Assembly: GCA_003058525.1 (NCBI GenBank)
Contig: QBVD01000064.1
Location: 1-64,000 of the forward strand
Reading direction: 5' to 3'
DNA from: a gamma proteobacterium symbiont of Ctena orbiculata
Lineage (GTDB): Bacteria; Pseudomonadota; Gammaproteobacteria; Chromatiales; Chromatiaceae
Length of the DNA: 64,000 nt
Part shown: positions 1 to 64,000 of the stretch, piece after piece
Layout: each line of letters begins with the position of its first letter
Position numbering within the stretch: the stretch's first letter is position 1
Position numbers and translations under genes: made by a program
The notes under the pieces: generated by a model
Seen by the model: the letters and a program-made list of their open reading frames with translations, nothing else
Told to the model about the DNA's origin: nothing
Databases searched by the model: none

Positions 1-309
1 GTCCGGAATTGCGATGACATGGTAGTGGACGATGACATAACAGGTGAGACCAGCGTATTGAAAACCTGATCATTCCGGTGGCCGGAAAGGCCGTTACGCC
101 GAAGAGGACAATACGCGCGCACTTCATCGGGGCCAGAAGGGAAGTGATACCTTCGTCAATAGGCCGGATATACGGAAGCAACCCTGTCCCTGTCAACGAC
201 CTTACCCTGTCTTGCAAAACGGGAGGAGACCATATACGGAATGACGGGATCAGTGAAGTCTACCTACAATTTCTTCGGTGGATCCTAAATATTGGGCATC
301 ATTATCGGC
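1..309. other. Left edge, no gene supported
   Basis: I see no convincing gene here. A plus-strand frame from 78 runs through this stretch into the end of the OsmC gene but has no family resemblance and no clear ribosome binding site. Any gene cut by the left edge cannot be recognised from what is left. Confidence 0.5.
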
Positions 310-702
310 TCACACAAGGTCAAATGAGAACTCGGGCGTATCCATCATGTGACGTTTCACGGTGCAGAGTTCCATTGCCCGGACGATGCCGCTACGGTAC
401 TTCTCAGGGAAACCGTCGGGAAGAGTGAGACGGAATATGACCTTGACGATCATCTTTTTCTTCTCATCGTTGACACAATCCATGCGCAGATCCATGCCTT
501 CGGTTGAGAGTTTGCGTGATTCGCAGAAATTCCAGGCATAGATACCCGCGCAGGTGGCCAGCGAGGCGAGAAACAGATCGAAGGGTGCGGGGGCGCTGGC
601 TTCGCCGCCGTACTTGAGGGGCTGGTCTGTCTCTATGGTGTAATCACCGACCTTGGCCTGAATACGTTTGCCGCCTGTGAAACTGACCTGAATGGATTCC
701 AT
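310..702 (-). CDS. OsmC-like peroxide-resistance family protein
   Basis: 130-residue cytoplasmic protein of the OsmC/Ohr fold. The family reduces organic hydroperoxides with two cysteines, and both are present: Cys51 in SLATCAGIYA and Cys113 in RAMELCTVKRH, the usual spacing for OsmC-like members. The N-terminal beta-hairpin text (GGKRIQAKVGDYTIETDQP) and the G-GG-x-ASAPAPFDLFLASLATC stretch are typical of the YhfA/OsmC-like branch. The frame stays open far upstream, but that part is antisense to the preceding gene; the ATG at 702 gives the normal family length. It lies 13 bases downstream of the dihydrolipoyl dehydrogenase gene on the same strand, so the two are probably co-transcribed. The substrate is unknown. 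Confidence 0.88.
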   Translation of the reverse strand: MESIQVSFTGGKRIQAKVGDYTIETDQPLKYGGEASAPAPFDLFLASLATCAGIYAWNFCESRKLSTEGMDLRMDCVNDEKKKMIVKVIFRLTLPDGFPEKYRSGIVRAMELCTVKRHMMDTPEFSFDLV

Positions 703-715
703 CTTGATGTACCGC

Positions 716-2122
716 TTATAGGTGATAGAGCTCTTTGACCGGGCCTTGGTTCTTTGCCTCGACCTGGGCATACAGGTTGTTGAGCGCCGCCTGTAACGCC
801 TCTTCGATGACGGGATGGTAGAAAGGCATGCGCAGCAGGTCGCCGACAGTGAGTTGCTGGGAGATGGCCCAGTTGAGCAGATGGGCCAGGTTTTCGCCAC
901 GGGTGGTGATCATTTCGGCACCCAGGATCCTGCCGCTGGCTTTTTCGCCGTAGACGCGGATGATGCCGCGGCTCTGGCCCATGATCTGGGCGCGTCCGAC
1001 CGGGGCGAGCTTGACCTCGCCGATGGCGGTGTTATCCAGATCCAGGGCTTGGTAGGTTTCGCCAACCAGACAGATGTTCGGGTCGCAAAAGTTGATCGCC
1101 AGGGGGACCTTGCGCTTGAATGCGGTGACTTCGTCCTGGACGGCGTTGTGACCGGCGATTTTACCCTCGTCACCGGCCTCGTGCAGGATAGGGCGTTCGC
1201 CATTCACATCGCCCGCGATGAAGATATGGGAATCGCCGCACTGCATGGTGTTCGGGTTATAGACAGGGATACCGCGATCGTCGACTTCGATGCCGGCGTT
1301 CTCCAATGCCAGGCCTTCCACGTTGGGCGTCCGCCCGAGACTTGCAAGGACCTTGTCGACGACCACTGAATGTTCACCCGCGGTGACGCGCAACTGCGCA
1401 CCCTCTTCGCTGATCTCGACCGGTTCGCCCAGGTAGATGGGGAACTCCCGTTGCATGGTCTCTAAGGCCATCTGCGAGACTTCCGGATCCGTGGCGCCGC
1501 CGATGGTCTGCGCCATATCGAATCCGTACACATCGATCTCCAGGCGGCTTAGGGATTGTCCCAGTTCCAGGCCGATCACGCCCAGGCCCACCACGGCCAC
1601 CGATTTCGGCAGATCTTCCAGTTCGAAGAAGGTGTCGGTGGTCAGCACCTTGTCGCCGAAGGCCTCCCAGGCGGTCGGCACAACCGGGCGGGATCCCGTG
1701 GCGATAACGATCCTCTCTGCAACAACCCGGTCGCCGTTGTCGAGTTCAAGGGTGTGGGGATCGACAAATTTCGCATACGCCTCGATGAACTTGTCGCCCA
1801 TGTTGTCGGTACTGTTGGAGAGGACCCGGTCGACGAAGCTGTCGCGCAGATCCTGCACATGCTCCATGGCTTCGGGGAGATCGATGGTCAGTTCCGTATG
1901 GCCGTCCACACCGTAGCGATTGAGGTGGGTTCTGCGATGGTAGTCCTCTGCTACCTGGATCAAGGCCTTGGAGGGCATGCAGCCGACCCGCGCACAGGTG
2001 GTGCCGGGTTCGCCACCATTGATTAGGAGAAAGCTTTTACCGCTCGGTCCGACTCTGCTGGTTGCATTCAATCCCGCTGTTCCTGAGCCGAGGATAGCGA
2101 CGTCAACTTTTTTCTCTGCCAC
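716..2122 (-). CDS. Dihydrolipoyl dehydrogenase family flavoprotein
   Basis: 468-residue member of the pyridine nucleotide-disulfide oxidoreductase class I family. It has an FAD-binding GxGxxG at residues 12-17 (GSGTAG), the redox-active disulfide in CARVGC (Cys43/Cys48), a second Rossmann motif (GLGVIGLELG) for NAD(P)H, the FAD-contacting IAGDVNG motif, and the C-terminal dimer-interface His (FYHPVIEEAL) that acts as base. I chose the GTG at 2122 because AGGAG lies six bases upstream and the protein then begins with the normal N-terminus; the longer open frame upstream has no family resemblance. The gene is not beside 2-oxoacid dehydrogenase genes, so its partner is unclear. The disulfide motif differs from the usual CLNVGC. 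It could be a lipoamide dehydrogenase paralogue or a related disulfide reductase. Confidence 0.85.
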   Translation of the reverse strand: MAEKKVDVAILGSGTAGLNATSRVGPSGKSFLLINGGEPGTTCARVGCMPSKALIQVAEDYHRRTHLNRYGVDGHTELTIDLPEAMEHVQDLRDSFVDRVLSNSTDNMGDKFIEAYAKFVDPHTLELDNGDRVVAERIVIATGSRPVVPTAWEAFGDKVLTTDTFFELEDLPKSVAVVGLGVIGLELGQSLSRLEIDVYGFDMAQTIGGATDPEVSQMALETMQREFPIYLGEPVEISEEGAQLRVTAGEHSVVVDKVLASLGRTPNVEGLALENAGIEVDDRGIPVYNPNTMQCGDSHIFIAGDVNGERPILHEAGDEGKIAGHNAVQDEVTAFKRKVPLAINFCDPNICLVGETYQALDLDNTAIGEVKLAPVGRAQIMGQSRGIIRVYGEKASGRILGAEMITTRGENLAHLLNWAISQQLTVGDLLRMPFYHPVIEEALQAALNNLYAQVEAKNQGPVKELYHL

Positions 2123-2390
2123 GGAGGTCTCCTGCAATGGTTGTGCAGATCGGGATTCTAACGGCTCGTGTCGCAAAATACAGCCATCAGAATCAGGGTT
2201 AATGATTGACTTGGTCAATCCGCACCACCGATAGCGGGAGCGAGACGCCGCAATGGAAACGGATAGCGCGGGAATCTGCAGAAAAACCACACCGCCCGGA
2301 TCCGAGACTGTTTCAACCACCTCGATTGCGGTATGGTCGTGATCTGAAACAACAAATCCGAAAACGACAGATAGCGTGAGGAGATTTTGC

Positions 2391-2846
2391 ATGAAGTGGT
2401 GCCGATTATTATTGCTCTTACCGTCACTGGCGCTGGCCCAACCGCCTGGCGGGCAAATAGACCAGCAGCAGTTCTTTGAACAGTCGAAGGAGAAGATGCT
2501 GCCGATGATGGCGAAGAGTATCCCCGCCATGAAGCAGACCAAGAGCTGCCTGGAAACGGCAAACGATCAGGCAGCGTTCGAGAAGTGTGCAGAGATCATG
2601 ACCGCCATGGAGAAGGAGATAAAAGAACGGTTGGGGCCGGTGCCCGGCGTGCCGAAGGGGCAGCAACAACCGACGAAAACCCCGAAGGACATCAAGTTTA
2701 CGCCGGAAGCCAAAAAGAACATGATTAAATTCCTGGAACGATCGATCATGATCGGTACCGCCATGCAGAAGTGCTTCACTGAAAGCAGCACGGTGGATCA
2801 GATGCAGGGCTGTATGCAGGCGGCACGACCCAAGCCCAAGCAATAG
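2391..2846 (+). CDS. Secreted protein with twin CX12C motifs
   Basis: 151-residue protein with an N-terminal signal peptide (MKWCRLLLLLPSLALA, cleavage likely after ALA). I take the ATG at 2391 because GAGGAG lies seven bases upstream; an in-frame start five codons earlier lacks this site. The mature protein is helical and rich in Gln, Lys and Met. It carries two CX12C pairs (CLETANDQAAFEKC and CFTESSTVDQMQGC) separated by a Pro/Gln/Lys linker with PTKTPKD, so it looks like two disulfide-stapled helical hairpins in the periplasm. I recognise no named family. It is divergently oriented from the dihydrolipoyl dehydrogenase gene, sharing the space around 2123-2390. Confidence 0.75.
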   Translation: MKWCRLLLLLPSLALAQPPGGQIDQQQFFEQSKEKMLPMMAKSIPAMKQTKSCLETANDQAAFEKCAEIMTAMEKEIKERLGPVPGVPKGQQQPTKTPKDIKFTPEAKKNMIKFLERSIMIGTAMQKCFTESSTVDQMQGCMQAARPKPKQ

Positions 2847-2950
2847 GCGTCAGGCTTATCGCACACCTGATTCAGGGATGGATTTCAGGATGCTGCGCTC
2901 CAGTATTGCAATTGCTGACGATAAGCCGCCGGTGTCTGCATCTCGGTTTG

Positions 2951-3229
2951 TCACTCCTGCGGCAGCGGTCTGAAGCGGTAACCCTGGATGATTACCGGCT
3001 TATCCTCTGCTGGAGCGATTGCCGGTAGCGGCTGTGCCGCTTCAAGCTGTGACTGGTTGGTGACTGGTGGCGCAAGCAGCAGCGGGGGAGGACGGTAATA
3101 GTGTTGTCGATATGCAGGATGAGATTTTGTCTTTCCGTGGCCGCCGAACGAAATGCAAAAAAAGGCCTGTGCAGGGTGAAGCCAGCAGAGCACCGTAAAC
3201 ATGAGGGTCGTTTTGAGAAGAGTGGGCAT
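2951..3229 (-). CDS. Small exported protein of unknown function
   Basis: 92-residue product with a signal peptide (MPTLLKTTLMFTVLCWLHPAQA, cut after AQA) followed by a short low-complexity mature part rich in Pro, His, Tyr and Arg (YRQHYYRPPPLLLAPP) and ending PVIIQGYRFRPLPQE. The pattern of a clean Sec signal with a short Pro/Tyr-rich tail recurs in small envelope proteins of gammaproteobacteria, but I do not recognise the family. It follows glcE on the same strand, separated by about 70 bases, and lies where glcF would be expected. An overlapping frame on the same strand shows no signal peptide and is not favoured. Confidence 0.6.
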   Translation of the reverse strand: MPTLLKTTLMFTVLCWLHPAQAFFCISFGGHGKTKSHPAYRQHYYRPPPLLLAPPVTNQSQLEAAQPLPAIAPAEDKPVIIQGYRFRPLPQE

Positions 3230-3302
3230 GAATCCTCATTGGGCTGGATAGAGGGCGGAAATATTTGCGTAATCCGACAGGCATGAGAAGGTACACGGCT
3301 CT

Positions 3303-4370
3303 TCAGTAGTCTTCATAGTGTCTGCCTGGATTGAATATCCCCTCCGGGTCAAAAACCTGTTTCAGCTGTTTCTGCATGACGGTGATCCGCGGATGGAGCG
3401 GATGAAACATTTCCCCTCTGCGATCTCCATTGCGAAAAAGTATGGCATGCCCAGACTCTTTTTCCACCAGTGAACGTATCTCCCGCGCAGGCCGGTCTGT
3501 GGCCAGCCAGCGTAAACCACCGCACCATTCGTACAGTATCCGGCCCTCGATATCGAGCTTTGCCGCAGGTGGCAGAGAGAGACGCCAGAGCGGGCTTTGC
3601 TGTTTGAAGTAGTCGTGTTGCTGATCTCGCAGGCCCTGCCAAAATCCGCTTTGGGGCTTGTCACAGGGATCGAGTCCGTAATGGGTCTGAATCTCCTCCT
3701 TACGCTGCTGGGAGCAGGCAATTCGTACCTTGTGATTGTTGTCAAGGCTGTAGGTGGCGGTGATGGGTACACCCTCGATCAGCATCTTGTGCAGCAGTGC
3801 CCAGGCCGCGGGCTGCTCCGCCGAGAAAGCGAGGGTGTATTCTTGCATGGGTTTGGGCAATACCTTGATCGATACCTCCAGCAGGATACCCAGGGTTCCC
3901 ATCGCCCCTGCCATCAGGCGCGAGAGATCGTAGCCAGCCACATTTTTCATCACCTGGCCGCCGAACTTCAGTATCTGACCCTTTCCGTCGAGTAGCTTGA
4001 TACCCAGCAGCTGATCCCTGGGTGATCCGCCCCAGGGACGACGCGGACCACCGAGCCCTGCAGCGATGGCGCCGCCGATGGTGCCTTTGCCATCGAAATG
4101 GGGTGGTTCGAAGGAGAGCATCTGTCCCTTTTCCAGTAACGCATCCTCAATCTCCCGCAAGGGTGTTCCGGCACGCGCCGTGATCACCAGTTCCGTGGGT
4201 TCGTAGCTGATGATACCGCGATGTTCCGCAAGCGACAGGGGCTCTCCGGCCAGCTCACGACCATAAAACGATTTGCTGCCGTGCCCCATCACTTGCAGGG
4301 GACGGAGATCATGGGCGGCATCCTTGACAGCCGTTTGAAGCGATTGACTGCAGTCGCGGTCGTTGCCCAT
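3303..4370 (-). CDS. glcE: Glycolate oxidase FAD-binding subunit GlcE
   Basis: 355-residue FAD-binding subunit of glycolate dehydrogenase, which oxidises glycolate to glyoxylate. Its FAD_binding_4 fold is visible in ELVITARAGTPLREIEDALL, the GGAIAAGLGGPRRP loop, and QVMKNVAGYDLSRLMAGAMG, all typical of GlcE; the C-terminus FDPEGIFNPGRHYEDY matches the family ending. The start at 4370 overlaps the stop of glcD by one base (ATGA), so the two are translationally coupled; the open frame extends further upstream only inside glcD. The third subunit GlcF, an iron-sulfur protein that passes electrons to quinone, would normally come next but is not in this window. Confidence 0.93.
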   Translation of the reverse strand: MGNDRDCSQSLQTAVKDAAHDLRPLQVMGHGSKSFYGRELAGEPLSLAEHRGIISYEPTELVITARAGTPLREIEDALLEKGQMLSFEPPHFDGKGTIGGAIAAGLGGPRRPWGGSPRDQLLGIKLLDGKGQILKFGGQVMKNVAGYDLSRLMAGAMGTLGILLEVSIKVLPKPMQEYTLAFSAEQPAAWALLHKMLIEGVPITATYSLDNNHKVRIACSQQRKEEIQTHYGLDPCDKPQSGFWQGLRDQQHDYFKQQSPLWRLSLPPAAKLDIEGRILYEWCGGLRWLATDRPAREIRSLVEKESGHAILFRNGDRRGEMFHPLHPRITVMQKQLKQVFDPEGIFNPGRHYEDY

Positions 4371-5827
4371 CAAAAGCGCTCCAGTTCGGGGAAACGCAGT
4401 TTTCCTGCGTGTACATGCATGGCGCCGAATTCGGCACATCGGTTCAAGGTTGGAATCGCTTTCCCCGGATTGAGCAGGGTAAGGGGGTCGAACACCCTTT
4501 TCACCGCATGGAAGGTCTCCAGCTCTTCATCCCGGAACTGGGCGCACATCTGATTGATCTTCTCCAGACCGACACCATGCTCACCGGTAATGGTGCCGCC
4601 CACAGCGACACACAGCTCGAGTATCTCGCCGCCGAAGGCCTCTGCCTGTTCCAACTCACCCGGATTGTTGGCATCGTAGAGGATCAACGGGTGCAGATTG
4701 CCGTCGCCGGCGTGGAACACATTGGCGCAGCGCAACCCGTAACGCTGCGACATCTCATCGATCATCTTCAACACCTTTCCCAATTGATGACGGGGGATGG
4801 TGCCGTCCATACAGTAGTAGTCGGGGGAGAGGCGTCCCACCGCGGGGAAGGCATTCTTTCTTCCCGCCCAGAACCTGATCCGTTCCTGCTCGTTCATCGC
4901 CGTCCTTACCTCAGTGGCCCCTGACTGTTTCAGGATCTCTCTGACCCGCATGATCTCTTCCGAGACTTCGGCATCCACACCATCCACTTCGCACAGCAGG
5001 ATCGCCGCCGCCTCAGTGGGATAACCGGCATGGACAAAATCCTCCGAGGCGCGAATCGACAGATTGTCCATCATCTCAAGTCCGGCGGGGAGAATCCCCT
5101 TGGCGATGACCTGCGCCACCGCATTGCCCGCGGTCTCGATGTCATCGAAAGCGGCGAGTACGACCTGTTGCCGCTCAGGTATCGGCAGCAGCTTCACCAG
5201 GACCTCCACCACCACACCCAGCATCCCTTCCGAGCCGGTGATCAGGGTCAGCAGGTCGAGACCGGGTGCGTCGAGGCTGCCGGCGCCCAGGGTGATCCTT
5301 TCGCCATCGATGGTGATGAGGGTGACCTGTAATACATTGTGCAGGGTCAGGCCATATTTCAGGCAGTGCACACCACCGGCATTTTCCGCCACATTGCCGC
5401 CGATGGAACAGGCGATCTGTGAGGAGGGGTCGGGGGCGTAGTAGAGGCCGTAGGGTTTGGCCGCTTCGCTGACCGCAAGATTGCGTACCCCGGGCTGCAC
5501 CCGCGCCTGCATATTATCGCTGTCGATCTGCAGGATCAGGTTGAGCCTGGCGAGGCTTAGCAGCACCCCCTCTTCGTGAGGCAGGGCGCCGCCCGAGAGC
5601 CCGGTGCCCGCTCCCCGGGCCACCACGGGAATCTGTTGCCGGTGGCAGAATCTAAGAATCTCCTCGACCTGCTCTGCGGTATAGGGCAGCAACACGATCA
5701 GGGGCACCTTACGATAGGCGGAGAGGCCATCGCACTCATAGGGGATCAGCTCCTCCTCGCGATAGATGACGCACTCTGCGGGCAGCATCTTTTGAAATTC
5801 CCCGGCCAGGGTCAGACGATCATGCAT
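4370..5827 (-). CDS. glcD: Glycolate oxidase subunit GlcD
   Basis: 485-residue catalytic flavoprotein subunit of glycolate oxidase. It is a member of the FAD-linked oxidase (VAO/PCMH) superfamily: the PP-loop VVARGAGTGLSGGALP contacts FAD, GGNVAENAGGVHCLKYG continues the binding site, and the C-terminal catalytic domain has GDGNLHPLIL and GEHGVGLEK, ending in FDPLTLLNPGKAIP as in GlcD. Length fits the family (about 490-500). It is first in a glcD-glcE pair with a one-base overlap. In an autotroph it would oxidise glycolate from RuBisCO oxygenation; the glyoxylate could feed malyl-CoA lyase encoded at 10.4 kb (inference). Related D-lactate dehydrogenases share the fold, but the adjacent glcE makes GlcD the better name. 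Confidence 0.93.
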   Translation of the reverse strand: MHDRLTLAGEFQKMLPAECVIYREEELIPYECDGLSAYRKVPLIVLLPYTAEQVEEILRFCHRQQIPVVARGAGTGLSGGALPHEEGVLLSLARLNLILQIDSDNMQARVQPGVRNLAVSEAAKPYGLYYAPDPSSQIACSIGGNVAENAGGVHCLKYGLTLHNVLQVTLITIDGERITLGAGSLDAPGLDLLTLITGSEGMLGVVVEVLVKLLPIPERQQVVLAAFDDIETAGNAVAQVIAKGILPAGLEMMDNLSIRASEDFVHAGYPTEAAAILLCEVDGVDAEVSEEIMRVREILKQSGATEVRTAMNEQERIRFWAGRKNAFPAVGRLSPDYYCMDGTIPRHQLGKVLKMIDEMSQRYGLRCANVFHAGDGNLHPLILYDANNPGELEQAEAFGGEILELCVAVGGTITGEHGVGLEKINQMCAQFRDEELETFHAVKRVFDPLTLLNPGKAIPTLNRCAEFGAMHVHAGKLRFPELERF

Positions 5828-6148
5828 TGGGTTACCTCGGATGGATGCAGCTTATAGGTTACACCAGATGAGAAAAACATGGATCTTGTAAGTGTAAATG
5901 TCAGTGCGCGCCTGAAGGCTGTGCATGGCAATTGGGGATAAAGCGTGCAAACAGGACTTCAAAGTTATCCCGGTCAGCGCCAGATTCGTCTACGGCATAT
6001 ACCATAGTGTGTGCGTCATATCCCCTGATTTAGTCTTAAGAATCCCAGCTCGATTTCCTTCTTCATTTTATAAATCAATCTGTTAGCTCAATGGACCGAT
6101 ATTTGCTGTCCTCAACTGGATTTGATAACGAAAAAATGAGGTAAATCG
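5828..6148. other. Divergent intergenic region glcD / TonB receptor
   Basis: This 321-base spacer must carry the promoters for glcDE (leftward) and the copper receptor (rightward). The stretch 6040-6130 is AT-rich. I could not identify a specific operator, riboswitch or Fur box with confidence. Confidence 0.4.
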
Positions 6149-8239
6149 ATGCGACTCAGAGCTCTATCCTTAGCAATCGGCTCCCTGTTGGCAACATCCT
6201 GCCTGCATGCTGAAGAGCAGGTGGAAAAACTCGGCGAAATCTATGTTGAAGGTAAAGCCGAAACGGCGCCTGCTGTGACCAGGACACCGGTGGATGACGG
6301 TTCACAGGGGCTGCCGGCGGATGGCGGTGATTTTCTGCGTGATATCAATGGTGTTTCAGGTATTCGTATGGGGGGGCACGGCATCGATCCGGTGATTCGC
6401 GGTCAGAGCCAGAATCGACTCAACATCATCCTCGACGGCGCCTACATCCATGGCGGTTGTCCCAACCGCATGGATCCACCGACAGCCTATTCCGCCTTGG
6501 AGAGCTATGACAGTGTGACTGTGATCAAAGGTTCTCAGACGGTGATCTACGGCGGTGGCGGCAGTGGCGGTACGGTACTGTTCGAACGCCAGCCGCCCCG
6601 CTTCAAAGATGGCAAGTCTTATGTGGGCGAGGTGGATGCCGGTTACAAGGGCAATTCAAAGACCAAGGAGTTCTCTGCCGATATCGCCGCGGGTTCTGAA
6701 ACCGGCTATATACGGGGTGTGCTCGGTTATAAGGATGCCGACAACTATGAGGATGGTGACGGCAACGAGGTGCGTTCCGCCTACGAAAACCGAAGCGGAA
6801 ATCTGATATTGGGTTATATGCCCGATCAGGACAAACGCCTGGAACTCAATTTCGAGGCGACCCGGGAAGACGATACCCTGTTTGCTGGCGCGGGTATGGA
6901 TTCACCCAAGAGCGATGCCGACAACATCCGTTTCAAATACCAGCAGAGCGATGGCTTGGGACCCTTTGCCGGGATCAAGGCCGAGATCTATTCCAGCCAG
7001 GTGGACCACTTGATGGACAACTTCTCGCTGCGTGAATTGAGCGCACCCATGCTCATGGAGGTGCCGGCTACGTCGGACACCGCGGGTGGTCGCCTCTATG
7101 GCGATATCATGTTGGGCGGCAGTAACCTCACCATCGGTATCGACTACCAAAACAACGAGCGCGATGCGGACCGCTTCTCCGGCATGCCGATGATGGTGGA
7201 GCCGACCACTTTGCAATCGATAATGTGGCCAGGCGCAGAACTTGAACAGACAGGGTTGTTTGCAGAACTGGCCATGCCGGTGGGGGAAGAGAATCTGCTG
7301 AAGCTCGGTTTACGCTATGACCGGGTCGATGCCTCGATCTCACGGGGGAATGAAAAGCCCGATCTGGGCCCGAGTCCGACACCCAATGACCTCTATGCTG
7401 CCTACTATGCCGAGACATCGGACGAGCAGGCGGAAGACAATGTGGGTGGATTTATCCACTATGAACACATGCTGGGTGACGGTTCGCTTTTCGCCGGATT
7501 CAGCCGCAGTGTCAGAACTGCGGATGCGACAGAACGCTATCTTGCCAGTTTCTCACGCAACATGATGACCGGTATGGATTTCAGCTGGGTCGGTAATCCC
7601 GAGCTGGAAGCGGAAAAGCATCATCAGCTTGAAGTAGGCTACAAGTGGCAGAACGCAGGACTCGATACCGATATCACGCTCTATTACAACGATGTCTCTG
7701 ACTATATCCTGAGGGACAAGGCCAGAGGTCAGGACGGCATCCTGGTTGCGAATGGCACCGCAAATATCTATCGCAATGTGGATGCTGAGTTCTACGGTAT
7801 CGAATGGCAAGCAGGGTATCGTCTCTCCAATAGTCTGAAGACCAGTGCGAGCCTGGCCTATGTCAGAGCGGAAAACAGCACTGACGACAGACCCATTGCT
7901 CAAATAGCACCCCTCGAGGCGACCGTCAGTCTGGACTACGCCAGTGGCGATTGGGAGCTGGGGGGTAGTCTGCGGGCAAATGCGAAACAGACACGCGCCG
8001 ATCTCGAGAACGGCAGTGGACAGGACGTACAGGAGACCCCGGGCTGGGGTGTGATCGACCTGCATGGCAGATATGCGTTGTCGAACAACAGCTCAATCCG
8101 CTTTGGGGTCGACAACCTGTTGGACAAGCGTTTCGCCTATCACGTCAACAGGGCCAATGTGGATCCCTTCAATCCGGAAGCCATCCAGGTCAACGAGCCT
8201 GGCCGCGAAGTTTGGCTGAGAGGTTCGGTGAAGTTCTGA
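6149..8239 (+). CDS. TonB-dependent copper receptor (OprC/NosA type)
   Basis: 696-residue outer-membrane beta-barrel receptor. A signal peptide ends near LHA-EE at residue 22. The plug domain contains the block GGCPNRMDPPTAYSALESYDSVTVIKGSQTVIYG (residues about 111-144), which in the OprC/NosA family of copper receptors forms the Cys/Met copper site (family form CPNxMDPPTSY). Met-rich loops (SGMPMMVEP, MMTGMDF) fit copper handling. The C-terminus ends with an aromatic Phe (REVWLRGSVKF), as needed for barrel insertion. Known members import copper, often for nitrous oxide reductase or cytochrome oxidase maturation. The gene stands alone, preceded by an AT-rich spacer and followed by a strong hairpin at 8311-8346. 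Copper specificity is inferred from the family motif. Confidence 0.9.
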   Translation: MRLRALSLAIGSLLATSCLHAEEQVEKLGEIYVEGKAETAPAVTRTPVDDGSQGLPADGGDFLRDINGVSGIRMGGHGIDPVIRGQSQNRLNIILDGAYIHGGCPNRMDPPTAYSALESYDSVTVIKGSQTVIYGGGGSGGTVLFERQPPRFKDGKSYVGEVDAGYKGNSKTKEFSADIAAGSETGYIRGVLGYKDADNYEDGDGNEVRSAYENRSGNLILGYMPDQDKRLELNFEATREDDTLFAGAGMDSPKSDADNIRFKYQQSDGLGPFAGIKAEIYSSQVDHLMDNFSLRELSAPMLMEVPATSDTAGGRLYGDIMLGGSNLTIGIDYQNNERDADRFSGMPMMVEPTTLQSIMWPGAELEQTGLFAELAMPVGEENLLKLGLRYDRVDASISRGNEKPDLGPSPTPNDLYAAYYAETSDEQAEDNVGGFIHYEHMLGDGSLFAGFSRSVRTADATERYLASFSRNMMTGMDFSWVGNPELEAEKHHQLEVGYKWQNAGLDTDITLYYNDVSDYILRDKARGQDGILVANGTANIYRNVDAEFYGIEWQAGYRLSNSLKTSASLAYVRAENSTDDRPIAQIAPLEATVSLDYASGDWELGGSLRANAKQTRADLENGSGQDVQETPGWGVIDLHGRYALSNNSSIRFGVDNLLDKRFAYHVNRANVDPFNPEAIQVNEPGREVWLRGSVKF

Positions 8240-8310
8240 TCGTGTGGTGTGCGACCGGGGAGTGCTGACCACATGTCGGTTCCAGACATATTGCCCCGCA
8301 GGCCTTCAAT

Positions 8311-8346
8311 CAGGCCCCAACGGCAGGGACCTGCTGTTGGGGCCTG
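8311..8346 (+). terminator. Hairpin downstream of the copper receptor gene
   Basis: An 11-bp perfect stem (CAGGCCCCAAC with GTTGGGGCCTG) encloses a further GCAGG/CCTGC pairing, giving a nearly uninterrupted stem of about 17 bp. It lies 70 bases past the receptor stop codon. No run of T follows, so it may be a terminator of weak type or an mRNA-stabilising stem. Confidence 0.55.
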
Positions 8347-8493
8347 GATCTCGCCAGGTCAACCTTGTTGCCGGGTTAGTGGTTGATCGGGTTTTTTTTC
8401 GTGCCGCGATTATCGGCTATCCTGGGATATTTGCGGTTTTATTGCTTCACTGTTTTACAGTAGTCTGTGTGGCTCGACAGCTTATATCTTAAG

Positions 8494-8504
8494 AACAGGC
8501 CCTA
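8494..8504. repeat. Solo end of the GGGCCTGTT-type short repeat
   Basis: AACAGGCCCTA is identical to the right end of the 146-bp element at 42993-43138. No partner end is nearby, so it may be a remnant or a chance match. It sits ten bases before the ATG of the prenyltransferase gene. Confidence 0.35.
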
Positions 8505-8513
8505 GGACAACCG

Positions 8514-9416
8514 ATGATACCGTTTCCCGTGATTGGCGTTGCCAGACCCAATTTTCTGATTCTGACACCCATCTGTGTCTCACTTGGTTTGGCTAGCGTC
8601 CTGTTGAGTGAACACGGTGTGACATGGGGCTTGTTTGCTGTCGTGCTGCTGGGTGCCTTAATGGCACATATCAGTGTCAATGCGCTCAATGAATATACGG
8701 ATTTTCAGTCGGGACTCGACTTCAAGACGGATCGCACACCATTCAGTGGCGGCAGTGGAACCTTGGTGATTCAGCCCCGCCTGGCGCCCTATGCGCTGGG
8801 TATCGGCTTGGTATCTCTTACTGTAACCCTGATCTGTGGCATATACCTTCTGCAGCATGTAGGTTGGGGGCTGGTCCCGATAGGTGTTCTCGGCATGCTG
8901 ATCATCGTTACCTATACCAGTTGGATCAATCGCAACAGAGTGCTGGTACTGGTTGCGCCAGGTTTGGGATTCGGGCCTTTGATGGTGATCGGTACTTACT
9001 ATGCTTTGACGGCTGAATACAGTTCCACCGCATTGTTGCTGTCTATGATTCCATTCTTTCTGGTCAACAATCTACTGCTTCTCAACCAGCTACCCGATGT
9101 GGATGCTGACCGCAGTGTGGGTCGCGACAACTTTGCCATCGCCTGGAGTACGGAAAAGAGTGCATGGTTGTTCCTGATATTCTGTATCCTGGCCTACGTG
9201 ATGATTATTATGGGAGTGGTGATGGGCCGCCTGCCTTTTACGGCGCTCATTGGTTTGGTCACAGCCGGACTCGCCTATCAAGTCTTTAAAGGCATCAGAG
9301 CGTATAGGGGTGAGATCAAACAATTGATACCTTATCTGGGTAAAAACGTCGTACTCACCCTGGTCACTCCGCTTTTGATTTTTCTCGGCATACTGGCCGA
9401 TATAATAATTATTTGA
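8514..9416 (+). CDS. UbiA/MenA-type prenyltransferase
   Basis: 300-residue integral membrane protein with about eight or nine helices. The UbiA family uses two Asp-rich motifs to bind Mg-prenyl diphosphate; here they are NALNEYTDFQSGLD (residues about 61-74) and LPDVDADRSVGRDN (about 193-206). The combination of the first motif with FKTDRTPFSGGSGTL is closest to MenA-like 1,4-dihydroxy-2-naphthoate prenyltransferases and their relatives of unknown acceptor. The gene is not in a menaquinone operon; the next gene encodes an unrelated membrane-anchored protein. The substrate cannot be told from the sequence. The start at 8514 yields a short N-terminus before the first helix, which fits the family. 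Confidence 0.85.
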   Translation: MIPFPVIGVARPNFLILTPICVSLGLASVLLSEHGVTWGLFAVVLLGALMAHISVNALNEYTDFQSGLDFKTDRTPFSGGSGTLVIQPRLAPYALGIGLVSLTVTLICGIYLLQHVGWGLVPIGVLGMLIIVTYTSWINRNRVLVLVAPGLGFGPLMVIGTYYALTAEYSSTALLLSMIPFFLVNNLLLLNQLPDVDADRSVGRDNFAIAWSTEKSAWLFLIFCILAYVMIIMGVVMGRLPFTALIGLVTAGLAYQVFKGIRAYRGEIKQLIPYLGKNVVLTLVTPLLIFLGILADIIII

Positions 9417-9492
9417 ATTACGTATCTTGGAGTATGTAATCAATATCTCTGGTCAATAATTTTATATAAACCTGCCTGGTGGGAAACGACAA

Positions 9493-9996
9493 TTGCAGCT
9501 CTCCGACAATCACAATTCGCTTTTATGGGCTCTCCTGGGGTTGCTATTCGCAGCTATCTGTCTAGTCGCGCTCTACAAGACATGGCCGATACTATTTCCC
9601 GATACGGTACTGAAGACGGCTGTCGATCCGGCTTGCGATCTGCGCGCCGGAGCCTGTATGACCCAACTGAATGAGGGTGGCAGCATCGCCTTCTCCATTG
9701 AACCGAGAGAAATCCCGGTTGTGAAACCCCTGCAGTTGCGGGTCAACCTTGTAGGCATCCGTGCAAAGAGTATCGAAGTGGATTTCAGTGGTGTGGATAT
9801 GAATATGGGCTTCAATCGATCCAAGTTGAGCCATGTTGCCGATGGCGTTTTCAGCGGACAGGCAATGTTACCTGTGTGTGTCTGGGACGCCATGGAGTGG
9901 GAAGCCCAAGTCTTGATCGACACTCAAAAGGGATTGATTTCGGTACCGTATCGCTTCATTACAGTCCGCCCGGGGGTTCCCCTGCCGGATTCCTAG
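9493..9996 (+). CDS. Membrane-anchored protein with MNMGFNR motif
   Basis: 167-residue protein with one N-terminal transmembrane helix (LLWALLGLLFAAICLVALYKTWPILF) and a periplasmic beta-rich domain. Conserved-looking features are the Cys pair CDLRAGACM (residues about 48-56), VDMNMGFNRSKL, and a C-terminal CVWDAMEWEAQVLIDTQ. The layout (one helix, then a beta-sandwich with Met residues) resembles FixH/YtkA-like and copper-assembly accessory proteins, but I cannot assign a family with certainty. The start is a TTG at 9493 because no ATG is available before the membrane helix; GGTGGGA lies upstream. It follows the prenyltransferase gene by about 75 bases. Confidence 0.65.
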   Translation: MQLSDNHNSLLWALLGLLFAAICLVALYKTWPILFPDTVLKTAVDPACDLRAGACMTQLNEGGSIAFSIEPREIPVVKPLQLRVNLVGIRAKSIEVDFSGVDMNMGFNRSKLSHVADGVFSGQAMLPVCVWDAMEWEAQVLIDTQKGLISVPYRFITVRPGVPLPDS

Positions 9997-10396
9997 TGCC
10001 AGTTGACCGGGCGGTTCATTCCTTATCGTTAATCCCCGGGGCAACCATTGCCTGATTAGGGGTGTAATATAAAATATCATTGATAAACAGTTATTTACAT
10101 GAATGTATAAACAACTTTATCTGTCATTTATTCTCCTCCTGTGGTAAATACTTGCCCAGTTTGTGGAAATCGTTATCCACACTCGGGCAGAAATAGATAA
10201 AAAATTAAAAACCTGAAACCGTGGATTCAGAGGGAAATCCACGTACAAGGTGTTGATTAGTAAAGCATAAAAAAATCATAGCCAAACACTTTGGCTGAGT
10301 GAGATTTTCTGTTGCTCAACTGATCAGACGCTTGTGCGCGCTCCCGACTGACTTACGGATTCAGGATAAGTACAACAATCACGGAGGTATTCCCAT
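9997..10396. promoter_or_regulatory. 400-base regulatory spacer with two dyads before mcl
   Basis: AT-rich spacer upstream of the malyl-CoA lyase operon. It holds an imperfect dyad at 10151-10190 whose core is TGTGGAAAT...TTATCCACA; the right arm is a perfect DnaA-box sequence. A second dyad at 10220-10243 has perfect 8-base arms CGTGGATT and AATCCACG around an 8-base loop. Either could be an operator or the first could be the terminator of the preceding gene. There is no T-run after either. Confidence 0.45.
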
Positions 10397-11380
10397 ATGG
10401 CCTATAAGAATCGCTTGCATCGGAGCGAACTGGCTGTGCCAGGCAGTAACATGCGGATGATTGAAAAGGCGCCGCATGCCGGAGCTGATCTGGTGTTTCT
10501 CGATTTGGAAGATGCTGTCGCCATTTCCGACAAGGAACAGGCACGGCGGAATGTCATTCATGCACTCAACAGCCTCGATTGGTCGAAGTGCTCCGTATCC
10601 GTAAGGATCAATGGCTTGGACTCACACTTTTGCTATCGCGATATCGTCGATGTGGTGGAGCAGGCGGGGGACAAGCTGGATACCCTTTTGGTACCGAAAG
10701 TCGGTCAACCGTCGGATCTGCAGTTTGTCGCCCTGTTGCTGGAGCAGATTGAGGCGGCGAAGGGATTCAAGCCGATTAATCTGCATGCCTTGATCGAAAC
10801 CGCCATGGGTATGGCGAATGTGGAAGCGATTGCGCAAAGCTGTCCCGATCGCCTTGAGGCACTGGTGTTCGGTGTCGCTGATTATGCCGCTTCAACGCAG
10901 GCCAGAACCATCAGTATGGGCGGGGTGAATCCCGACTATCATGTGCTCAGTGATCCCAATGACCAGGGACAGCGTAAGACCTATCTGGGCAACCAGTGGC
11001 ATTTCGCCATGTCGCGCTTGATCGTTGCCTGTCGCGCCTATGGACTCAGACCCATCGACGGACCGTTCGGTGACATCAGCGATCCTGATGGCTATCTCGC
11101 TGTGGCAAAATCATTCGCCGCCCTTGGGGGGGAGGGAAAGTGGGCCATACACCCCTCACAGGTTCCGCTTGCCAATCAGATTTTTTCCCCTGATGAGGAG
11201 GAGGTCGAACGGGCAAGAAGAGTTTTGGACGCAATGGAAAAAGCGGCAGCCGAAGGATTGGGTGCGGTCAGTCTCGATGGCCGCATGATCGATGCCGCAT
11301 CCATTCGCCAGGCCGAGGTGATCATTGAAAAGATGAACCAGATAGAGGGCAAGGCCGTCAGCAAGGAGGCCGTTGCATGA
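10397..11380 (+). CDS. mcl: Malyl-CoA lyase / CitE-family CoA lyase
   Basis: 327-residue CitE-like TIM-barrel lyase. Family motifs are RSELAVPGSNMRMIEKAPHAGADLVFLDLEDAV (Arg and the LDLEDAV Mg/CoA site, residues about 9-40), LIETAMGMANVEAIA (the metal-binding Glu) and WAIHPSQVPLANQIFSP. The enzyme cleaves malyl-CoA to glyoxylate and acetyl-CoA, reversibly. The assignment as malyl-CoA lyase rather than citryl-CoA or beta-methylmalyl-CoA lyase rests on the next two genes, which overlap it and encode a malate-CoA-ligase-like pair: the mcl-mtkA-mtkB set of the serine cycle. Start: ATG at 10397 with CGGAGG ten bases upstream. The stop overlaps the start of mtkA by four bases. Confidence 0.87.
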   Translation: MAYKNRLHRSELAVPGSNMRMIEKAPHAGADLVFLDLEDAVAISDKEQARRNVIHALNSLDWSKCSVSVRINGLDSHFCYRDIVDVVEQAGDKLDTLLVPKVGQPSDLQFVALLLEQIEAAKGFKPINLHALIETAMGMANVEAIAQSCPDRLEALVFGVADYAASTQARTISMGGVNPDYHVLSDPNDQGQRKTYLGNQWHFAMSRLIVACRAYGLRPIDGPFGDISDPDGYLAVAKSFAALGGEGKWAIHPSQVPLANQIFSPDEEEVERARRVLDAMEKAAAEGLGAVSLDGRMIDAASIRQAEVIIEKMNQIEGKAVSKEAVA

Positions 11381-12552
11381 ACATACATGAGTATCAGACA
11401 AAGGAGCTGTTTCGCAGCTACAAGATACCCGTACCGGAGGGACGCATGGCCCATTCGGCCAACCAGGCCCTCTCAATGGCGGAACAGCTGGGTGGCGACG
11501 GTTGGGTCGTCAAGGCGCAGATCCATGCCGGCGGTCGGGGTAAGGCCGGTGGTGTTCAACTGGCGACGAGCCTCGAAGAGGTGCAGGAGCATGCTGAGAA
11601 CCTGATAGGCAGGCGCCTGGTGACCAGGCAGACCGGAGAAGTCGGGCGTTTGGTCAACCGGGTATTGGTTGAACAGGTTCATCAGATCGATACGGAATAC
11701 TACCTCGGCCTGGTGATCGATCGCGGTAGCCAGCGGATTACCCTGATTGCTTCCGCCGCCGGCGGAATGGAGATTGAAGAGGTGGCCAGGGCAACACCGG
11801 AAAAAGTGATCCGGGAAGTGGTCGATCCGGCGGTGGGCCTGCAGGATTTTCAATGTCGCAAAGTGGCCGCCGGCATCGGTCTCAGTGGTAAAAATATTGT
11901 TAAAGCGGCACGTATCATGAAGAGTCTTTATCGCTGCTTTCGTGATAAGGATGCCCTGATGGTCGAAATCAATCCACTGGTGATGACCACAGATGGTGAG
12001 TTTCTGGCCCTGGACGCAAAAATGTCCTTTGATGGTAATGCCCTGTTCAGGCATTCGGAAATTACCGATCTTCGTGATTTTGATGAGGAGGATCCAAAAG
12101 AGGTTGAGGCCTCGGGCCATGATCTCAACTATATTGCCCTGGATGGCAGTGTCGGCTGTATCGTCAATGGCGCCGGACTGGCCATGGCGACTATGGATGC
12201 CATCAGTCTGTATGGCGGGAAACCGGCTAATTTTCTCGATGTCGGCGGTGGCGCTTCACCGGAGAAGATCGCCAATGCCTTCCGTATCGTGCTGGAGGAC
12301 CCAAACGTCAAGGTTGTCATGCTGAATATCTATGCCGGAATCAACCGCTGCGACTGGATTGCGGAAGGTATCGTCAAGGCGATGGCGGAGCTCTCGGTCG
12401 AGGTGCCGGTCGTGGTGAGATTGGCAGGCACCAACCTGGAAGCGGGCAGAGAGATACTGGCAAACTCGGGACTCGACTACATACATGCCGACCGGCTGAG
12501 TGATGCCGCGGAAAAGTCGGTACAGGCAGTCAATCAGGGGGTGGCGGCATGA
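11377..12552 (+). CDS. mtkA: Malate-CoA ligase beta subunit (malate thiokinase)
   Basis: 391-residue ATP-grasp subunit, homologous to succinyl-CoA synthetase beta (SucC). It starts MNIHEYQTKELF and has the ATP-grasp KAQIHAGGRGKAGGV stretch, the Mg site EINPLV, and the C-terminal ligase domain NGAGLAMATMDAI and NIYAGINRCDWIAEGI. Position between a malyl-CoA lyase and an alpha subunit, with ATGA overlaps on both sides, points to malate thiokinase (malate + CoA + ATP to malyl-CoA), as in the serine cycle. The pair could instead be a succinyl-CoA synthetase isoenzyme; no TCA-cycle genes are nearby, which weighs against this. Confidence 0.87.
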   Translation: MNIHEYQTKELFRSYKIPVPEGRMAHSANQALSMAEQLGGDGWVVKAQIHAGGRGKAGGVQLATSLEEVQEHAENLIGRRLVTRQTGEVGRLVNRVLVEQVHQIDTEYYLGLVIDRGSQRITLIASAAGGMEIEEVARATPEKVIREVVDPAVGLQDFQCRKVAAGIGLSGKNIVKAARIMKSLYRCFRDKDALMVEINPLVMTTDGEFLALDAKMSFDGNALFRHSEITDLRDFDEEDPKEVEASGHDLNYIALDGSVGCIVNGAGLAMATMDAISLYGGKPANFLDVGGGASPEKIANAFRIVLEDPNVKVVMLNIYAGINRCDWIAEGIVKAMAELSVEVPVVVRLAGTNLEAGREILANSGLDYIHADRLSDAAEKSVQAVNQGVAA

Positions 12553-13418
12553 GTATCCTCGTCAATAAGGATTCACGAGTCATTTTTCAGGGCTTTACCG
12601 GGCAACATGCCACGTTTCATGCCGAGGAAGCAATCCGGATGGGGACTCAGGTTGTGGGTGGCGTCACACCGGGCAAAGGCGGTCAAATCCATATCGACAG
12701 GCCGGTATTCGATACCGTGAGGGATGCGGTAGTCCAGGCCGGCGCCGATGTCAGTGTGGTCTTTGTACCGCCGCCTTTCAGTGCCGATGCCGTGATGGAA
12801 GCCATCGAAGCGGGGATCAAGGTAATCGTTGTGATCACCGACGGTGTGCCGGTGCAGGATATGGTCAGGGTGAAGCGCTACCTGATCGGTCACGATGCCA
12901 TCATCGTCGGTCCCAACACGGCTGGGGTGATCACTCCGGAAGAGTGTAAGGTCGGGATCATGCCGGCCCATATCTACCCGAAGGGACGTGTTGGGATCGT
13001 TTCTCGTTCGGGCACCCTGAACTATGAAGCGGTGGAGCAGATGAGTGAACTGGGACTGGGGGTCTCAACCAGTGTCAGTATCGGTGGCGATCCTGTGAAT
13101 GGTTGTGATTTTCTGACCCTGCTGGAGAAGTTTGCCGATGACGACGAGACCGAGGCGGTACTGATGATCGGCGAGATCGGTGGCGCCCAGGAGGTCGAGG
13201 CGGCTGCCTGGGCCAGGGATCACCTGAACAAGCCCCTGATCGGTTTCATTGCCGGTGCGACGGCACCGCCGGGGCGCAGAATGGGACATGCCGGAGCGAT
13301 TATCTCCGGAGAGGGGGATACTGCCCAGGCTAAAATGCAGCGTCTGGCAGAATTGGGTGTCCATGTCGTGCAGAATGCCGCGGAAATCGGCAAGACGGTT
13401 CACCACAGCTTTAAATGA
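12549..13418 (+). CDS. mtkB: Malate-CoA ligase alpha subunit (malate thiokinase)
   Basis: 289-residue CoA-binding subunit, homologous to SucD. Features: the CoA-binding Rossmann segment QGFTGQHATFHAEEAIRMGTQVVGGVTPGKGG, the GPNTAGVITPEECKVGIMP loop, VSRSGTLNYEAV, and the active-site His in MGHAGAIISG (about residue 250) that is phosphorylated in catalysis. Its start overlaps the stop of mtkA by four bases, so equal synthesis of both subunits is likely. Its last base overlaps the start of the next gene, a secreted protein with no known link to malyl-CoA chemistry. Confidence 0.87.
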   Translation: MSILVNKDSRVIFQGFTGQHATFHAEEAIRMGTQVVGGVTPGKGGQIHIDRPVFDTVRDAVVQAGADVSVVFVPPPFSADAVMEAIEAGIKVIVVITDGVPVQDMVRVKRYLIGHDAIIVGPNTAGVITPEECKVGIMPAHIYPKGRVGIVSRSGTLNYEAVEQMSELGLGVSTSVSIGGDPVNGCDFLTLLEKFADDDETEAVLMIGEIGGAQEVEAAAWARDHLNKPLIGFIAGATAPPGRRMGHAGAIISGEGDTAQAKMQRLAELGVHVVQNAAEIGKTVHHSFK

Positions 13419-13987
13419 GGCGAATCAAGGGCCAAGCTTTCATCCTATGGCTCTGTTTGCCCCTTTTCAGTGGAAGCGTGGTGGCACAGAATCGGATGAC
13501 CGATCCTGTTACGGGTGTTGTCACATGGGAGACAACCACACATGGGGTGACACTATCGTTGACCCAGATGCTGCCGGATCAGGCCCGTGCCTTCTATCTC
13601 AATCGCGGACTGTCGGCCGAAGCCACCGAGGCCTATGCCAAGGCCTGTGTCTATAGTGTGGTGTTGCGAAATGACACCGCTCCCGGAGTGGTTCATTTCA
13701 GATTGGCCGATTGGTCCGTAGTGAGTGAGGGTGAATCCAAGCCTCTGCCGAGCGTGGAGGGATGGCTCAGTCGTTTCGAGGAATATGAACACCCGAAATC
13801 TGCGACAATTGCATTCAGATGGGCTCAATTTCCGCCGCAACAAGCCTATCAGCCCGGAGGTGACTGGAATCAGGGAATGCTCGCTACCGGACTCCCGGTC
13901 GGTAGTGAATTCGATCTGGTGGCCCGCTGGGAAGTGGCCGGACAATCCTATCAAGGTGTGTTGAACAATGTGCGTTGTGCCCGCTGA
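13415..13987 (+). CDS. Exported protein of unknown function
   Basis: 190-residue protein with a signal peptide (FILWLCLPLFSGSVVAQ). The mature part looks like a mixed beta fold: TDPVTGVVTWETTTHGVTLSLTQMLPDQARAFYLNRGLS, a single internal Cys in KACVYSVVLRN, and a C-terminal Cys (NNVRCAR) that could pair with it. The VSxTQxxPDQxRAFYxxRG text recurs, to my memory, in uncharacterised gammaproteobacterial proteins found next to TlpA-like thioredoxins; that is recollection, not a search. It overlaps mtkB by four bases and the following thioredoxin gene by 20 bases, so it belongs to the same transcript. Confidence 0.72.
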   Translation: MRRIKGQAFILWLCLPLFSGSVVAQNRMTDPVTGVVTWETTTHGVTLSLTQMLPDQARAFYLNRGLSAEATEAYAKACVYSVVLRNDTAPGVVHFRLADWSVVSEGESKPLPSVEGWLSRFEEYEHPKSATIAFRWAQFPPQQAYQPGGDWNQGMLATGLPVGSEFDLVARWEVAGQSYQGVLNNVRCAR

Positions 13988-14522
13988 CTACATAAGATGG
14001 ATGGGAATATGGTTGTGTCTGGGACTTGCCCCGGCGCAGGCGGAACTCCCGCCGTTGACCCATGACCTGATACCTGTCTCGGAATCACGATCGGCGCCCG
14101 ATCTGCGATTACCCGATATGGATGATGAGATAGTCGATATACGATCGCTGAAGGGCAAGGTTGTCGTCGTCAACTTCTGGGCAACCTGGTGCCCCCCCTG
14201 CAGGCGTGAGATGCCATCTCTGGAACAGCTCTATCAGGCGACAAAAGAGCGGGGTGTCGTGGTGTTGGCTGTCAATATCGGTGAGGACGTCGATGCCATC
14301 TTTCCCTTTCTCGGCAGAGTGGAGCCCTCGCCCAGCTTCCCGATCCTGCTCGACAGTGACTCCTCAAGCCCATCTGCTTGGAAGGTGAGGGGGTTGCCTA
14401 CTACGTTCGTGGTTGCCCCTGACGGTAAACTGGCCTTTCAGGCAGTGGGTGGTCGCGAATTCAGTCATCCCGATCTGATCAACCAGCTGATGAGCCTGTT
14501 TGAGGAAGGGAACGTTAAATGA
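13968..14522 (+). CDS. TlpA-like periplasmic thiol-disulfide protein
   Basis: 184-residue exported thioredoxin-fold protein. An N-terminal hydrophobic segment (MGIWLCLGLAPAQA) serves as signal or anchor. The redox motif is WCPPC at residues 74-78 within VVVNFWATWCPPCRREMPSL, the classic TlpA/ResA pattern, and the cis-Pro is in VRGLPTTFVV. Such proteins keep target cysteines reduced in the periplasm, often for cytochrome c or copper-site assembly. The gene overlaps the preceding exported protein, which has two cysteines and could be a substrate (inference). An alternative start is the Met at residue 12. Confidence 0.88.
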   Translation: MCVVPADYIRWMGIWLCLGLAPAQAELPPLTHDLIPVSESRSAPDLRLPDMDDEIVDIRSLKGKVVVVNFWATWCPPCRREMPSLEQLYQATKERGVVVLAVNIGEDVDAIFPFLGRVEPSPSFPILLDSDSSSPSAWKVRGLPTTFVVAPDGKLAFQAVGGREFSHPDLINQLMSLFEEGNVK

Positions 14523-14701
14523 CACAGCTCTCGATCGAGCAGGGTATTTTTTTCAGATTGGGTATCCCGGCAGCCATTGTAAACTCAAAATGGTATCGGA
14601 AAGCCCTTAAGTTGCCTCTCTCTCATGTCTGTTACCGCTTGTAATTGTTCCTCAATAGGAGGAATATTCCCCAATCAGACCACAGGAATAGGTTCCGTGC
14701 G

Positions 14702-15421
14702 ATGAAAAGGCTTTTGATCCTCAACAGCAAGGGAGGCTGTGGAAAGACAACGATAGCGACAAATCTGGCGGGTTTTTATGCCGCTTCAGGGACGTCGACA
14801 GCACTCTTCGATTACGATCCTCAGGGATCCAGCAAGCGTTGGTTGGAGCTGCGTCCAGACCAATTTCCAGACATCAGTGGTGTGTTTGCCGCCAAGACCA
14901 CTCAAGGAAGTGTCACACGTTCCTTTGCCCTACGGGTCCCCCCGGAGACGCAACGCATCATTGTGGATACCCCCGCATCGATGAAACGTCTGGAAATGAT
15001 GGAGATGCTGCGCTCGGCAACAGCGGTTGTGGTGCCTGTACTCCCATCCGGAATCGATTGTCATGTCACTTTGGATTTTCTCAAGCAGCTTAGTGACCTG
15101 GTCCGTCAGATGGGGCTCAATCTTCCGATAGGTATCGTTGCCAACCGGGTGCGCCTCAATACGCGTTCATTCAAGAAGCTTAAAGCGTCATTGGAGGATC
15201 TGGATGTGCCTCTGGTGGCTTTTCTGAGAGAGTCGCAAAACTATGTCTATGCGGCCGAGTCGGGCTATGCGGTCGTCGACTTGAAACAGCCTGCGTTTAA
15301 AAAAGACAATCAACAGTGGTCGATACTGATCAACTGGCTGGAGACAGGTGAGCTTCTGCCATCCATCCCTCCCAGTAACAAACAAGCACAACACGTAATC
15401 AATCTACAGTATTCAAAATAA
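14702..15421 (+). CDS. Solitary ParA-family ATPase
   Basis: 239-residue MinD/ParA-type ATPase with the deviant Walker A motif KGGCGKTT near residues 9-16, a switch region YDPQGSSKRW, and the Walker B-like IIVDTPAS. The phrase RLEMMEMLRSATAVVVPVLPSGIDCHVTLDFLKQL resembles chromosomal ParA-like proteins of unknown cargo in gammaproteobacteria. There is no ParB gene beside it. I take the ATG at 14702 because the motif then sits at the usual distance; the frame runs back to a TTG at 14645, and a perfect AGGAGG at 14657-14662 lies inside that extension without a standard start at the right distance, so the start is uncertain. Confidence 0.78.
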   Translation: MKRLLILNSKGGCGKTTIATNLAGFYAASGTSTALFDYDPQGSSKRWLELRPDQFPDISGVFAAKTTQGSVTRSFALRVPPETQRIIVDTPASMKRLEMMEMLRSATAVVVPVLPSGIDCHVTLDFLKQLSDLVRQMGLNLPIGIVANRVRLNTRSFKKLKASLEDLDVPLVAFLRESQNYVYAAESGYAVVDLKQPAFKKDNQQWSILINWLETGELLPSIPPSNKQAQHVINLQYSK

Positions 15422-15456
15422 CCGACTGCCTGCGATTCGTTAGTAACAAAGTCGTC

Positions 15457-15864
15457 TTATTGCGGTTTTTCATACTGTTGGATATATTTCCCCAATCGTT
15501 TGTCAACCTGTGTGGTGTGTATTGCGAACCAAGAGAAAATAAATTCAATAATAGAATCTGACGGGATGGTCCCGTAGCGGAACTGTGCCGTCATATCTGT
15601 AAATTTTGCTAGCAGCCTCTCGTGTTCGTGGTGATGTTCGTTATACTCGGGGTAGTCTACCCTGAGCATTTCGTTCTCTTCACTTAGAAAATGAAATTCA
15701 GCATATTTTGCCAATTCAGCCAGTAACCTGAGTATTCGCTCTCTGTTGCCGTGAGTCTCCATCTCTTCAGAGATAGTTCGAATTAAATTCAAAAAGACCC
15801 GATGCTCGAAATCAATTCTTTCATGGCCAACTTCGAACTTATTGTCCCAATCGATTCTTATCAT
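15457..15864 (-). CDS. Bacteriohemerythrin
   Basis: 135-residue four-helix protein that binds O2 at a di-iron site. The ligand pattern is visible: IDFEH (His21), FHFLSEENEM (His and Glu on helix B), HHHEHERLL on helix C, and IHTTQVDKRLGKYI on helix D, with the Trp-Asp start (IRIDWDNKFEVGHERID) typical of the family. In motile microaerophiles these proteins buffer or sense oxygen, sometimes delivering it to membrane oxidases. The gene stands alone, convergent with the ParA gene, and has an AT-rich upstream region of 256 bases in which I see nothing else. Confidence 0.88.
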   Translation of the reverse strand: MIRIDWDNKFEVGHERIDFEHRVFLNLIRTISEEMETHGNRERILRLLAELAKYAEFHFLSEENEMLRVDYPEYNEHHHEHERLLAKFTDMTAQFRYGTIPSDSIIEFIFSWFAIHTTQVDKRLGKYIQQYEKPQ

Positions 15865-16120
15865 ACTATCAACCTGTATATAGAGTACTGGCTTCTGTTA
15901 GTTAATCCGGTTTTTTTCAAAAGAACTTGCTAGCGTGAATAGTAGTAGGATGTTTACATTGGCGCATACAAACTAAGGTTGATTATAATTCCATCGCGAC
16001 AAATTGTTAGCGTGTCAAGTCGTTTTCACATAGGCAAATCAGATTAATTTGCTGATTCTTCCTCACGGTGCATAGGATTGTCACGAGGGTTGTTTCTCCA
16101 CTCACTCAACACGGTGTTCC

Positions 16121-17788
<1,668 letters not shown>

Positions 17789-18307
17789 GGATAGTTGACA
17801 ATTGTTGGATTGGGATGGCGCTTAGGGGCCATTTGATCCCGGTATAATAACATGTGATTCCTGAAATCTGATAGTAAATGTCGGTTTTATATGAGCATGG
17901 GAAATAAATAACTGGGGAGCTTGATATAACCCAAATGTCAATTACACTTATTATTGTCTCCAGCGAATTTTGGCCAATGCCAGCTGGTTATGAGTGTTCA
18001 ACCAATGCCATAATCTGTATGCAGATGGGCTGGAGATGATGTCGGTCATAATGCTGTCCGCACTAAGCGGTTCTTAGCATGGTGTGCATGACCCCCATCT
18101 TGGGTATCTTGTAAACTTCTACAGAGGAGACTGGGTATTCAACTTGATGGAATCGCATGATTCAGGGTTGACAGGCTTGGCTAAAACATACGTATGAGAA
18201 GAGTGCGTTTTGATAGATAAATCGCAATTGAATCTAAAGCAAGCGTATCGGAGTCCGGCCGTTTCAATCTAAGATCGAGGTTCCGTATTCATCAATAGAG
18301 CCAACAG

Positions 18308-18327
18308 AACCCCGCTTAGGCGGGGTT
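18308..18327 (+). terminator. Rho-independent terminator-like hairpin
   Basis: Perfect 8-bp stem AACCCCGC / GCGGGGTT with a TTAG loop, followed by TCTCATTT. It reads as a terminator on the plus strand; there is no plus-strand protein gene before it. Confidence 0.55.
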
Positions 18328-18352
18328 TCTCATTTCGTACGCCTCTTTTGTG

Positions 18353-18362
18353 TTAGGGCCTG
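18353..18362. repeat. Solo end of the GGGCCTGTT-type short repeat
   Basis: TTAGGGCCTG matches the left end of the 146-bp element at 42993-43138. It lies just beyond the stop codon of the minus-strand GGDEF-EAL gene. A partner end was not found, so this is a remnant or a chance match. Confidence 0.3.
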
Positions 18363-18365
18363 GCA

Positions 18366-20630
18366 TCACTGATAAGACGGATCGTGATCAGAGGACACTA
18401 TCGTGTCCGCGCTGTCTTGGCCATTGGTGTTGCCTTTTGACTTTATAAATTTGAGCAACTCGTCCTCAGGTACAGGGTGAGAGTAGAAAAATCCTTGCGC
18501 CAAACCGCAACCAGCCCTGCTGAGATGATCGATTTGGGTCTGGTTTTCCACACCCTCGGCGATCAGGTTCAGGTTGAGTCCCTTGGCCATGGCGATAATC
18601 GCATCGATGATAGAGTTATCTTCGGAGGTTTTGATGCCTTGAACAAACGAGCGGTCGATCTTCAAGGTATTGATTGGCAGATTCTGTAGATAGCCCAATG
18701 ATGAGTAGCCGGTACCGAAATCATCGATGGCGATGCGTATGCCTTTATGGGATAACTTGGTCAAGGCATCTATCGCTTTCTCCATGTCCTGCATAATGGC
18801 ATGCTCGGTGATCTCCAGCTCCAAAGTGTTTTTCGGTAATTGATGTCGCTTGATGATCTTGAGTGCTTTATTTACAAACTGATCCATCTCAAGTTGTTGC
18901 ATTGAGATGTTTACCGAAAGTTGTAATGTGATACCTTCGTGTTCCATCCAACGTTTTATGTCCGTGCATGCCCTTCGCAGCACCCATTCACCAAGGGGTA
19001 TGATCAGGCCGGATTCTTCTGCGACACTGATAAATTCATTGGGTTGGATTGTACCTTTTTCAGGATGTTTCCAACGAACCAGTGCCTCAACACCCCTCAT
19101 ATAACCGTTGTTGATATCAAACTGTGGTTGATAGTAGAGACATAGTTCATTGGTTGAGATCGCTTTGCGTAAGCCATTCTCAATATCCAGGGATTGCGAG
19201 AAGTGAGTCTTCATCTTCTCTGAATAGAAGGCATAACCGTTCTTTCCGGCATTCTTCACTTTATACATCGCAATATCGGCATGTTTGATTAATGAGTCCT
19301 TGGTGTCACCATCACTGGGATAGATGGAGATGCCGATACTGAAGCTGATGAAAATTTCCTCATTTTTTATGATAAAGGGTTCCAGCGTCAGTCGGAGAAT
19401 CTTTTCCGCCAGGTTTCTTGCATCCTGTATATCATTGATTTCGGGTATAAGCAGATTGAATTCGTCACCACCGACGCGGGCGAGGGTATCGGCTTCTCTT
19501 AACTCACTGCGGAGCCGCTGGCCAACCATTTTCAGTAACTCATCACCCACATAGTGACCGAGTGAGTCATTGATGATCTTGAAACGGTCCATGTCCAGAT
19601 ACATGATTGCCAATTTCTTACCCGAGCGCTTGGATTGCGCCATGGCCATGTTTAACCGGTCGCGGAACAAGCTGCGATTAGGTAGATTGGTCAACAGATC
19701 GTGGTAGAGCTGATATTTGATGAGTTCTTCGGCCTGTTTCCGTTCGGAGATATCCCGTGCAACACCATAGGTGCCTATGAATGACTTGGTTTTATCATCA
19801 TTCGTTGTGTATATGCCGATCGAACTCAGCTCGACCGGTACGGTGCCGGAATCGAAAAAACGGCTGCCGTTATTGTTCTTACTGCTCAACTTCAGTTCTG
19901 CGCTACGGGTGGCGCGTTCCCCGGCACGGCGCTCATTGAATGTGAAATGGGCTCGTTCTATATCTTCAGTGTGAATAAGTTTGCTGAAATGCTCACCGAT
20001 GATTTCTTTCTGGTCGTAGCCTAGAAGTGACTTTACGCGCTCATTTATGAAGGCGAATCTGCCCTCATGATCCAGCAGATAGATCATATCAGGTGAGTTG
20101 TTGACGATAAACTTGTGAAGGGACTCGGACTCCTGAAGCCGCAGTTGTATTGACTGATTTGATGCCTTCAACTGACGACGTTCAAGAACATTGGCGACAG
20201 ATCGCAACAGCTCGTCCGGCGCATAGGGTTTACGCAGAAAGTCCTGAGCCCCTTTGCGTAGTGCCATGGTCGCATGGTCAAATGTGGTTTCGCCGCTAAC
20301 GACGATGATATCGCAATTCAGCTGATAAGAATCGATATGCTCCATCACTTTGTGTCCATGGAGATCGGGCATATTCAGGTCGAGCAGTATCAAGTCGAAA
20401 GTTCCGCTATTAAGCAGATCGATCGCCTCACGGCCGCATTCTGCCAGTGTTGTCTCATAACCCGTGAAGCGCAGGATTTCCTTCAGGCTGGCTCGCGCCC
20501 TTGGCTCATCATCAGCGATCAATATCCGTGCGTTATAGCTTCGCTTTGGACGATTAGTATTAATGCTTGTTGGAAGGGATTCGAAGTTGCCTTCAATACC
20601 TCGCCATGGTGCCGGATAGTATGGGTGCAT
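18366..20630 (-). CDS. Response regulator REC-PAS-GGDEF-EAL
   Basis: 754-residue regulator of cyclic di-GMP. Domains: receiver (about residues 34-150, phospho-acceptor Asp84 in LILLDLNMPD, Lys in LRKPYAP), PAS (about 170-295, SPDMIYLLDHEGRFAFINERV), GGDEF (about 300-465, intact VGGDEF) and EAL (about 480-735, intact VEALVRWKHP and IDDFGTGYSSL). Both enzyme domains keep their signature motifs, so it may make and break c-di-GMP. It follows the HDOD-GAF-histidine kinase gene by 15 bases on the same strand; the kinase is the obvious phosphodonor. The unit is divergent from the flagellar cluster, so an effect on motility is likely but inferred. Confidence 0.92.
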   Translation of the reverse strand: MHPYYPAPWRGIEGNFESLPTSINTNRPKRSYNARILIADDEPRARASLKEILRFTGYETTLAECGREAIDLLNSGTFDLILLDLNMPDLHGHKVMEHIDSYQLNCDIIVVSGETTFDHATMALRKGAQDFLRKPYAPDELLRSVANVLERRQLKASNQSIQLRLQESESLHKFIVNNSPDMIYLLDHEGRFAFINERVKSLLGYDQKEIIGEHFSKLIHTEDIERAHFTFNERRAGERATRSAELKLSSKNNNGSRFFDSGTVPVELSSIGIYTTNDDKTKSFIGTYGVARDISERKQAEELIKYQLYHDLLTNLPNRSLFRDRLNMAMAQSKRSGKKLAIMYLDMDRFKIINDSLGHYVGDELLKMVGQRLRSELREADTLARVGGDEFNLLIPEINDIQDARNLAEKILRLTLEPFIIKNEEIFISFSIGISIYPSDGDTKDSLIKHADIAMYKVKNAGKNGYAFYSEKMKTHFSQSLDIENGLRKAISTNELCLYYQPQFDINNGYMRGVEALVRWKHPEKGTIQPNEFISVAEESGLIIPLGEWVLRRACTDIKRWMEHEGITLQLSVNISMQQLEMDQFVNKALKIIKRHQLPKNTLELEITEHAIMQDMEKAIDALTKLSHKGIRIAIDDFGTGYSSLGYLQNLPINTLKIDRSFVQGIKTSEDNSIIDAIIAMAKGLNLNLIAEGVENQTQIDHLSRAGCGLAQGFFYSHPVPEDELLKFIKSKGNTNGQDSADTIVSSDHDPSYQ

Positions 20631-20645
20631 AATGAGTTCCTTATA

Positions 20646-22751
20646 CTAGCCGATCCTGGGCAGGTAGATCTGAAATCGCGTGCCCGCCCCGCTATTCGAT
20701 GTACAGTTAATGGAACCGGAAAGCTCATCAATGAGATTTTTGACGATAGTAAGCCCCAATCCGGAGTGGGAATTGTCTTTGGTGGTTGTAACCGGGGTGA
20801 ATAACTGGTCCATAATCTCTTTGTCTATTCCTGGGCCATCGTCAGTAATCTGAATTTCAATGTGTTCTTTGCCATTTATATAGGCATTGGCGCGGGTTTC
20901 AATACCCAGTTTTCCCCCTTCGGGCATAGCTTCGACTGCATTTTTTATCAAATTGGTCAGTATCTGCTTGATATGACCCCGCTGCGTGTCAAGATGGGGC
21001 AGGTTCGAGTCAAGATCAAGTTCGGTGGAGATATTGTGCATGGGAAACAGCGAGGATTGAAATAATTTGTACAGATCCTGTATGAGTTGGTTGATGTCGA
21101 CGCTTTTTGTCTGTTGCTCGAGTTCATCGGGAATATCACGAATACGCAGTATGATCTTGCCGACCCTTGCAATTTCTTCCTTGATAATATTCAGTTCTTC
21201 GGTTGCTTCATGATCCTCGCCAAGTTTCATGCCGAGAATGTGCAGGTAGTTGTTGATGATTCCGAGTGGGTTGTTCGCCTCATGTACGACTTTCCGCGCC
21301 TCGAGATGAAAAGTGGCCCGCTCGTCTTCAATCATCTGCTGTTGATGGGAGAGCATGTTCTGCTGCCGCTGGAGCATCTCTGCCGCCTCCCCGGCAAAGA
21401 GTGTGAGTAGCTGCTGTTGCCCGTCCAGTTCTTCCCACTGGTTCTGGTTGATGCCGATGGCGATCAATCCAATCCGGGATTGATGGGTGCTCAACGGCAG
21501 GTAGAGCAGGGCTTCTTTGTTCAGAAAGCGCGCCAATTGACGATCAACGACACTTACCAGCGGCAGATTCTCATCACCCTGTGAATAGCGGGAGCTTTTT
21601 TGATTGAAGGCAGTGGCGGCCAGGCTGCGATCGGATTCAACGGAAATCGTAATTTCTTCCAACAGTGCATTGTTATGGGCTGTTGGGCTGATCGGGCTTA
21701 GCGTCTTCCCATCCTGATTCAGTATCAGGTAGCTGACCTGTTGAATGCCGAAGAGCAGATCGAGGTCGCGCTGAATCTGTTGCATCGTGGCGATCACGTC
21801 CGGTGTTTCCGGTATAGCTTCCAAACCGCCGCCGAATAGGGCCGCCTGTTTGATGCGTTCCGCCAAAGCCTGCTGATGATCTTGTGCCTGTTTATCGGTT
21901 TTCTGTCTAGGCAGGGTAATGCCAAGACTTCGTGCCGCATTGGCTGCCTTATCCCTGGCATCCTGGATTAACTCTTCCACGATTGTCTGATTCAGCCCGA
22001 ACAGGGTATCGGCACGCGCCAGAACCTCGTTTTCCAGTTTGTCGCTGCTGTCGGAGAGGTGGCTTGCAAGATTGACCAGTTTTACCAAGTGCGAGCAGTC
22101 GAGAATATTATCTGCAGGTTCGTGCTGGTAGAGCACTGCGTCAGCCAGGAAGGATTGCAGGTCCCAGCTTTCTATCATGTGTGATCCTATCTGCGGCGAT
22201 GAAAAGTCGAATTTCTCAATCTCCGCCTTGACCAGTGACTCCCCTGTCAAACCCTGTTCAAGTATGGCCCCGTACTCATCGGGAGAGGCCTGCAGCAAAG
22301 CCAGCTGTCCCAGTCGATGCAGGAGTCCCGCAAGATAGGCCTCATCGGGTGACCGGTATGTGGTCAGGTCCGCCAAGGCCTTTGCTGTTTGTGCGCATAT
22401 CAGTGACTGAAACCAGATTTCGTCAAGGGCTTGTCCAGCCTGTTTACTGAGCTGGTTGAAAAATTGCTGGACTGCGCTGTTGATGGCGATTGTTCTGACG
22501 CTGCGAATACCAAGAACCACTAACAGACGCTGTATATCGCTGATCTCCTGCCATTGACGATAGAAAGGTGAGTTGGCTGCCGTGATGACCTTGGAAGAGA
22601 CTCCAGCGTCTTTCTCTATCGTTTCGGCCAGATGCTTGAAACTCACGTCGGAGTTGTTGCAGCTATCGATGAGCTCGATAAGGATTGCTGGCGGGCTGGG
22701 AAGATTGCTGAATCTTCCAATGAGTCGCTTATGCTCCGATTGAGTAGGCAC
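20646..22751 (-). CDS. HDOD-GAF sensor histidine kinase
   Basis: 701-residue soluble-looking sensor kinase. The N-terminal HDOD domain (about residues 10-210; LPSPPAILIELIDSCNNSDVSFKHLAETIEKDAGVSSKVITAANSPFY) resembles those that couple to nucleotide signalling. A GAF-like region follows (about 310-460), then the kinase core: H-box VVHEANNPLGIINNYLHIL (phospho-His about residue 490), N-box LTNLIKNAVEAMPEGG, G1 ITDDGPGID and G2 HSGLGLTIVKNLIDELSG. There is no transmembrane helix, so it senses a cytoplasmic signal. It is the first gene of a two-gene unit with the REC-PAS-GGDEF-EAL regulator and is divergent from fliL. Confidence 0.92.
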   Translation of the reverse strand: MPTQSEHKRLIGRFSNLPSPPAILIELIDSCNNSDVSFKHLAETIEKDAGVSSKVITAANSPFYRQWQEISDIQRLLVVLGIRSVRTIAINSAVQQFFNQLSKQAGQALDEIWFQSLICAQTAKALADLTTYRSPDEAYLAGLLHRLGQLALLQASPDEYGAILEQGLTGESLVKAEIEKFDFSSPQIGSHMIESWDLQSFLADAVLYQHEPADNILDCSHLVKLVNLASHLSDSSDKLENEVLARADTLFGLNQTIVEELIQDARDKAANAARSLGITLPRQKTDKQAQDHQQALAERIKQAALFGGGLEAIPETPDVIATMQQIQRDLDLLFGIQQVSYLILNQDGKTLSPISPTAHNNALLEEITISVESDRSLAATAFNQKSSRYSQGDENLPLVSVVDRQLARFLNKEALLYLPLSTHQSRIGLIAIGINQNQWEELDGQQQLLTLFAGEAAEMLQRQQNMLSHQQQMIEDERATFHLEARKVVHEANNPLGIINNYLHILGMKLGEDHEATEELNIIKEEIARVGKIILRIRDIPDELEQQTKSVDINQLIQDLYKLFQSSLFPMHNISTELDLDSNLPHLDTQRGHIKQILTNLIKNAVEAMPEGGKLGIETRANAYINGKEHIEIQITDDGPGIDKEIMDQLFTPVTTTKDNSHSGLGLTIVKNLIDELSGSINCTSNSGAGTRFQIYLPRIG

Positions 22752-23060
22752 GGAAATCCTAAAAATATTATTTATTAACAGCTGGTTATCGGAGTAATTA
22801 ATAGCACTTAATTAGTTACTGTTAAAGCTATTTTACTAAAAAGTCCTTAATTCATGTATGGATTTCTGTCTCGGATGACGCCCATATGCCGAAACTGGAC
22901 ATGTCGAATTTTTGCCTTGAGCAGGATTTCTGGCGAGTCAATATTTTGTCTCTATTTAAAGATCTATTTATAACTATATGAATAAGAAGGAATTAATTTA
23001 TTTTTATCGAGTGGCATTTATATTGCATTCAAATAGGATGTAAATCTTGAGGGTGGCATT
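22752..23060 (+). promoter_or_regulatory. Divergent control region kinase / fliL
   Basis: AT-rich 309-base spacer holding the promoters of the HDOD kinase (leftward) and of the flagellar operon (rightward, see the sigma-54 site at 23012-23027). I see no other gene or RNA in it. Confidence 0.6.
23012..23027 (+). promoter_or_regulatory. Sigma-54 promoter of the fliL operon
   Basis: TGGCATTTATATTGCA matches the sigma-54 -24/-12 consensus TGGCAC-N5-TTGCA with one difference and exact GG-GC spacing. It ends 33 bases before the fliL ATG. In Pseudomonas-type flagellar hierarchies this operon is a class II target of the activator FleQ with RpoN; no fleQ gene is in the window. Confidence 0.82.
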
Positions 23061-23582
23061 ATGGCAGACGAACAAGCAGCAGAAGAACTCGATTTAGGCG
23101 AAGAGAAATCAGGTAAGTCCAAGCTCATTATCATCATTGCAATCGTTGCCGTTTTACTGATTGGCGGCGGTGTTGCCGCCTATTTTCTTCTGATGGGGGA
23201 TGATGAAGCGGTCGATGAGGAGGATCCCGCGTCGTCTGAGCAAGCGGCCGAAACTGAAGCGCCGCTGAGTCCTGCCCAGTACATCGAGCTGAAGCCACCC
23301 TTTGTCGTCAATCTGCCGGGTCGTCCAAGTCTGCTGCAGATCGGAGTCAGTGTCAGAGTCCGATCCGACGAGATGGTCGAATTTATCAAACACAACGATC
23401 CAATGATTCGCCACAACCTTCTAAACCTGCTCTCGGGTGCGGATGCCAAAGCCCTCAAGGCGCGTGAGACAAAGGAGAGCCTGCAGAGGGAGATGCTCAG
23501 GGAACTCAATCGGGTTGTCACTGAGTTAAAGGGGCCCGGGGAAGTTGAAGCCCTCTATTTCACCAGTTTTGTAATGCAATAA
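23061..23582 (+). CDS. fliL: Flagellar basal body-associated protein FliL
   Basis: 173-residue single-pass inner-membrane protein that strengthens the stator-rotor contact. One helix (KLIIIIAIVAVLLIGGGVAAYFLLM, about residues 18-43) follows an acidic cytoplasmic tail. After an acidic linker comes the periplasmic stomatin-like FliL domain, with YIELKPPFVVNLPGRPSLLQIGVSVRV and the C-terminal VEALYFTSFVMQ, as is usual for FliL. It is first in the operon, 33 bases after a sigma-54 promoter match. Confidence 0.95.
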   Translation: MADEQAAEELDLGEEKSGKSKLIIIIAIVAVLLIGGGVAAYFLLMGDDEAVDEEDPASSEQAAETEAPLSPAQYIELKPPFVVNLPGRPSLLQIGVSVRVRSDEMVEFIKHNDPMIRHNLLNLLSGADAKALKARETKESLQREMLRELNRVVTELKGPGEVEALYFTSFVMQ

Positions 23583-23587
23583 TCATC

Positions 23588-24628
23588 ATGAGCGCCAACG
23601 ACTTACTTTCACAAGAAGAGATCGACGCCCTGTTGCACGGGGTTGATAACGGTGATGTCGCGACAGAAACGGATGTGGTCGATGCCGGTGGTGTCAACTC
23701 CTATGACTTCACCAGCCAGGACCGTATCGTTCGCGGTCGTCTGCCTACGTTGGAGATGATCAATGAACGATTTGCGCGTCTGTTCCGAACCAGCCTTTTC
23801 AATATGCTTCGACGCACCGCTGATCTCTCCGTATCCGGGATCCAGATGCAGAAGTTTTCCGAGTTTGTGCATAGCCTGTTTGTCCCGACCAGTCTGAATA
23901 TGATCCGGGTTCCGCCATTGCGGGGAAAGGGGCTGTTCGTGATCGATCCCAAGTTGGTATTCAGTGTCGTGGATAACTATTTTGGCGGATCCGGGCGATT
24001 CCATACCAAGATCGAAGGACGCGACTTCACACCGACGGAAAACCGGGTCGTTCAACTCCTTTTGAACAGGGCTTTCGAGGATCTGGAAGTCGCCTGGAAA
24101 CCTGTGTTCCGGGTTAAGTTCGAGTACAGCGGATCAGAGGTCAACCCTCAATTCGCCAACATCGTGAGTCCTTCAGAAGTGGTGGTTGTCACATCATTTC
24201 ACGTCGATCTGGAGAGTGGCGGTGGTGATTTCCATGTCTGCATGCCGTACTCGATGCTCGAACCGATACGTGAATTGCTCGATGCGGGCGTTCAGAGTGA
24301 TCGAGGTGAAAGGGACGAACGGTGGGAACGTTCCCTCAAGGAGGAGATCCTGGCTGCGAAGATTGAACTCTCCAGCATTCTCACCGAGGTGCAGATAAGT
24401 GTCAAAGAACTGGCTGAGTTGAAAGAGGGGGACATCATACCCATCGAGATGCCGGAAGAGGTTGAGGTTGAAGCCGCCGATGTTCCTGTCTTCAAAGCCA
24501 AATTGGGCGTTGCCGATGGCAACTACGCCTTGAAGATCAACAACTGGATTCAACAGAATCGGCGCAAAGGTCTGCACGATTATCTGGAAATGGAAAGAAA
24601 AGCGGTGCAGAACGCGAATGGCGAATAA
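23588..24628 (+). CDS. fliM: Flagellar motor switch protein FliM
   Basis: 346-residue C-ring protein. The N-terminal CheY-P-binding peptide is clear (LLSQEEIDALLHGV, residues about 6-19), followed by the middle domain that contacts FliG (LNMIRVPPLRGKGLFVIDPKLVFSVVDNYFGGSGRFH, with the GGSGR motif) and the C-terminal SpoA domain that pairs with FliN. CheY-P binding to the N-terminus switches rotation; cheY is encoded in the same cluster. The start is five bases after the fliL stop and has a weak ribosome binding site, which suggests translational coupling. Confidence 0.97.
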   Translation: MSANDLLSQEEIDALLHGVDNGDVATETDVVDAGGVNSYDFTSQDRIVRGRLPTLEMINERFARLFRTSLFNMLRRTADLSVSGIQMQKFSEFVHSLFVPTSLNMIRVPPLRGKGLFVIDPKLVFSVVDNYFGGSGRFHTKIEGRDFTPTENRVVQLLLNRAFEDLEVAWKPVFRVKFEYSGSEVNPQFANIVSPSEVVVVTSFHVDLESGGGDFHVCMPYSMLEPIRELLDAGVQSDRGERDERWERSLKEEILAAKIELSSILTEVQISVKELAELKEGDIIPIEMPEEVEVEAADVPVFKAKLGVADGNYALKINNWIQQNRRKGLHDYLEMERKAVQNANGE

Positions 24629-24695
24629 GTGGATGGCCGATACGGTGAATCAGTTGTGAATGACAGCAGAATGGTACCCCAAGAGGGCGTAAAAA

Positions 24696-25100
24696 ATGAG
24701 TGAAGAGAAAACGAGTGATCCGAACGAAGCATTGGCGGATGAATGGGCCGCTGCACTGGATGAACAGGTCGATAGCGAAAGTGATGATAAGGCTGCCGCA
24801 GCCTCTTTCGATGAACTGCAGGATGAGTCCGGTAACGATGCCGTGAATATGGATGCGATCCTGGATGTGCCGGTTACCATCTCAATGGAGATTGGCCGCA
24901 CCAAGATCAATATCCGCAACTTGCTGCAATTGAATCAGGGTTCTGTCGTCGAATTGGATCGATTGGCGGGTGAGCCAATGGACGTGTTGGTCAACGGTAC
25001 GCTGATCGCCCAGGGCGAGGTTGTTGTAGTGAACGAGAAGTTCGGTCTCAGGTTGACCGATATCATCAGTCCCTCAGAGCGGGTGAAGAGGATCAGTTGA
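24696..25100 (+). CDS. fliN: Flagellar motor switch protein FliN
   Basis: 134-residue C-ring component with a C-terminal SpoA domain: ILDVPVTISMEIGRTKINIRNLLQLNQGSVVELDRLAGEPMDVLVNGTLIAQGEVVVVNEKFGLRLTDIISPSERVKRI, which is nearly the family consensus. The first 55 residues are acidic and variable. The stop TGA overlaps the start ATG of fliO by one base. It also docks the export ATPase complex to the C-ring. Confidence 0.97.
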   Translation: MSEEKTSDPNEALADEWAAALDEQVDSESDDKAAAASFDELQDESGNDAVNMDAILDVPVTISMEIGRTKINIRNLLQLNQGSVVELDRLAGEPMDVLVNGTLIAQGEVVVVNEKFGLRLTDIISPSERVKRIS

Positions 25101-25504
25101 TGAGCCGTTGGCCCTTCATCACCCTTCTGTTCAGCCATTCACTGTACGCGGCCGATACTGCGCAGAAACAGCTGGGTGTCAATGTCTCCCCCTTGGGTGC
25201 CGACAGCCTGCTGAGTACCGTCGGCGGTCTGTTATTGGTGCTCGGAATCATCATTGGCGGGGCCTGGCTGTTCAAACGCTATGCGCAAATGCCAATGGGC
25301 GGAAAGGGAATGGTACGAGTGGTTGGAGGGGCATCGGTAGGAACCCGTGAACGGGTGATCGTTGTGGAGGTCGATAATCAGCGGTTGCTGCTTGGCGTGG
25401 CGCCGGGTCAAGTGCGTACTCTACATATCCTGCAAGGATCAGGGCAGGGTTTTCAAAACTATTTGGATAATGAAAAGGGCAGCGGTCAGGAGCGGAAGCA
25501 ATGA
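25100..25504 (+). CDS. fliO: Flagellar export assembly protein FliO
   Basis: 134-residue membrane protein that acts as chaperone for assembly of FliP into the export gate. It has a signal-like N-terminus and one transmembrane helix ([27 protein letters not shown]) followed by a small cytoplasmic domain with [38 protein letters not shown], the diagnostic FliO text. I use the ATG at 25100, which overlaps the fliN stop; a TTG one codon upstream is also in frame. The stop overlaps the start of fliP by four bases. Confidence 0.93.
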
Positions 25505-26235
25505 GGGTCTGGCTGTTAATCATCGGCCTTTTAAGCAGTACCTTGCTGCATGCAGCGCCGGGTGTCGATGCGTTTACGGTGGCATCGGATGGCGAGGGCG
25601 GTCAAACCTATACCCTGACTATCCAGATCCTGCTCTTCATGACCGCACTGACGCTGTTGCCGGGTGCCTTGATGATGATGACCTCTTTTGCCCGGATCAT
25701 CATTGTCCTGGCCATACTCAGGCAGGCCCTGGGTACTCAGAACACACCCTCGAACCAGATACTCATCGGATTGGCCCTGTTTCTTACCCTGTTTATCATG
25801 ATGCCGGTCTTCACCGAGGTGAATGAGGTGGCGATACAACCCTATCTGGCGGAAGAGATGAATGCCACCCAGGCACTGCAGGCCGCCTCCGAGCCGGTGA
25901 AATCATTCATGATCGCGCAGACGCGTGAGGATGACCTGGCACTGTTTGCGCGCATCGGTGATTTCAGTGAGCTCGCGGAGCCCGACGATGTGCCATTCAG
26001 TCTGCTGCTTCCCTCGTTTGCCACCAGTGAATTGAAAACCGGCTTTCAGATCGGTTTTCTGCTGTTTATACCGTTCCTGATCATCGACATTGTGGTAGCC
26101 AGTATATTGATGTCGATGGGCATGATGATGCTGTCACCCATGATTATATCCCTGCCGTTCAAGATTATGCTGTTTGTGCTGATCGATGGGTGGGCATTGG
26201 TATTTGGCACCTTGGCGGCGAGTTTCCAACTCTAA
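25501..26235 (+). CDS. fliP: Flagellar export gate protein FliP
   Basis: 244-residue core component of the type III export gate (FliP5-FliQ4-FliR1). It has a cleavable signal peptide ([12 protein letters not shown]), then the conserved [57 protein letters not shown] stretch and the C-terminal [51 protein letters not shown], both hallmarks of FliP. The gene overlaps fliO by four bases. Confidence 0.97.
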
Positions 26236-26248
26236 GTGGAGAGGGTAT

Positions 26249-26518
26249 ATGAGTCCGGATACCGTAATGTCGATTGGACAAAATGCACTTGAGGTGATTG
26301 GCATACTGGCCGGATTGGTTTTACTGCCTGCGCTGGCGGTAGGTTTGATTATCGCCATGTTTCAGGCCGCAACCCAGATCAACGAGATGACATTGACCTT
26401 CATTCCCAAGCTGGTGGTTGTGGGCGTGGTGCTGATGTTCGCAGGCAATTGGATGTTGCACCTACTGATGAATTTTTCCATGAATCTGATTGAGAGCATT
26501 CCTGAACTGCTTTTTTAA
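26249..26518 (+). CDS. fliQ: Flagellar export gate protein FliQ
   Basis: 89-residue two-helix membrane protein of the export gate. The start ATG at 26249 is chosen because GGAGAGGG precedes it and the protein then has the standard FliQ length and opening (MSPDTVMSIGQNALEV); the longer open frame upstream lies inside fliP. The TFIPKLVVVGVVLMFAGNWMLHLLMNF segment is typical of the family. Confidence 0.95.
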   Translation: MSPDTVMSIGQNALEVIGILAGLVLLPALAVGLIIAMFQAATQINEMTLTFIPKLVVVGVVLMFAGNWMLHLLMNFSMNLIESIPELLF

Positions 26519-26566
26519 GCCTTGAATAGCAAAAAAACGTATTTATGAGGCACTTTTGGAAACATC

Positions 26567-27346
26567 ATGATCTTCAACGAAGCGCAGTTCAATACCTGGT
26601 TGGCGGCCTATTTTTGGCCGATGGTGCGCATCAGCGCCATGCTGGTGGCGATACCGCTGTTCAGTTCGCGACAGATACCGGCACGGTTTCGGCTCTTTAT
26701 GATGATCCTGATTACCTTGCTGATTGCACCGACACTGCCACCCCAACCCCAGGCGGATGTGCTGAGTCATACCGGTTTTATCATTTTGTTGCAGCAGATT
26801 CTGATTGGCGTGATGATGGGATTTATCCTGCAGATGGTATTCGGTGCGCTGGTATTCGGGGGCCAAGTGATCGCCTATAGCATGGGCCTGGGATTCGCCT
26901 CCATGGTCGATCCGGCAAATGGAGTGCAGGTCCCGGTGGTGGCCCAATTCTATCTGATACTCGCAACTCTGCTGTTCCTGATTTTCAACGGACATCTTCT
27001 TTCAATAGAGTTGATCGCCGACAGTTTTGACACCATGCCGGTAGCGATGGATGGCCTCTCCCGAAACGGGCTGCTTGAAGTCGTTGCCTGGGGAAGCCGG
27101 CTGTTTACCGGCGGTCTGCTGATTGCACTACCGATTGTCGGTGCCATGCTGATGGTTAATATGGGCATGGGTGTGGTGATGCGTGCGGCGCCGCAGTTGA
27201 ACATCTTCTCGATCGGCTTTCCGATTACCATGCTGCTCGGGTTTGCCCTGATATGGGTCACCCTGCCGAATGTCTTCAGTGTCTTCAATGAACTCCTCGA
27301 TGAGGCTTTTCAGCATCTGATGCTGACCCTTCGGGTGACGGGGTGA
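26567..27346 (+). CDS. fliR: Flagellar export gate protein FliR
   Basis: 259-residue multi-span membrane protein, the single-copy subunit that closes the FliP-FliQ-FliR gate. Family features: FNTWLAAYFWPMVRISAMLVAIPLFSSRQIPARFRLFMMILITLLIAP and FGGQVIAYSMGLGFASMVDPANGVQVPVVAQFYLILATLLFLIFNGH. The gene follows fliQ after 48 bases and is followed by flhB after three bases. Confidence 0.96.
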   Translation: MIFNEAQFNTWLAAYFWPMVRISAMLVAIPLFSSRQIPARFRLFMMILITLLIAPTLPPQPQADVLSHTGFIILLQQILIGVMMGFILQMVFGALVFGGQVIAYSMGLGFASMVDPANGVQVPVVAQFYLILATLLFLIFNGHLLSIELIADSFDTMPVAMDGLSRNGLLEVVAWGSRLFTGGLLIALPIVGAMLMVNMGMGVVMRAAPQLNIFSIGFPITMLLGFALIWVTLPNVFSVFNELLDEAFQHLMLTLRVTG

Positions 27347-27349
27347 ATC

Positions 27350-28492
27350 ATGGCTGAGAACGAAAACGGCCAGGAAAAAACAGAACAACCCTCGGCGAAA
27401 AGACTGCTGGATGCCAAGCGGAAGGGACAGGTTCCCCGTTCCCGTGAACTCAACAGCATGGCGGTAACCATGATTGGCGTGACCACGCTTGTTGTCATGA
27501 GCAATACCATTGGCGACGGTTTGTCGCAGATGATGAGTGAGAGCTTTGTTCTGACCCGGGAGCAGATCTTCGATATCAACATCATGTTGATTCAATTGGG
27601 TGATCGTTTCCTGCAAATGATGGTGACGCTGCTACCTTTTTTCCTCTTGGTCGTGGTGGCAGCCATCTTCAGTTCTGTCGCCCTGGGCGGGTTTTCCGTC
27701 AGCAGCGAGGCATTGGCGCCAAAACTGAGTAAATTGAGCCCGTTAAAAGGTATGAAACGCATCTTTTCCGCGCGCGGGCTGGTAGAGATGCTGAAAGCTT
27801 TGGCCAAGTTCATCTTTATCGGTGGTGTCACCATACTGTTGCTCTGGAAGTCGCTGGATAAATTTCTCGCTTTACATGGTATGGAAATCTCGCAGGCAAT
27901 GGAAAAACTGAATAGCCTGATCGGCTGGTCGGTGATCCTCATGACATCAACATTGATTCTTATCGCAGCGATCGATGTGCCGTTCCAACTGTGGGATCAC
28001 AAGCGCCAACTGAAAATGACGCGCCAGGAACTGCGCGACGAATTGAAGGAGACCGAAGGCAAGCCGGAGGTGAAGAGCAGAATCCGGCAGCTGCAACGCG
28101 AGATGGCACAAAAGCGCATGATGCAGGAGGTGCCACAGGCCGATGTCATCGTCACCAACCCGACTCACTATGCGGTCGCATTAAAATACGATCCGCAAAC
28201 CATGCATGCACCGAAACTGTTGGCAAAGGGCGCTGACCTGGTGGCAATGACTATCCGTGAAGTAGGTGCTGAGGCCAAGATACCCGTAGTGGAGTCACCG
28301 ATGCTCGCGCGTGCCATCTATTTCCATACTGAATTGAATGCCTTTATTCCCGCCGGACTCTATCTCGCTGTCGCTCGACTGCTGGCCTACGTCTTCCAGC
28401 TCAGGGCCTACCGAACCGAGGGCGGGGAATATCCAGAGCTGCCGGATGAGCTATCGATTCCGGAAGAGTATCAACACTCACCAGGGGTGTAA
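27350..28492 (+). CDS. flhB: Flagellar export switch protein FlhB
   Basis: 380-residue protein with four transmembrane helices and a cytoplasmic domain that cleaves itself at NPTH, here IVTNPTHYAVALKYD near residue 269. Cleavage changes export from rod/hook to filament substrates. The charged linker helix (KRQLKMTRQELRDELKETEGKPEVKSRIRQLQREMAQKRMM) and the opening EKTEQPSAKRLLDAKRKGQVPRSRELN are typical. The C-terminal tail after about residue 355 is family-variable. It sits three bases after fliR and two bases before flhA. Confidence 0.97.
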   Translation: MAENENGQEKTEQPSAKRLLDAKRKGQVPRSRELNSMAVTMIGVTTLVVMSNTIGDGLSQMMSESFVLTREQIFDINIMLIQLGDRFLQMMVTLLPFFLLVVVAAIFSSVALGGFSVSSEALAPKLSKLSPLKGMKRIFSARGLVEMLKALAKFIFIGGVTILLLWKSLDKFLALHGMEISQAMEKLNSLIGWSVILMTSTLILIAAIDVPFQLWDHKRQLKMTRQELRDELKETEGKPEVKSRIRQLQREMAQKRMMQEVPQADVIVTNPTHYAVALKYDPQTMHAPKLLAKGADLVAMTIREVGAEAKIPVVESPMLARAIYFHTELNAFIPAGLYLAVARLLAYVFQLRAYRTEGGEYPELPDELSIPEEYQHSPGV

Positions 28493-28494
28493 CA

Positions 28495-30585
28495 ATGGAC
28501 GCCACAGCAATCCTCGACAATGTCAGACAAACAGGCGCACGCGGGTTGGGTGCGCCAATCATGCTGTTGATGTTGTTGACGATGATCGTGATTCCATTGC
28601 CACCGATTGCATTGGATATATTCTTTACTTTCAACATCACCCTCTCTCTGGTGGTGATGTTGGTGGTGGTCTACACTCGCCGACCCCTCGAATTCTCGGT
28701 TTTTCCCAGCATGCTGCTGATTGCCACGCTGCTGCGTCTTGCCCTCAACGTAGCATCCACCCGAGTGGTTCTGTTGGAAGGCCATACCGGTGGTGATGCC
28801 GCCGGTAAAGTGATTGAAGCCTTTGGCGCCTTTGTCATTGGCGGTAACTATGCTGTCGGCCTGGTGGTCTTTCTGATCCTGGTGATCATCAATTTTGTGG
28901 TTGTGACCAAGGGTGCGGGTCGAGTCTCTGAGGTCAGTGCACGTTTCACCCTGGACGCGATGCCCGGAAAACAGATGGCGATCGACGCCGACCTCAATTC
29001 CGGCCTTATCGATCAGGATGAGGCCAGGACACGGCGTGAGGATATCGCCCGTGAAGCGGACTTTTACGGTGCTATGGATGGTGCCAGTAAGTTTGTTCGT
29101 GGTGATGCTATCGCCGGGATACTGATCCTCTTCATCAATATAATAGGCGGTCTCTCCATCGGTATGGCCCAGCACGGACTCGATTTCTCCACGGCGTTGC
29201 AGAACTATGTGCTGCTGACCATCGGTGACGGTTTGGTGGCTCAGATCCCCTCACTGTTACTTTCCACATCGGCTGCGATCATTGTCACCCGGGTGGCCAG
29301 CAGCCAGGATGTCGGCGGACAGATCGTCAGTCAGCTCTTCAGCAGTCCCAAGGCGTTATCGGTAGCGGCATCAGTGCTGTTTCTGATGGGTATCATTCCG
29401 GGAATGCCCAACTTTGCGTTTCTTACCCTGGCTGCGGCTGCCGCGGCAGGCGCATGGATGATCTGGCAACGTCAGATGAAACCGGTGGAAGAACCGGTCA
29501 TAGAAGAGCCGGTGGAGCAACCGGAGCAGCGTGAACTGAGCTGGGAGGATGTGCAACCGGTCGATCTGATAGGACTCGAAGTGGGCTATCGTCTGATCCC
29601 GTTGGTCGATCGCAATCAGGGCGGGCAGCTGATGAATCGCATTAAGGGTGTCAGGCGCAAGCTCTCGCAGGAGATTGGCTTCCTTATCCCTTCGGTGCAC
29701 ATTCGCGACAATCTGGATCTCAATCCCAACAGCTATCGAATCTCGATCAATGGTGTCTCTGTGGCCTTGGCGGATATCTTTCCTGATCGTGAGTTGGCGA
29801 TCAATCCAGGACAGGTATTCGGTGAGTTACAGGGTACCGTCACCAAGGACCCAACCTTCGGTCTGGATGCGGTCTGGATCGATCCGGATCAGAAGGATCA
29901 TGCACAGACCCTGGGTTATACCGTGGTGGATGCCAGTACCGTGGTTGCCACCCATCTGAGTGAAATCCTACAGTCCCATGCCAACGAAATGATGGGCCAT
30001 GAAGAGACACAGCAGCTCCTGGATATGCTTGGCAGGACCGCACCGAAACTGGTGGAAGACCTGGTTCCGAAGGCGCTTTCATTGAGCGTGGTGACGAAGA
30101 TTTTGCAGAACCTGCTGACGGAGCATGTACCCATCCGTGATTTCCGTACCATCGCAGAAACACTGGCGGAGCAGTCACAAAGAACTCAGGATCCGGCGGC
30201 ATTGACGGCTTCTGTCCGGGTTGCGCTGTCGCGGGGAATCGTGCAGCAGTTGATTGGTAGTTCCGAGGAGATACCGGTGGCTGTGCTGGATCCGAGCCTG
30301 GAGCAACTGCTGCAAAGAACCCTGCAGGCATCTGAAGAGGGGCAGGCGGGATTTGAACCGGGTCTGGCGGAGAGATTGCAGAATGCGCTTTCCGAAACTT
30401 CAGCGGCAATGGAGGCCACTGGGCAGGAGGGTGTGCTGTTGGTCGCTGCGCCGATCAGGCCCTGGATGGCTCGCTTCGCCAAGCACGCGGCTCCGGGGAT
30501 GCATATTCTTTCCTACAACGAAATACCCGACAATCGACAGATCAAGGTGGTTACGACAATCGGTAATACGGCAAACGGTGATTGA
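28495..30585 (+). CDS. flhA: Flagellar export apparatus protein FlhA
   Basis: 696-residue export component. The N-terminal half has eight transmembrane helices with the FHIPEP-type conserved region (FTLDAMPGKQMAIDADLNSGLIDQDEARTRREDIAREADFYGAMDGASKFVRGDAIAG); the C-terminal cytoplasmic half forms the nonameric ring that docks export chaperones (GYRLIPLVDRNQGGQLMNRIKGVRRKLSQEIGFLIPSVHIRDNLDLNPNSYRI). An acidic Glu/Pro linker (EEPVIEEPVEQPEQRE) joins them. It ends the fliL-flhA run; about 125 bases separate it from the next open frame. Confidence 0.97.
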   Translation: MDATAILDNVRQTGARGLGAPIMLLMLLTMIVIPLPPIALDIFFTFNITLSLVVMLVVVYTRRPLEFSVFPSMLLIATLLRLALNVASTRVVLLEGHTGGDAAGKVIEAFGAFVIGGNYAVGLVVFLILVIINFVVVTKGAGRVSEVSARFTLDAMPGKQMAIDADLNSGLIDQDEARTRREDIAREADFYGAMDGASKFVRGDAIAGILILFINIIGGLSIGMAQHGLDFSTALQNYVLLTIGDGLVAQIPSLLLSTSAAIIVTRVASSQDVGGQIVSQLFSSPKALSVAASVLFLMGIIPGMPNFAFLTLAAAAAAGAWMIWQRQMKPVEEPVIEEPVEQPEQRELSWEDVQPVDLIGLEVGYRLIPLVDRNQGGQLMNRIKGVRRKLSQEIGFLIPSVHIRDNLDLNPNSYRISINGVSVALADIFPDRELAINPGQVFGELQGTVTKDPTFGLDAVWIDPDQKDHAQTLGYTVVDASTVVATHLSEILQSHANEMMGHEETQQLLDMLGRTAPKLVEDLVPKALSLSVVTKILQNLLTEHVPIRDFRTIAETLAEQSQRTQDPAALTASVRVALSRGIVQQLIGSSEEIPVAVLDPSLEQLLQRTLQASEEGQAGFEPGLAERLQNALSETSAAMEATGQEGVLLVAAPIRPWMARFAKHAAPGMHILSYNEIPDNRQIKVVTTIGNTANGD

Positions 30586-30711
30586 TGGTGCGCTAAGCTG
30601 GTGTCAGAGTTGGCTGCCAACTGCCGAATATGAGATAGTGACGGCAGGAGCATGATCTGAGGTGGCGTTTGGAGGGGTGGCCGGCGCTCGACCTCAGTAA
30701 GGACTTATCAA

Positions 30712-31047
30712 ATGATCAAGTTAATCATAAAGGGGTGGTCAGACGAGTGTGCTTGGCTGAGTAGTGATAACTGGTCACATCTCGATTACTGTCAAAGACT
30801 CTACCATTGCACCTGTTTGCGGGATATGGCGCTAAACCGTGCGGCTGAATCGCTGGTAAACAGAGAGTCATGTACGCTGGAACTGGTGAGTAGAGAACGG
30901 GCGGAGGCGCTGATCTTCATCCTTGCTTCGTGTGGTGCGCAATTTGACCTAAAATTTCTGCGACCACAGAAAGTCATATCGCTGGAGCTGTATCGCAGGA
31001 GCGCTGAAATCAAAACAGTCACCCAGGCAATTGCTGACGCCAGGTGA
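30712..31047 (+). CDS. Hypothetical protein between flhA and flhF
   Basis: 111-residue predicted cytoplasmic protein with no recognised family. It has a plausible ribosome binding site (TAAGGA before ATG at 30712) and reads like a coding sequence: an Asp/Trp-rich start (IIKGWSDECAWLSSDNWSHLDYCQRLYHC), several cysteines, and a helical C-terminal half (SRERAEALIFILASCGAQFDLKFLRP). No such gene stands here in the Pseudomonas cluster, so it may be a lineage-specific insertion or a decayed gene. The assignment as a gene is uncertain. Confidence 0.42.
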   Translation: MIKLIIKGWSDECAWLSSDNWSHLDYCQRLYHCTCLRDMALNRAAESLVNRESCTLELVSRERAEALIFILASCGAQFDLKFLRPQKVISLELYRRSAEIKTVTQAIADAR

Positions 31048-31556
31048 AACACCTCTGATTGTCCAATACTGACTGCATGTTCCTGTCCAATGTCGTTGAG
31101 CGTTGCGGGATGTGGCGTCTGCCCGGACACACCCCGACTGTTCCGGCAGGCCTCGCTCATATCGGATTACTTAGCCGTGACTTCGATGCTGTATACAGAT
31201 CCTGCAGATTTTCTGTATCGGAACAAGGAACCTTAATCACAACCCAGGCAGTGCCGAATCCTTGGCGGATAGAGGCAGGGAGTCAAGAGACCGGCGTCTG
31301 CTTGAGGTCCGCCGGTACAGCGTCCATATCTAGCTGTCCTTCCAACCTGTTGTATTAAAGGTAAAAAATCTTGCCATTCCTGATGTGTTAGGGATTGGAA
31401 CAGTAATTGCATTAATTGTGTTGAACCCCTGATGGGAGCGATTGGCTTCAACGCCGTACTGGCTGAGACCGGTAGCGTAAAAATAAAGCCGGAGAGTGGA
31501 TAAGCAGGTTGACAGGCGCAAGCTCGACTCAGAGTGACCGCCGGGGATAGCGGACT
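31048..31556 (+). promoter_or_regulatory. 509-base leader region of flhF
   Basis: No gene is supported here; the frames in this stretch lack family features. It contains the sigma-54 promoter candidate at 31396-31411. The flhF ATG at 31557 would then have an untranslated leader of about 130 bases. Confidence 0.45.
31396..31411 (+). promoter_or_regulatory. Candidate sigma-54 promoter for flhF-flhG-fliA
   Basis: TGGAACAGTAATTGCA fits the -24/-12 consensus with one difference in the -24 box and the exact 10-base GG-GC spacing. It lies about 145 bases before flhF. In Pseudomonas the flhF-fleN-fliA genes also depend on RpoN and FleQ, which fits. Confidence 0.6.
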
Positions 31557-32840
31557 ATGAAGATACGACGTTTTTTTGCCTCTGACATGCGGCAGGCTCT
31601 GCGCCAGGTGCGAGAGGTGCTGGGTGCGGACGCTGTCATTCTCTCCAACAAGAACGTGCAGGGCGGGATTGAACTGGTGGCTGCGGCGGATTATGACGAA
31701 TCCGCATTCAATGCTACCCAGCCAACCGCCATCGAACCCGCATCCCAATCACTGTCTGAAGACAGCACGACCCTGTCTGCTGCGGCCAGGACAGCCTATG
31801 CAACCAGCAGCGATGTCGAACAATCTGTAAAACCCAAGCAGGATTATCAAGACACCAAATCAAGTCAGAGACAGGAGCAGCCCCGGGTTGAATGGAGTCA
31901 GGATCCGGTATTGAGAGAGATGCGTCGGGAGATGCAGGCATTGCGTCGGATGATGGAGAACGAACTCTCTGAGTTGACTTGGCGAGACCTTGGGCATCGT
32001 CGACCCCAGACACAGGATTTAATCCGCCGACTGATGGCATTGGGACTGGATACGGGTCACTGTAAGGAACTGGCATATCGTGTGGAAGATGCCGAAACAC
32101 CCGAACAGGCATGGCGTCAGGCGTTGACCCAGCTCGGTGCAGAAATACCGGTTATAAAAAAGGACCTGCTCGATGAAGGCGGCACCCTTGCGCTGGTGGG
32201 ACCAACCGGCGTCGGAAAGACCACCACCATTGCCAAGTTGGCTGCCAGATTCTGCCTGCGTCACGGCAATCGCCATCTTGCCCTGATTTCGGCCGACAGT
32301 TACCGGATCGGTGCTCAGGAGCAGCTACAAAACTATGGCCGAATCCTCGATGTGCCGGTTCGCAGCGTCACCTCACCGGAAGAGCTCAACAATGCCCTGC
32401 ATGCCTTCGCGGAAAAACGTTTGGTTTTGATAGATACCGCCGGTATGGGACAGAGAGACCTCAAGCTGACAGAGCGCCTGGCGCTGCTGCACAAGGGTAA
32501 TCATCCCGTTAAATCTTTGTTGACCCTCTCCGCAACCACCCAACGCTCGGCCCTGAGTCACGCAATCCAAGCGTTCAATATCGTAAAACCTATTGGTGTC
32601 ATCCTGACCAAGATGGATGAGGCCGCCTCGCTCGGGGGCGTGTTGTCCGCCGCTCTCGATGCAAAACTGCCGCTGGCCTTCGTGACTGACGGTCAGCGGG
32701 TGCCGGAGGATATTCAAAACGCCCATGCAGACAGGTTGATGAAACAGGCAGTGGAGCTGTCCGAGCTGATGGGCAGCAGTCCGGATGAGGAGTATCTGGC
32801 GATGGCTTTCGGGGGAATGAATGACTATGCACATGTCTGA
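31557..32840 (+). CDS. flhF: Flagellar placement GTPase FlhF
   Basis: 427-residue SRP-type GTPase that brings the first flagellar parts to the cell pole. The N-terminal B domain is basic (MKIRRFFASDMRQALRQVREVLGADAVILSNKNVQGGIELVAA), a variable Gln/Ser-rich stretch follows, and the NG domain holds G1 GPTGVGKTTTIAKLAARF (about residue 220), ISADSYRIGAQEQL, G3 LIDTAGMGQRD and the TKMDEAASLG motif that specifies GTP. It overlaps flhG by 20 bases, so the positioner and its antagonist are made together. Confidence 0.96.
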   Translation: MKIRRFFASDMRQALRQVREVLGADAVILSNKNVQGGIELVAAADYDESAFNATQPTAIEPASQSLSEDSTTLSAAARTAYATSSDVEQSVKPKQDYQDTKSSQRQEQPRVEWSQDPVLREMRREMQALRRMMENELSELTWRDLGHRRPQTQDLIRRLMALGLDTGHCKELAYRVEDAETPEQAWRQALTQLGAEIPVIKKDLLDEGGTLALVGPTGVGKTTTIAKLAARFCLRHGNRHLALISADSYRIGAQEQLQNYGRILDVPVRSVTSPEELNNALHAFAEKRLVLIDTAGMGQRDLKLTERLALLHKGNHPVKSLLTLSATTQRSALSHAIQAFNIVKPIGVILTKMDEAASLGGVLSAALDAKLPLAFVTDGQRVPEDIQNAHADRLMKQAVELSELMGSSPDEEYLAMAFGGMNDYAHV

Positions 32841-33708
32841 ACAGATCGAAGATCAGGCGACAGGGTTACGCAGGATGATCAACCCGGAACCAGTGAGAGT
32901 GATTGCGGTCACCGGTGGTAAAGGGGGGGTTGGAAAAACCAGTATATCAGCCAATCTGGGCGTTGCCTTCGCCGAACTCGGCCGTCGGGTAATGCTGCTC
33001 GATGCCGATCTGGGACTGGCAAACCTGGATGTGATCCTCGGTTTGCATGCGGAGCGAAATCTCTCCCATGTCATGCAGGGTGAATGCTCTCTGGAAGATG
33101 TCATGGTGACCGGGCCCAAAGGCATGAGGGTCGTGCCTGGCGCCTCCGGAATCCAGCATATGGCTGAAATGACGCCCGCCGAGAATGCCGGATTGATCCA
33201 TGCCTTCAGCGAAGTGGCCAATGATGTGGACGTTTTGTTGATCGACACGGCTGCCGGTATTTCCGATCTGGTGATCAGTTTCAGTCGTGCGGCACAGGAA
33301 CAGATTGTTGTGGTATGTGATGAGCCTGCATCCATCACGGACGCTTATGCGATTATCAAGTTACTGAACCGGGAACACGGAATCAGTCGTTTCCGTATCC
33401 TGGCGAATATGGTGAAGAGCGTGCAGGAGGGGCGGGACCTTTACAATAAAATGTGCCGGGTAACCGATCAATACCTGGACGTTATGCTGAACTATATGGG
33501 CAGCATCCCATATGACGAACAACTGCGGAAGGCTGTAAGAAGTCAAAAACCCGTAGTCGAGGCCTATCCGCGCTCACGGGTATCACAGGCATTCAAGAAT
33601 TTGGCCAAAAAGGCCGATAACTGGCCTGTACCCTCGGGTGTCAGCGGTGATTTGCAGTTTTTCGTCGAGCGATTGATCCAATTTTCTAGCCAATACGGGG
33701 AGATATGA
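32821..33708 (+). CDS. flhG: Flagellar number regulator FlhG (FleN)
   Basis: 295-residue MinD-like ATPase. It limits flagellar number by acting on FlhF and, in Pseudomonas, by inhibiting FleQ. The deviant Walker A is in TGGKGGVGKTSISANLGVAFAELG (about residues 30-54), the switch I Asp in LLDADLGLANLDVILGL, and Walker B in VLLIDTAAGISDLV. A short N-terminal peptide (EDQATGLRRM) matches the DQAxxLR motif by which FlhG stimulates FlhF GTPase. The start lies within flhF; Met residues 3 and 5 are alternatives. It overlaps fliA by four bases. Confidence 0.95.
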   Translation: MTMHMSEQIEDQATGLRRMINPEPVRVIAVTGGKGGVGKTSISANLGVAFAELGRRVMLLDADLGLANLDVILGLHAERNLSHVMQGECSLEDVMVTGPKGMRVVPGASGIQHMAEMTPAENAGLIHAFSEVANDVDVLLIDTAAGISDLVISFSRAAQEQIVVVCDEPASITDAYAIIKLLNREHGISRFRILANMVKSVQEGRDLYNKMCRVTDQYLDVMLNYMGSIPYDEQLRKAVRSQKPVVEAYPRSRVSQAFKNLAKKADNWPVPSGVSGDLQFFVERLIQFSSQYGEI

Positions 33709-34457
33709 CGGTGAGCGGTTTAGCGACATACACCGCCATGCAGCAACAACAGAACTTTGATGATCTGGTGGATCAACATGCCGGACTGGTGAAAAGGATT
33801 GCCTATCACTTGATGAATCGGCTGCCACCGAATGTTCAGGCGGATGATCTGATTCAGGCGGGGATGCTGGGTCTGCTCGAGGCGAGTAGAAACTATGATC
33901 CCACGCAGGGCGCCAGTTTTGAAACCTATGCGGGTATCCGCATTCGCGGCGCAATGCTGGACGAGATCCGGCGCAGTGACTGGACGCCACGTTCTGTTCA
34001 TCGCAAGGCACGCATGGTTGCAGAGGCGATGAGGGAAATCGAGAACAATGAAGGCCGAGACGCACGTGATGTGGAAGTGGCCGAGGCCTTGGGCATGAGC
34101 CTGGAGGACTATCACCAGATACTGCGGGATTCGACAGGATGCCGCATATTCAGTCTGGATGAGTTGACTGCAGTGAGTGATGGCTTTCCTGTTGCACGGG
34201 AAGGGCCAGCAGATACTCCGTTTGACGGTTTACAGAAAGATGCCTTCAAGAAGGCATTGGCGGAAGCAATTGCCGGTTTGCCTGATCGCGAACGGCTGGT
34301 TATTGCCATGTATTACGATGACGAGATGAATCTTCGTGAGATAGGGCATGTACTGGGTGTCAGTGAGTCCAGGGTTTGCCAAATACACAGTCAGGCCACG
34401 CTGCGTTTGCGGTCGCGTTTGACAGATTGGCTCTCATTGGTACATGACGAAGAGTAA
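33705..34457 (+). CDS. fliA: Flagellar sigma factor FliA (sigma-28)
   Basis: 250-residue sigma factor for late flagellar and chemotaxis genes. Region 2 is visible (HAGLVKRIAYHLMNRLPPNVQADDLIQAGMLGLLEASRNYDPTQGASFETYAGIRIRGAMLDEIRRSDW), then region 3 (RKARMVAEAMREIENNEGRDARDVEVAEALGMSLEDYHQIL) and region 4 (LPDRERLVIAMYYDDEMNLREIGHVLGVSESRVCQIHSQATLRLR) with its helix-turn-helix. The ATGA overlap with flhG couples their translation. The anti-sigma FlgM is not in the window. Confidence 0.97.
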   Translation: MTVSGLATYTAMQQQQNFDDLVDQHAGLVKRIAYHLMNRLPPNVQADDLIQAGMLGLLEASRNYDPTQGASFETYAGIRIRGAMLDEIRRSDWTPRSVHRKARMVAEAMREIENNEGRDARDVEVAEALGMSLEDYHQILRDSTGCRIFSLDELTAVSDGFPVAREGPADTPFDGLQKDAFKKALAEAIAGLPDRERLVIAMYYDDEMNLREIGHVLGVSESRVCQIHSQATLRLRSRLTDWLSLVHDEE

Positions 34458-34512
34458 TGGTTGGCCTGTGATCTGCTGATTGGTTATCAGCGGTAACAGG
34501 ATGGAGGTAGCA

Positions 34513-34896
34513 TTGGACAAGAATATGAAGATCCTCATTGTGGACGATTTTTCCACCATGCGGCGAATTATCAAGAATCTATTGCGCGATCTTGGGTTTA
34601 ACAACACCCAGGAAGCGGATGATGGTCTTACCGCGCTACCTATGTTACAGAGCGGGAATTTCGATTTTCTCGTTTCAGACTGGAATATGCCGGGGATGAC
34701 CGGTATCGATCTGCTGAAAGCCGTAAGGGCCGATGACAAGTTGGCCGCATTGCCGGTATTGATGGTGACGGCGGAGTCGAAACGAGAGCAGATCATAGAA
34801 GCGGCGCAGGCAGGTGTGAATGGCTATGTCGTCAAACCATTCACCGCCACGACCTTGGAAGAGAAGATCAATAAGATCTTCGAACGCGTGGGTTAA
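34513..34896 (+). CDS. cheY: Chemotaxis response regulator CheY
   Basis: 127-residue single-domain receiver that binds FliM when phosphorylated. It contains [24 protein letters not shown], the phospho-acceptor Asp in [17 protein letters not shown], the switch Thr in VLMVTAE and the Lys in YVVKPFTA. I choose the TTG at 34513: GGAGG lies five bases upstream and the protein then begins [12 protein letters not shown], as in relatives. The in-frame ATG at 34501 overlaps that ribosome binding site and would add four residues not usual in the family. Confidence 0.94.
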
Positions 34897-34921
34897 GTTG
34901 AGACTGGGCCGGGAGTAGAAA

Positions 34922-35656
34922 ATGGGACAACCAGATAACCAACAACGATTAGAGATTGCAAAGTCCCTCGTTATCAGCCTGGAAGCCGGTGATGATGCGG
35001 AATCCGAGCGTTTGATTTCAAGTCTGACGCCGGCAGAGAAAAATGATGACCTGTTTCAAGAGGTGGGTCGTCTCACACGTGAACTGCATGATGCCATAAA
35101 CGGCTTCCTGCTCGATGCCCGTATCTCTGACATGACGAATGTGGAGATACCCGATGCCAAGGAGCGGCTCACCTATGTCATTACCATGACCGAGCAATCC
35201 GCAAATCGCACCTTGACAGCGGTTGAACAGAGTATCCCGCTGATTGAGAAGATCGAACAACAGTCTGCAGAGCTCGCAGAGCAGTGGGACAAACTGCGTT
35301 CCCGACTGCTCAATAAAGATGATTTCAAAGAGCTTAGTGGCGCACTTTCGAGTTTTTTACAAACTACCGGGACGGATGCCGGTGAACTGCATAAGAACCT
35401 TTCGGAAGTGCTGTTGGCTCAGGATTTTCAGGATCTCACTGGTCAAATCATTCGCAAGGTCATCACCCTGGTCCATGATGTTGAAGAGAAACTTGTCATG
35501 CTGGTGCGTATTACCGGTAGCAAGCTGGACGATCCTGATCAGAAAAAAGATGTTAAAGAAGAGCTTGCAGGACCGGCTATTCCAGGGCTGGATCAGGGAG
35601 ACCAAGTGACAAGTCAGGACGATGTGGACGATCTGCTCTCCAGCCTGGGATTTTAG
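34922..35656 (+). CDS. cheZ: Chemotaxis phosphatase CheZ
   Basis: 244-residue coiled-coil phosphatase that dephosphorylates CheY-P. The long helical hairpin is visible in the heptad-rich middle (LTYVITMTEQSANRTLTAVEQSIPLIEKIEQQSAELAEQWDKLRSRL), and the active segment VLLAQDFQDLTGQIIRKVI has the catalytic Gln and Asp of the family. The C-terminal DVDDLLSSLGF is the amphipathic helix that binds CheY. It sits between cheY and cheA. Confidence 0.96.
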   Translation: MGQPDNQQRLEIAKSLVISLEAGDDAESERLISSLTPAEKNDDLFQEVGRLTRELHDAINGFLLDARISDMTNVEIPDAKERLTYVITMTEQSANRTLTAVEQSIPLIEKIEQQSAELAEQWDKLRSRLLNKDDFKELSGALSSFLQTTGTDAGELHKNLSEVLLAQDFQDLTGQIIRKVITLVHDVEEKLVMLVRITGSKLDDPDQKKDVKEELAGPAIPGLDQGDQVTSQDDVDDLLSSLGF

Positions 35657-35727
35657 TTATACAGGTAAGGACCGATATAGATTTCAACAACAATCGGTAA
35701 AGTTCGGTGATCTACCGGGAGCATTAG

Positions 35728-38034
35728 ATGAGCATCGATGTCAACGACGAAATCCTTCAGGATTTTCTGGTCGAGGCTGGAGAGATACTTGAGCTGCTTA
35801 GTGAGCAGTTAGTGGATCTGGAGCAGCAACCTGATGATTTCGATCTGCTGAATGCCGTTTTTAGAGGCTTTCACACCATTAAGGGTGGTGCCGGGTTTCT
35901 ATCAATAGATCCCTTGGTGGAGGTTTGCCACCGGGCTGAGGATGTTTTCAATATACTGCGCCAGGGGCAACGCAGTGTGGGTCCGGATTTAATGGACTCC
36001 GTGCTCGAAGTGCTTGATATTGTCAATGCCATGTTCGAGCAGGTGCGCGAAGGTGTCATGCCGGAACACGCGGACCGGGATCTGATTGAGCGACTCAACC
36101 GTTATGCCGTACCGGAAGGCGAAGAGGAAGAGGTTGAAGAGGAAGAGGTTGCGGAGTCAGTTGAAACAGTCACTCAGGACGAGCAAGCGCCAGTAGCCGA
36201 TGTAGAGGTGTCGGCGCAGCCTGAACCATCTGCGGTGAAAGAGCAATCCTCGTCCAATGAGATCAGTGATAACGAGTTCGAAACACTGCTGGATGCCATC
36301 CAGGAACCCGCTCCAACCGGCAAAGACGACAATATCACAGAGGATGAGTTTGAAGATCTGCTGGATGAATTGCACGGTAAGGGCAAATTCACCGGCAAGC
36401 CACCGGCACAAACCAAGACAGAAAAATCTGCGGCATCCGACGACATCTCGGAGGATGAGTTCGAGGCCCTGCTCGATGAGATACATGGAGAGGGCAAATT
36501 CAGCCCCGATAAGCTGAGCAAGGAGGAAGCGACCGCCAAGGATACGGTTAAACCGAAAGTCGCGGATAAACCACCTGCTGGCGACGACGAAATCTCCGAA
36601 GATGAATTTGAGGATCTACTGGACCAGATCCACGGTTCGGGGAAATTTGATCCGAACAAGATTAAGCCGGATGACGCGGCCAAGGATAAAAAAGCTAAAA
36701 AAGCGGGAAAGCCGGCGCAAAAGGCGGCCCCTAAGAGCACGGCCAAACCAGCGAAAAAGCCGGCGGCTAAGGCAAAAACCAAACCAGCCAAAAAAGCTGC
36801 TGCAGAAGCGAAACCGAAAGCAGCGCCTAAGCAACCCAAGGCTGCCGCCAGCAAGCCTGCAGCCGAAACCTCTGTCCGTGTGGATACCCAAAGGCTCGAC
36901 GATATCATGAATATGGTGGGTGAGCTGGTGCTGGTGCGTAACCGACTGGCGACACTGAAGGCCACCATGAACGATGAGGATGTGGCCAACGCGGTGGGTA
37001 ATCTGGATGTGGTGACTTCCGATCTGCAATTGGCAGTCATGAAGACACGGATGCAGCCGATTAAAAAGGTCTTCGGGCGATTTCCCCGGGTGGTGCGTGA
37101 TCTGGCGCGGAGTCTGAAAAAGGAGATCGATCTCGAAATGGTGGGTGAGGACACCGATCTTGATAAAAATCTTGTCGAGGCCTTGGCCGATCCCCTGGTC
37201 CATCTGGTACGCAATTCGGTAGATCATGGCATCGAGCTGCCGGATGAACGTGAGGAGAAAGGCAAACCGAGGCGGGGCAGGGTGGTACTGTCCGCTGCCC
37301 AGGAAGGTGATCACATTCTGCTTTCCATCGCCGATGACGGTAAAGGCATGGATCCGGAAGTGCTGCGCAAAAAGGCTGTAGAGAAAGGCATGATGGATAG
37401 CGAGGCGGCCGCCCGTCTTGACGACAAGGAGTGTTTCAATCTTATTTTTGCACCTGGATTTTCCACAAAAACCGAAATCTCCGACGTCTCGGGGCGTGGT
37501 GTCGGCATGGATGTGGTGAAGACCCGGATTGCCCAGATGAACGGTTCGGTTGAGATCGATTCCGAATGGGGCCAGGGCAGCATCATTATAATCAAACTGC
37601 CCCTGACGCTGGCAATACTGCCCACTTTGATGGTGGTTTTGGGACAGCAACCCTTCGCACTGCCCCTGGCCAGTGTGGTTGAAATATTCAATCTCAATCT
37701 GAAACGCACCAATGTGGTGGATGGCCAGCTGACTATCATGGTTCGCGAGCGCGCTCTGCCACTCTTCTATCTGCGTAACTGGCTGATTCCGGACAAACCG
37801 ATCAGTGATGAAGACAGGTCAAAAGGACATGTTGTGATCGTCAATGTAGGAAATATCCAGGTCGGTCTGGTAGTCGACCACCTGATCGGTCAGGAAGAGG
37901 TTGTGATCAAACCACTCGGCGCACTTCTGCAGGGCCTGGACGGTATGGCCGGCGCCACAATCACCGGTGACGGTAAAATAGCCCTGATCGTTGATGTGCC
38001 CGGTTTGATGCGCAAGTATGCCAAGAAGTATTAG
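35728..38034 (+). CDS. cheA: Chemotaxis histidine kinase CheA
   Basis: 768-residue kinase of the receptor array. P1 (Hpt) spans about residues 1-110 with phospho-His49 in FHTIKGGAGF. Next, four degenerate copies of an ISEDEFExLLDxIHG motif start near residues 178, 202, 239 and 288. A Lys/Ala/Pro-rich, histone-H1-like linker follows (about 308-386). P3 dimerisation (LDDIMNMVGELVLVRNRL), P4 ATPase (LVHLVRNSVDHGIE, DDGKGMD, GRGVGMDVV) and P5 CheW-like regulatory domain complete it. The stop codon TAG is formed at the border of a short repeat remnant (38033-38054). It lies between cheZ and cheB. Confidence 0.97.
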   Translation: MSIDVNDEILQDFLVEAGEILELLSEQLVDLEQQPDDFDLLNAVFRGFHTIKGGAGFLSIDPLVEVCHRAEDVFNILRQGQRSVGPDLMDSVLEVLDIVNAMFEQVREGVMPEHADRDLIERLNRYAVPEGEEEEVEEEEVAESVETVTQDEQAPVADVEVSAQPEPSAVKEQSSSNEISDNEFETLLDAIQEPAPTGKDDNITEDEFEDLLDELHGKGKFTGKPPAQTKTEKSAASDDISEDEFEALLDEIHGEGKFSPDKLSKEEATAKDTVKPKVADKPPAGDDEISEDEFEDLLDQIHGSGKFDPNKIKPDDAAKDKKAKKAGKPAQKAAPKSTAKPAKKPAAKAKTKPAKKAAAEAKPKAAPKQPKAAASKPAAETSVRVDTQRLDDIMNMVGELVLVRNRLATLKATMNDEDVANAVGNLDVVTSDLQLAVMKTRMQPIKKVFGRFPRVVRDLARSLKKEIDLEMVGEDTDLDKNLVEALADPLVHLVRNSVDHGIELPDEREEKGKPRRGRVVLSAAQEGDHILLSIADDGKGMDPEVLRKKAVEKGMMDSEAAARLDDKECFNLIFAPGFSTKTEISDVSGRGVGMDVVKTRIAQMNGSVEIDSEWGQGSIIIIKLPLTLAILPTLMVVLGQQPFALPLASVVEIFNLNLKRTNVVDGQLTIMVRERALPLFYLRNWLIPDKPISDEDRSKGHVVIVNVGNIQVGLVVDHLIGQEEVVIKPLGALLQGLDGMAGATITGDGKIALIVDVPGLMRKYAKKY

Positions 38035-38054
38035 GGCCGATTGGAATAGTGATA
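38033..38054. repeat. Remnant of the GGGCCTGTT-end element at the cheA stop
   Basis: The left end is only TAGGGCC; the right end is an 18-of-20 match to the right end of the complete element at 43119-43138, ending GTGATAACAGGCCC. Nearly all of the interior is missing. The cheA TAG stop codon overlaps the left end. Confidence 0.6.
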
Positions 38055-38160
38055 ACAGGCCCGAATACATCCAGGCCGTTTCAGTTGAGCTTAAAGGGAA
38101 CGAGCAAGATGGCCGGCAGCCCTGCTCACATACAAAGCGAAAAGAGTGAAAAATCGGATA

Positions 38161-39219
38161 ATGGGCGCCAAACTGAAAGTACTGATTGTTGATGATTCAG
38201 CTTTCTTTCGAAACCGGATCACTGCGGCATTGTCGCAGGCGGATGATATCGAGATCGTCGGTATTGCAGCAGATGGCAAGGAAGCCATTGAGCGTGCCCG
38301 GCGACTAAAGCCCGATGTGATAACCATGGATGTGGAGATGCCCGTAGTTGATGGTATCTCTGCAGTACGCAAAATCATGGCGGAGACGCCAACGAGAATC
38401 CTGATGTTCTCCGCCCTGACAAAGGAGGGTGCAAAGGAGACATTGGACGCTTTGGATGCGGGGGCAATGGATTTTCTGCCCAAGGATATGAGCAACCTCG
38501 GCAGTGGTGTGGAAGAGGCCAACAAACAGCTGCTGGAGCGTGTCAGGGCAGTAGGTCAATCACGACTGAGCAGTGTGCGAAGCGTCCTCGGCGGCCACTC
38601 TCATGCCAGTCGCACGTCCAAATTGGCACCTTCTTCGGTTACCGCCGGGCGGAAACCCGAGCTTCTGGCAATCGGCGCATCCACGGGTGGACCGGTGGCA
38701 TTGCGCCAGGTATTAAGCGCATTACCGCGCAACTATCCATTACCGATTGTCGTGGCGGTACATATGCCTGGCAGCTTCACCGGTGCTTATGCGGAACGAT
38801 TGAATACCGTGTGTTCAATCAAAGTCAAAGAGGCAACCGATCGAGACATGCTGATTGCAGGTCAATGTCTGGTCGCCCCGGGTGGGAAGCAACTGAAGGT
38901 GGAGCGTGGGCCCTCACAATACCAGGTGCGGATTACCGATCCGCTGCCCAACCAGATTTACCATCCCAGCGTGGATTTGATGCTCTCTTCGGTCGCCGAA
39001 AGCTACCGTGAGCGGGCCTTGGGTGTGATCCTGACCGGGATGGGGGCGGATGGTTTGCAGGGCGCCAAAAAGTTGAAACAGGCGGGTTCAAGTCTATGGA
39101 GCCAGGATCAACAGAGTTGTGTTGTCTACGGTATGCCCCAAGCTGTCGAAAAAGCCGGTCTGTCTGACCGGGTAGTGGCGCTTGATGAGATTGGGCCGCT
39201 TTTAGCGAGGTTATCCTAG
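38161..39219 (+). CDS. cheB: Chemotaxis methylesterase CheB
   Basis: 352-residue two-domain enzyme that removes methyl groups from (and deamidates) chemoreceptors. Receiver domain: KVLIVDDSAFFRNR, phospho-acceptor in VITMDVEMPVVDG. The C-terminal esterase has the catalytic triad of the family, Ser in AIGASTGGPVALR, His in VVAVHMPGSFT and Asp in LTGMGADGLQGA. I take the ATG at 38161, which starts the receiver like known CheB proteins; a GTG at 38146 in the same frame is possible. The stop codon TAG is again made at the edge of a short repeat (39217-39249). CheR is not in the window. Confidence 0.95.
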   Translation: MGAKLKVLIVDDSAFFRNRITAALSQADDIEIVGIAADGKEAIERARRLKPDVITMDVEMPVVDGISAVRKIMAETPTRILMFSALTKEGAKETLDALDAGAMDFLPKDMSNLGSGVEEANKQLLERVRAVGQSRLSSVRSVLGGHSHASRTSKLAPSSVTAGRKPELLAIGASTGGPVALRQVLSALPRNYPLPIVVAVHMPGSFTGAYAERLNTVCSIKVKEATDRDMLIAGQCLVAPGGKQLKVERGPSQYQVRITDPLPNQIYHPSVDLMLSSVAESYRERALGVILTGMGADGLQGAKKLKQAGSSLWSQDQQSCVVYGMPQAVEKAGLSDRVVALDEIGPLLARLS

Positions 39220-39247
39220 GGCCTGTGTACGCTAACCAAACAGGCCC
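39217..39247. repeat. Short GGGCCTGT...ACAGGCCC inverted repeat at the cheB stop
   Basis: The arms GGGCCTGT (39219-39226) and ACAGGCCC (39240-39247) are identical to the ends of the 146-bp element at 42993-43138, but only 13 bases separate them. It can fold into a hairpin and so may also terminate transcription after cheB. The TA flank plus the first G of the left arm forms the cheB TAG stop. Confidence 0.65.
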
Positions 39248-39317
39248 TGTTGGCAGATAGAACAATGTGCAAGATGAGCAGGGTTAATAATAGGAATTTT
39301 GTGCCGATGAGAGTGTT

Positions 39318-40064
39318 ATGAGACTCGACTTTCTTAGCTTTATCGGAATTATCATCGCATTTCTCGCGATACTGGGCGGCAATTGGCTGGAGGGTGGTCA
39401 TATCGACTCTCTGGTCAATGGCCCGGCCATGGTGATCGTGACCGGCGGCACCATCGGAGCCATATTGCTGCAGACGCCAGTACCGGTTTTTTTGCATGCA
39501 CTGCGTCTCTCCGGCCGGGTATTCTTGCCTGCCAGACTGGATATGCGCGCAACCATTGAGAAACTGGTGGCATGGAGCAATATCGCCAGAAAAGAGGGTT
39601 TACTGGGATTGGAGACCATTGCGGACGAAGAACCCGATCCTTTCATCCGTAAAGGCATGCAACTGCTTGTTGACGGCAGTGAACCCGAGAGCTTGCGGGA
39701 TATACTGGAAATGGAAGTGGACGCAAGCGAACAGCACGATATCCAGGCGGCCAAGGTCTATGAAGGTATGGGTGGCTATTCTCCCACGATCGGTATTATC
39801 GGTGCGGTCATGGGCCTTATCCATGTCATGCAGAATCTGGCGGACCCAAGCAAACTGGGCAGCGGTATCGCCACTGCGTTCGTAGCAACTATCTATGGTG
39901 TCGGACTGGCCAATCTGTTTTTGCTGCCCATTGCGGCAAAATTGAAAACCCAGTCTGAGAACATCGCCAAATTCCGAGAGATGGTCATCGAGGGTGTGAT
40001 CGGCATCGCTGAAGGCGACAATCCCCGCAGTATTGAGACCAAGCTCAAGGGCTTTCTCCAATGA
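39318..40064 (+). CDS. motC: Flagellar stator protein MotC (MotA family)
   Basis: 248-residue MotA-type proton-channel subunit with four transmembrane helices. Features: the cytoplasmic loop ARKEGLLGLETIADEEPDPFIRKGMQLLVDGSEPESLRDILEMEVD with the charged residues that touch FliG, and the two C-terminal helices VYEGMGGYSPTIGIIGAVMGLIHVMQNLADPSKLGSGIATAFVATIYGVGLANLFLLPIAAKLK, close to the family consensus. The cluster position between cheB and the motD/parA genes matches motC of Pseudomonas. Its stop overlaps the motD start by four bases. Confidence 0.94.
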   Translation: MRLDFLSFIGIIIAFLAILGGNWLEGGHIDSLVNGPAMVIVTGGTIGAILLQTPVPVFLHALRLSGRVFLPARLDMRATIEKLVAWSNIARKEGLLGLETIADEEPDPFIRKGMQLLVDGSEPESLRDILEMEVDASEQHDIQAAKVYEGMGGYSPTIGIIGAVMGLIHVMQNLADPSKLGSGIATAFVATIYGVGLANLFLLPIAAKLKTQSENIAKFREMVIEGVIGIAEGDNPRSIETKLKGFLQ

Positions 40065-40897
40065 GCAAGCGACGCAAACGTAAACAGGAACATGTCAATC
40101 ATGAGCGATGGATCGTCTCATATGCCGATTTCATTACCCTGCTGTTCGCCTTTTTCGTCGTCATGTACTCGATTTCCTCGGTCAACGAGGGCAAATACAG
40201 GGTACTCTCGCAAACCCTCACAGAAGCCTTTCAGGAAAACAGTCGCAGTGTCGACCCGATACAGGTCGGTGAAATCAATCGCAATTCAGGCAATATGGCA
40301 GGTTTAGACCAGGATAACGCCCTGATCCAGACCGAACAGATTCAAGGGCCAGGCACCTATCAGGATCCGGGCCTGGATATGCACAAGATGCCCAACAACG
40401 AGACGCAACGGCTCAGTTTTCTTGCTGCCACCATCGAGGATATGTTGAGTGACTATGTCGATCAGGAACTGGTTGACGTCAGTTTCACCGAGGACCGGGT
40501 GATCGTCAACATGAAGGACAAAATGCTGTTTCCCAGTGCCAGCGCCCATCTTTCGCGAGAGGCTGTGAATGCACTCAGAAGTATCAGCCGGGTGTTGAAT
40601 ACCGTACCCAACCAGATACAGGTCGAAGGCAATACGGACAATCGTCCAATCAACACCAAGGAGTTTCCTTCAAACTGGGAGCTGTCCGCTGCCCGTGCGG
40701 CAAGCGTGGTCCATCTCATGACACGCATGGGAATCGGGGCGCAGCGCCTGTCGGCGGTGGGATATGCGGAGCATCGGCCGGTTGCGGATAACGGGACAGA
40801 GTCGGGGAGGGCGAAAAATCGCCGGGTTTCCCTGATTATCATGGGAATGAGCGGTGGTGAGGACCGGGTTATCGATCTCCCCACAGGTGGCCAATGA
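40061..40897 (+). CDS. motD: Flagellar stator protein MotD (MotB family)
   Basis: 278-residue MotB-type subunit. The single transmembrane helix contains the proton-carrying Asp23 (WIVSYADFITLLFAFFVVMYSISSVNEGKY), and the C-terminal OmpA-like domain binds peptidoglycan (IQVEGNTDNRPINTKEFPSNWELSAARAASVVHLM and LSAVGYAEHRPV). A plug-like linker lies between. It overlaps motC and the following parA gene by four bases each. Confidence 0.95.
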   Translation: MSKRRKRKQEHVNHERWIVSYADFITLLFAFFVVMYSISSVNEGKYRVLSQTLTEAFQENSRSVDPIQVGEINRNSGNMAGLDQDNALIQTEQIQGPGTYQDPGLDMHKMPNNETQRLSFLAATIEDMLSDYVDQELVDVSFTEDRVIVNMKDKMLFPSASAHLSREAVNALRSISRVLNTVPNQIQVEGNTDNRPINTKEFPSNWELSAARAASVVHLMTRMGIGAQRLSAVGYAEHRPVADNGTESGRAKNRRVSLIIMGMSGGEDRVIDLPTGGQ

Positions 40898-41697
40898 AGG
40901 TCTGGACCGTAGCCAATCAGAAGGGCGGGGTGGGAAAGACCACCACCACCGTCTCATTGGGTGGCATGTTGTCCCAATGGGGTCTGCGGACGCTGTTGCT
41001 GGATATCGACCCACACGGATCCCTGACCAGCTATTTTCGCTACGATCCGGATGGATTGGATGAGAGTGTCTACAGCCTGTTTAAAGCTGTGGCGCAAAAA
41101 AGCCATGTGGATCCCCTCAGTCTGATCTATCCGACAGGTACGGAAGGGCTGGATCTGATGCCCGCGGAGATGGCGCTGGCCACCCTCGACCGTCAGGCGG
41201 GAAAACTGGATGGCATGGGTTTGGTGATCAAGCAGGCACTGACTCAACTGGAGGACCGATACGATCATGTAATTCTCGATTGTCCGCCGATACTCGGTGT
41301 CTTAATGATCAATGCCATGGCGGCCTGTGAGCAACTGATCATTCCAGTGCAGACCGAATTTCTCGCCCTCAAGGGTTTGGAAAGGATGTTGCATACCCTG
41401 GAGATGGTCATGAAATCCAGGCATGTGCCTCTGCCATACCTTGTTGTACCCACCATGTTCGATCGGCGTACCCGGGCATCCATAGACAGCCTCCGGGTGA
41501 TGCGGGAGAGCTATCCGGGGCGTGTTTGGCACAGTCTGATCCCGGTGGATACGCTCTTCAGAGAAGCCAGCAAGGCCGGCATTCCACCGGCGCTGTTCGC
41601 GCCGCAGAGCCGGGGGGTCGCAGCCTATGAAAGGTTGTTGCGCGACCTGCTCGATGAAGGTGAAGAGCCGGTAATTCAAGCAGGTGTCGCCACATGA
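40894..41697 (+). CDS. parC: ParA-type ATPase placing the chemotaxis array (ParC)
   Basis: 267-residue ParA ATPase with deviant Walker A ANQKGGVGKTTTTVSLG at the N-terminus, LLLDIDPHGSLTSYF and VILDCPPILGVLM. In Pseudomonas and Vibrio the gene in this position (ParC) forms polar foci and passes chemotaxis arrays to daughter cells with the CheW-like ParP, whose gene follows here with a four-base overlap. The role is inferred from this conserved context; it should not be confused with topoisomerase IV subunit ParC. Confidence 0.88.
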   Translation: MKVWTVANQKGGVGKTTTTVSLGGMLSQWGLRTLLLDIDPHGSLTSYFRYDPDGLDESVYSLFKAVAQKSHVDPLSLIYPTGTEGLDLMPAEMALATLDRQAGKLDGMGLVIKQALTQLEDRYDHVILDCPPILGVLMINAMAACEQLIIPVQTEFLALKGLERMLHTLEMVMKSRHVPLPYLVVPTMFDRRTRASIDSLRVMRESYPGRVWHSLIPVDTLFREASKAGIPPALFAPQSRGVAAYERLLRDLLDEGEEPVIQAGVAT

Positions 41698-42383
41698 ATC
41701 GCCGGGTCAGGCAGTCTCAGCCGCCGCAGCCGGTCAGCAAGATTGCAGAGCCTGATACTGCACTGAAAAGCTATCTCGATACGCTGTTGTCAGAGATCGA
41801 TGATTTGACGGTCACGCCTCCCCAGGTGGAGGTTAAAGAGCCGTTGCCAGATGCCGATATCAACTATGACAGGCATACTGAATCTACGCTGACAACAATA
41901 TCGGAGCCGACGTCCGGTGGGGCTGAAACTTCGCTTGAGCCCAATGAACCGGACTGGGTTGAAGATGCGTTTCAGGTATTGTTGTTCGAGGTGAATGGAA
42001 TCAAATTGGGGATTCCGCTCTCATCACTAAGGGGGATACTCCCCTTTGCGGGAGAGGCAAGTCAATTGCCGGGACAGCCAGCCTGGTCGTTGGGCGTCAT
42101 CGTCAACAGGGAAGAAAAGGTCGTAGTCGTTAACAGCGCCAGATTGTTGATGCCGGAAAGATTGGATGAGAGTAGCGCTATCAGACCACAACACCTGTTG
42201 CTGATCGGTGATGGACAGAGAGCACTGGCGGTAGACACCATCTGCAATACGCTAATGGTGGATAAGGAGGAAGTCCGGTGGCGTTCCGGCAGTGGGATAA
42301 GACCCTGGTACGCAGGTATTATCATACAGGAGTTGAGTGTGTTGCTGGATGTTGACGGGATCTTGAATATGCTCGCCGGCTGA
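41694..42383 (+). CDS. parP: CheW-domain protein, ParP-like
   Basis: 229-residue protein with a variable, acidic and Pro-rich N-terminal half (about residues 1-95) and a C-terminal CheW domain (FQVLLFEVNGIKLGIPLSSLRGILPFAGEASQLPGQPAWSLGVIVNREEKVVVVNSARLL). This organisation matches ParP, which holds ParC at the chemotaxis array by contact with CheA and receptors. It follows the parA gene with an overlap. Assignment as ParP rests on gene order and domain layout. Confidence 0.86.
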   Translation: MNRRVRQSQPPQPVSKIAEPDTALKSYLDTLLSEIDDLTVTPPQVEVKEPLPDADINYDRHTESTLTTISEPTSGGAETSLEPNEPDWVEDAFQVLLFEVNGIKLGIPLSSLRGILPFAGEASQLPGQPAWSLGVIVNREEKVVVVNSARLLMPERLDESSAIRPQHLLLIGDGQRALAVDTICNTLMVDKEEVRWRSGSGIRPWYAGIIIQELSVLLDVDGILNMLAG

Positions 42384-42418
42384 ATAGCCCTAGAGTGATA
42401 TCGTTATGAGGTTTAAGC

Positions 42419-42901
42419 ATGACTATTGAAGACGATGAAGAGGCCGGCGGTGGTCCGCTGATTCAGTTTGTAACATTCATTTTGATGGAAGAGGTCTACG
42501 GCATCAATGTAATGCAAGTGCAGGAGGTGCTTCGTATTACTGAGATCGCTCCCGTACCCGGCGCACCATCTTATGTTCTGGGTATCATCAATCTGCGTGG
42601 TAATGTTGTGACCGTCATTGATACCCGCACCCGGTTTGGGCTACCCACCAAGGAAGTGGATGACGCCAGCCGCATCATTGTTATCGAGTCTGAAAAACAG
42701 GTTGTAGGTATTTTGGTTGACGCTGTAGCCGAAGTGGTCGAACTGCGTGAAACGGATATCGATCCGGCGCCGAATGTGGGTACCGAAGAGAGTTCACGCT
42801 ATATTCAGGGTGTAGCGACACAAGAGGACAGACTGCTGATCCTGGTTGATCTCAATAAATTGCTGACAGATGAGGAGTGGCAGGAGATCAGCATGTATTG
42901 A
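42419..42901 (+). CDS. cheW: Chemotaxis coupling protein CheW
   Basis: 160-residue adaptor that links chemoreceptors to CheA. The CheW fold covers nearly the whole protein: FVTFILMEEVYGINVMQVQEVLRITEIAPVPGAPSYVLGIINLRGNVVTVIDTRTRFGLPTKEVDDASRIIVIESEKQVVGILVDAVAEVVEL is close to the family consensus. The final gene of the chemotaxis run that overlaps or nearly touches its neighbours; a repeat element lies about 90 bases downstream. Confidence 0.96.
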   Translation: MTIEDDEEAGGGPLIQFVTFILMEEVYGINVMQVQEVLRITEIAPVPGAPSYVLGIINLRGNVVTVIDTRTRFGLPTKEVDDASRIIVIESEKQVVGILVDAVAEVVELRETDIDPAPNVGTEESSRYIQGVATQEDRLLILVDLNKLLTDEEWQEISMY

Positions 42902-42992
42902 TCTCTGTCGCGTATCGGAGATTGAACAACCGGTATCCATACAGGGTCGAATTTCCTAATTACATATTGCATTTCCCTGCAATGATGGGTTT

Positions 42993-43138
42993 TTAGGGCC
43001 TGTTTTTGTGCCCAGCAAGGCAGAATGAGCGAGGTGTAGTTATTCTGCATGAGCGAATGATAACGCCGCTGGGGGCGAAAACAGCCCCAGCCCTTCAGGC
43101 ACAACAGGGCGTCTTGGATTAGTGTTAACAGGCCCTAA
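42993..43138. mobile_element. 146-bp MITE-like element with GGGCCTGTT ends
   Basis: Perfect 12-base inverted ends TTAGGGCCTGTT (42993-43004) and AACAGGCCCTAA (43127-43138) bound a 146-bp unit; the outer TA could be a TA target duplication, as for Tc1/mariner- or IS630-related elements. The interior has a GC-rich inverted repeat (CTGGGGGC ... GCCCCAG) and a second pairing GCAGAAT/ATTCTGC. It holds no gene. A minus-strand frame across it gives peptide text (MQNNYTSLILP) that I have seen in spurious hypotheticals from this type of repeat. Ends of the same element recur at 38033, 39217, and possibly at 8494 and 18353. Confidence 0.8.
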
Positions 43139-43249
43139 CAGTAACGGGCTTAGCGGGACTTTGTCCCTGGAAGCGTTTTTCGGCTATTCTACCTATTGAT
43201 CGACAGCGCAAGAGGCAAAAACGGTTAGATTTCGAAAAGGAAGCCAAAC

Positions 43250-43423
43250 ATGCCTGAGATTGGAGACCAAAATCCTCTTATTCCCCTGACTCCGGTGAAG
43301 CCAGCCAAGCCGCCGTTGCGACGTGAACGCCCCAGGCCTGCAGATGAACGTAAACAGAGACAGCAGAGGAAACCGAAAAAAAATGAGGATGATGGAAAGC
43401 CGCACATCGATGAGTATGCCTGA
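43250..43423 (+). CDS. Small basic-acidic protein ending HIDEYA
   Basis: 57-residue unannotated-size gene between cheW and the DUF2802 gene. It starts MPEIGDQNPLIPLTPVKP, continues with a Pro/Arg/Lys/Gln-rich basic middle (RRERPRPADERKQRQQRKPKK) and ends acidic, KPHIDEYA. AAGGAAG lies about eight bases before the ATG at 43250. I believe short proteins with a similar HIDEYx end occur at this position in related flagellar clusters, but this is memory, not a search. It is probably disordered and may bind a flagellar or chemotaxis partner (inference). Confidence 0.7.
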   Translation: MPEIGDQNPLIPLTPVKPAKPPLRRERPRPADERKQRQQRKPKKNEDDGKPHIDEYA

Positions 43424-43447
43424 CACTCCTCCTCTGTCCCGCTAAGG

Positions 43448-43864
43448 ATGACAGGTATGACGGGTAGTGATGCGACACTCTTTTGGTTTGGTCTTCTGCC
43501 AATAGTGCTGCTGTTGTTGGTGCTGGTGGTTGTCTTTTTGATATTTGAACGAAATCGACGCGAGTCCTACGAACAGCTTCGGCGGGAAATCGACACATTA
43601 AAGCAGACAGTCAGTGCGCTCTGTTCCAGTGCAGTCGGTGTCGATAAGCGCGTGAACCGCTTGGAGCGCCATGGCAGAGACCTGGAAGAGCGCCAGGAAA
43701 ATATCGAACAGAGCAGTCACCAGGGTGAACCCCCATACAGTGATGCCATCCGCATGGTACATGCCGGAGCCGGCCCCGAACAGCTTGTCTCTGAACTGGG
43801 GATCAGCCGGGATGCCGCCGATCTGATTATCATGATCCACGGCATAAAAAGTGAAGACGCCTGA
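43448..43864 (+). CDS. DUF2802 family membrane protein
   Basis: 138-residue protein with one N-terminal transmembrane helix (LFWFGLLPIVLLLLVLVVVFLIF), a coiled coil (YEQLRREIDTLKQTVSALCSSAVGVDKRVNRLERHGRDLEERQENIEQ) and a C-terminal helix-turn-helix-like end (AIRMVHAGAGPEQLVSELGISRDAADLIIMIHG). This matches the DUF2802 family, found after cheW in polar-flagellar clusters of Pseudomonas (PA1465 position). Function unknown. The alternative start at residue 4 is equally good. It overlaps mobB by 14 bases. Confidence 0.85.
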   Translation: MTGMTGSDATLFWFGLLPIVLLLLVLVVVFLIFERNRRESYEQLRREIDTLKQTVSALCSSAVGVDKRVNRLERHGRDLEERQENIEQSSHQGEPPYSDAIRMVHAGAGPEQLVSELGISRDAADLIIMIHGIKSEDA

Positions 43865-44411
43865 CCCGTGTCCGGTACCCCTGCTTGGTTTCGCTGCCTA
43901 CAGCGGCACGGGTAAGACCACCCTGCTGAGACAACTGATACCCTTGTTGCGCGATACCGGTTTGAGGCTGGGGGTGATAAAGCATGCCCATCACAAAGTC
44001 GAAGTCGACCAGCCGGGAAAGGATAGCTATGAATTACGCAAGGCGGGTGCCGGTCGGGTACTGCTCGCCACTTCCCGCCACTGGGCATTGATGGTGGATG
44101 AGCCGAAAGAGCGTGAGCCGGTACTGAAGGAATTACTGACGCGACTCGATTGCAGTGAATTGGATCTGGTATTGGTCGAGGGCTTCCGGCATCTGGCGTT
44201 TCCCAAGATAGAATTGCATCGCGGGACCCTGCGCAAACCCCTGCTGTTTCCGGCCGATGCGTCAATTATTGCCATTGCCAGCGATAATGGAATCGGAGAG
44301 GCGACAGCATTGCCCCAACTCGATCTTAACGATGTGCCGGCCATTGCCGATTTCATATGCGATTATTGTGCGCGTTTCAGTTCAGTCGAGAGTGATGTAA
44401 ACGCCCTTTAG
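43851..44411 (+). CDS. mobB: Molybdopterin-guanine dinucleotide adaptor MobB
   Basis: 186-residue P-loop GTPase that assists MobA and delivery of bis-MGD to molybdoenzymes. Walker A AYSGTGKTTLLRQLIPLL (residues about 15-33), then the MobB-specific GVIKHAHHKVEVDQPGKDSYELRKAGAGRVLLAT and LVLVEGFRHLAFPKIELHR. The start is a GTG at 43851 inside the DUF2802 gene, giving the normal N-terminus before the P-loop. No other molybdenum cofactor gene is nearby. It converges with the methyltransferase gene. Confidence 0.93.
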   Translation: MKTPDPCPVPLLGFAAYSGTGKTTLLRQLIPLLRDTGLRLGVIKHAHHKVEVDQPGKDSYELRKAGAGRVLLATSRHWALMVDEPKEREPVLKELLTRLDCSELDLVLVEGFRHLAFPKIELHRGTLRKPLLFPADASIIAIASDNGIGEATALPQLDLNDVPAIADFICDYCARFSSVESDVNAL

Positions 44412-44415
44412 GTGC

Positions 44416-45243
44416 TTATTTTTCGGCGGTGATGTAGCAGATCCATCCGGCATCCGCCTCGCCTTCGCGGACAGGTAGAAACACACCATCGGGTTCGCCA
44501 TCTTCATCGAATCCCTGCCAGTAGAATGTAACTTTACTGAATCCCACTTCATCCAGCAGTTCATGGATCTCAGGCAAACTCCACAGACGCCAGTCGTAAC
44601 TGAATGCGCGCTCCATGCGTGAGCCGTCCTCAAACTCAAAATGTATGTGACAGATCAGGTTGCCGGTAATGGGGTCATACTTCTCCTGTTCCCAGATGTA
44701 GGTGAACAGGCTGTCGTCATCCTCGATCTCCCGCTCCTCCTCGATCTCCTTGTAGGAGTCATAACCCCCATAGGCATCCATAAACAGGATACCGTCTTCG
44801 GCCAATTGACTATGGACCCGCTGAAAATAGTTTTTCAGCGCTGTACGCTCTTTAAACAGCCAATAGCTGAAATTCATGGCGGATATGATCTGCATCGGCT
44901 CGGTTTCTGCAGAAAGGACATTATCCTCGATTAAACTGATTCGTTTCTGCTGTGACGATTTCAGTCTCCGCAGTTGATTGTCCCGACCCCAATCGAGCAC
45001 CTCTCTATCCAGATCGATCCCGATAGCGCGATTGGATTTACGTCGTCGCACCCATTCGCAACAGACATTCGCGGTACCGCAGAAATCCTCCCGCAGACGT
45101 TTCGCCCTGCGACCGTGTATTTTCTTGTAGGTGTCATCCACGAAATCGATTTCGGCCTCCGCGCATTGCACAGAGAGTTCATAGAGGTGGTGACGATCGG
45201 CCGATTTTGCCATCGAGGGTGATTTTTTCTTTCTTTTCGCCAT
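44416..45243 (-). CDS. Class I SAM-dependent methyltransferase
   Basis: 275-residue soluble methyltransferase. Motif I is EDFCGTANVCCEWVRRRKSNRAIGIDLDREVLDWG (about residues 52-86), where CGT replaces the more usual GxG; a motif II/III region is seen in MQIISAMNFSYWLFKERTALKNYFQRVHSQLAEDGILFMDAYGG. The C-terminal half (SYDWRLWSLPEIHELLDEVGFSKVTFYWQGFDEDGEPDG) is typical of this uncharacterised gammaproteobacterial family. The N-terminus is very basic (MAKRKKKSPSM). The substrate is unknown. Start: the first Met, with the next gene on the other strand. Confidence 0.85.
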   Translation of the reverse strand: MAKRKKKSPSMAKSADRHHLYELSVQCAEAEIDFVDDTYKKIHGRRAKRLREDFCGTANVCCEWVRRRKSNRAIGIDLDREVLDWGRDNQLRRLKSSQQKRISLIEDNVLSAETEPMQIISAMNFSYWLFKERTALKNYFQRVHSQLAEDGILFMDAYGGYDSYKEIEEEREIEDDDSLFTYIWEQEKYDPITGNLICHIHFEFEDGSRMERAFSYDWRLWSLPEIHELLDEVGFSKVTFYWQGFDEDGEPDGVFLPVREGEADAGWICYITAEK

Positions 45244-45523
45244 GTTGATTCGTTACTTGGTCAGGTGATGCCGGTGTTAAAAAAAGCAGATCTGCAGAAA
45301 CGTCATTGCTGTTGACCGGCGAACTATACTCCTAAATAGAGCCCTAAAAAACAGACGCAACCCGGATTGACAGAAGACCTTCGGCCGTGCGCTTTTCACG
45401 CATTTTGTGATCCCGTCTTCGTATAGAATGAAAGATATTATAAGTATTTGTTAAATAATATGAATCAGATGCACAAGCTTTTCCAAGGCTGAGCATCAGG
45501 GAGAGGTAAAAAGAGGTGAGGAA

Positions 45524-45994
45524 ATGGCAATAGCAATTACACTCAGAGAGTATCTGCAAAATCACGGTGTCAGTTTCGACGTCATCGATCATCGGCGGAC
45601 CGACTCCACCCTGCATACCGCTGAAGCGGCCCATATACCCGGCGACAGAATGGCCAAATCGGTCTTGCTCGGAGATGACGAGAGCTACCTGCTTGCGGTT
45701 ATTCCCGCGACACATCGGCTGGAGCTGGAACAGTTGAAACAGCTGACCGGCCGTAAACTCAGCCTGATTTCCGAGGATGAACTGCAGCAGGCCTTCGCGG
45801 ATTGCGAAACCGGCGCGGTACCGCCGACAGGCATGCCCTATGGCATCGAGACCCTGGTTGACGCCAGCTTGCTGAAGCAGCCTGATCTCTACTTCGAGTC
45901 CGGCGACCACGGCAAACTGATCCACATCAGTGTCGACACATTCAGAGAAATAGAGTCCGACGCCATCGTCGCCGAATTCAGCAGACACCTTTAG
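45524..45994 (+). CDS. YbaK/EbsC-type aminoacyl-tRNA deacylase
   Basis: 156-residue protein with the YbaK/ProX fold. Members hydrolyse mischarged aminoacyl-tRNA in trans. Features are ITLREYLQNHGVSFDVIDHRRTDSTLHTAEAAHIPGDRMAKSVLLGDDESYLLAVIPATHRLELEQLKQLTGRKLSLISEDEL and the conserved GAVPPTGMPYGIETLVDASLLKQPDLYFESGDHGKLIHISV. The catalytic Lys of the family is likely that in MAKSVLL. It precedes the tRNA-Ser gene by about 50 bases. The amino acid specificity is not evident. Confidence 0.9.
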   Translation: MAIAITLREYLQNHGVSFDVIDHRRTDSTLHTAEAAHIPGDRMAKSVLLGDDESYLLAVIPATHRLELEQLKQLTGRKLSLISEDELQQAFADCETGAVPPTGMPYGIETLVDASLLKQPDLYFESGDHGKLIHISVDTFREIESDAIVAEFSRHL

Positions 45995-46044
45995 CCATTT
46001 GATTCCGGAGAGGAACTGGTTTAATCTTGCGCCTCCAAAAATCC

Positions 46045-46135
46045 GGAGAGATGTCCGAGTGGCTGAAGGAGCACGCCTGGAAAGTGTGTATACGTTAATA
46101 GCGTATCGAGGGTTCGAATCCCTCTCTCTCCGCCA
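46045..46135 (+). tRNA. tRNA-Ser (anticodon GGA)
   Basis: 91-base class II tRNA with encoded CCA. The acceptor pairs GGAGAGA with TCTCTCC, the anticodon loop reads CTGGAAA (anticodon GGA), and an extra arm GTGTATACGTTAATAGCG lies between the anticodon stem and the T-arm AGGGTTCGAATCCCT, as in tRNA-Ser. It is followed at once by a long palindromic terminator that includes the last A of CCA. Confidence 0.97.
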
Positions 46136-46170
46136 AATAAAAGGGGGCCCTGTTGGGCCCCCTTTTATTT
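46135..46170. terminator. Perfect palindromic terminator after tRNA-Ser
   Basis: A 16-bp perfect stem (arms AAATAAAAGGGGGCCC and its complement) with a TGTT loop. It has A and T runs on the two sides, so it works in either direction. A copy of its right arm is repeated at 46321-46330. Confidence 0.92.
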
Positions 46171-46394
46171 GGCGGAGAGCGAGGATTTGATTCGAACCCT
46201 TCGTTCGACCAGGCGCGCAGCGCCGCAGGACGCCGAGCGTAGCGAAGGCGCCCCGAAGGGGTGAGCCGAAGGCGAATCAATCCCTCCTATCAGTTGGCAC
46301 CCAAGTTTAGGAGACCCTCAGCCCCCTTTTATTTGGCGGAGAGCGAGGATTTGATTCGAACCCTTCGTTCGACCAGGCGCGCAGCGCCGCAGGA
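46157..46394. repeat. tRNA-Ser-derived repeats with hairpin cassette
   Basis: Two direct copies of a perfect 74-bp block (46157-46230 and 46321-46394, period 164) begin in the terminator arm and run through a stretch that resembles the reverse complement of the tRNA-Ser 3' end (GGCGGAGAG ... GATTCGAACCC) into TTCGACC and a row of small hairpins. The first copy has GGCGC-GCA-GCGCC, a stem near 46234-46252, CCCC-GAA-GGGG and GCC-GAA-GGC, then GCGAATCAATCCCTCC, which resembles the tRNA T-arm end. The second copy breaks off after the first hairpin. I see no gene in it. Confidence 0.85.
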
Positions 46395-46460
46395 TTTCCC
46401 ATTCTCCTTATGCCATTGACAAAAGAACAAGAAATCTTCAGAATTCGCGTTCCACAAAAA

Positions 46461-46537
46461 GCGCCCGTAGCTCAGCTGGATAGAGTACCTGGCTACGAAC
46501 TAGGGGGTCGGAGGTTCGAATCCTTCCGGGCGCGCCA
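46461..46537 (+). tRNA. tRNA-Arg (anticodon ACG)
   Basis: 77-base tRNA with encoded CCA. The acceptor pairs GCGCCCG with CGGGCGC, the D-arm is TAGCTCAGCTGGATAGAG, the anticodon loop CTACGAA gives ACG (Arg), and the T-arm is GGAGGTTCGAATCCTTC. The T-stem closes with one wobble pair. It is followed directly by a long terminator. Confidence 0.97.
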
Positions 46538-46577
46538 TATTAAAAAGGGGTCTGCTTCAGCAGGCCCCTTTTTAATA
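46538..46577. terminator. Long palindromic terminator after tRNA-Arg
   Basis: The outer arms TATTAAAAAGGGG and CCCCTTTTTAATA (13 bp, perfect) plus an inner CTGC/GCAG pairing give an 18-bp stem with one T-G wobble and a TTCA loop. The T run after the stem fits a Rho-independent terminator on the plus strand. Confidence 0.93.
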
Positions 46578-46592
46578 TGTTGTTCAGATAGC

Positions 46593-47057
46593 TTCGAACC
46601 TCCGACTTCAAAGAGCCGGTTCGACCAGCGCCGAAGGCGCGCAGAACGCCGCGTAGCGGCGGCCCCGCAGGGGTGAGGGCCACAGGCCCGAATAATCCTT
46701 CCGGGCGCGCCATTTTCTCAAGTATCACCTGTATTGCTAATCGCGCAAAAGTAGAATCGAGGGTATTCGAACCTCCGACTTCAAAGAGCTGGTTCGACAA
46801 GCGCCGTAGGCGCGCAGAACGCCGCGCAGCGGCGGCCCCGGAGGGGTGAGGGCCACAGGCCCGAATCATCCTTCCGGGCGCGCCATTTTCTCAAGTATCA
46901 CCTGTATTGCTAATCGCGCAAAAGTAGAATCGAGGGTATTCGAACCTCCGACTTCAAAGAGCCGGTTCGACCAGCGCCGAAGGCGCGCAGAACGCCGCAC
47001 AGCGGCGGCCCCGCAGGGGTGAGGGCACAGGCCCGAATCATCCTTCCGGGCGCACCA
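46593..47057. repeat. 173-bp tandem units built from tRNA-Arg 3' pieces
   Basis: Three head-to-tail copies start at 46593, 46766 and 46939 (period exactly 173; the third is cut off after about 119 bases). Each unit opens with TTCGAACCTCCGAC (reverse complement of the tRNA T-arm), continues through a cassette of four short hairpins with three-base loops (GCGCC/GGCGC, CGCCGC/GCGGCG, CCCC/GGGG, GGGCC/GGCCC), and then resumes the direct tRNA 3' end (CGAATC...CCTTCCGGGCGCGCCA) before a spacer ending CTAATCGCGC. The cassette therefore interrupts a T-loop copy. Loops differ between copies while the stems hold. Confidence 0.9.
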
Positions 47058-47130
47058 TATCGATCAAGGGGTTAGCGCTTATTTAATGGCTAGCACTTTT
47101 TCATTTCCCGGCAGATTTCCGATAAATCCT

Positions 47131-47313
47131 TTACTTCGACCGACCACTGTCAGGGTGGGCGGCCTGGGTGATGCTACGATCAACGATCATTTCAGCGGTA
47201 TTCAGCAGCTCTTGCAGTTCCGCTGCCGTGTAATGGGTCGTGATATCCCCGTTATGCTCCAGCAGGGCTTTGCGCGTCTCCAGCGGAACCCTGTTCCCCT
47301 GAGCTGATTCCAA
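47131..47313 (-). pseudogene. Remnant of a tyrosine recombinase (phage integrase) C-terminus
   Basis: About 60 codons read VPLETRKALLEHNGDITTHYTAAELQELLNTAEMIVDRS, matching the integrase end in which the nucleophile Tyr lies in TTHYxAAE after the LLGH/LLEH box. A TGA stop lies seven codons upstream of the fragment's first codon in the same frame, and the rest of the protein is missing, so this is a decayed 3' end. The Tyr itself is retained. It lies 74 bases beyond the tRNA-linked tandem repeats, a usual place for an integrase. Identification rests on a short motif. Confidence 0.6.
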
Positions 47314-47335
47314 GGCGACACTTCCGAGAACTCAT

Positions 47336-49873
47336 TCAAAAAGCACTCGATCTACGTGAAAGGGGACTTAGCAGAGAATCAATGTCCTCTATCGGCAACG
47401 GCCGGTTAATCCAGTAGCCCTGGAAGCGTTTGCATCCGCAGCTTTTCAGTAGCTCGAATTGCTGTTCGTTGCTGACACCTTCTGCAACGACCTCAAGACC
47501 GAGATTTCTACCCATCTCGATGATGGTCCTCACCATGGTGAGATCACCTTCGTCAACCAGGATGTCCTGCACGAACGACCTGTCGATTTTTAATTGTGAG
47601 ACATTGAAGCGTTTCAGATAACTCAATGAGGAATAACCGGTGCCAAAATCGTCAAGCGAGGTCTTGATGCCCATGCGATTGAGTTTTTCTATCTTTTCAT
47701 TGGTGCTGGAAAAATTGATGATCAGGGTGCTCTCGGTCAATTCCAGGTAGAGTTGATTGCAATCAATGCCGTACCTGTCGATGCTCGATGCCAGGTTACT
47801 GATGAAATCGGTTTTTTTGAACTGTAGCGCACTGATATTGACAGACAGGGTTAGCGAACGGGTTGAGCTTTCCTGCTGCCAGCGCTGCAATTGGTGGATG
47901 CCCTCATTGATCACCCATTCGCCTATCGGGACGATCATACCGTTGAGCTCGATCAGGGGGAAAAGCTGGTCGGGGCCGATGATGCCTTTGTCCGGATGGT
48001 GCCATCTGAGCAATGCTTCAGCGCCGACCACATTGCGTTCGTGATCCACAATCAATTGGTAAAACAGGCGGAACTGATTCTGTGCCAGGGCATAGGCCAG
48101 TTCACGCTCAAGTTGGAGTCTACTTTTGAGTTCCTGCTGCATCTCCGGATTAAAAAAATGAACGCTGTTGCGGCCTGATTTCTTGGCTTCGTACATTGCG
48201 GTGTCAGCACGCTTGAGAATGTCTTCCGCGCGCGGGTATTCATCCCTGAACAAACAAACACCAATGCTGCAGGTGCTTGAGTAGCTGATGTTCTTAAGGT
48301 TCGACTCGGCGGACACCGAAACCAGTATTTTTTCGCAAATGATCAAGACACTGCTGTTGATTTCAGCTGAATCTTTCCCCATGTTTTCCAGTATGACCAC
48401 GAATTCATCGCCACCGAGACGCGCCACTAAATCGACTTCCCGAAGGCAGGAAGTGATACGCGATGCGACTTCGATAAGCAGCAGGTCCCCGATATCATGC
48501 CCGTAACTGTCGTTGAGATTTTTGAAATGATCCAGATCGATAAACAGGAGGGCGGAATAGGTCAGTTGACGACGGCTATGGAGTATGGCCTGTTTCAAGT
48601 GGCTCATGAACAGGCGGCGATTGGGTAGACGGGTCAGTGGGTCATAAAAGGCCAGTTCTTCCACTTCCTTTTCGATCTGTTTACGATGCGTGATGTCGTC
48701 CTTTACCGCGATGTAGTTAGTGATCTGTCCCTGCGCATCCAGCACCGGAGTAATGGTCATGTACACATCGAACAGGCTGCCGTCTTTCTTGCGGTTGATT
48801 AGGTCACCCTGCCAGACCTGTCCTGAACTGATGGATTGCCACATATTCTCGTAAAAATCATTTTCCTGCCTGCCGGAAAAAATCAGTTGCTTCGGGTTAT
48901 GCCCCAGTACTTCCTCCATGTTGTAGCCTGACATCTTGAGAAACGCCTGGTTGGCCCATTCAATCTCACCATCCGGATCGGTGATGAAGATGGCGTTGGC
49001 GGTGGCTTCCAGCGCAAGGTTCTGTTTGAGCAGTTTTTGTTCGATATGTTTGCGTTCGGTTACATCGACATGGGTGCCCACTAACCGTTTAGGCGACAGG
49101 GGGCGGCTGTTATCATCACAGGCGAGCGATGCCCTGGATAATATATTCACCCAGTGTCCGGCCTTATGCTGCATACGGAATTCCACTTCAAACTTGTCAA
49201 TGTAACCGTCGAGATATCGCTGGACCTGTTTCAATGTGTCGCCTCTGTCATCGGGATGTACCAGTTGCTCCCACACCGTCAGGTCGTTTTCCTGCAGTTC
49301 ATCGTCCCGATAGCCCAACATGCTTTTCCAGCGGGGGGAATAATAGACCTCGTCGGTTTCAAGATTCCAGTCCCAGAAGCCGTCGTTGGCCCCCTGTAGT
49401 GCAAAGAACAGGCGTTCTCTATTCAGATTCAGTTCACGCAACATATCTTTATGTTCGGTGACATCGATGATGGTTCCGACAATGCCTGTGACATCACTAA
49501 TTTCAAGTTGCGGCGTTAGGGTCATTTCGACCGGGGTGCGTATATCGTTTTCTCCTATCAACTCAGACTCAAATGAAAAAATCTGCCCACTGCTTATAAG
49601 CAGCTGATGCACAATGGCATCGAATTCAGCGCGATCCGCTTCAGGTAGGAAATGAGACAATGGCAGATGAACAGCCGTATCGATGGAGGTGCCGGTGATG
49701 TTTTCCCAGGCCAGATTCAGGAAAGTCAACCGACCGTCCCGATCCAATTGGAAGACGATTTGTTTGAGATTACTGACCAGTTCCCTGTAGCGGCGTTCAG
49801 AAGTACGCAAACGTTCAAGCAGTTTCAGGTTCAGTTGGGCCTGTAACTCGTCGCTTGTGATCTGCTTTTTCAC
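47336..49873 (-). CDS. PAS-PAS-PAS-GGDEF-EAL c-di-GMP protein
   Basis: 845-residue soluble c-di-GMP enzyme. Three PAS modules (about residues 22-145, 150-270 and 285-405; VFQLDRDGRLTFLNLAWENITG, GANDGFWDWNLETDEVYYSPRWKSMLGY, IFITDPDGEIEWANQAFLKMSGYN) precede a GGDEF domain (about 415-575, intact ARLGGDEFVVIL) and an EAL domain (about 590-835, EALLRWHHPDKG and LDDFGTGYSSLSYL). Both catalytic signatures are intact. There is no membrane span. It stands alone; the integrase remnant and tRNA repeats lie downstream. The signals it senses are unknown. Confidence 0.93.
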   Translation of the reverse strand: MKKQITSDELQAQLNLKLLERLRTSERRYRELVSNLKQIVFQLDRDGRLTFLNLAWENITGTSIDTAVHLPLSHFLPEADRAEFDAIVHQLLISSGQIFSFESELIGENDIRTPVEMTLTPQLEISDVTGIVGTIIDVTEHKDMLRELNLNRERLFFALQGANDGFWDWNLETDEVYYSPRWKSMLGYRDDELQENDLTVWEQLVHPDDRGDTLKQVQRYLDGYIDKFEVEFRMQHKAGHWVNILSRASLACDDNSRPLSPKRLVGTHVDVTERKHIEQKLLKQNLALEATANAIFITDPDGEIEWANQAFLKMSGYNMEEVLGHNPKQLIFSGRQENDFYENMWQSISSGQVWQGDLINRKKDGSLFDVYMTITPVLDAQGQITNYIAVKDDITHRKQIEKEVEELAFYDPLTRLPNRRLFMSHLKQAILHSRRQLTYSALLFIDLDHFKNLNDSYGHDIGDLLLIEVASRITSCLREVDLVARLGGDEFVVILENMGKDSAEINSSVLIICEKILVSVSAESNLKNISYSSTCSIGVCLFRDEYPRAEDILKRADTAMYEAKKSGRNSVHFFNPEMQQELKSRLQLERELAYALAQNQFRLFYQLIVDHERNVVGAEALLRWHHPDKGIIGPDQLFPLIELNGMIVPIGEWVINEGIHQLQRWQQESSTRSLTLSVNISALQFKKTDFISNLASSIDRYGIDCNQLYLELTESTLIINFSSTNEKIEKLNRMGIKTSLDDFGTGYSSLSYLKRFNVSQLKIDRSFVQDILVDEGDLTMVRTIIEMGRNLGLEVVAEGVSNEQQFELLKSCGCKRFQGYWINRPLPIEDIDSLLSPLSRRSSAF

Positions 49874-49886
49874 CGTAGATAGCGGT

Positions 49887-50483
49887 TTATAGCTGTTCGG
49901 TCAACTGTGATGAGGTGATGGCTTCGGCATACAGCGGAAATATCTCCTCACAATAAAATTCCTGCTCGAAACTGCTGCGTCCGGTGGTGCAGTCTTTCAG
50001 AATGGTGACTGAATAACCCTTGTCGAGCGCGGTGCGGGCGGTAGTATCAATACAGATTGATGTGACCGCACCGGCGAACACCACATCGGTGATGTCGTGT
50101 GATTGCAGCAATTGTTCCAGTGATGTATTAGAAAAGGCGTTCAGTCCGCGCTTGCCCGGAACCGTGATGATCCTGTCACTGAAGGCCCTGATTTCAGCCA
50201 CGGTCTTGCAACCTGTCGTACCATGCTTGAACGCTCCTACATCCCTGATGGTTTTCAGGATGCCTACCGGCTGGGTAATTTCGGAATAATCGCTGGTAAA
50301 TACAATAGGGGTGTTAATCAGCAGGACCGGTGTGTCTTTCAGGCGCTTTATGAGATTGACCGTGTTTTTCAGAGCGAGACCAGCCGCTCCTGAACTCTCA
50401 AGTGCTCCATGCAATGCTCCATCCTTGAGAAAATAATCATTCTGAAATCCAATGAGAATGATAGCTGTTTGATTGAAATCCAT
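49887..50483 (-). CDS. Isochorismatase-family cysteine hydrolase
   Basis: 198-residue hydrolase of the isochorismatase/nicotinamidase fold. The three catalytic residues of the family are seen: Asp16 in FQNDYF, Lys in VPGKRGLNAF (about residue 111), and Cys in AGAVTSICIDTTARTALDKGYSVTILKDCTTG (about 146) after the cis-peptide AVTS. Known family members hydrolyse amides or isochorismate; this one's substrate cannot be told. It follows the PAS-GGDEF-EAL gene's start by 13 bases on the same strand, upstream of it, so the two may share a transcript. Confidence 0.88.
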   Translation of the reverse strand: MDFNQTAIILIGFQNDYFLKDGALHGALESSGAAGLALKNTVNLIKRLKDTPVLLINTPIVFTSDYSEITQPVGILKTIRDVGAFKHGTTGCKTVAEIRAFSDRIITVPGKRGLNAFSNTSLEQLLQSHDITDVVFAGAVTSICIDTTARTALDKGYSVTILKDCTTGRSSFEQEFYCEEIFPLYAEAITSSQLTEQL

Positions 50484-50533
50484 GGTCCCATCGAATTGGA
50501 AAAGTTATTGAATATGACCGATTTTAGCACAGA

Positions 50534-50700
50534 TTCGACCAGCGCCGCAGGCGCGCAGAACGCCGCGTAGCGGCGGCTCCGTAGGGGTGAGGGCCATAGG
50601 CCCGAATCATCCTTGCGAGCGCGCCATCTTCTCAAGTATCGTCTGCTGTGCTAATTACGCCTGGAGCGGCATCGAGGTTATTCGAACCCCTGACTCGGAA
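50534..50700. repeat. Dispersed copy of the tRNA-Arg-linked hairpin repeat
   Basis: Diverged copy of the 173-bp unit, placed far from any tRNA gene. It has TTCGACC, hairpins GCGCC-GCA-GGCGC, CGCCGC-GTA-GCGGCG, CTCC-GTA-GGGG (kept by a T-G pair) and GGGCC-ATA-GGCCC, then CGAATCATCC, TTCTCAAGTATC and CTAAT, and ends in TTCGAACCCCTGAC. The shared spacer shows it is the same repeat family. Stems are preserved while loops and spacer have drifted. Confidence 0.85.
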
Positions 50701-50734
50701 CAGATGATTGTCATGATGTATGCGAGAAACCCAC

Positions 50735-51100
50735 TCACACTACAAATTGAGCAACGCCATCACGAAACGACCAATCAACATCGTGATTCTCTGCAATCGT
50801 GATCAGAACATTCGCCGGATCTATACCAGGATTTTTTGCTAGGTTTTCAACACATTTTTTGTAGAAGGCCTGTTTCGCCTTGTTTGAACGTCCCGCACGC
50901 ATGATGAGAAACATCATCACCCGATCACCATCGCGTTCCTGAAATTGCAGACAATGCGGTTCCACTTCATGAACGATCTGATATCGATCATCGTCAGGAA
51001 AGTCCATCGTCTCAATAACCGCAGAATTCACACCGTCGGTAACGGCTTTAATATAGTCAGGTGACTTACCCTTGAGTATGGAAATGTTGACTAGCGGCAT
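50735..51100 (-). CDS. Tautomerase family protein
   Basis: 121-residue member of the tautomerase/MIF superfamily. The N-terminal catalytic proline follows the initiator Met (MPLVNISILKGKSPDYIKAVTDGVNSAVIETMDFPDDDRYQIVHEV), and FKGRS-like and DPANVLITIAENHDVDWSFRDGVAQFV text is typical of the larger, roughly 120-130-residue members. I choose the ATG at 51100 because Pro must be residue 2; the open frame extends further upstream without homology. Substrate unknown. It is not overlapping the neighbouring genes. Confidence 0.88.
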   Translation of the reverse strand: MPLVNISILKGKSPDYIKAVTDGVNSAVIETMDFPDDDRYQIVHEVEPHCLQFQERDGDRVMMFLIMRAGRSNKAKQAFYKKCVENLAKNPGIDPANVLITIAENHDVDWSFRDGVAQFVV

Positions 51101-51244
51101 AGCAGATCCTCTTTTGTTGCTTGAACTGATTGCACATATACAAAGCAGTAAAGTATCGAACCGCCCGGCCGTACTCTTGTCTTGCCATGATCCCCCATCG
51201 CTTACAAGGAGCAAAGATCGATAGTCGATCTATGCGTACATCAT

Positions 51245-52594
51245 TCAATCCCGATTGACTGGTACAGCCACAGCTTCGGTGTGTAACCTGCTGTGTTCTG
51301 GAATATATCGCGACACCAACGCAAACAGCCCTGTGGTTGCCAACATCAAGAGAGCGAAGAAAACATAGTAGTCCGCACCCTGCAGAAGTTCACTGCCTTC
51401 GATGACGAAATTGACCATGCTTGTAAAGAGGTTTCCCAAGGCGACGGACATCATGAAAAAGGCCATCACAAATGACTTCATCCGATTGGGCGCCTGAGTA
51501 TATGAGAACTCCAGGCAGGTGATCGATACCATGACTTCGCCGCTGGTGAGCACCACATAAGCCAATAACTGCCAGGCGACGGTTGGGGTCTGCCCGATGT
51601 CGATCAGGTGCTGAGTCCATCCCGAGATTGCGAAGGCCGCAGCCGCGAGCAGCATGCCATAGCCGATCTTTCGCAGGGCCGTCAGGTGCCAGCGGCGTTG
51701 GATTGCCGGATAGATGAGATAGGAAAAGGTTGGTACCAGCAGCATCACCAGCAGGGGATTGGCCGCCTGGATCTGGGCCGGTAATATCTCCACGCCTAAC
51801 AACGTTAGATCCATTGACTTGGCCTGGATTACCCAGGCTGAGCCGGTCTGGTCGAAAAGGGCCCAGAAGACGGCAACGAAGAGATAGAGTATCAATAGCC
51901 GAGCCAGGGTGAGCAATCCATCGCGGCTGAATGTCTCGCGGACAAATTCCCACCCACCAGGCGGGATGTGGACAAAGCGACGGCGGCCGGCCCAGAAGAG
52001 TATTGTGGCGATGACCATCAGTACACCGGGTACACCGAAGGCCCAGGCCGGTCCAACCTGCTGCAGCAGCCAGGGGGTGGCCAGGGTTGAGATGAATGCG
52101 CCCAGGTTGACGGCGAAGTAGAACCAGCCGAAGGCCCGCGGCAGAAGGTGTCCGTTGGTGCGGCCGAACTGATCCCCCACATGGGCGGATACGCAGGGCT
52201 TGATTCCACCGGAACCCAAGGCGATCAGCCCCAATCCGAGCAAGAGGCCGAGGCGGGTATGGTCCAGCGCCAGAGCAAAGTGGCCGAGACAGTAGACCAG
52301 GGAGAGCAGGATGATGGTGCGGTACTTGCCCAGCAGGCAATCGGAGATCAGAGCGCCCAGCAGGGGTGTGATATAGACCGCCGAGACGAATAGATGGAAC
52401 CAGCCCTTCGCCTCCTCTTCGTTCATCGGCTCCGCAACGCCGCTACTGTTAAGCAGGTACTGGGTCATGAAGACGACCAGTATCGCCCGCATGCCATAGA
52501 AGCTGAATCGCTCAGCCGCTTCATTGCCGATGATGAAGGGGATGCCCGCCGGCATATTACGGGATGGCAATGGGGCGTGGAGATAGTCAGTCAC
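51245..52594 (-). CDS. Proton-dependent oligopeptide transporter (POT/PTR2)
   Basis: 449-residue inner-membrane transporter of the POT family in the MFS fold, with about 12 helices. The family signature ExxERFxxYG is seen as EAAERFSFYGMRAIL (about residues 25-39), and the second motif lies in the FGWFYFAVNLGAFISTLATPWLLQ helix. Such carriers take up di- and tripeptides with protons. At 449 residues it is shorter than most bacterial POTs (about 490-500), with short loops. A single gene, flanked on both sides by non-transport genes. Confidence 0.9.
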   Translation of the reverse strand: MTDYLHAPLPSRNMPAGIPFIIGNEAAERFSFYGMRAILVVFMTQYLLNSSGVAEPMNEEEAKGWFHLFVSAVYITPLLGALISDCLLGKYRTIILLSLVYCLGHFALALDHTRLGLLLGLGLIALGSGGIKPCVSAHVGDQFGRTNGHLLPRAFGWFYFAVNLGAFISTLATPWLLQQVGPAWAFGVPGVLMVIATILFWAGRRRFVHIPPGGWEFVRETFSRDGLLTLARLLILYLFVAVFWALFDQTGSAWVIQAKSMDLTLLGVEILPAQIQAANPLLVMLLVPTFSYLIYPAIQRRWHLTALRKIGYGMLLAAAAFAISGWTQHLIDIGQTPTVAWQLLAYVVLTSGEVMVSITCLEFSYTQAPNRMKSFVMAFFMMSVALGNLFTSMVNFVIEGSELLQGADYYVFFALLMLATTGLFALVSRYIPEHSRLHTEAVAVPVNRD

Positions 52595-52707
52595 GTATCC
52601 AAAGGTACTCTATGGTGGTTGCATCTGACCCATCATAACCAATTACCCGGATACTCGCCCAGGCACTCTGATACGAGAGATACCATTTATGGGCTCTGCC
52701 GCGGTGA

Positions 52708-53592
52708 TTAAAACGAAAGCAGTCCTTTGACCCAATCGATGAAATCATAGATCCGGCCGACAAAGGTATCTTTGGGGCGATACCCTTTTGCTGGCGATTG
52801 GCAGGCACTTTTCTCGATGGCGTCCAGAAGCTGATTGAGTCGGCGTTGATGTATCCCGGTACGCTTCTGGATGGGGTCGTGAAGCATGCCGGAAAATGCC
52901 GCCACCAGGGCGATCGTCACCATCACCACCAGAACGGTTGCCATCACGATGCCAATCGGCGGACTTACCGGGAAGAGGGTGTAGTAGAAGCGTCCCAATG
53001 TCTCTCCGAGAAAGAAATCCGAAGCGGCCTGTTCCCCGGCGACTAGGTGGGCGACTGCAGCACCGGCTGAAAAGGAACCGGGTGTGAATTGATTCAACAG
53101 GATTAAACCCAGAATGGCCGCCAATGTGCCCGCGGTGATATCGCCGGCTACATTTCTTGTTTGCACATAGATCTGCAATGGCTCTTTGGCTGATTGGTGG
53201 AGAAGCTGCCGTAACCGTGTATCTGCTTCTTCATGGTGGCGGGATAACATGAGCAAGTCCGTATACAGGTGTGTGGTCAACGCCTGTTGAACCCTTGTGG
53301 GTAGTCCAAGATGGGTCTTCAACAGACCTCGGGCCAGGCGATGCGCTCCGAGCAGTTCGAATAGCATAGCGATCAGCCGGAGCAGAAAATTGGGAAAGCC
53401 CATCAGGAAGTTGAATGGTGCGACCAGGATGTCGCCTCCCAGGGCCAGTCTGTTTAACCGGAAGGCGCCTTGCAGGGAAAAGTGCCTGTTTACGAAGGTT
53501 GGAATTCGTTGTCTGCAGGCCTCAATGTGGTCAACCAGTTGCCCCCGACTAACCGGATCGGTGAGATAGGGCTGTTGAATATCATCTGGCAT
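52708..53592 (-). CDS. Membrane protein of unknown function
   Basis: 294-residue predicted inner-membrane protein. It has a hydrophobic stretch (ILVAPFNFLMGFPNFLLRLIAMLFELLG), two more likely helices (ITAGTLAAILGLILLNQF and IGIVMATVLVVMVTIALVAAFSGML), and soluble segments rich in Arg and His between them. The C-terminal end (RPKDTFVGRIYDFIDWVKGLLSF) is amphipathic. I do not recognise the family with certainty; it may be one of the DUF families of gammaproteobacteria with a similar FNFLMGFPNFLLRL start. Nothing in the neighbourhood indicates a role. Confidence 0.72.
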   Translation of the reverse strand: MPDDIQQPYLTDPVSRGQLVDHIEACRQRIPTFVNRHFSLQGAFRLNRLALGGDILVAPFNFLMGFPNFLLRLIAMLFELLGAHRLARGLLKTHLGLPTRVQQALTTHLYTDLLMLSRHHEEADTRLRQLLHQSAKEPLQIYVQTRNVAGDITAGTLAAILGLILLNQFTPGSFSAGAAVAHLVAGEQAASDFFLGETLGRFYYTLFPVSPPIGIVMATVLVVMVTIALVAAFSGMLHDPIQKRTGIHQRRLNQLLDAIEKSACQSPAKGYRPKDTFVGRIYDFIDWVKGLLSF

Positions 53593-53800
53593 CGTTTGAG
53601 GAAAGATCGGTGGCGGGCGGCAATGAGAACAGGTGACATCATATCACCCCGGGGGAATATTGCCTGATCTGGGTCACATTATCCAAGTACTTCTGCTTCA
53701 TGGTCTTTTTCCATATCAACCATCTAGCAAGGTAGCTACGGCGAACCTGGAGGCAGAGTGAACAACCCGGGTTAAAAAAGTGACAATTGGGATAGTGTCG

Positions 53801-53825
53801 GCCGGATGGGTGTGCCCCATCCGGC
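53801..53825 (-). terminator. Hairpin downstream of the bufferin-like gene
   Basis: Perfect 10-bp stem GCCGGATGGG / CCCATCCGGC with a five-base loop, 18 bases past the stop codon of the minus-strand gene. The T-rich stretch on the minus strand lies further on (about 53774-53779). Confidence 0.6.
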
Positions 53826-53842
53826 AGAGTCGACTTGCTTGG

Positions 53843-54100
53843 TTACTTTTCCGCCAGGCTGCCGCCCACAATCTTTTCACAGGTCCCTTTGAGTACCAGC
53901 ATCCAGGCGTTGCCCTGGCTGTCTGTTGTGGAGCTGCCGGCACAGCTGGTGCCGGGGCCTGCCTTACAGTCGTTTTTACCCGCTTTGGCTACGCCGTAAC
54001 ACTTTTCCGTACCGGCAGAGGGCGCAGCATTCGCCGCCCCCATGGCCAATGCAGTTGAAATCGCTCCGGCCACGATGGCTGTCTTTGTAGTCTTGTTCAT
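53843..54100 (-). CDS. bufA1: BufA1-like copper-buffering peptide (DUF2282)
   Basis: 85-residue precursor with a signal peptide ([18 protein letters not shown], cut after ANA near residue 25). The mature peptide has four cysteines (residues 34, 45, 53 and 74) in [26 protein letters not shown] and [11 protein letters not shown], the pattern of DUF2282, now known as bufferins that bind copper in the periplasm. Known bufA1 genes sit beside bufB (DUF692) and bufC, which install the thiooxazole/thioamide modification; neither is in this window, so the peptide may be unmodified or matured by enzymes encoded elsewhere. Downstream hairpin at 53801. Confidence 0.85.
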
Positions 54101-54510
54101 GGTTTCTCCTCAGATGGATATGTAATTGAATCAGTAGAATTCATCAGCCTGCTTGATGCATGACCTCAAGCAAGAATACGGACCAAGTCTGATCCTGGAT
54201 TCACCTGAAGAGAAAAATTTTCAATGTTGAATGTGGTTATTGGTTTTTATTGGCCAGGTCGAATGGTAGGCGTCACTATCGCTGAAACGATTAAGCCTTT
54301 TCATATTCAGGATTACTAAGGAGACACAGATCGATGCTGTCCATGGCATCGTCCAGAGCGCGAATGCAGAGAATCAGATTTCCTGGTTCCTTCAATTTCA
54401 ATAGGTTACAGCGATGAAAGATGGCGAGACTCTCTATGCGGCCTGATCCTCAAAATCTGTATGGTTGCAGGATGGGGTTGAACTGAATCCAACCCCGAAC
54501 GGTTGCGGGA
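54101..54510. other. 410-base spacer, one possible gene remnant
   Basis: An open minus-strand stretch at 54291-54449 (about 50 codons) reads like protein (IFHRCNLLKLKEPGNLILCIRALDD) but lacks a start codon at its beginning and is blocked by a TGA upstream. It may be a gene fragment. The hairpin at 54474-54496 lies nearby. I see nothing else. Confidence 0.3.
54474..54496 (-). terminator. Hairpin downstream of the M48 protease gene
   Basis: Seven-bp stem GGGGTTG / CAACCCC with a nine-base loop, 15 bases past the protease stop codon on the minus strand. There is no clear T run. Confidence 0.5.
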
Positions 54511-56052
54511 TCATTTGGCAAGACGGGCGCCGATGATGCCGAATTTGGCCTTCGACAGTTGCGCTTTCGGGATATTCTTCACGCCCAGGTCGATGATTCG
54601 CTTTTTACCGGAAGGCAAAACCGGTTTGTAGACGCGTTTGAGTTTTCTGATCTGGCCATTGGCATCGCGGAAATGGATTGCAATGACGATACTTTTTACA
54701 TCGCGGGGGGTTGGGTTGTATAACTCCGCTTTGACTCTTCCCTTGTTGTCCAGGCCGGTCCGGAGTTTGATGTAGTTTTGCGGATTCTCCGACAAATCGA
54801 GCGCCATCAAGGCGCTGTAGGCGGCCTTGCCCTCCGTGGTATCTTTCGAGGCGGCCTTGCGATAGTAGGATTTGGCGGATTTCAGGTTACCGGCCGCCTG
54901 AGCCAGATTGCCCAGGGAGTTGTAGGCATTTGCTGTCGGCAATAGTTGGATGCTCCTCTCCAGATCGAGCTTGGCGGCGTCGGCATTCTTCAGTTTTTCG
55001 TTCACCAGCCCCCGTTTGAGGTAGTAGTAGAAAAAGCCGTCATTCAATTTTATCGCTTTGTTATAGTGCTGCTTGGCAATCGCAGGGTGCTTTCTTTTCT
55101 CCTCAATATCCCCGAGCAGGGCATGAAAGTGGCCCTCCTTGGGTTCCAGGCGCAGGGCCTTGCCGACCAGTGTCCTGGCCTTTTTGAGGTTACCTTTTTG
55201 CAGTGCCTTGCGACCCTCTTCATAGGCCTCATAGGCCGGTTTTGTGCGCTTTATGTGGGCCGTTCTGGTCTTGAAACGATCCTTGCCGGCAATACCGCCT
55301 TTAGGAAGCTTGGCGGCTGTCTTGATATTGTTATCGACACGCTCCCTGGAGGGTGGATGGCTGGCGAAGAGTCCACTGAGCCAATCCTGGTTTTTACCTT
55401 CAGAGAGACGTACGAATGTACGTTGCAGTTCGATTGCCCCCTGGGGATCGTATCCCGCCTTCGACATATATTTCATGCCGTAGTAGTCGGATTCACGTTC
55501 TGCGTCCCGGCCATATTTCTTGGTGATCAATTGGCTCCCGAGACCGGCCCCCAACTGTGCAATTTGGGCATAGTCTTTTCCCTGGGTGCCGATCACAGTT
55601 GCCATTACCGCACCCTGAATCAACATCCCTCGGGACATGCTGCTGGCGGTATGCTTTGCCGCGGCATGGGTGATTTCATGCCCCAGCACGGCAGCCAGTT
55701 CCGCTTCGCTCCCCAATTCGGTCAATAGACCGCGGTTGATGGAGATCTTACCGCCGGGGAGTGCCCAGGCATTGGGAACCGAGTTATTCAAGACCTTGAA
55801 TTCGTAGGGCAGCTTGCGATCACTGACAGCGGCCAGTTTTTGACCGATTTCGCTGACGTAGGCGGTCAGCTTCTTATCCACCACGTAGTCGCCCCCCTGG
55901 GATTGGCGTAGTGGCGCATAGTTCTTTCGGCCGATCTCCATCTCCTGTGCCTCGGAAACCAGGCTTAGTTCTTTCTTTCCGGTGACAGGGTTCACCGCAC
56001 AGCCAGTGATCAGGGAAAGGGAGAGGGCGACAGGGATCAGTAACCTATTCAT
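54511..56052 (-). CDS. M48-family metalloprotease lipoprotein with TPR repeats
   Basis: 513-residue zinc protease related to BepA/LoiP, which help outer-membrane protein assembly and quality control. The lipobox is ITGC at residues 15-18 (MNRLLIPVALSLSLITGC). The zinc motif HEITH is at about 124-128 in ELAAVLGHEITHAAAKHTASSMSRG, and the third ligand Glu is in ERESDYYGMKYMSKAGYDP. TPR-like helical repeats cover about 275-410 (KALRLEPKEGHFHALLGDIEEKR and following). The rest forms a C-terminal beta-rich end (AELYNPTPRDVKSIVIAIHF). It is longer than typical BepA. A stand-alone gene. Confidence 0.88.
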   Translation of the reverse strand: MNRLLIPVALSLSLITGCAVNPVTGKKELSLVSEAQEMEIGRKNYAPLRQSQGGDYVVDKKLTAYVSEIGQKLAAVSDRKLPYEFKVLNNSVPNAWALPGGKISINRGLLTELGSEAELAAVLGHEITHAAAKHTASSMSRGMLIQGAVMATVIGTQGKDYAQIAQLGAGLGSQLITKKYGRDAERESDYYGMKYMSKAGYDPQGAIELQRTFVRLSEGKNQDWLSGLFASHPPSRERVDNNIKTAAKLPKGGIAGKDRFKTRTAHIKRTKPAYEAYEEGRKALQKGNLKKARTLVGKALRLEPKEGHFHALLGDIEEKRKHPAIAKQHYNKAIKLNDGFFYYYLKRGLVNEKLKNADAAKLDLERSIQLLPTANAYNSLGNLAQAAGNLKSAKSYYRKAASKDTTEGKAAYSALMALDLSENPQNYIKLRTGLDNKGRVKAELYNPTPRDVKSIVIAIHFRDANGQIRKLKRVYKPVLPSGKKRIIDLGVKNIPKAQLSKAKFGIIGARLAK

Positions 56053-56509
56053 ATCATATCTCGGTCTAAATCAGTTAAGTCATTCTCTGCTGCAATCCGA
56101 GCGGTTGTATAAGTCGCGGTGCGTTATAGACAACGTAAATTGACCCTACGATAGCTGGGCTCATGATGTCAATGTACCCGGCTCAAGTTGGATGAGAATC
56201 TATAGGTCTAGTCTATTGACCACGATCCGTTCATGATGTTCTGGTTCCTGTGCGGGCAATATCAATTCTGTTATGTGGCCTTTTTAAGTATATGAAATAC
56301 ATTATATTAGTTGAGGGGCAGGGAGGCGGATCAGAAGCGCTGGAGGGAGTGCGCTTTATTACATTGTTTTACATTCGTTGAGTGCCGTTTTTACTTCAAT
56401 CCGCTGATACATGCAGATAGCCAAGGATGTATGATCTTTCAGAAAGGTAGATAGCGTATTGTTCAAGGGCATGTTACCGGGCAACGGCCAGCCTCTTTGG
56501 TTCCCCTTT
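56053..56509. other. 457-base AT-rich spacer
   Basis: Spacer between the M48 protease gene (its start side) and the 3' end of the cytochrome c peroxidase gene. I find no gene, tRNA or strong hairpin in it. The promoter of the protease gene must lie near 56053-56150. Confidence 0.4.
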
Positions 56510-57817
56510 TTATTGCTGGCTGATCGGCAACTTACCTTCCAGCGACTCGAGAAAGGCCACAATCTCTTCAACCTCAGTATCACTCAAGGCCTGATGGCTC
56601 TCTACCCTGAGTCGTTTACTGTTACTCAGCCATTGAATTGATCTGTCATCAGTGTCCCTATTGCTTATGGCTTTGTTCAACTGAACATGGGCCATGATGC
56701 GTACCGCCTCTTCCAGAGTGGAAACAGAACCATTGTGGAAATAGGGACCGGTTCGAGTGACATTGCATAGCGAAGGAATGCGCCAGACACCTCTGTCCGA
56801 GCCGTTATCCTTTGGTGCTGCTCCGAGATCATCGCTTAGACGATGCCGCTGCTCATACACCGTATTGGGAATGGTAGGGAATATCCTGTAGGGCGTGTCG
56901 TCACTGAACAGACTTGCTGCACTGAAATTCGGTCCGGAGTGGCAAAGGATGCAGCCGGTGGACTCGAACAGCGCCATACCGCGAATCTGCTTTTCAGTGA
57001 GTGCGCTCGAATCGCCCCTGGTAAACCGGTCATAGGGTGAGTCAGGCGTGATCAGGGTGCGCTCATAGCTGGCGATAGCCATTGCGATGGTGTCGATGGT
57101 GATCGCCGGCCGGGTTGGAAACGTTGAGCTGAACAACGCCTGATACTCTGGAATATTGCGTACTGTCTTTACCACATGATCCAGTGAGGGCATACCCATT
57201 TCGATCGGGTTGATCAGCGGGCCCTTTGCCTGCTCCTCAAGTGATGTGGCGCGCCCGTCCCAAAACAGTACTTTCTGGAAGGCCGCATTGAATACTGTGG
57301 GGGCGTTCCTGGTGCCCTGTTTACCGTCTATACCGATCGATGCGGTCAGTCCGTCCCCACCACCTTTGTCATCGGTGAGTTCATGACAGGATGCACATGA
57401 AAGCGAACCGTCTGCCGATAGCCGCGTATCGAAGAACAGCTTTTCGCCCAGCCTGATTTTTTCGGCAGTAGGCGGGTTGTCCTCAGGATATGGAGCTGAG
57501 GTGGGCAGTGCCTGCCAGGTATAGGGGGTTTTGAATATCCTTGAATCATAGCGTTGGTCGGTAGATGCAATGACCGATGCAAACTCATGCTCACGTTCGG
57601 GAAACAGCGACAACATAGGCCCGGGGAAGAGTGAGAAGATCACGATAAGCCCAATCTTCAGACTGAATGCGATGATACCGGTACCGAGGCCAATCCCAAG
57701 GAACCATTTTCGTCGCTGATTGGGTGTGAGTTCGCGAACCATGCTGATCAGCAGAAAAAAACCGGCTATGATTGCAATCAATCCAAATGCCAGAAGCTCA
57801 ATTATTCCCGTATTCAT
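56510..57817 (-). CDS. Di-heme cytochrome c peroxidase family protein
   Basis: 435-residue member of the CcpA/MauG family. An N-terminal transmembrane anchor (IIELLAFGLIAIIAGFFLLISMV and a second hydrophobic stretch) holds it to the membrane. Two heme c sites are present: CASCH (about residue 137-141) and CILCH (about 285-289). Other family text: LGEKLFFDTRLSADGSLSCASCHELTDDKGGGDGL and RNAPTVFNAAFQKVLFWDGRATSLEEQAKGPLINPIEMGM. Classical members reduce H2O2 with electrons from cytochrome c or act in protein modification. It follows the small membrane protein gene at 57866 by 48 bases on the same strand. Confidence 0.92.
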   Translation of the reverse strand: MNTGIIELLAFGLIAIIAGFFLLISMVRELTPNQRRKWFLGIGLGTGIIAFSLKIGLIVIFSLFPGPMLSLFPEREHEFASVIASTDQRYDSRIFKTPYTWQALPTSAPYPEDNPPTAEKIRLGEKLFFDTRLSADGSLSCASCHELTDDKGGGDGLTASIGIDGKQGTRNAPTVFNAAFQKVLFWDGRATSLEEQAKGPLINPIEMGMPSLDHVVKTVRNIPEYQALFSSTFPTRPAITIDTIAMAIASYERTLITPDSPYDRFTRGDSSALTEKQIRGMALFESTGCILCHSGPNFSAASLFSDDTPYRIFPTIPNTVYEQRHRLSDDLGAAPKDNGSDRGVWRIPSLCNVTRTGPYFHNGSVSTLEEAVRIMAHVQLNKAISNRDTDDRSIQWLSNSKRLRVESHQALSDTEVEEIVAFLESLEGKLPISQQ

Positions 57818-57865
57818 CCTATCTCTTCAGTCCGCTAAATGTGGCAGATCTACATGCTGAAGGGG

Positions 57866-58045
57866 TTACTTGAAGCCAAGCTTTCTATACAGCACCAGTC
57901 CTGGACAGAGACCCGTAAGGCCGGCGAAGACCAGCATCCCGGCAGGCAGATAGAGGAACCAATGCACCTGATTCCAGCCGGACAATCCGATCCCGGCAAA
58001 GAGCAGTGCGGCGATGGTCAAAAACAGCATTCGCTGGGCACTCAT
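57866..58045 (-). CDS. Small membrane protein (DUF2892-like)
   Basis: 59-residue protein with two transmembrane helices: MLFLTIAALLFAGIGLSG and HWFLYLPAGMLVFAGLTG, then LCPGLVLYRKLGFK. This is the YgaP-type/DUF2892 pattern, including the CPG near the C-terminus. ATGGAGATCAACG precedes the ATG at 58045 with GGAG seven bases away. Function unknown; in other organisms similar domains accompany rhodanese or sulfur-handling proteins. It is upstream of the di-heme peroxidase gene on the same strand and divergent from the LysR gene. Confidence 0.8.
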   Translation of the reverse strand: MSAQRMLFLTIAALLFAGIGLSGWNQVHWFLYLPAGMLVFAGLTGLCPGLVLYRKLGFK

Positions 58046-58157
58046 CGTTGATCTCCATAGTGTTGAATTGTGTCGATGAAAAGCATAAGCTCGAGACGAA
58101 TAATTGAGAAATTCTATTTATGAATACTATTTATTTGATATCCGAATAAATTAAGTT

Positions 58158-59102
58158 ATGAATCTAAAGCAGCTTCAGTTTGCCGTGCACGTAGCCGAGA
58201 CCCACTCGTTCAGTCGCGCTGCGGAGCTTTGCTTCGCCACTCAACCGACGTTGTCGAATGCCATCTCGCAACTTGAGGATGAATTGGGGGGGAGGTTGTT
58301 CAGTCGCACGACGCGTAGGGTTGATCTGACTCCCTTCGGCGAATATATGCTGCCGCGTATCAAGGATGTACTACTGAGTCTCGATGAATTGACCAAGGCG
58401 GCAGAGTCCTTCCACAATCCCACGCATAAGATTTTGCGCATTGGTTTTTCTCCCCTGGTCGACATGCAGAGGCTGGATCATGTGTTGGCGCCGTTTCGAC
58501 AGGCAAATCCGGATATCACGATCTTCTTCAAGGAGTGTTTTATCGATGACCTTGCCGAGCGTCTGAACAGGGGACAGATCGATGTGCAGATCCTGCCGAC
58601 GACAACTGAGAGTGAGAGAGAACATGCCTGCCTTTTCTACCGGGATTCTCTCCACTACCTGCCGGCGGCTGATGACATTCAAGTGGCGAATCATCTGTCA
58701 TTCAAAATAACAGACCTGCCTGCCACTCCGATCATCCTTACAGGTGGCGGTTGCGGACTGAATGCTGCCTTGTCAACGTTACTCAAATCCCAGGGTGTTG
58801 AGTTGCATGCCTATGCGGGGCAGGCCCTGACCTATCAGGTGATCGAGGATTGGGTCTCATTGGGAATAGGCGCCGGTATTCTGCCGAAGGCCAAAATATC
58901 ACCAGACAATATGGCCAACTTTCCGCTATTTATCGATAAAGATGAACCCGCCTGTTTCAGCTTTGAGTGGAGTTGGCAATCTGAAAGCACTGAGTCCGCG
59001 CATGTTCAATCGTTTATCGATTATATCCGGACGACAGTCCCCGCATTGGTTTCCGGTCAGGCCGAGACAGGCAGTCAGCAAAGTGTTGGCCAATCAATTT
59101 GA
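58158..59102 (+). CDS. LysR-family transcriptional regulator
   Basis: 314-residue regulator with an N-terminal winged helix-turn-helix (MNLKQLQFAVHVAETHSFSRAAELCFATQPTLSNAISQLEDELGGRLFSRTTRRVDLTPFG) and a C-terminal periplasmic-binding-like effector domain (about 90-300). It is divergent from the DUF2892-peroxidase pair across a 112-base gap and lies 142 bases upstream of the truncated hemoglobin gene, so it may control either or both, as LysR genes often regulate a divergent neighbour. The inducer is unknown. Confidence 0.9.
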   Translation: MNLKQLQFAVHVAETHSFSRAAELCFATQPTLSNAISQLEDELGGRLFSRTTRRVDLTPFGEYMLPRIKDVLLSLDELTKAAESFHNPTHKILRIGFSPLVDMQRLDHVLAPFRQANPDITIFFKECFIDDLAERLNRGQIDVQILPTTTESEREHACLFYRDSLHYLPAADDIQVANHLSFKITDLPATPIILTGGGCGLNAALSTLLKSQGVELHAYAGQALTYQVIEDWVSLGIGAGILPKAKISPDNMANFPLFIDKDEPACFSFEWSWQSESTESAHVQSFIDYIRTTVPALVSGQAETGSQQSVGQSI

Positions 59103-59244
59103 GAACGATTGGGATTGATTTAAAAACTGAATAAATTACATTCTTAAATACAATTTCTAATTTTATCGACATATACCTACCCTGAAACAGCGGCCGACAA
59201 CCGAGTCGCTTTGCAAACAAATTTTGCCGTTAAGGAGTAGTGTT

Positions 59245-59712
59245 ATGAAGACCCGTTTTCACCAGTTTGCCATTACCGCTGTTCTGCCACTTGCATTGGT
59301 GTGTGCTGCACCATCAGCAATCGCCGGCGACAATGATCCATCACAAGTCTCTCTCTATGAACGGCTGGGCGGTTATAACGCCATCAGTGCTGTGGTGAAT
59401 GATGTGGTTGTGCAGATTGCAGCAGATGAAAAACTCGGGCGCTTTTGGGCGCATCGCGGTAGTGACGGGATTTCAAGGGAAAAACAGTTGATTGTGGATT
59501 TTATCGTCTCTAAGGCGGGTGGCCCGCTCTACTACAGAGGGCGGGAGATGAAACTTTCCCATGAGGGTATGAGGATAGATGAGAAGGATTGGGAGATCCT
59601 GATCACCGCACTGAAAAATACCCTGCACAAATTCAAGGTACCCGCCACAGAGAGTCGTGAAGTGTTGGATTTCTTTGCCGGCACAAAGAAAGACATTGTA
59701 GAGAAATCCTAG
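59245..59712 (+). CDS. Exported group 1 truncated hemoglobin
   Basis: 155-residue globin with a Sec signal peptide (FHQFAITAVLPLALVCAAPSAIAG, cut after AIA). The group 1 fold is visible in SLYERLGGYNAISAVVNDVVVQIAADEKLGRFW and in the proximal heme His within MKLSHEGMRIDEKDWEIL, the usual F8 position. I choose the ATG at 59245 because TAAGGAG precedes it and the signal peptide then starts normally; an upstream in-frame start exists. Periplasmic truncated hemoglobins of this kind are thought to bind NO or O2. It is followed by an HbpS-like gene. Confidence 0.9.
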   Translation: MKTRFHQFAITAVLPLALVCAAPSAIAGDNDPSQVSLYERLGGYNAISAVVNDVVVQIAADEKLGRFWAHRGSDGISREKQLIVDFIVSKAGGPLYYRGREMKLSHEGMRIDEKDWEILITALKNTLHKFKVPATESREVLDFFAGTKKDIVEKS

Positions 59713-59846
59713 CATCGTCTGACAGGTTTTATCGACCTGTTGCCTACCGATGACGGATAACTCTCAGCGTGTGATCAGAGTGGCTTGACCTGTTAGATTG
59801 CTCGCTGAGAGTTTGGCGGAAAATCATTGTTTACCGGAGTAAAAAA

Positions 59847-60383
59847 ATGCTATCCAGGAGCCTCTACTTACTGACCGTGCTTGCCATATTCTTTAACAGT
59901 TCCGCAAATGCCGACTCGCAGCATGGCAGTGCTGTTTATCAGTTTCGGTCGATCTCATTGGAAATGGCTTCCAAGGCGGCATGGGGCGCAATCAATGACT
60001 GCCGTAATCGAGGTTATTCTGTTGCGGCTGCAGTGGTGGATCGCGGTGGCAATATACAGGTTCAGCTACGAGACCGTTTTGCCGGTCCACATACTTCGGA
60101 GACCGCATATCGGAAGGCCTGGACAGCCAACAGCTTTCGCCAGTCAACTGCCGAACTGGCAGGCATGCTTGAGGAACGGCGCATTCCTGACCAAGTGGCT
60201 AACAATCCCGGTGTACTGCTTGTGGGTGGTGGCTTGACGATAGAGGCGGGTGGTGAATTTCTAGGTGGTATCGGTATCTCGGGCGCGCCACCGGGGAATT
60301 CCGAACGGGACAGCATTGACGGCGTTTGTGCCATGGCTGGACTCGAAACGGTACGTGATGCATTGGAGTTCGCTGATGAATAA
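59847..60383 (+). CDS. Exported HbpS/GlcG-family (DUF336) protein
   Basis: 178-residue protein with a signal peptide (LLTVLAIFFNSSANA). The DUF336 heme/cofactor-binding fold is seen in ISLEMASKAAWGAINDCRNRGYSVAAAVVDRGGNIQVQLRDRFAGPHTSETAYRKAWTANSF and NNPGVLLVGGGLTIEAGGEFLGGIGISGAPPGNSERD. Members such as HbpS bind heme and iron, and others bind cobalamin or unknown ligands. It lies 134 bases behind the truncated hemoglobin gene; the pair may handle heme or NO in the periplasm (inference). Despite the name GlcG it has no link to the glycolate genes here. Confidence 0.87.
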   Translation: MLSRSLYLLTVLAIFFNSSANADSQHGSAVYQFRSISLEMASKAAWGAINDCRNRGYSVAAAVVDRGGNIQVQLRDRFAGPHTSETAYRKAWTANSFRQSTAELAGMLEERRIPDQVANNPGVLLVGGGLTIEAGGEFLGGIGISGAPPGNSERDSIDGVCAMAGLETVRDALEFADE

Positions 60384-60475
60384 TCAGAGTAGTTACGCGA
60401 TCGATGCAAGAGATATTCGATCAGGTTGCCTTTTGAACCAGTACTAAATGGTTCAATGGATGTGTTTGAGGAAAT

Positions 60476-60499
60476 TGGTGCCGAGGAGAGGACTTGAAC
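60476..60499 (-). other. tRNA-Leu 3' fragment, probable attachment site
   Basis: On the minus strand these 24 bases read as a T-arm half (GTTCAAGTCC) joined to a tRNA-Leu acceptor end (TCCTCGGCACCA). No tRNA body follows. Such 3' tRNA pieces are left as attL/attR when an island integrates at a tRNA gene. Direct repeats of GCGTTCCAC lie 61-80 bases to its right. Confidence 0.75.
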
Positions 60500-60746
60500 T
60501 ACCATAAATCCTAAAATAATCAAAATAAAAATAATATGTTACACAATATTTGTATAACTGCGTTCCACTCGCGTTCCACAACCGTAAGTGCAAAATAATT
60601 CCCACACTATCAAACCGACAGCAACCAGTACACGCTATGCATTTATTGTTGATGTGTGTTGAAAATTGATCCAAATACGTCAATTTTTTGTATTTTCGTT
60701 TGCCCCAGATTTTGTGATCATTATTAATTTACAATTCAAGGTCTTA

Positions 60747-60772
60747 TTATAACTCAAGTGGGTCAGTTATAA
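60747..60772. promoter_or_regulatory. Palindromic operator candidate before the fusion gene
   Basis: Perfect 8-base arms TTATAACT and AGTTATAA separated by ten bases. It lies about 180 bases before the ATG at 60950. A TGGGTCA repeat occurs in the spacer and again at 60783. The cognate regulator is unknown. Confidence 0.4.
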
Positions 60773-60949
60773 GTGCAGATACTGGGTCAAAACTGAACGC
60801 AAATCAACACTCATGCCATCGGAAATTCTGATATTCGCATTCATCTGCTGACTTTCATCATACCACCTACCTGGTCGGAGGAGATTGACTTGTGCTTGTA
60901 GGAGCATTTACTAAACTTGCAGGAAGAACTATAAAAAGGAGACGGCAAG

Positions 60950-63900
60950 ATGCCAGCACGGATTCCGACCCCTGATCAGTCCCGCAAGTTGTCCGGAGAA
61001 CGTAAAACCGTCGCGCAACGACGAGTCTTTTCCCCCGGAGAAGATCTACATTTGCGCTATTCTCAAGTCGCATTACCATTTTCTCCGGAACATGCTGGGT
61101 ATTTAGCGATACACCTTGCCTCGCTCGATGCGGTTTCTTTTGGCGAATTCAAGGAGCTCGTGCAAAGGCTGGACAAAAACGCGCGCGATCACGGGTTTGA
61201 AGGGCTCACGGTCGCTTGTGTTTCGTTCGGACTTTGGCGGCACTGGCATGAGCAGGGAGATGTCGCTCTCGACCCAGAGTTGTTCGAGGGAGCCGAGGCG
61301 CTTGAGGCGGTGCTTTCACGAAATGATCCACCCTATGCCTTTGATGGTGGCGAGTTCTTCTTTCACGTCAAGGCGACGACGCGGGAGGAATGTGAAACCA
61401 TCATACGCGTCGTTCTTTATGCCCTGCGTGATAAGGTGAATATCGAGAAATCGGTCTGTACGATCGGTGATTCGATCCATGGTGGTCGAATATATGGCGG
61501 ACGCATGTTACATGGCCTGATCTCTTCGGTGGAACCGGTCGGCTTTTCCGCTCGCGCCATCATTGGCCATGAATTCCCTTCACACCGTGGCGGTTGTTTT
61601 GCCGTGACTCAGCAATTTATCCACGACTGGCAGCAATTGTCAGGTATGGCGGACAATCAGATGGAAAATCTGATTGGCCGTGATCACAATGGAAATATCA
61701 TTACTAATGACGATTCAGCCGCTCATGTAAAGATGGTTCGCGTCAATGATGAAGACGGTCTCAACTATCGCCATATCTCCCAAAGTCAACCGTTCCGGGC
61801 CCGCTCACGGATTGTCCGGGACGAAAAAATTTATGTGATCGAGGACAAGCCCCGCCGTCCGGAAATTGGACCGGGCAAGGAAGAAGGTGTCTATCAAGTC
61901 TCCTACACAAAGACCATCGCGGCGCTGACCCGAGTGTTGGAGAATATGATCGGCTCCGATCCCGGCTATATTAAATGTCGTCATTTGAATTTCTCCCATG
62001 CTGATTCGGGATCGTACTGGTATGTCCCTAGCGCGGTGGAACTGGGCCTGGAGGCCCCTCACGATGAACTCACCGTGCCCATGAATGAGTTCTTCGATAT
62101 CCGTTCGTCCAATGGGTTTATGTTTTATAACGCAAAGGATTATCTGCATCATGTGGGAAATCGTGCCCCTCAAGCGGCGACGCTATCACCGCAGCCCTCT
62201 GATCGCGTGGTGGAGCTCTTGGGCAATACGTTTTCCCGCTGGCACGATACCTGGTATCGACGTCGCCCGGCCCCGGAGTTAGGGCACTTGAAGAAATGGT
62301 TACGGTCCGGTGATGGGGATTTAAATCAACTTAGCTTAGCCGAACGTAAAGGGCTAGCGACCAAACGCACCTTGGAACTTCTGTCTAGCAGCGGACTGGG
62401 TAATGAATTCGATACCTTTCGAATTCACCCATCGGAGTTGATTGTGGGCGTTGTCCCCGAATTTACTCTGGGGAGCGGCTTCGAAGCCATGGATTACATG
62501 AATGAGGCCGAGAGGGAGAACGCTTTTGTTCTTAGGCTTAATGAGGCCGGAGCCGCGGGACATAACGTACCTAACTACGCTCGGGCGGTCTCAGTGGGTA
62601 TCGGTACCTTGACAGACGAGATAAGGCAAAGAAGGGACGAGGCTACAAGCGAGGAATCGAGAGCATTTTACGCCTCTGCGTTACTTGCTTATGAGGGAGT
62701 GACCTCTTATCTAAAGAACTATGCCGAATTGGCGAGGAAGCGGTCCAGTGAAATATCTTCATCTCGTGCCGAAGAAAGGGAAAATCTTCTAGCGATTGCG
62801 GAGCGATTCGAGAGGTTGGGTAAAGATCGTCCCACCTCGTTTGTCGATGCAGCGCAACTGGTATTTTCTCTCCACTGTTGCATGCATATATCAGGAGAAT
62901 CCGTCTCTATCGGTCGATTAGATCAAATACTCAATCCGTTCTACGAGTCGGACTTGTCCGCGGATGAGATTACGCAGGCGCAAGCGCAGGAGATCATCGA
63001 TTGTTTCTGGCTCAAGATGAATGAAAAAGTCTTGCTCAATCACCGCCATTTCAATGACCGTCTATCCCGGGGTTCAGGCGCCATTCCCTATGAGGGAGGC
63101 GATTTTCCCCAAGGCGCCGCATTGAACCAATGGGTTCAACAAGTCACCGTCGGAGGTTCCAAGGCAAACGATTCCGAGGTACCCGAGGATGCCAGCAATG
63201 AGGTCACTCGGATGTGCTTGCGGGCCGCGCGAAGGTTGCCGCTGAATGCGCCTTGTCTGTCCCTAAAGGTCAGTTCTCGCACACCTCAGTGGGTTTTTGA
63301 CGAGGCTGCCAAGGTTGTCCTTTCCGGAGGCGGTCATCCGTTTCTGATCAATGACGATAAGATTACGGGCGGCTTAATGGAAAGCGGGCATAGAAGCGGC
63401 GGTGAAGGTGAAATGGAGTTGGCCGATGCTCGTGATATGGTTTGCGACGGATGTTTCGAGTCGCTGGTCGCCGGTAAGAACGAGTTCGCCTTTTCCTATG
63501 TGCCGGTACCGGATGCCATAGAAATGGCCTTGAACCGAGGTCGCACCTATGCCGCGGCGGGACCCGTGCATATTACCGGATTGAAAGCGTCGTTTCGTTC
63601 GCCGCCGGCGAAAGAGATCAAGGATTTTGATACGTTCTATGACATCTTTTTAGATCATTACCGTTTCAAGTTGATCGATTTCTTCTCGGGCATGCTGGTT
63701 CGCTACGGTAATCTGAATGCCGTCTGTCCAAGCCCGTTGTTATCTCCGTTGATAGACGGTTGTTTGGAAAGCGGGCGGGACTTGACCGCCGGTGGGGCTA
63801 GGTACAAATTAGTCGCGCCCTTGATGAACGGAATGGCTTGCGCTATCGATTCCCTTTGGGCAATCCGAAGCTTGGTTTATAGCGAGGAAGCGGTGTTGAC

Positions 63901-64000
63901 GCTTGATGAGTTGGTACACGGATTGATCTGCGATTGGGGGCACGATATGAAGGAGCCGTTTTATCCCGCCTCGTTGGGTGAGGATCGGATCGCGGTTCAA
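60950..64000 (+). CDS. DyP-type peroxidase fused to glycyl radical enzyme (partial)
   Basis: A single frame of 1017 codons without a stop, running out of the window. AAGGAG lies eight bases before the ATG. Residues about 35-370 form a DyP-type heme domain (YfeX branch): VSFGLWRHW, GCFAVTQQFIHDWQQLSGMADNQMENLIGRD, proximal His259 in SAAHVKMV, Arg274, and a C-terminal YQVSYTKTIAALTRVLENMIG. The distal GxxDG Asp is replaced (GLISS, residues 189-193). Residues about 465-1017 form a PFL-type glycyl radical enzyme: AGHNVPNYARAVSVGIG, RLDQILNPFYESDLS, LINDDKITGGLMESG, the thiyl Cys835 with Glu837 in VCDGCFESLVAGK, and SPLIDGCLESGRDLTAGGARYKLV. The Gly-radical loop lies beyond the edge. It is next to a tRNA-Leu fragment. 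Confidence 0.88.
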   Translation, partial: MPARIPTPDQSRKLSGERKTVAQRRVFSPGEDLHLRYSQVALPFSPEHAGYLAIHLASLDAVSFGEFKELVQRLDKNARDHGFEGLTVACVSFGLWRHWHEQGDVALDPELFEGAEALEAVLSRNDPPYAFDGGEFFFHVKATTREECETIIRVVLYALRDKVNIEKSVCTIGDSIHGGRIYGGRMLHGLISSVEPVGFSARAIIGHEFPSHRGGCFAVTQQFIHDWQQLSGMADNQMENLIGRDHNGNIITNDDSAAHVKMVRVNDEDGLNYRHISQSQPFRARSRIVRDEKIYVIEDKPRRPEIGPGKEEGVYQVSYTKTIAALTRVLENMIGSDPGYIKCRHLNFSHADSGSYWYVPSAVELGLEAPHDELTVPMNEFFDIRSSNGFMFYNAKDYLHHVGNRAPQAATLSPQPSDRVVELLGNTFSRWHDTWYRRRPAPELGHLKKWLRSGDGDLNQLSLAERKGLATKRTLELLSSSGLGNEFDTFRIHPSELIVGVVPEFTLGSGFEAMDYMNEAERENAFVLRLNEAGAAGHNVPNYARAVSVGIGTLTDEIRQRRDEATSEESRAFYASALLAYEGVTSYLKNYAELARKRSSEISSSRAEERENLLAIAERFERLGKDRPTSFVDAAQLVFSLHCCMHISGESVSIGRLDQILNPFYESDLSADEITQAQAQEIIDCFWLKMNEKVLLNHRHFNDRLSRGSGAIPYEGGDFPQGAALNQWVQQVTVGGSKANDSEVPEDASNEVTRMCLRAARRLPLNAPCLSLKVSSRTPQWVFDEAAKVVLSGGGHPFLINDDKITGGLMESGHRSGGEGEMELADARDMVCDGCFESLVAGKNEFAFSYVPVPDAIEMALNRGRTYAAAGPVHITGLKASFRSPPAKEIKDFDTFYDIFLDHYRFKLIDFFSGMLVRYGNLNAVCPSPLLSPLIDGCLESGRDLTAGGARYKLVAPLMNGMACAIDSLWAIRSLVYSEEAVLTLDELVHGLICDWGHDMKEPFYPASLGEDRIAVQ

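Follow-up and report, generated by a model that had tools for sequence, protein, structure and literature searches.

A gene for tRNA-Arg(ACG) in a gammaproteobacterial symbiont of Ctena orbiculata is followed by tandem repeats in which pieces of the tRNA enclose a cassette of short hairpins, raising the question of what such an array is and how it is maintained. It lies within a window, the whole stretch of DNA that was analyzed, of 64,000 nucleotides. On the basis of its sequence, the array is assigned to the tRNA-linked repeats (TLRs), a known family; an earlier note on this DNA had seen no named family with such a layout, and TLR/RtT is that family. The reading favored here, with a probability of about 0.78, is that of a TLR array that expands by unequal recombination and would yield, by read-through, a structured RNA whose end resembles a tRNA.

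Layout of the array and its neighborhood

The tRNA-Arg(ACG) gene (46461–46537, forward strand; ARAGORN, and 62 bits with the Rfam tRNA model) is the donor of the copied 3′ end. The gap between the gene and the array holds a palindrome with terminator-like arms (46536–46579, forward strand; 21-nt arms, a 2-nt loop, and a T-rich end), which was located by an inverted-repeat search and at which a consensus terminator scan raised no flag. TRF delimits the tandem array at 46593–47058 (forward strand) with a period of 173, 2.7 copies, 95% matches, and zero indels. This agrees with the 173-base repeats of the earlier note, with the correction that the third unit lacks one C in its hairpin HP-D.

The units share one order of parts: 14–15 nt of the T-arm in antisense, GGTTCGA, four short hairpins, and CGAAT(A/C) with a copy of the tRNA 3′ end. 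The hairpins are designated HP-A, HP-B, the C(GNA)G hairpin, and HP-D, the last of which contains a tandem G·A. As had been described, the four-hairpin cassette interrupts a T-loop, sitting between the GGTTCGA and CGAAT(A/C)ATCC of the tRNA T-arm. A second correction concerns the stretch before GGTTCGA, which is the T-arm in antisense and not the 5′ half of a tRNA. The loop changes between copies are as previously given; one hairpin reads GCA, GGA, and GCA in units 1 to 3, and the HP-D loop is constantly ACA.

Two models were used to score these units: the Rfam model RF00391 (RtT) and a model trained on 56 cassettes, among them two from the window and two E. coli tyr units (R2). Unit 1 (46593–46712, forward strand) comprises the antisense T-arm at 46593–46606, GGTTCGA at 46618–46624, the cassette at 46618–46698, and the tRNA 3′-end copy up to 46712, and it scores 37.3 bits with RtT and 61.6 bits with R2. 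Unit 2 (46765–46885, forward strand; cassette 46791–46871) scores 33.9 and 60 bits, respectively, and unit 3 (46938–47057, forward strand; cassette 46964–47043), which is outside the R2 training set, scores 31.9 and 53 bits. The last 17 nt of tRNA-Arg are reproduced in full (17/17) in units 1 and 2 and with one mismatch in unit 3.

The earlier note overlooked related units on both sides of these three. Upstream, the tRNA-Ser(GGA) gene (46045–46135, forward strand; ARAGORN) has a palindrome with 30-nt arms that spans its 3′ end and a terminator-like stem (46121–46184, forward strand; inverted-repeat search). It is followed by a TLR cassette with a truncated 3′ copy (46202–46283, forward strand; R2, 30.3 bits) and by the start of a truncated second Ser unit (46321–46394, forward strand), a direct repeat whose 74 nt are identical to 46157–46230. 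Downstream, an orphan Arg-type unit (50532–50695, forward strand; cassette 50532–50612), together with a spacer and the antisense T-arm of a next unit, is recognized by R2 (48 bits) and by BLAST similarity to the array copies. It lies behind a PAS-GGDEF-EAL gene (47336–49873, reverse strand; Pfam) and an isochorismatase-family gene; the former separates it from the array and belongs to the surroundings, outside the element. In G015 and G020, two sister genomes, the array and the right-hand flank of the orphan are ~1.4 kb apart as judged from coordinates, as opposed to 3.7 kb here; an ancestral array broken apart by an insertion would explain this difference. When the 64-kb window is searched with R2 with filters off, the five window units, two of which are members of the training set, score 30–62 bits, and the runner-up scores 13.5 bits, so the units exceed what chance would give.

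A gene for an aminoacyl-tRNA editing domain is found at 45524–45994, just 5′ of the tRNA-Ser/tRNA-Arg pair. Two short tandem repeats with 36-bp and 15-bp periods (36715–36794 and 36121–36151, respectively) occur in or near a long open frame elsewhere in the window.

The search of the genome and its relatives with a cassette model that the earlier note had proposed recovers further copies. In the symbiont's own genome, units accompany, or once accompanied, seven tRNA genes (Arg, Tyr, Gln, and four Ser). A scan of all 43 tRNA genes, combined with reading, places units behind Arg(ACG), Tyr, Gln(CTG), Ser(GGA), Ser(GCT), and Ser(CGA). The seventh array lies ~10 kb from tRNA-Ser(TGA), behind a copy of the 3′ half of that tRNA and a terminator-like palindrome. 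Four RtT copies above the Rfam cut-off are present in this genome, behind tRNA-Gln(CTG) and tRNA-Tyr.

Relation to TLRs, RtT, and the local tRNA

TLRs are reportedly the subject of older papers by Egan and Landy (1978), Bosl and Kersten (1991, 1994), and Rudd (1999). In a more recent account, they are said to have been first noticed in 1978, to number 22 at ten loci in E. coli K-12, and to be defined by 3′-terminal 18–19 bp identical to the upstream tRNA or rRNA; the same account states that they have no known function and that an early claim of a role in the stringent response has since been withdrawn (PMC8144298). The window array starts directly behind the tRNA gene on the same strand, carries the 3′ identity described above, which was also followed by reading over 18–19 nt, and with 2.7 copies falls within the one to five per locus typical of TLRs. 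The structured core common to the E. coli TLRs is recognized in it by R2 through unit 3.

R2 recovers the rrnB TLR (51.4 bits), five lys-operon TLRs, and three argQZYV TLRs of E. coli K-12, none of which was in its training set, and gives zero matches in the argX-hisR-leuT-proM stretch of E. coli. Because R2 thereby joins window unit 3 to untrained E. coli TLRs, the array is filed as a TLR. All three window units also match RtT, the Rfam counterpart of E. coli rttR, over all 130 model positions, with E values of 1e-5 to 3e-4, yet they fall short of the gathering cut-off of 45 bits, and the array is therefore kept out of curated RtT. The RtT model scores the E. coli arg TLRs at 29–31 bits, likewise below the cut-off, and does not match the rrnB TLR; R2 finds all of them.

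Like the window array, the E. coli TLRs (argQZYV, lys operon, tyrT-tyrV, and rrnB) are downstream of the tRNA, on the same strand, and in tandem, and they end in the 3′ end of the upstream tRNA. Their hairpin cassettes are alike by R2, and argQZYV encodes the same tRNA-Arg(ACG). The flanks differ: the window units have antisense T-arm and GGTTCGA ahead of the cassette, whereas the E. coli argQZYV units do not have GGTTCGA in that place. BIME/REP elements are palindromic intergenic repeats, as are the window units, but the latter are tied to tRNA 3′ ends. One paper connects rtT-like attenuator candidates of Enterobacteria with BIMEs.

The tie to the local tRNA extends well beyond this locus. 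Among 181 placed RtT matches, 164 are on the same strand and downstream of a tRNA, within 700 nt, and 127 of these have at most one mismatch to the last 17 nt of that tRNA. When the local tRNA is compared with the best other isotype in the 164 matches, it is the better match in 143, an equal match in 3, and the poorer match in 18, many of the failures being copies truncated after the T-stem strand. Units picked by their similarity to the local tRNA were excluded from this comparison and RtT matches were used instead, with the caveat that the RtT model has tyrT-like arms and its matches are biased toward such ends. In 97 of 161 units, the antisense segment is a better fit to its own tRNA than to 95% of foreign isotypes. 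A comparison restricted to the outer stem (13 nt) gives a mean of 8.5 for the own tRNA and 7.5 for foreign tRNAs and is clear in only 55 of 198 units, so the outer stem is not universal. A primer-binding site and an attC site were considered for the antisense arm and set aside.

The 245 distinct R2 matches are distributed as 208 behind a tRNA, 3 behind tmRNA, 7 behind a repeated end, 12 inside a tRNA, and 15 unplaced. The tmRNA-linked units (L118, L127, and L259) are directly behind tmRNA genes. The seven repeated ends were scored by script as tRNA 3′ fragments, and three of them (L138) are tandem repeats and not clear fragments.

Compensatory change in the cassette and descent by tRNA locus

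The cassette stems are kept by compensatory change. In an alignment of 56 rows, the number of cells changed on both sides of a pair is 286 for the four-hairpin structure, compared with 93.8 ± 7.6 after shuffling and 42–67 after sliding. The structure was drawn by eye on the alignment, which favors it in measures of paired cells, and the shuffles and slides serve as the control. This bears out the earlier view of a structured element as opposed to random decay. RNAalifold on the MAFFT alignment had given only 8 pairs and was replaced by the eye-drawn structure. Single-sequence folding of the units gives z values of −2.5, −4.2, and −3.3 and fails to recover the complete set of four hairpins, since the 3′ copy engages in other pairing.

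The two columns of the tandem G·A in HP-D are non-standard in 55 and 54 of 56 cells, and the pair flanking them covaries (C-G in 33, U-A in 19). A tandem G·A in RtT has been noted previously, according to two papers (PMC7657543; PMC8250186). The loop of the central hairpin (P5) is GNA in 120 of the 124 units in which P5 was found; six units have no P5 match. GNA triloops dominate, and the tetraloops comprise GNRA in 46 of 102 and UUCG in 0 of 102. Over 4255 stem cells, G·U (95) exceeds A·C (43), from which it follows that the sense strand is the folded one. G·U makes up 2.6% of the paired cells of the cassette as opposed to 5.5% in tRNA stems (ARAGORN), a low share for a constraint on RNA only. 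In DNA, both C(GNA)G loops and PyGAPu tandem mismatches have high stability, and the constraint may act on DNA in addition to RNA.

The elements are widespread. RtT matches occur in 27 of 56 relatives (own genome included), in 65 of 370 sampled genomes of the class, and in 27 of 199 genomes of a phylum sample; R2 matches occur in 40 of 115 genomes of the class, and 4680 of 5426 E. coli genomes match a two-unit query. In phage sequences, two window units found no match in a distant-mode search. As judged by best matches, units are shown to be inherited by tRNA locus within the genus: for 23 of 26 comparable units, the best cassette match in another genome is of the same isotype. The copy number varies between the window genome and the same-species genome G583 (three vs. 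two units at Arg, one vs. two at Ser). In G015 (L221:2504–3098), a palindromic, MITE-like insert in the spacer of the Arg unit has been duplicated along with the unit, giving a period of 296. These locus-wise matches, the difference in copy number, and the joint duplication in G015 fit vertical descent combined with unequal recombination. The 173-bp period can be put down to plain tandem expansion of a unit that has tRNA 3′-end copies at its borders, with no need for fresh targeting.

The window comes from an assembly of 112 contigs, and the repeats could in principle be an artefact of assembly or the chance decay of a tRNA duplication. The earlier note had asked whether the array would collapse to one unit. 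A second genome of the species, independent and assembled as one contig, has two Arg units with a period of 174, which refutes an assembly artefact, and neither an artefact nor chance decay accounts for arrays at seven tRNA loci or for the covariation. This explanation is accordingly given almost no weight.

Possible cassette mobility, integration, and expression

The main rival to the TLR reading, and one that could hold in addition to it, is that the cassette is a small mobile DNA module that enters tRNA loops at GA^A and rarely elsewhere, the window array being an old insertion that was later amplified. It draws on cassettes found within tRNA copies. In 8 of the 245 distinct R2 matches, from 6 genomes, the cassette interrupts the T-loop of a tRNA copy that is otherwise complete. 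These copies, of the isotypes Gln, Ser, and Arg(CCT), are without CCA, and each has an intact tRNA for the same amino acid downstream. The count of eight derives from the 12 matches classed as inside a tRNA minus four at L149, where the model match begins in the T-loop of a real tRNA. The control for the excision test is loose, in that 27 of 700 shifted excisions were also called tRNA and those inspected resemble real neighboring tRNAs; the T-loop cases were accepted by reading each one. The cassette also occupies the D-loop of tRNA-Ser copies upstream of an intact tRNA-Ser at 5 loci in 4 genomes (L270, L271, L180, L092, and L239). Both loops are filled at L271, and L092 has a T-loop cassette as well. 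The T-loop and D-loop insertion sites both read GA^A (TTCGA^ATCC and GCTGA^AGGC, respectively). Deletion between two GGTTCGA repeats could also account for the T-loop copies, but the D-loop copies could not arise in this way.

Movement of such a cassette is best supported by a single, old case on the symbiont's own contig C107 (L213:1013–1831; cassette ~6839–6922), where a divergent cassette sits, antisense and in frame, within an IS91-like gene (Pfam Y2_Tnp). A 68-bp insert and a 4-bp duplication are missing from the equivalent place in G583 (97% identical flanks), from contig C72 of the symbiont itself, and from G002, G008, G010, and G011, so that filled and empty alleles with a target-site duplication mark this divergent copy as a real insertion; the window array itself has no such pair of alleles. 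With R2, it scores a weak 27 bits (E 0.15), and it was accepted on its layout and its filled and empty alleles. Related filled alleles recur in G007, G008, and partly G016, which makes the insertion old and counts against the mobile reading. It is also the one match among 15 in the symbiont's genome that is outside the tRNA-linked arrays and their remnant. Cassettes with no adjacent same-strand tRNA are found at L274:1318–1406 (reverse strand) and L295, and such free copies, as well as the stability of C(GNA)G loops in DNA, would be in keeping with a mobile module. Against it stand the vertical descent of cassettes by tRNA locus in 23 of the 26 units and the fact that no mobilizing enzyme has been identified. 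The mobile T-loop-targeting element of the earlier note thus finds partial support in the T-loop, D-loop, and C107 copies and has the pattern of descent against it; as an account of the window array, a mobile module is considered rather unlikely. A broader proposal, that the TLR core is a mobile hairpin of ~70–80 nt specific for tRNA loops and that tandem TLRs are the amplified, domesticated remains of its insertions, is tentative, at distinctly less than even odds. If true, the cassette, a self-contained unit that also occurs behind tRNA and tmRNA genes, entered the T- and D-loops of tRNA copies beside functional tRNA genes and, at least once, a protein gene.

Integrative elements at the locus raise another rival reading. 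In G583, tRNA-Arg and the array are separated by an element of ~24 kb (L231, L232; G583:C1:76000–101900) that the window genome lacks; it encodes a serine recombinase next to the tRNA, a relaxase close to the opposite end, and a conjugative coupling protein. On its right, the element adjoins a TLR-type CCA and spacer, and the right junction in G009 is similar. On this genomic context, the array is part of a used integration locus, and its role as an attachment site is putative. The array might then be a spare attachment site, with extra tRNA 3′ ends that let integrative elements land while sparing the tRNA gene. The left end of the G583 element, however, is on the real tRNA and not on a TLR copy. 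Further evidence against this role comes from the tRNA-Ser(TGA) locus (own contig C23:17766–28100; L225, L208), where the intact gene is followed by a putative integrase frame, identified by reading, and the distant array of 2.3 units is preceded by the 3′-half copy; for these two reasons, an island of ~10 kb probably displaced the array. This island recombined in the tRNA itself, merely displacing the array, and several other displaced arrays are likewise behind a tRNA 3′ fragment. A spare attachment site is thus an improbable explanation.

Under the preferred TLR reading, unit-length direct repeats would grow and shrink through unequal recombination, and conversion or selection would prevent the tRNA-derived arms from diverging from the local tRNA. 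Expression of the array would require read-through, since a terminator-like palindrome separates it from the tRNA. By extension from work on other TLRs in E. coli, read-through of the tRNA terminator would allow the unit to be transcribed as a structured RNA, and tRNA 3′-processing enzymes would then mature its tRNA-like end to release a small RNA. The E. coli rrnA, rrnB, and rrnD TLRs are transcribed via read-through of the first terminator and bind Hfq and CsrA, according to PMC8144298, and RtT RNAs of A. pleuropneumoniae are visible on Northern blots (PMC4986893). Against this reading, many units have a truncated 3′ copy, so the tRNA-like end is dispensable.

In the titles and abstract beginnings searched, mostly of papers outside subscription, cassettes in the T- or D-loops of bacterial tRNA copies are not described. 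Within this literature, D- and T-loop cassettes in complete tRNA copies, tmRNA-linked units, and the insertion in an IS91-like gene look new. No function has been accepted for the TLRs of E. coli, known since 1978; the family is now found far beyond Enterobacteria, with units behind tmRNA and many tRNAs. The cassettes in the T- and D-loops of complete tRNA copies make the origin and mobility of the family directly testable.

Follow-up and report, generated by a model that had tools for sequence, protein, structure and literature searches.

A DyP-fold heme domain fused to a glycyl radical enzyme in bacteria that mostly lack a recognisable activase

The analysed DNA encodes, in a single chain, an N-terminal DyP-fold heme domain and a complete C-terminal glycyl radical enzyme (GRE) domain; relatives of this protein keep all the residues expected for radical chemistry, and most of their host genomes have no GRE activase above curated cut-offs. 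O2 cleaves ordinary glycyl radicals. To our knowledge, no characterised GRE does without a separate radical-SAM activase or withstands air, and we know of no precedent for a glycyl radical installed by heme. The reading that we prefer, with a probability of roughly 40%, is that the GRE half is activated by its heme partner in place of an activase.

Results

The window comprises the initial 64,000 nucleotides of contig C26, which is 88,075 bases long and belongs to a genome of 4.74 Mb. The frame beginning at 60950 stays open up to the window edge, as the first-pass annotation had found by translation, and in the full contig it runs on to a stop at C26:64711, yielding a product of 1253 residues with the C-terminus LVRMRMGGWSEFFVAMFPHHQEQHKRRP. 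No stop, frameshift or assembly break separates the two domains, and the fusion also occurs as a single ORF in unrelated genomes. The gene and its parts are as follows.

60936 to 60941, + strand: good ribosome-binding site AAGGAG, 8 bases 5' of the ATG, read from the sequence
60950 to 64000, + strand: fusion gene; the window holds its first 1017 codons out of 1253, and the stop ends at C26:64711
61085 to 62044, + strand: DyP-fold heme domain of B type, residues about 46–365; nearest solved structures are DypB and encapsulin-associated DyPs
61511 to 61513, + strand: His188, at the site of the distal GXXDG Asp, from the family alignment and the DypB alignment of homologue L031
61724 to 61726, + strand: His259, proximal heme ligand position, invariant, from the DypB and family alignments
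61778 to 61780, + strand: Ser277, at the site of the distal Arg, from the DypB and family alignments
62045 to 62194, + strand: linker with the family motif RSxNGxMxYN, from the family alignment
62195 to 64000, + strand: GRE domain, residues about 416–1253, a complete barrel by Pfam and Foldseek; runs on to C26:64708
63443 to 63460, + strand: Cys832-Asp-Gly-Cys835-Phe-Glu837, with the thiyl Cys and the Glu in the GCxE position; the extra Cys832 is typical of this GRE clade

A Pfam search with the full chain bore out the initial assignment of a DyP-like and a GRE domain. The PFL-like family (PF02901) matched residues 516–1056 (E=2.6e-103) and Dyp_perox_C matched residues 202–363 (E=7.7e-9, 36 bits against a cut-off of 20), while Gly_radical matched residues 1179–1234 slightly under its cut-off (E=0.0017, 19.3 against 22.2 bits). 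The NCBIfam Dyp superfamily model covered residues 46–365 at E=1.3e-16, under that model's cut-off. By sequence the DyP half is nearest to DypB (3qnr, E=2e-18) and encapsulin-type DyPs. The GRE half starts at an FSRWxDTW motif, which is also recognisable at the start of a stand-alone sister GRE. With a B-type DyP placed N-terminal to PFL in one chain, the protein is a member of the DyP-PFL fusion family.

That family had been thought at first pass to have no described counterpart, but such fusions were published in 2016: Zamocky et al. (PMC5041501, citing Strittmatter et al. 2014) reported DyP(B)-PFL fusions in Chaetomium and several bacterial groups, which rules out a new architecture. The same paper termed the function of DyP B-PFL "elusive", invoked horizontal transfer, found expression of the fungal fusion gene to rise 3-fold with H2O2 and 18.5-fold with peroxyacetic acid, and named a putative PFL activase in the fungus. 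Our literature search for DyP with glycyl radical or PFL returned no further account of the fusion. The published proteins resemble the present ones in having the B-type DyP N-terminal and the PFL-like part C-terminal and in being scattered by horizontal transfer; in contrast to the fungus with its putative activase, most hosts here have none, and the window clade differs in that its distal Asp and Arg are replaced. The section on DyPs in that paper covers neither gene context nor any split sister clade or conflict island. What is new here is the scarcity of activases in the hosts, a split sister clade with an A-type DyP, the loss of distal residues and the island context.

We found thirty-odd full-length homologues in Gemmatimonadota, Acidobacteriota, Proteobacteria, Myxococcota, Bacteroidota and Actinomycetota. 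A scan of 84,980 species genomes yielded 19 loci, each spanning both halves, one of them (L044) as two overlapping frames; further fusions lie on an Asticcacaulis plasmid and in an IMG/VR contig, while none was found in the phage records searched. The fusion is present in 12 of 351 genomes of the order of Pedobacter (Sphingobacteriales) and rare in the window's own class, with two full-length matches in 369 genomes, one of which is the window itself. A chance or frameshift fusion is ruled out by the full-length homologues, which number more than 30, are nearly all single-ORF and occur in many phyla. In a tree of the GRE half and in one of the DyP half, the fused proteins come out as one clade, with similar inner groups in both; this concordance is consistent with one fusion event and later transfer of both halves together. 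The stem leading to the window clade measures 0.78 changes per column in the DyP tree and 0.34 in the GRE tree, which points to faster change of the heme half in this clade. One Archangium genome (G377) carries two fusion paralogues, of which the second (L047, 8306–12262) falls in the Glu clade and the first (L035) groups elsewhere.

Following the frame past the window revealed the glycine loop at residues 1222–1233 (VRMRMGGWSEFF), with Gly1228 as the radical Gly. In a profile alignment with solved GREs, RMRMGGW aligns to the RVxGY loop and CDGCFE to GCVE. The chain from residue 54 to 1253 was modelled by AlphaFold2 with 19 family sequences (pLDDT 76, pTM 0.83), and, as the initial proposal of a GRE fold would have it, Foldseek against the PDB matched the second half to diol dehydratase, glycerol dehydratase and CutC (1r8w, 5i2a) with a target TM score of about 0.73. 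Since these matches cover nearly the whole of each target, the GRE half is complete. A search against a viral structure library gave DyP-like and weak matches only. The GRE half has the PFL-like barrel, the active-site Cys with its Glu and the C-terminal Gly loop. It shares the barrel fold, the GCxE motif and the C-terminal Gly loop with diol and glycerol dehydratases and CutC (1r8w, 5i2a, 5fau), at about 20% identity; unlike these enzymes, the fusion has an N-terminal DyP domain and no adjoining activase, and reads CDGC(F/Y)E in place of GCVEP and RxGGW in place of RVxGY.

We then compared 19 intact family proteins that are 35–66% identical to the window protein. None of the 19 deviates at the proximal His, Cys832, Cys835, Glu837, Arg1225, Gly1227, Gly1228 or Trp1229, and His259, Cys835 and Glu837 sit exactly where the first-pass annotation had placed them. 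The distal Asp position holds Asp in seven and Glu in eight other homologues, which form separate groups, and the window clade has His there; at the distal Arg position, the window protein has Ser277, its three closest relatives have Gly and the remaining 15 of 19 have Arg. The GRE half is thus strongly constrained throughout, whereas the window clade has a rebuilt heme pocket. The DyP half has the domain homology (E about 1e-18) and the proximal His of B-type DyPs such as DypB (3qnr) and the encapsulin DyPs; in contrast to them, it is not a stand-alone enzyme, and in the window clade it lacks the distal Asp and Arg. With both distal catalytic residues replaced, an ordinary peroxidase is ruled out for this clade, and we therefore call this half DyP-fold rather than filing it as a DyP peroxidase; the loss should weaken ordinary peroxidase turnover.

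Two side observations concern single residues and tails. The fusion of an Albibeggiatoa MAG (L036, 9977–13441) has Tyr for Cys835 and no Gly loop, and this copy is either decayed or mis-assembled. A CPFH-like C-terminal tail, resembling Cys-Pro heme-regulatory motifs, is present in L037, L039–L041, L043, L045 and L055–L066, mostly from Bacteroidota.

These residues bear on whether radical chemistry might have been lost, such that the GRE fold would serve as a non-radical enzyme or a scaffold, with other roles for its conserved Cys and Gly. Such a loss would agree with most hosts being devoid of an activase and with the L036 homologue, in which Cys and Gly loop are gone; yet Cys835, Glu837, Arg1225 and Gly1228 are invariant in the 19 intact proteins in spite of their divergence, and the radical motifs are intact in the 12 Sphingobacteriales loci. 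We regard this explanation as quite improbable.

Host genomes were searched for the GRE-activase families TIGR02494 and TIGR02493 at curated cut-offs (20 hosts), and nine further Bacteroidota hosts for TIGR02494 only. Altogether, 26 of 29 genomes have no activase above cut-off, among them the window genome (neither family) and all nine of the further Bacteroidota. The three exceptions among the 20, a Gemmatimonadota, Desulfobacca and Chromobacterium, are the same three that carry other GREs. An activase gene adjoining the fusion, for which the first-pass annotation had suggested a search, turned up neither in the window nor elsewhere: no ORF with a CxxxCxxC radical-SAM motif adjoins the fusion at any fusion locus, and the radical-SAM ORF of L042 lies about 8 kb away from the fusion, next to a separate canonical GRE. 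In 15 of 20 hosts the fusion is the sole PFL-like protein; the extra ones are a split sister GRE in an Acidobacteriota host, the second fusion in Archangium and the other GREs of the three hosts above. As a control, an activase was present near the GRE in four of five genomes that carry ordinary GREs, and the fifth GRE-like protein (L006) has no active-site Cys. This L006 protein (877–3360 of its locus in genome G275) reads AGSLGV at the GCxE position, has an RIGGC loop and comes from a genome with no TIGR02494 match over cut-off; it is possibly a non-radical relative of GREs. Given that the window genome and most hosts have no activase over cut-off, the fusion is not filed as an ordinary activase-dependent GRE, and in most carriers it may be switched on differently. 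A divergent activase outside the tested families could have been missed.

NrdG exceeds its cut-off in one host. In the window genome, a 208-aa NrdG-like gene adjoins a 681-aa NrdD, which gives this genome a radical-SAM gene of the ribonucleotide reductase type. The main rival to heme-driven activation builds on such genes: the heme domain would remove peroxide or O2 near the GRE, and the radical would come from a borrowed radical-SAM enzyme, NrdG-like or an unrecognised activase. The proximal His kept in all members, the distal acid and Arg kept in most, the NrdG-like and NrdD genes of the window genome, the PFL-type activases of three hosts and the putative fungal activase (PMC5041501) are all consistent with such a protective role. 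Against it, neither a PFL-type activase nor NrdG exceeds cut-off in most hosts, the Gly_radical domain scores under the Pfam cut-off, and in the window clade it is the distal peroxidase residues that were lost while the GRE residues were kept. We consider a protective heme domain somewhat unlikely.

Heme-driven activation gains from a split sister clade. A second locus of an Acidobacteriota genome (G371) encodes a stand-alone 888-aa GRE with CDGCFE and RVRMGGW, directly followed by an A-type DyP of 443 aa that retains the distal Asp, the proximal His and the Arg motifs, and then by a small HAD-like gene. A Hymenobacter plasmid has the order GRE, DyP, PLD, HAD, with the GRE and DyP frames interrupted. 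In the GRE tree the split GREs branch as sister to the fused clade; the same GRE lineage is therefore paired with two different DyP types, once fused and once adjacent, which we take as the best evidence that the heme protein and the GRE work together. As judged from genome sequences, this independent pairing and the near-absence of GRE activases favour a functional link between heme and GRE.

The gene neighbourhood of the window fusion is that of an apparent genomic island. The following features lie to its left and at its boundary.

56510 to 57817, – strand: di-heme MauG/CCP gene, by profile match
58158 to 59102: LysR-like regulator, left of the island
59224 to 59712: truncated-globin-like protein, left of the island
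59847 to 60383: HbpS-like heme-degrading protein, left of the island
60476 to 60499, no strand assigned: 24-bp copy of the tRNA-Leu(CAG) 3' end, an exact match between C26:60477–60499 and C91:60004–60026 with unrelated flanks

Heme-related genes thus stand side by side at 56510–60383 of the window, outside the island. The C91 copy lies at an intact tRNA-Leu(cag), and the copy in the window is a probable attachment-site remnant marking the left end of the island. No direct repeat was found within C26 at the right end of the contig, the matching tRNA-Leu being on the other contig; a tyrosine integrase is encoded at C26:86448–87647. The fusion is the first gene inside the apparent island. Behind it come genes for a PLD-type protein, a cytidine deaminase and a HAD-like protein. 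Three trypsin-NucA fusions are next, then an SGNH hydrolase, a protein that matches astacin weakly, a trypsin and a STAND NTPase carrying a trypsin domain. The conflict-type group and the integrase span C26:68807–87647, and the STAND NTPase has 1466 residues with its trypsin domain at the C-terminus.

These downstream genes show the combination that defines System 3 (Kaur et al. 2020, PMC7159879), a trypsin-like peptidase and a NucA nuclease, often with STAND. They resemble its NucA/trypsin operons in the three trypsin-NucA fusions, the further trypsin and the STAND NTPase with trypsin; the DyP-GRE fusion differs in sitting in the neighbouring gene group, and the word "peroxidase" is absent from the text of PMC7159879. 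Going by gene order, the fusion may or may not belong to this conflict system. Clusters of trypsin, NucA and STAND also adjoin the GRE, DyP and PLD genes of the Hymenobacter plasmid, and TIR, nSTAND-WD40 and CHAT genes occur at the Acidobacteriota split locus; no such conflict cluster was found in the DNA examined around the closest fused relatives (L026–L028), and the PADLOC anti-phage library had no match for the fusion.

PLD homologues adjoin the fusion or the GRE in four loci. Fusions of gamma- and alphaproteobacteria usually have DUF2608 and a PF04185 phosphoesterase next to them. In Marinomonas (L040), a 5'-nucleotidase and an S1/P1 nuclease flank the fusion (8251–9702 and 13826–14656), another phosphoester theme. 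Homology as HAD proteins between the small protein of the window type and the DUF2608 neighbours was unsupported by profile comparison, and a PDB search gave no match; the HAD label of the former is assigned from motifs only.

Such neighbours raise the alternative of sequential catalysis or a radical relay, in which the DyP would prepare a small substrate for cleavage by the GRE, or the reverse, with substrate channelling and a radical obtained by some other route. The fusion and the adjacency in the sister clade, with two different DyP types, suit this scheme, and the recurring phosphoester enzymes (PLD, DUF2608, PF04185, S1/P1 nuclease, 5'-nucleotidase) hint at a head-group or nucleotide substrate; on the other side, the neighbours vary between clades and the sequence names no substrate. 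We deem sequential catalysis improbable.

Discussion

The data enable us to propose a putative model of heme-driven, activase-free radical generation. By its GCxE motif, the GRE half would be an active eliminase or lyase of the diol dehydratase/CutC type, and the DyP-fold domain would bind heme. With H2O2, an organic peroxide or O2 as the oxidant, the attached heme domain would install the radical by one-electron oxidation, in place of a radical-SAM activase; the heme would oxidise Gly1228 or Cys835, and the radical would persist in the cell. A radical installed by heme would allow the enzyme to work in aerobic or oxidatively stressed cells.

The architecture with its conserved radical residues, the scarcity of activases, the double pairing of heme protein and GRE, and the induction of the fungal gene by peroxide and peracid (PMC5041501) all argue for heme-driven activation. 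The three hosts with activases, the NrdG-like gene of the window genome and the putative fungal activase (PMC5041501) argue against it, as do the lack of a known precedent, the O2 sensitivity of ordinary glycyl radicals and the loss of the distal Asp and Arg in the window clade. With His188 and Ser277 in place of Asp and Arg, the oxidant or the oxidising step in the window clade, if any, would not be that of ordinary DyP chemistry; His188 might serve as the distal base in place of Asp, or might ligate the iron.

In a more extended form, the proposal is that a built-in or neighbouring heme protein would make the glycyl radical with peroxide or O2 and no radical-SAM activase, bringing normally anaerobic chemistry into aerobes, and that the window clade, with its rebuilt distal pocket, would serve a conflict island. 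We put this forward tentatively, as possible but doubtful. A part in cell defence or conflict, triggered by an oxidant, is plausible.

In summary, this is a widespread family that keeps all radical residues, lives mostly in hosts with no GRE activase above cut-off and has two independent links to heme proteins. The long-standing question of what DyP-PFL fusions do becomes directly testable, and the family could reveal a second route to protein glycyl radicals.

Follow-up and report, generated by a model that had tools for sequence, protein, structure and literature searches.

Near its 3' end the window (the whole 64,000-nucleotide stretch of contig analysed, from a gammaproteobacterial symbiont of Ctena orbiculata) carries a gene that joins a DyP-type domain to a PFL-like glycyl radical enzyme (GRE). 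With moderate confidence, this is read as a DyP-PFL fusion in which the DyP half is without the standard peroxide-splitting residues and would be the impaired partner of a GRE that probably functions: His188 stands opposite Asp or Glu and Ser277 opposite Arg, and His259, Cys835, Glu837 and Gly1228 are present in seven of seven fusions. The DyP-PFL fusion itself is already known; what is new, as judged by alignment, is a member in which the distal Asp has become His188 and the distal Arg Ser277.

Such fusions were put in print in 2016, from proteobacteria and ascomycetes (PMC5041501, in the portion available, as for all that is cited from it here). The Chaetomium cochliodes protein described there has the same domain order as the window's, with DyP-B at the N-terminus and PFL/GRE at the C-terminus; its significance was called elusive, and it is induced 3-fold by H2O2 and 18.5-fold by peroxyacetic acid (PMC5041501). 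A putative PFL activase is also reported in that fungus, whereas the window's genome has no TIGR02494 match above cut-off. The likeness to the Chaetomium fusion is drawn from the published description, which in that portion does not take up the distal residues; the comparison by sequence covers the bacterial fusions and one IMG/VR contig. A literature search with most subscription papers outside its reach found PMC5041501 alone to join DyP, PFL and glycyl radical, and found no role in print for the DyP-GRE pairing; PMC4420034 is silent on both PFL and formate.

One open frame with two enzyme domains

The fusion gene (+ strand) starts at 60950, extends past the end of the window at 64000 and ends at contig position 64711 (contig C26; stop codon 64709-64711); its frame is open over all 1253 codons. 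The DyP-type (B-class-like) domain occupies 61037-62044 (+), residues about 30-365. It matches PF20628 (Dyp_perox_C; Pfam) over residues 202-363 (E 5.4e-9, 36.5 bits, cut-off 20) and TIGR01413 (DyP superfamily; NCBIfam) over residues 46-365 (E 1.2e-16, 60.9 bits, under that model's own cut-off of 100.5); its nearest PDB relatives are DypB and other DyPs, and by sequence it belongs with the B class. A linker follows (62045-62494, +; residues 366-515), and then the PFL-like GRE domain, from 62495 (+; residue 516) to 64000 and on to residue 1253 outside the window. PF02901 matches residues 516-999, inside the window (E 5.4e-96, 323 bits; Pfam); several PFL2/dehydratase GRE models in NCBIfam also match, all under their cut-offs. 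The glycyl radical domain, PF01228, maps to contig positions 64484-64651 (23.4 bits, cut-off 22.2) and is the only one in the genome among the matches listed. An unbroken ORF with DyP, PFL-like and glycyl radical matches is taken as a single DyP-GRE fusion, with the DyP-type domain N-terminal, a linker, and a C-terminal GRE that, on these profile matches, is complete.

Six other full fusions were found: in Litchfieldella anticariensis (L002), on a plasmid of Asticcacaulis sp. AND118 (L014), in genomes G202 (L017), G619 (L018) and G1271 (L035), and on one IMG/VR contig (L020), which led us to consider a viral origin. These and the window make up the seven used for the alignment and all counts, from which we omitted a GRE-only remnant in G754 and G1247 and a Hymenobacter plasmid with a split GRE and a separate DyP gene. 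The remnant (L019, L034) has two in-frame stops, TAG and TAA. The fusion is rare. Among the 21 genomes in the window's own genus only the symbiont (G000) has it, and none of its 20 congeners does; the class sample holds it in 2 of 369 genomes, and the phylum sample of 398 genomes has two full fusions and one remnant (own genome included in all three). The family of Litchfieldella (275 genomes) likewise has two full fusions and one remnant, the class of G619 a single fusion in 385 genomes, and the plasmids a single one in 129 matched records with at least 80% coverage. Beside the Litchfieldella fusion, on the opposite strand, lies a large ORF (L002 3-7040), presumably RHS/toxin-complex-like.

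The distal pocket

The distal loop, GRMLHGLISSVEP, lies at 61499-61537 (+). The initial annotation had assigned it to residues 184-196 of a DyP domain fused to a second domain and had reported the distal catalytic Asp as absent; both points are borne out, the partner being PFL-like and the site being without Asp in either possible register. Its further reading, Ser in place of Asp-Gly, gives way before six gap-free relatives, which put His188 (CAT, 61511-61513, +) at the site of the Asp of GxxDG, with the next Gly kept.

The two registers arise as follows. The window aligned alone to DypB has Ser opposite Asp153, and phmmer and global alignment agree on this; the six full-length relatives, each aligned singly to DypB, have Asp (four) or Glu (two) there, and their acidic residue falls opposite Asp153 because the fusion loop is four residues shorter. 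In the alignment of the seven fusions, residues 176-228 of the window contain no gap in any row, and His188 is opposite D in L002, L017, L018 and L035 and E in L014 and L020, so that all seven carry D, E or H here, each a side chain capable of acid-base chemistry. Opposite Ser192-Ser193 the other six all have Asn-Pro. Against every relative, any shift of the window by -6 to +6 scores below zero shift, and a profile of the six fusions run against PDB chains lines up FxDGxxNP with the PDB DyPs in the same register. As the window is colinear on both sides, no shift is better and the profile agrees, the family register is preferred: distal Asp to His188, Asn-Pro to Ser192-Ser193. Ser at the Asp site, though plain pairwise alignment favours it, is ruled out by the six relatives; it was probably a product of that alignment to DypB. 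The DypB residue numbers used here (Asp153, Arg244) are those we take to be current in the literature; the distal residues themselves were checked in PDB variant chains, which include one entry each with the Asp, the Arg or a nearby Asn substituted.

The second distal residue is also replaced: the column of DypB Arg244 holds Ser277 (61778-61780, +) in the window and Arg in all six other fusions. An Arg had earlier been described as retained; the window's R185 and R244 are indeed kept in seven of seven, but neither is the distal Arg column. The proximal His had been described as retained too, and here the description holds: His259 (61724-61726, +), the heme ligand by homology, is present in every fusion. 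Sequencing error behind the altered pocket is unlikely, because it would have to account for several distinct changes (H188, S192, S193 and S277). The pocket is read from sequence because the AlphaFold models of the window's DyP domain (mean pLDDT 31) and of the Litchfieldella fusion (34) are both of useless quality.

Apparent drift in one half, constraint in the other

Constraint was compared between the halves by leave-one-out: for columns invariant in six fusions, the share kept by the seventh was counted. For the window the counts are 23 of 39 for DyP, 24 of 25 for the linker and 134 of 157 for the GRE; in the other six fusions between 74 and 100% of such DyP columns are kept, and between 83 and 98% of those of the GRE. 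Because three of the seven are close kin and gain from it, the fairer comparison is with L014 (23 of 31 DyP columns) and L002 (23 of 26). The difference between DyP and GRE loss is found in the window only among the seven (Fisher, uncorrected: p 5.8e-4, against 0.08 to 1 for the others). Family-invariant DyP columns changed in the window include N192, P193, S258, G283 and F316. In the DyP domain the window is 24 to 32% identical to each of the other six and forms a lone branch; this position inflates its losses, and the DyP-versus-GRE contrast within the protein is the sole control. With 23 of 39 against 134 of 157 columns kept, it seems that the GRE has remained under constraint and that the peroxidase pocket has drifted.

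The GRE half and its activation

Cys835-Phe-Glu837 (63452-63460, +) supplies, by homology and alignment to solved GREs, the thiyl-radical Cys and the base Glu, and is present in all seven fusions, as is Gly1228 in the glycyl radical loop; the GRE half is probably functional. Diol dehydratase, CutC and other PFL-like GREs share Cys-x-Glu and the glycyl loop with it. The window's protein differs from them in the Trp after the radical Gly (RMGGW), where most GREs have Tyr, in the DyP domain in front, and in that no activase gene was recognised among the neighbours of the fusion.

Oxygen destroys glycyl radical enzymes. No TIGR02494 activase scores above cut-off in the four fusion genomes searched (own genome among them, G1271 outside the search). 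Absence of any activase is not claimed, because an NrdG2-type protein, scoring 190.7 bits against a cut-off of 131.15, is encoded in the window's genome and might serve as the radical SAM activase of the fusion, or else of a class III reductase; because it carries this activase, the bacterium may also live without air. The AmmeMemoRadiSam radical SAM protein (AmrS) was rejected as a dedicated activase: this protein is general in the genus and occurs in 26 of 27 genomes, all 20 fusion-less congeners among them, and it was not found in fusion-bearing G202. The PF13353 profile is too broad to be of use.

What the altered DyP half may do

One way to judge the altered pocket is from its characterised relatives. 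DypB of Rhodococcus jostii and KpDyP are the same domain by sequence, with the same proximal His; the window departs from them in His188 for Asp, Ser277 for Arg, a loop four residues shorter and a fused GRE. In KpDyP, the D143A, R232A and double variants form Compound I at 1.9e3-4.5e3 instead of 6.2e6 per M per s, so that loss of either or both distal residues means about 1000-fold slower formation; in R232A the loop collapses (PMC6153280, in the portion available). With both distal residues replaced, this precedent argues against normal DyP peroxidase function in the window's domain. The initial annotation had proposed as much, and its proposal stands in part: slow peroxide cleavage through His188 is conceivable, because a distal His is the base in the actinobacterial coproheme decarboxylases, which share the DyP fold (PMC7611857, in the portion available). 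Loss of the Asp by itself would not prove inactivity, and by analogy His188 is a plausible weak substitute base; since Arg and Asn-Pro are lost besides Asp, slow or absent peroxidase activity is the more likely state. The initial annotation also named a sensor, an O2/H2O2 sink and an electron carrier as candidate roles, and the present results favour none of these over the others.

Across the family, the probable task of the DyP domain is to help the GRE: in bacteria exposed to air it would most likely clear H2O2, or species derived from O2, from around the oxygen-sensitive glycyl radical. The GRE would do the chemistry, a glycyl radical on Gly1228 generating a thiyl radical on Cys835. In the window's lineage the protective activity would now be weak, and the DyP domain may persist because it binds heme or supports the GRE structurally. 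Several points weigh against this reading of an impaired partner: His188 could restore the distal base; the lone-branch position inflates the losses; and the protective role is one that we infer, for a bacterium that, with its NrdG2-type activase, could live without air.

A second perspective takes His188 as a new distal base in a retuned, working pocket of His plus a small residue, as in the coproheme decarboxylases. Those enzymes, we assume, also do without the distal Arg (Ala207), and D, E or H occupies the distal site in every fusion. In CdChdC the distal His, on the loop between the barrel halves and in the place that the Asp takes in the DyP structure, deprotonates H2O2, and Compound I was trapped (PMC7611857, in the portion available). 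The likeness is confined to that one residue position, and in the window the Arg and the N192, P193, S258, G283 and F316 columns changed together with it, a pattern more suggestive of relaxed constraint than of tuning; a retuned pocket is possible but rather unlikely. We think it less probable again that the DyP domain is vestigial, heme binding gone, with the GRE alone mattering. The loss of 16 of 39 family-invariant DyP columns would fit, as would the stop-bearing remnants in G754 and G1247, because of which the gene appears dispensable in some lineages; however, the 1253-codon frame is fully open, the proximal His and the window's Arg244 are kept, and the domain still has its 24 to 32% identity to relatives.

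Two further roles look improbable. The domain could sense O2, H2O2 or heme, or feed electrons to the GRE; same-strand genes upstream for LysR, a truncated globin and an HbpS-like heme protein, with a di-heme MauG-like gene adjoining, would suit this, but no such heme genes were noticed in the flanks of the other fusions, where few neighbours were profile-searched and some flanks are short. Slightly more doubtful still is that the GRE radical comes from the heme domain in place of a SAM-dependent activase, through a Compound I or ferryl species that forms with H2O2 and oxidises a residue from which the radical would pass to the glycine. If so, the GRE would be switched on by peroxide in air, and the window's switch would be slow, with His188 as base and no Arg; the weakened pocket and the genome's NrdG2-type radical SAM activase speak against it.

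This family ties an oxygen-sensitive GRE to a heme peroxidase-like domain, and the window's fusion, a natural member that lacks both DyP catalytic residues and keeps the GRE, is a ready test of the pairing: should the protein still be GRE-active, the DyP half would be needed for something besides fast peroxide turnover.

Gene neighbourhood and a parallel in Hymenobacter

A Hymenobacter plasmid carries a GRE of the fusion's subfamily, split over two ORFs (42 and 37% identity), followed by a separate DyP gene. The best solved relatives of that DyP are 'deferrochelatases', not DypB; we take them to be of the EfeB/DtpB type. The gene (L015 10492-11860) has a frame break near its end, before the proximal His, and the remainder seems to run on in another frame. 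Because a DyP of another class stands beside a GRE of the same subfamily, the pairing appears, from these sequences, to have arisen twice; and because two DyP classes adjoin one GRE subfamily, this one Hymenobacter record suggests a functional link rather than a chance fusion.

On the 5' side of the window's fusion (56510-60383) are genes for a MauG/MbnH-like di-heme enzyme (- strand) and for LysR, a truncated globin and an HbpS-like protein (+ strand). On the 3' side (L003 10699-17771, contig C26 about 64698-71770) a same-strand run encodes a PLD-like protein, a cytidine deaminase, a protein without Pfam match to which we assign HAD-like motifs, a trypsin with a DNA/RNA non-specific endonuclease, and an SGNH hydrolase; it looks like an accessory cluster. 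A defence system was considered and set aside, PADLOC giving weak generic matches on the PLD and trypsin neighbours and none on the fusion; no literature uniting PFL, trypsin, phospholipase D and conflict systems was found.

The PLD-like gene next on the Hymenobacter plasmid and the PLD right after the window's fusion are 37% identical over 659 columns, and the trypsin-like proteins of the two clusters 27% over 259 columns. Related PLD genes are also met apart from the fusion, with matches in 54 plasmid records; in the three annotated neighbourhoods examined other than Hymenobacter, the annotation lists no DyP or PFL gene. A DUF2608 gene is found 3' of the fusion in G202 and G619 (by Pfam) and in G1271 (41-50% identity to those two). 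In two of the three annotated neighbourhoods, on Undibacterium and Methylobacterium plasmids (L056, L057), a DUF2278 gene is close to the PLD relative; DUF2278 also occurs two genes 5' of the Asticcacaulis fusion (L014).
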